5,054 nucleotides of DNA, taken from NCBI GenBank assembly GCA_021789565.1, contig JAJYJL010000763.1:1-5054 (forward strand), given 5' to 3'. The notes below the pieces were generated by a model that was not told the origin of the DNA, did no database searches, and saw only the letters and a list, made by a program, of their open reading frames with translations. This document shows, in pieces, positions 1 through 5,054 of this stretch (position 1 is its first letter; every line of letters begins with the position of its first letter). The DNA comes from Acidobacteriota bacterium (GTDB lineage: Bacteria > Acidobacteriota > Terriglobia > UBA7540). A program made the translations under genes and the position numbers.

Positions 1-1336
1 CGATCTTCCAACCGCTGCCGTTCTTTACCAAGCTCATTTGACTTCTTTGACGCCACCATTCATTTACTTCGCCTGGTAGTGGGATCCATACACCAGCGGT
101 TTTTCGCAATTCAGAAAGCCGACCAAGCAATCTTCTGTATACGCTCTGTTCGCGTTCCTTAAGGATGTAGTCAGGGTGAATAATGAAGCTCATCATGCCA
201 TGCTTCTCAAGGGCTAAAGACATCTGCTCTTCCCAAAGGTCCAGGGTGTAGTTGCGCAGGATGTGGAAAAGCGAGTAATCCTGCGTCATTGTCACCGGGA
301 TTTCGAGTATTTTGCCGATGAAATAAGGGAAGGTGGTGCAGCAGCCTCCGCGCTGCGGGTCGAGGTGAGCAACATTGGGTACGGACATGTCGTATTCAAA
401 ATCGAGCAGGTCGTACCAGTCGATATTTCGATAGAGGACTCCTGCCCGGAATCCTTTAGTGCCGAATCTTCTCCCGTACATATTGATCCGGGTCGAGCGT
501 CGTCTGAATTCCTCGTACTGGCTGAACAGATTGCCATCGTGATTCAGATCATGAACACCGACCTCAAAACCTCGTTTGCTAATGTTCCTGAGGTAGGCAT
601 CACTGACATCGTACCGACTTTCAGGAATAACCTGGAAAGAAGCTTTGACTTCGTAAGAATCATCGATGTCCATAAGCTGGTCGCAAAAATCTCTGCCAGA
701 TCCTGTCTCAACGTCATGGGTCATCAGCGCGCACGCTTGAGCCCCATTTGGCCAGAACCAGATGAAGGGCATCTCTTTTACACCGTGCGCCTTTAGGTTC
801 AGGAGCATCACCGCCTCAAGAGTAGATTCAACGCTTGTATCTACCGGCCAGCGCGGAAAAACTCTCTTGTCCCAATCGCGCAGGGAAAGTCGCTGAAGAT
901 GCTTGCGCACGGTGACCGGGGTCAGAGGCCGGATGGTGTAATAAGCCGCCCGCACAGACCTTTTGAGAAAGTTGCCGCCGCCGTGGCCGTTTCCGTTCCG
1001 GACATACTTTTCGCACCGCAGAGCTGAGACGGCCTCAGCAAGGTCAAACGGCAAATGGATGCCATCCCGGCCGCCTCGGGCGTATTCCAGAGCATCGTTC
1101 AGAACTTGCCCTGCTTCAGGCGAAGGGGTAAAGTCGGAGGCCCGTCCGTAGCAGACCGATCCCGATCCGAATTTGAAGAAGCCGGCACACCCGGACAAAT
1201 CACCCTGCACTCCAATGCGCACGAATTCCTGCGGACACCGATAGTGATCTACCATCACCTGTTCCGATGGTTCCGGGCTGCACGGATTCCTGTCCGGCGC
1301 TGAAGCCGCGACTGTTCTCTCGGCTGAAGGCTGCAT
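1..1336 (-). CDS. NodB-like polysaccharide deacetylase family protein (3' end outside window)
   Basis: The minus strand is open from a stop at 1373-1375 to the left edge, giving at least 445 codons with no frameshift. The NodB signature is visible, numbering from 1336. H207-D208-V209-E210 is the acidic metal/base motif. H262-D-L-N-H266 is the HxxxH metal site, R297 in GFRAG corresponds to motif 3, and H387 in IIHPDY corresponds to the C-terminal catalytic histidine. About 200 residues precede the NodB domain, including VRKHLQRL near 146 and PFIWFWP at 190-196; they look like a family-specific N-terminal region. By family, such enzymes remove N- or O-acetyl groups from glycans using a divalent metal. 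No signal peptide or membrane helix is evident, so a cytoplasmic substrate is possible. The start at 1336 has GAGGA five bases upstream. ATG at 1255 is a credible alternative, since residues 1-27 look disordered. It lies 129 bp after the ATP-grasp gene and is probably co-transcribed. The fold call is firm; the substrate is unknown. Confidence 0.85.
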   Translation of the reverse strand, partial: MQPSAERTVAASAPDRNPCSPEPSEQVMVDHYRCPQEFVRIGVQGDLSGCAGFFKFGSGSVCYGRASDFTPSPEAGQVLNDALEYARGGRDGIHLPFDLAEAVSALRCEKYVRNGNGHGGGNFLKRSVRAAYYTIRPLTPVTVRKHLQRLSLRDWDKRVFPRWPVDTSVESTLEAVMLLNLKAHGVKEMPFIWFWPNGAQACALMTHDVETGSGRDFCDQLMDIDDSYEVKASFQVIPESRYDVSDAYLRNISKRGFEVGVHDLNHDGNLFSQYEEFRRRSTRINMYGRRFGTKGFRAGVLYRNIDWYDLLDFEYDMSVPNVAHLDPQRGGCCTTFPYFIGKILEIPVTMTQDYSLFHILRNYTLDLWEEQMSLALEKHGMMSFIIHPDYILKEREQSVYRRLLGRLSELRKTAGVWIPLPGEVNEWWRQRSQMSLVKNGSGWKI

Positions 1337-1341
1337 CTCAT

Positions 1342-1346
1342 TCCTC
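1342..1346 (-). promoter_or_regulatory. Probable ribosome binding site of the deacetylase gene
   Basis: On the minus strand this reads GAGGA, five bases before ATG 1336, and it overlaps an alternative ATG at 1348. It supports 1336 as start. The competing ATG at 1255 has only a weak GGAA six bases upstream. Confidence 0.45.
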
Positions 1347-1441
1347 ATTGCAGGATTTACTTCCGGCGCTTCTCACATTTCATCTGTCGCTTGCTGAAAG
1401 GCCGAATGAATTCTACTCGCAAGCAGGCGGGGACACGTTTT

Positions 1442-1456
1442 CCGGCAGCGTGCCGG
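1442..1456. repeat. Small perfect hairpin between the second ATP-grasp gene and the deacetylase
   Basis: The sequence is CCGGCA-GCG-TGCCGG, a six-base-pair GC-rich stem with a three-base loop, 10 bases after the ATP-grasp stop codon. In the minus-strand direction the stem is followed by AAAA rather than a T run, so it is not a standard intrinsic terminator. It could slow 3' degradation of the upstream message or cause partial attenuation. The rest of the 1347-1465 gap holds nothing else that I can support, apart from a loose GCTTGC/GCAAGC inverted pair at 1389-1394 and 1419-1424. Confidence 0.4.
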
Positions 1457-1465
1457 GGCTTCTGC

Positions 1466-2638
1466 TCAGTAGACTCTGACCCCCTTCGACAGCCGCACAA
1501 GGCTCGGCAGCGGATCGCGCCATGAAAAGTAGGCGATTGAAGTCCGGTGCATCACGCTGGCCAGCCACTGCAACAGAGTCAACTCTCCGCGTTCTCTGAG
1601 CTCCAGGAATGCTCGAAAGTCTCTGAGCGGGTCCCATAACCGCATGCCGGTGCGGAAGTTCGTCAAAGGCGGCTGAGGGATGCCGACAATCCGGTTATAG
1701 ACAAAATTCCCCAGGTCAAATCCAGACCTTGCGAGGAGCATATTCGCGGCCGTAAATCTTGCATTGCACTCAATGAATTTCAACTTGCCATCGCGCTCGT
1801 CGTATTTGAACTCGGCGTTTGCCAGTCCCTGAAGTCCCACGTGCCGAAGCAACTTAAGCGACAGTTCGCGCACGCCCTCGACTTGGTCCGTGATGTGGTA
1901 AGAGGCAATTCCCATATTCACCGGATAGCGCCGGATAATGCGCTTCGTAAAATCAAACAAAGCGTTCCCTTCTTCGTCCAGGTAGGTGTAATAGCTGCAA
2001 AGCTTGCTGTCCGGACCGGGAATCTTTTCAAGAAGCACAGCTTCAATACCCGCGCGCTCGGTCGTACGGTATTGCTCGAGGAGTTGCTGGAAGTTATCGG
2101 CCTCAAAAAACTTGCGTTTGAACGTCCGCTGAAAAATGTGCGACAACTTCGGCTTGACGAGCATCGGGTAAACAAATTCCTCGCGAAGGCGGTGGACATC
2201 ATCTTCGCTTCGAACTTGCCAGAACTGCGGCGTCGGCACACCGACTTCTTTCGCCGCCTGATACGACCGCAGCTTATTCAGCATGATTTGCTGGGCGACC
2301 GGGTTTGACAAGTCGAGACGAAACTTCTTTGCCAGCTTCTCCCGGTTTGCGCCGATGATTTCGAGCTCCTGGTCCCCGGCCGCCAGCAGCACGCTTCCCG
2401 CCAGGTAATCGGAGTCACTGCCAGTCAGAAAATCTGGCGCCGCCTGGACGTAGGGTACATTTTCAGGCAGGCGAATCGCGCGAGCGTAGCGGCTGTATCG
2501 CGCTTCGGCCCAGCGGTCATTAAGCACGTAGACCGGGATGGACCGCGACGCCAGGCTCTCCACCACCTGGAACGCCTGGAAAAATCCCCCGAACAGAATG
2601 GCCGGAGGAAGTTTTGTGTTGCGGTTAAACGCGGACAT
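1466..2638 (-). CDS. ATP-grasp carboxylate-amine ligase-like protein (COG3919 type)
   Basis: This is a complete gene of 390 aa from ATG 2638, or 393 aa from ATG 2647. Numbering here is from 2647. The N-terminus (PPAILFGGFFQAFQVVESLA, 14-33) forms the small pre-ATP-grasp nucleotide-like fold. K124 in LNK and K165 in MLVKPK are the expected ATP-binding lysines, E207 in LLEKIPG is the adenine-side glutamate, and E279 in NAEFKYD with E293 and N295 in FIECNARF are the Mg-binding acidic residues. The active site therefore looks intact. The family (D-aspartate ligase-like and COG3919 proteins) activates a carboxylate as acyl phosphate and condenses it with an amine; the substrate cannot be read. The start favours 2638: the upstream AGGGAG lies 10 bases from that ATG but only 1 base from the ATG at 2647. 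The start overlaps the end of the preceding ATP-grasp gene by 14 nt, implying translational coupling. No signal peptide is seen, so it is cytoplasmic. Confidence 0.85.
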   Translation of the reverse strand: MSAFNRNTKLPPAILFGGFFQAFQVVESLASRSIPVYVLNDRWAEARYSRYARAIRLPENVPYVQAAPDFLTGSDSDYLAGSVLLAAGDQELEIIGANREKLAKKFRLDLSNPVAQQIMLNKLRSYQAAKEVGVPTPQFWQVRSEDDVHRLREEFVYPMLVKPKLSHIFQRTFKRKFFEADNFQQLLEQYRTTERAGIEAVLLEKIPGPDSKLCSYYTYLDEEGNALFDFTKRIIRRYPVNMGIASYHITDQVEGVRELSLKLLRHVGLQGLANAEFKYDERDGKLKFIECNARFTAANMLLARSGFDLGNFVYNRIVGIPQPPLTNFRTGMRLWDPLRDFRAFLELRERGELTLLQWLASVMHRTSIAYFSWRDPLPSLVRLSKGVRVY

Positions 2639-3722
2639 AGTCTTCATTCTCCCTGTATCGACGAGCGTGCTCCAGACAAGCCCTCAGAATCGGCACGACT
2701 ACCCGGCAGGGTCCGGTCCGATTGAAATAGTGGTTATGGTATCCGGGATTCGTATTGACCTCGATGATCTTGCCGCCTGACTCCTCAAGGCCCTGATGAA
2801 TATCAGGCGTGATAACGTCAATCCCTGCCAACCTGACGCCGACCAGATCTGCCGCCCGGCGCCCGGCGGCGACAATGCTCTCAGAGATCTCTCCGGTAAC
2901 TGATTCGTTTTCGTCTGCCATGTTGTCATTGGTAACGGTTTTAAGTGTGACTCGCTGGCCCTTAGCTGGCACAGACCGCCATGAAAGGCCCTGCCGTGCC
3001 AGGGTCCGTTTAATATCCATGTCAACCTTCAGGGTGGCCTGGGCAAGCCGGTAACCGGCATCAAGCCGCTTCTGATTCAGGTCATGGAATAATTTTGAAA
3101 TCTTTGACTTGCCATCTCCGACAACTGCGGGAAAACTGCGCCTTACGGCATCCAGAAGTTGCCCGTCGAGATACAACAGGCGAACCATCTCTCCTTCCAC
3201 GTACTCCTCGATGAGCAGCTTTGAGGAACCGTAACCGGCAGCGGCGGCAGCCGCCTTGATCAGCTGAACGCGGGTTTCTATGCCTGTTGTGACGCCACAC
3301 CCTCCGGCGGTGTCATCGGCGGGTTTCACAACACAGCTTCGGTGCCGGGCAAGAAACTCGTACGCCTTTTCCAGATGGTCCAGGGAAAACTCAGCATGGT
3401 GCGGAGTCGGCAAGCCATTCGTGTTGAGTATCGAGTGGACAAGAAGCTTGTTGAGAGCAATATCCAACGTGACAGGATCGTCCAGCGGAGTGTAGTTGTT
3501 ATACACCCTAGTGCTGGCGCCGCCGCGGCTGATTTTGAGGATTCCCTCACCCAACTCCTGGAACTCCGCCTCCAATTCGTCCGCGGCCGCGCGCCAGACA
3601 TCCTTATAGAACTTCGAGCGATAGCTTCTCGCCTGGAGCCTTTGCCTCCCTGCCCGGCCGAGTATTCGCCTCCCGCGCATAGCATAGCCCCAAACCTCCA
3701 GAAGCCGTGACTGGTACCGCAT
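2625..3722 (-). CDS. Stand-alone ATP-grasp ligase, cyanophycin-synthetase / RimK-like
   Basis: This is a complete gene of 365 aa. Numbering is from ATG 3722, which has a strong GGAGGAG eight bases upstream; the in-frame GTG at 3749 lies upstream of that site and is rejected. A basic N-terminus of about 40 residues precedes the ATP-grasp domain. NKLL at 91-94 and CVVKPADDTAGGCGV at 130-144 give the ATP-binding lysines and glycine loop. IEEYVEGEMVRLL at 171-183 is the linker and next strand, GDGKSKISKL at 202-211 is the loop characteristic of cyanophycin synthetase, and GIDVI (D302) with IIEVNTNPGYHNHY (E321, N323) supplies the metal ligands. It is far shorter than CphA, which has about 870 aa: the C-terminal Mur-ligase module is absent. 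By family it should form an amide bond via acyl phosphate. It is cytoplasmic, with no signal peptide. It lies 79 bp after the RraA-like gene and overlaps the next ATP-grasp gene. A CphA function is unlikely; the product is unknown. Confidence 0.87.
   Translation of the reverse strand: MRYQSRLLEVWGYAMRGRRILGRAGRQRLQARSYRSKFYKDVWRAAADELEAEFQELGEGILKISRGGASTRVYNNYTPLDDPVTLDIALNKLLVHSILNTNGLPTPHHAEFSLDHLEKAYEFLARHRSCVVKPADDTAGGCGVTTGIETRVQLIKAAAAAAGYGSSKLLIEEYVEGEMVRLLYLDGQLLDAVRRSFPAVVGDGKSKISKLFHDLNQKRLDAGYRLAQATLKVDMDIKRTLARQGLSWRSVPAKGQRVTLKTVTNDNMADENESVTGEISESIVAAGRRAADLVGVRLAGIDVITPDIHQGLEESGGKIIEVNTNPGYHNHYFNRTGPCRVVVPILRACLEHARRYRENEDYVRV
2649..2654 (-). promoter_or_regulatory. Ribosome binding site of the second ATP-grasp gene, inside the previous gene
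   Basis: On the minus strand this reads AGGGAG within the last codons of the CphA-like gene. It sits 10 bases before ATG 2638 and only 1 base before ATG 2647, favouring 2638. Its position inside the upstream coding region supports coupled translation of the two ligases. Confidence 0.5.
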
Positions 3723-3730
3723 CGTTAAAT

Positions 3731-3737
3731 CTCCTCC
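3731..3737 (-). promoter_or_regulatory. Ribosome binding site deciding the start of the CphA-like ATP-grasp gene
   Basis: On the minus strand this reads GGAGGAG, eight bases before ATG 3722. The longer frame from GTG 3749 would place this site inside the coding region, so ATG 3722 is preferred. Confidence 0.78.
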
Positions 3738-3801
3738 GCTTATTCTCACACTTCACCCTTTGTTCGGCAGGGCAATGGCCTGGCTTCAAAGAGCTTTACA
3801 C

Positions 3802-4554
3802 TTAGGGGACAAGAACTTCCTTTGTTTCAGCCTCGCCGGGGTAGACAAGGCACTCATGTTGCGTCAGGAGCGTATCGACCCAAGCGTTTGAAAACTCGCC
3901 CCTGCGAACCGCCGCCAGGTACGGTTCCTGGTGGGCTTTGTGAGCTTCGAGACGCCGCAGGATGGCTTCAGCCCAATCCTGGGGTACCACAACGATTCCG
4001 GAAACGTCGGCAACCACCACATCACCCGGATTGACCACCACCCCACCGCAGGCGATCGGGCAGTTGATTTCGCCGGGGCCGCGATGCAAGGGTCCGACAG
4101 GCGTCGTCCCCCGTGCGAAGACCGGAAAATCCAGGTCCTTGATTCCCGGCATGTCACGCACCAGCCCGTCAACGATGAACCCCGCGATTCCGCGGTGTTT
4201 CGCTTTCGTGCAGATGATGTCGCCCAGGACAGCATTCATCCCTCGAGTGCCATGTCCATCAACCACAACGATGTCGTTCGGCTTGGCGATGTCCAGCGCC
4301 TTGTGGACCATGAGGTTATCCCCCGGAAAGACATTAACCGTGCACGCCGGCCCGCACAGGCAACGACTCTTGTCAGTTTGACATGTGATGCTTGCATCTA
4401 AGGCATAGAGGCGGTTAAGGGTGTCGGAAATGTCGGGTACCTCGAATTCCTGAAAACGCTTCATCAACGCCGGGTCAAGCCTGGTGAAATTTTCGTGAAT
4501 ACGAAAACCGGGACCCGGATGTATTTCGGCTGATTTTGGCTTTTGCGATATCAT
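3802..4554 (-). CDS. RraA-fold protein, HMG/CHA-aldolase-like (dimethylmenaquinone methyltransferase-like family)
   Basis: This is a complete gene of 250 aa. The start ATG at 4554 is supported by GGAGG six bases upstream. The core matches the RraA / 4-hydroxy-4-methyl-2-oxoglutarate aldolase family: PDISDTLNRL at 40-49, NAVLGDIICTKAKHRGIAGF at 107-126, the catalytic GLVRD with R133 and D134, FARGTTPVGP at 147-156, and GDVVVADVSGIVVVP at 177-191. In characterised aldolases of this family the Arg-Asp pair binds substrate and the divalent metal, so enzymatic lyase or decarboxylase activity on a 2-oxo acid is plausible. E. coli RraA, the RNase E inhibitor, is about 160 aa; the extra N- and C-terminal segments here match the longer enzyme-like members. 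Names such as 'methyltransferase' for this family are historical errors. It is the first intact gene of the probable minus-strand operon, followed after 79 bp by an ATP-grasp ligase. Family call firm; substrate unknown. Confidence 0.88.
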   Translation of the reverse strand: MISQKPKSAEIHPGPGFRIHENFTRLDPALMKRFQEFEVPDISDTLNRLYALDASITCQTDKSRCLCGPACTVNVFPGDNLMVHKALDIAKPNDIVVVDGHGTRGMNAVLGDIICTKAKHRGIAGFIVDGLVRDMPGIKDLDFPVFARGTTPVGPLHRGPGEINCPIACGGVVVNPGDVVVADVSGIVVVPQDWAEAILRRLEAHKAHQEPYLAAVRRGEFSNAWVDTLLTQHECLVYPGEAETKEVLVP

Positions 4555-4560
4555 TTCATA

Positions 4561-4565
4561 CCTCC
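4561..4565 (-). promoter_or_regulatory. Ribosome binding site of the RraA-like gene
   Basis: On the minus strand this reads GGAGG, six bases before ATG 4554. It fixes that start and lies in the 22-bp gap after the upstream frame, so translation of this gene does not depend on the truncated neighbour. Confidence 0.75.
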
Positions 4566-4576
4566 GAACAAGTGTT

Positions 4577-4890
4577 TTATGGATTCTCGGGCGGACATGC
4601 TTTCGCCACCGATTGGATGATCGTCCGCATGTTGGCTGGAGATCCCAACGTCATTTGATCCCATTGAAGGCTGGCAACAAGCTGTATTAGCTTGCCGACT
4701 TCGTGAGTCAAGTCTGCACGTAGATTCACAGAGTGAGCTATTTGTTCGATCTCCCGTACATCACCGGCCCGGCGCGCCGCGTGGCGAGGGTATGTGGGCA
4801 AAGTGCGCTCAACGACGGTCATCACGCCTGGGTACAATTGCCGGCAACTTTCCAAAAAGGGCTCCAACACTCCAGCCCGCTCAGCCAGCG
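4577..4890 (-). CDS. Unrecognised protein, possibly a C-terminal remnant
   Basis: I do not recognise this protein. The frame is open on the minus strand from a stop at 4973-4975 to TAA at 4577 and has ordinary-looking amino-acid and codon use from about 4890 onward. The last 70 residues look helical and amphipathic (around EIEQIAHSVNLRADLTHEVG). The upstream part, 4890-4972, is antisense to the integrase-like frame and is unlikely to be genuine coding. Possible starts are GTG 4870, giving 97 aa, ATG 4822, giving 81 aa, and TTG 4954, giving 125 aa. None has a convincing ribosome binding site. It ends 22 bp before the RraA-like start, as a preceding operon gene would. Either it is a small gene or, more likely, the 3' end of a larger gene cut near 4890. 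No signal peptide or membrane segment is seen. The start coordinate given is the estimated break, not a start codon. Confidence 0.42.
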
Positions 4891-5054
4891 ATGCAGGCCC
4901 GACCGTCGAGGATGTCGTGCGAGAGTTTCTCGCGTTCGCCGAACGCCGACGCAAGCGCCCCGAGCAGGCGCGCTACCTGCTCGAGTCGAACGTAGTGCCG
5001 GCACTCGGTCAGCGGCCGGTAAGCGAACTCAGAAAGCGCGATATCGTTGAGATG
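4890..5054 (+). CDS. Tyrosine recombinase / P4-like phage integrase, core-binding domain fragment (continues past right edge)
   Basis: The plus-strand frame reads DAGPTVEDVVREFLAFAERR, then a helix with QARYLLESNVVPALG, then QRPVSELRKRDIVEM at the window end. This is the SAM-like N-terminal core-binding domain of tyrosine recombinases: the TVEDVVREFL helix, the 'VVPALG.RPVSEL..RDIVEM' helix-turn pattern and the spacing all fit. The catalytic domain, with its Arg-His-Arg-Tyr residues, would lie outside the window. The frame is open back to a stop at 4734-4736, but upstream of about 4890 it has no ATG and no recognisable arm-binding (DUF4102-type) domain; only GTG at 4794 and 4803 could start it. 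The 5' end is therefore probably missing. By hand count this segment is about 64% GC against about 57% for the 310 bases before it. It points to a nearby or former mobile island. Confidence 0.65.

What the first reader, a model, noticed from the sequence alone, without database searches (positions are those of the whole stretch)
1..4554. Four-gene operon: RraA-like enzyme, two unlike ATP-grasp ligases and a NodB-like deacetylase
All four genes lie on one strand with gaps of 79 bp, a 14-nt overlap and 129 bp. All four keep their expected catalytic residues (the deacetylase as far as its window-truncated sequence shows). I know of no characterised pathway with this exact set. A workable hypothesis is that the deacetylase exposes an amine on a sugar or precursor and the two ligases then add carboxylates or amino acids by successive acyl-phosphate chemistry, while the RraA-like enzyme makes or removes a 2-oxo acid. 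The product could be an amide-decorated glycan or a small peptide-like metabolite.
Basis: partly seen in the sequence, partly recalled or inferred. Interest (0 to 1): 0.72.

Follow-up and report, generated by a model that had tools for sequence, protein, structure and literature searches.

The report
Acid-making and amide-ligase polysaccharide cassette
Bacteria of several phyla carry a conserved gene set that probably makes an unusual small hydroxy acid and joins it, by ATP-driven ligases, to an amine on a cell-surface sugar polymer; a related set appears to do the same with a sulfonated acid, and neither product is known.

Summary
The four genes are real, all on the minus strand, but the conserved unit differs from the one proposed. 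Its core is a 6PGDH-like dehydrogenase (DEH, DUF1932), an RraA-type aldolase and two ATP-grasp ligases (A, B); only the C-terminal third of DEH is in the window (4577 to about 4890). Eighteen fetched loci (Acidobacteria, Planctomycetota, one Actinomycetota MAG) hold this set; seven proteobacterial loci share the ligase-B clade, five with an Ldh_2 dehydrogenase instead. The window's deacetylase family lies beside the cassette in 1 of 25 fetched loci: an add-on. Polysaccharide-assembly genes lie nearby in 17 of 25. In a separate, related ligase-B clade, phosphosulfolactate synthase and phosphatase (ComA, ComB) take the place of the RraA module; the window's closest relative among the fetched loci has both versions. 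Best reading: each module makes a 3-substituted lactic-type acid, and ligase B couples it as an amide to an amine of a surface-glycan precursor, with ligase A making a second amide. Linkage and the alternative pairing are shown; substrates and product are inferred. My open-access paper searches found no description of it.

The parts
3802..4554 (-). RraA-like class II pyruvate aldolase/decarboxylase (core of the cassette)
   Evidence: PF03737 3.6e-49; residues matching Asn71, His75, Gly101, Arg123, Asp124 of the HMG/CHA aldolase 3NOJ kept; homolog in the same locus as ligase B in 24 of 25 fetched RraA-clade loci
2625..3722 (-). ATP-grasp ligase A, related to the ATP-grasp part of cyanophycin synthetase, N-acetylglutaminylglutamine synthetase and GshAB (core)
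   Evidence: Lys133, Asp302, Glu321, Asn323 invariant in 32 aligned homologs; present in 22 of 25 fetched RraA-clade loci
1466..2647 (-). ATP-grasp ligase B, carbamoyl-phosphate-synthase-like (core; defines the clade)
4577..4890 (-). C-terminal third of a 6PGDH-like dehydrogenase (DUF1932); upstream part absent from the window
   Evidence: PF09130 1e-8; 70% identical to the full-length DEH of L001 over the aligned part; 18 fetched loci carry DEH with RraA, A and B, one of them cut by its contig end
2..1348 (-). NodB/CE4-like polysaccharide deacetylase with about 190 extra N-terminal residues (accessory; runs off the window)
   Evidence: beside the cassette only in L091 among 25 fetched loci

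Best explanation
The window holds an accessory deacetylase and a nearly complete copy (its first gene is cut) of a conserved surface-glycan decoration cassette. RraA forms a carbon-carbon bond at a pyruvate enolate (aldol direction) and gives a 2-oxo acid. The dehydrogenase (DEH here, Ldh_2 in several Proteobacteria) reduces it to a 2-hydroxy acid, in effect a 3-substituted lactate. ATP-grasp B activates this acid's carboxylate as an acyl phosphate and couples it to an amine, most likely of an amino sugar in the lipid- or nucleotide-linked repeat unit. ATP-grasp A makes a second amide, for example to an amino acid at a remaining carboxylate. The deacetylase can free the amine in some lineages. 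In a separate ligase-B clade ComA and ComB supply (R)-3-sulfolactate for the same use. Shown: conserved linkage, clades of both ligases that follow the supply module, the alternative ComA-ComB pairing, polysaccharide context in most loci. Inferred: every substrate, the direction of RraA, the acceptor and the product.
For: (1) 25 fetched loci fall with the window in one ligase-B clade (26 rows, 100/100); 24 of 25 have RraA in the locus, and the 25th (L137) ends at a contig edge while its genome has that RraA on a 3.3-kb contig. (2) 23 of 23 RraA-type genomes searched have exactly one RraA at 364.8-465.9 bits, the cassette one (on that separate contig in G993); every other RraA hit there is at most 145.2 bits; 0 of 3 ComAB genomes have any at E<=1e-15. 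(3) ComA-ComB lie beside ligase B in L012, L141, L157 and L167; ComA occurs in 4 of the 26 genomes, the three ComAB ones and G043. (4) G043, which carries the window-type cassette (L091), has a separate ComA-ComB-ligase B locus (L167) whose ligase falls with the other ComAB ligases (clade of 5 rows, 100/100). (5) Ligase A splits the same way (RraA-linked clade of 23, 100/99). (6) Wzy_C, Wzz, Poly_export, flippase, Bac_transf, glycosyltransferase or exosortase genes in 17 of 25 loci. (7) Key 3NOJ residues kept; the Ldh_2 enzyme of L009 matches L-sulfolactate dehydrogenase 2X06 at 161.6 bits, though a malate/lactate dehydrogenase scores higher, 195.7.
Against: No substrate is known for any of the genes. 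The ComAB ligases are not the nearest relatives of the RraA-linked ones: ligases with neither module lie between them in the tree, and the ComAB clade includes L158, which has no ComA or ComB in the stretch fetched; the parallel could be independent recruitment. G043 appears to be a MAG, so its two contigs could come from two organisms. No polysaccharide gene was found in L001, L005, L006, L137, L139, L140; L001's neighbours were tested, the others little or not, and two are short. L139 and L163 have RraA without a DEH or Ldh_2 homolog in the stretch; L137, L138 and L163 lack ligase A. DEH has Arg where most rows have the putative catalytic Lys in L006 and L094 (the role of the Lys is recalled). 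RraA positions matching Thr145 and Lys147 of 3NOJ are Pro and His, so the reaction may differ from that of HMG/CHA aldolase. PF02679 and PF04029 membership does not prove sulfolactate synthesis. Seventeen fetched ligase-B loci have no supply module and L165 only a weak ComA 6 kb away.
Confidence: 0.45

Rival explanations
1. The ligases amidate a uronic acid of the glycan: B or A activates a sugar carboxylate and adds an amine-bearing compound derived from the RraA/DEH product, as in the glucuronamide of the Campylobacter capsule.
For: UDP-sugar dehydrogenase genes lie in L091 and L167; an ATP-grasp domain amidates glucuronic acid in C. jejuni (PMC11800379, passages); an asparagine-synthase-like amidotransferase lies near the ligases in L003 and L012.
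Against: The conserved supply modules look acid-making, not amine-making; no aminotransferase family appears in the Pfam tables of the neighbours scanned, which are far from all genes of the loci.
Confidence: 0.22
2. The cassette makes a free small peptide-like metabolite (osmolyte, metal ligand or signal), and the polysaccharide neighbours are incidental or give an export route.
For: Ligase A is related to N-acetylglutaminylglutamine synthetase and cyanophycin synthetase; L001 lies among transport and two-component genes with no glycan gene among those tested.
Against: 17 of 25 cassette loci have polysaccharide-assembly genes nearby, in Acidobacteria, Planctomycetota and Proteobacteria, and so have the ComAB loci L012, L141, L157 and L167.
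Confidence: 0.22
3. RraA and the dehydrogenase are a catabolic or salvage pair for a hydroxy acid and sit beside the ligases for another reason.
For: [quoted passage not shown]
Against: This RraA is a distinct branch found once per genome and with ligase B in 23 of 23 genomes searched; no catabolic family recurred among the neighbours scanned with Pfam, though many clusters remain unannotated.
Confidence: 0.07
4. One reading: deacetylase exposes an amine and the two ligases add amino acids or carboxylates, the four genes being the system.
For: At least nine contig lengths are shared between the lists of close ligase-A and deacetylase homologs (same contig inferred from equal lengths); some deacetylase family (the window's, PF01522, PIG-L or YdjC) lies near the cassette in 12 of 18 DEH-type loci.
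Against: The window's deacetylase family is beside the cassette in 1 of 25 fetched loci, absent near L001, and far larger than the cassette family; deacetylases are common in such loci (recalled).
Confidence: 0.04

Closest known systems
[quoted passage not shown]
   Same: A dedicated gene set makes a small 2-hydroxy acid and it is amide-linked to an amino sugar of a surface polysaccharide (PMC3441752, passages).
   Different: That paper gives tetronate biosynthesis as VC0248-VC0252; from recall these enzymes are unrelated to RraA, DEH, ComA or ATP-grasp ligases.
ATP-grasp amidoligase of the Campylobacter jejuni capsule (Cj1438 C-terminal domain)
   Same: An ATP-grasp enzyme makes an amide on a polysaccharide building unit (PMC11800379, passages).
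   Different: TupA-like ATP-grasp; activates the sugar's own carboxylate and adds serinol or ethanolamine phosphate; no aldolase module is mentioned in the passages seen.
HMG/CHA aldolase (3NOJ) of the RraA fold
   Same: Same family; Arg123, Asp124, Asn71, His75 and Gly101 equivalents kept.
   Different: Thr145 and Lys147 equivalents are Pro and His in 16 of 16; further invariant motifs HRGPGEIN and GxFSNxWVD; beside ligases, not in aromatic degradation.
ComA-ComB sulfolactate synthesis (coenzyme M pathway; also Bacillus spores, recalled)
   Same: The other ligase-B loci carry homologs of both enzymes (L012: 112 and 74 bits to solved ComA and ComB).
   Different: No Ldh_2 (ComC-type) homolog in L012, L141, L157 or L167; placed beside ATP-grasp and polysaccharide genes in bacteria.
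Cyanophycin synthetase / N-acetylglutaminylglutamine synthetase
   Same: Ligase A is homologous to their ATP-grasp part (155.8 and 126 bits).
   Different: Far below their curated cut-offs (877 or 850, and 569 bits) and matches only part of their profiles.

Membership tests
RraA/HMG-CHA class II pyruvate aldolase | RraA-like domain with the enolate-stabilising Arg and metal-binding Asp | tested here: met
   PF03737 167.3 bits; Arg133-Asp134 invariant in 16 of 16, aligned to Arg123-Asp124 of 3NOJ
RraA/HMG-CHA class II pyruvate aldolase | second metal-binding Glu199 and phosphate-site Thr145, Lys147 | tested here: inconclusive
   Glu199 lies outside the alignment; Thr145 and Lys147 match Pro155 and His157, invariant in 16 of 16
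RraA/HMG-CHA class II pyruvate aldolase | aldol or decarboxylase activity | not testable with these tools
   needs enzyme assay
ATP-grasp carboxylate-amine ligase | full ATP-grasp fold with ATP-binding Lys and Mg-binding Glu/Asn | tested here: met
   B: model pLDDT 87.8, fold match, Lys165 16/16, Glu293 15/16 (Asp in 1), Asn295 16/16; A: Lys133, Glu321, Asn323 32/32, fold not predicted. B's fold also fits PurK and biotin carboxylase, so ligase chemistry is not fixed by it
Cyanophycin synthetase | score above the curated cut-off | tested here: not met
   155.8 against 877 bits (PRK14016) and 155.5 against 850 (TIGR02068)
6PGDH/beta-hydroxyacid dehydrogenase, DUF1932 type | NAD-binding domain and DUF1932 C-terminal domain | tested here: inconclusive
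   met in L001 (PF03446, PF09130); in the window only the C-terminal domain is present
NodB/CE4 polysaccharide deacetylase | NodB fold and Asp-His-His metal site | tested here: inconclusive
Surface-polysaccharide N-acyl decoration pathway | genes in a polysaccharide locus | tested here: met
   polysaccharide-assembly genes in 17 of 25 RraA-type loci, nucleotide-sugar genes alone in L007 and L091, none found in six; not in every locus
Surface-polysaccharide N-acyl decoration pathway | hydroxy-acyl amide present in the polysaccharide | not testable with these tools
   needs chemical analysis

The most novel reading that the evidence does not exclude
A general, previously undescribed way of decorating bacterial surface glycans: one ATP-grasp amidoligase family paired with different acid-making modules, RraA working in the condensing direction plus a reductase in one version, ComA-ComB in the other. 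The second version would yield sulfolactyl-amide (sulfonated) polysaccharides in Acidobacteria and Proteobacteria, and both can coexist in one genome.
Probability: 0.32. Interest if true: 0.72.

Novelty: new variant of a known kind. Interest (0 to 1): 0.55.

Why it matters
RraA-fold proteins occur in many organisms that lack the aromatic pathways or RNase E, and their role there is called unknown (PMC5065237, passages). This cassette gives one branch of them a testable biosynthetic role, and gives ComA-ComB a possible role in polysaccharide building. It predicts unknown hydroxy-acyl, possibly sulfonated, amides on the surfaces of soil and water bacteria, including a cultured strain where it can be checked (L011, Rhodovulum robiginosum DSM 12329).

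Tried and rejected
Rfam scan of the window: nothing at gathering scores. A sigma-70 promoter or terminator splitting the operon: counts as in shuffles. Names for the extra gene between ligases A and B (CL7): no Pfam match for L094 and L093 copies, no NCBIfam match for L093 and L139 copies. The HTTM-type gene: PF05090 in L129, no Pfam match in L002 and L011, no NCBIfam match in L129. A search of the order of G043 with ligase A gave only G043 itself, 1 of 40. Of the 80 loci only the best 12 (L001-L012) were analysed; L013-L080, at 28-36% identity, were not. The Vibrio KMM 8419 paper, listed for rraA, uses rraA as a locus boundary (passages). GATOR-GC preprint: its two ATP-grasp mentions concern mycosporine clusters (passages). 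Paper searches: (phosphosulfolactate synthase + ATP-grasp: 0 papers); I saw listings only, except passages of PMC11641403, PMC5065237, PMC11800379, PMC11888242 and PMC3441752. They cover open-access papers only, and several listings were capped. Considered and dropped: deacetylase as core; RraA as an RNase E regulator (its position beside the ligases speaks against it). In the structural comparisons no single characterised ligase stood out from PurK, biotin carboxylase and L-amino acid ligase.
Full report
What is in the window. All genes of the finding are on the minus strand. Read in the direction of transcription they are a dehydrogenase remnant (about 4890-4577), RraA (4554-3802), ATP-grasp A (3722-2625), ATP-grasp B (2647-1466) and a deacetylase (1348 to beyond base 2). 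No whole genome is held for the window, and the contig of its ligase A is listed as 5054 bases long, so the window seems to be a whole metagenome contig. The homologs that carry an organism name include Acidobacteria/Terriglobia MAGs.

The conserved unit. A scan of reference genomes with the ligase-A profile (best 12 of 80 loci analysed) and sampled whole-genome searches gave the loci compared. Eighteen fetched loci carry DEH, RraA, A and B together: six in the class of the Acidobacteria genome G001, eleven in Planctomycetota and one Actinomycetota MAG in which DEH is cut by the contig end. DEH is either first or last; the order RraA-A-B is constant in these 18, with one extra gene (CL7) between A and B in four (L006, L093, L094, L095). 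Seven proteobacterial loci belong to the same ligase-B clade: L009, L011 and L140 with RraA, A, B and Ldh_2; L138 with RraA, B and Ldh_2; L137 with B and Ldh_2 at a contig edge; L139 with RraA, B and A; L163 with RraA and B. The cassette is rare: 6 of 399 genomes sampled in the class of G001 (ligase-A profile), and with the ligase-B profile 6 of 392 in the phylum of G400, 4 of 274 in the class of G406, 2 of 292 in the order of G403 and 0 of 297 in the phylum of G405 (search centres counted; with 54).

Specificity. Ligase-B scores fall into bands: 432-651 bits in the 25 RraA-clade loci; 319-489 in the four ComAB loci (L012, one of these, is itself a row of the profile); at most 284 in the other 18 fetched ligase-B loci, none of which has RraA, DEH, Ldh_2 or ComB in the stretch fetched. 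In 26 genomes, RraA of this branch is found once in each of the 23 RraA-type genomes, other RraA copies score at most 145.2 bits, and none of the three ComAB genomes has one. ComA is found in those three and in G043 only.

The alternative pairing. In L012, L141 and L157 the place of DEH and RraA is taken by homologs of phosphosulfolactate synthase and phosphosulfolactate phosphatase. L012 and the Planctomycete L003 share further neighbours, an asparagine-synthase-like gene and a GT2. G043 holds the window-type cassette with deacetylase (L091) and, on another contig, ComA, ComB and ligase B in a row (touching or overlapping if the longest reading frames are taken), inside a Bac_transf, UDP-sugar dehydrogenase and glycosyltransferase cluster (L167). 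The tree of B puts all 26 RraA-linked rows in one clade (100/100) and the four ComAB rows, with L158, which has no ComA or ComB in its stretch, in another (100/100). Ligases with neither module lie between the two, so this is not a swap between nearest relatives. Within the RraA clade the DEH rows form one group (98/91 for B; 94/95 for A), and A separates RraA-linked rows (23, 100/99) from ComAB-linked and unlinked ones. My reading is that each ligase B has adapted to the acid that its neighbours make.

Context. Wzy_C, Wzz, Poly_export, flippases, initiating sugar transferases, glycosyltransferases or an exosortase were found by Pfam, by BLAST clustering with a Pfam-tested member, or by a single-sequence profile in 17 of the 25 RraA-type loci: L002-L004, L008, L009, L011, L092-L095, L127-L131, L138, L163. 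L007 and L091 have nucleotide-sugar genes only. L001 was tested and has none; none turned up in L005, L006, L137, L139 and L140, where few neighbours were tested.

Mechanism. RraA keeps the residues that, in HMG/CHA aldolase, stabilise the pyruvate enolate and bind metal but differs at two phosphate-site positions. A class II pyruvate aldolase plus a 2-hydroxy-acid-type dehydrogenase would make a 3-substituted lactate; sulfolactate, the ComA-ComB product, is also a 3-substituted lactate. This parallel is the core of my inference and no call shows it directly. Ligase B is a complete ATP-grasp enzyme near L-amino acid ligase, PurK and biotin carboxylase in fold; ligase A resembles peptide-bond-forming enzymes by sequence. 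I therefore propose acyl-phosphate activation of the hydroxy acid by B and amide formation on an amine of a glycan precursor, and a second amide by A. Loci with B but without A (L137, L138, L163, L141, L167) suggest that B acts first or alone; the genome of L141 does have a ligase A on another contig (L010). Two kinds of dioxygenase-like genes (CL7, by my own reading of its HxD and His pattern, and TauD in L140) may tailor the product.

The deacetylase. It lies beside the cassette in L091 and the window only, among the loci fetched. At least nine contig lengths shared by the lists suggest more such cases among close relatives. Its family is large (7993 of 7998 scored candidates). It is an accessory. 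Other deacetylase families (PF01522, PIG-L, YdjC) lie near the cassette in 11 more of the 18 DEH-type loci, which fits a need for a free amine but is weak evidence.

Novelty. My searches of open-access papers (listed under Tried and rejected) found no description of this set. The kind of thing, a hydroxy-acyl amide on a surface sugar, is known in V. cholerae O1, and an ATP-grasp amide ligase on a capsule is known in C. jejuni. The enzyme set and the paired acid supply are new as far as I could find.

Noticed in passing
window 4794-5054, + strand: From about 4890 to the contig end the dehydrogenase homology stops and a plus-strand integrase-like reading frame begins (PF22022, 1.4e-4, below its cut-off), with G+C 64% against 56% beside it. 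It is either an insertion into the dehydrogenase gene or a chimeric contig end.
   Followed up: partly
L093 8145-9176, L094 10351-11550, L095 8442-9485, L006 4240-5313, L139 7416-8408: A gene of 330-399 aa, without a Pfam or NCBIfam match in the copies tested, lies between ligases A and B or beside RraA; by eye it has an HxD...H pattern like Fe(II)/2-oxoglutarate oxygenases.
   Followed up: partly
L002 8665-10164, L127 11577-13043, L129-L131, L011 6736-8319: A roughly 490-aa protein, HTTM domain in L129 (PF05090), lies just after ligase B in five Planctomycetota loci (one small ORF between in L127) and upstream of RraA in L011.
   Followed up: no
L091 6911-8098: A UbiD-type decarboxylase gene lies 96 bp upstream of the dehydrogenase in the window's closest fetched relative; that single-sequence profile hit no other locus.
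   Followed up: no
L157 6958-8343 and L134 10633-12069: B12-binding radical SAM genes lie between ComA and ComB in L157 and right after a ligase-B relative in L134.
   Followed up: no
L010, L096-L099: Relatives of ligase A at 246-301 bits occur without any of the partners in the stretches fetched; their role is unknown.
   Followed up: no
L166 2884-5192, L146 9364-11949, L164 9421-13452: Tandem pairs of ligase-B relatives.
   Followed up: no
G043 C26 (L168 8938-9780): A second ComA homolog (280 bits to PF02679) without a ComB or ligase B hit in the 19.9 kb fetched, in the genome that holds both cassette versions.
   Followed up: partly
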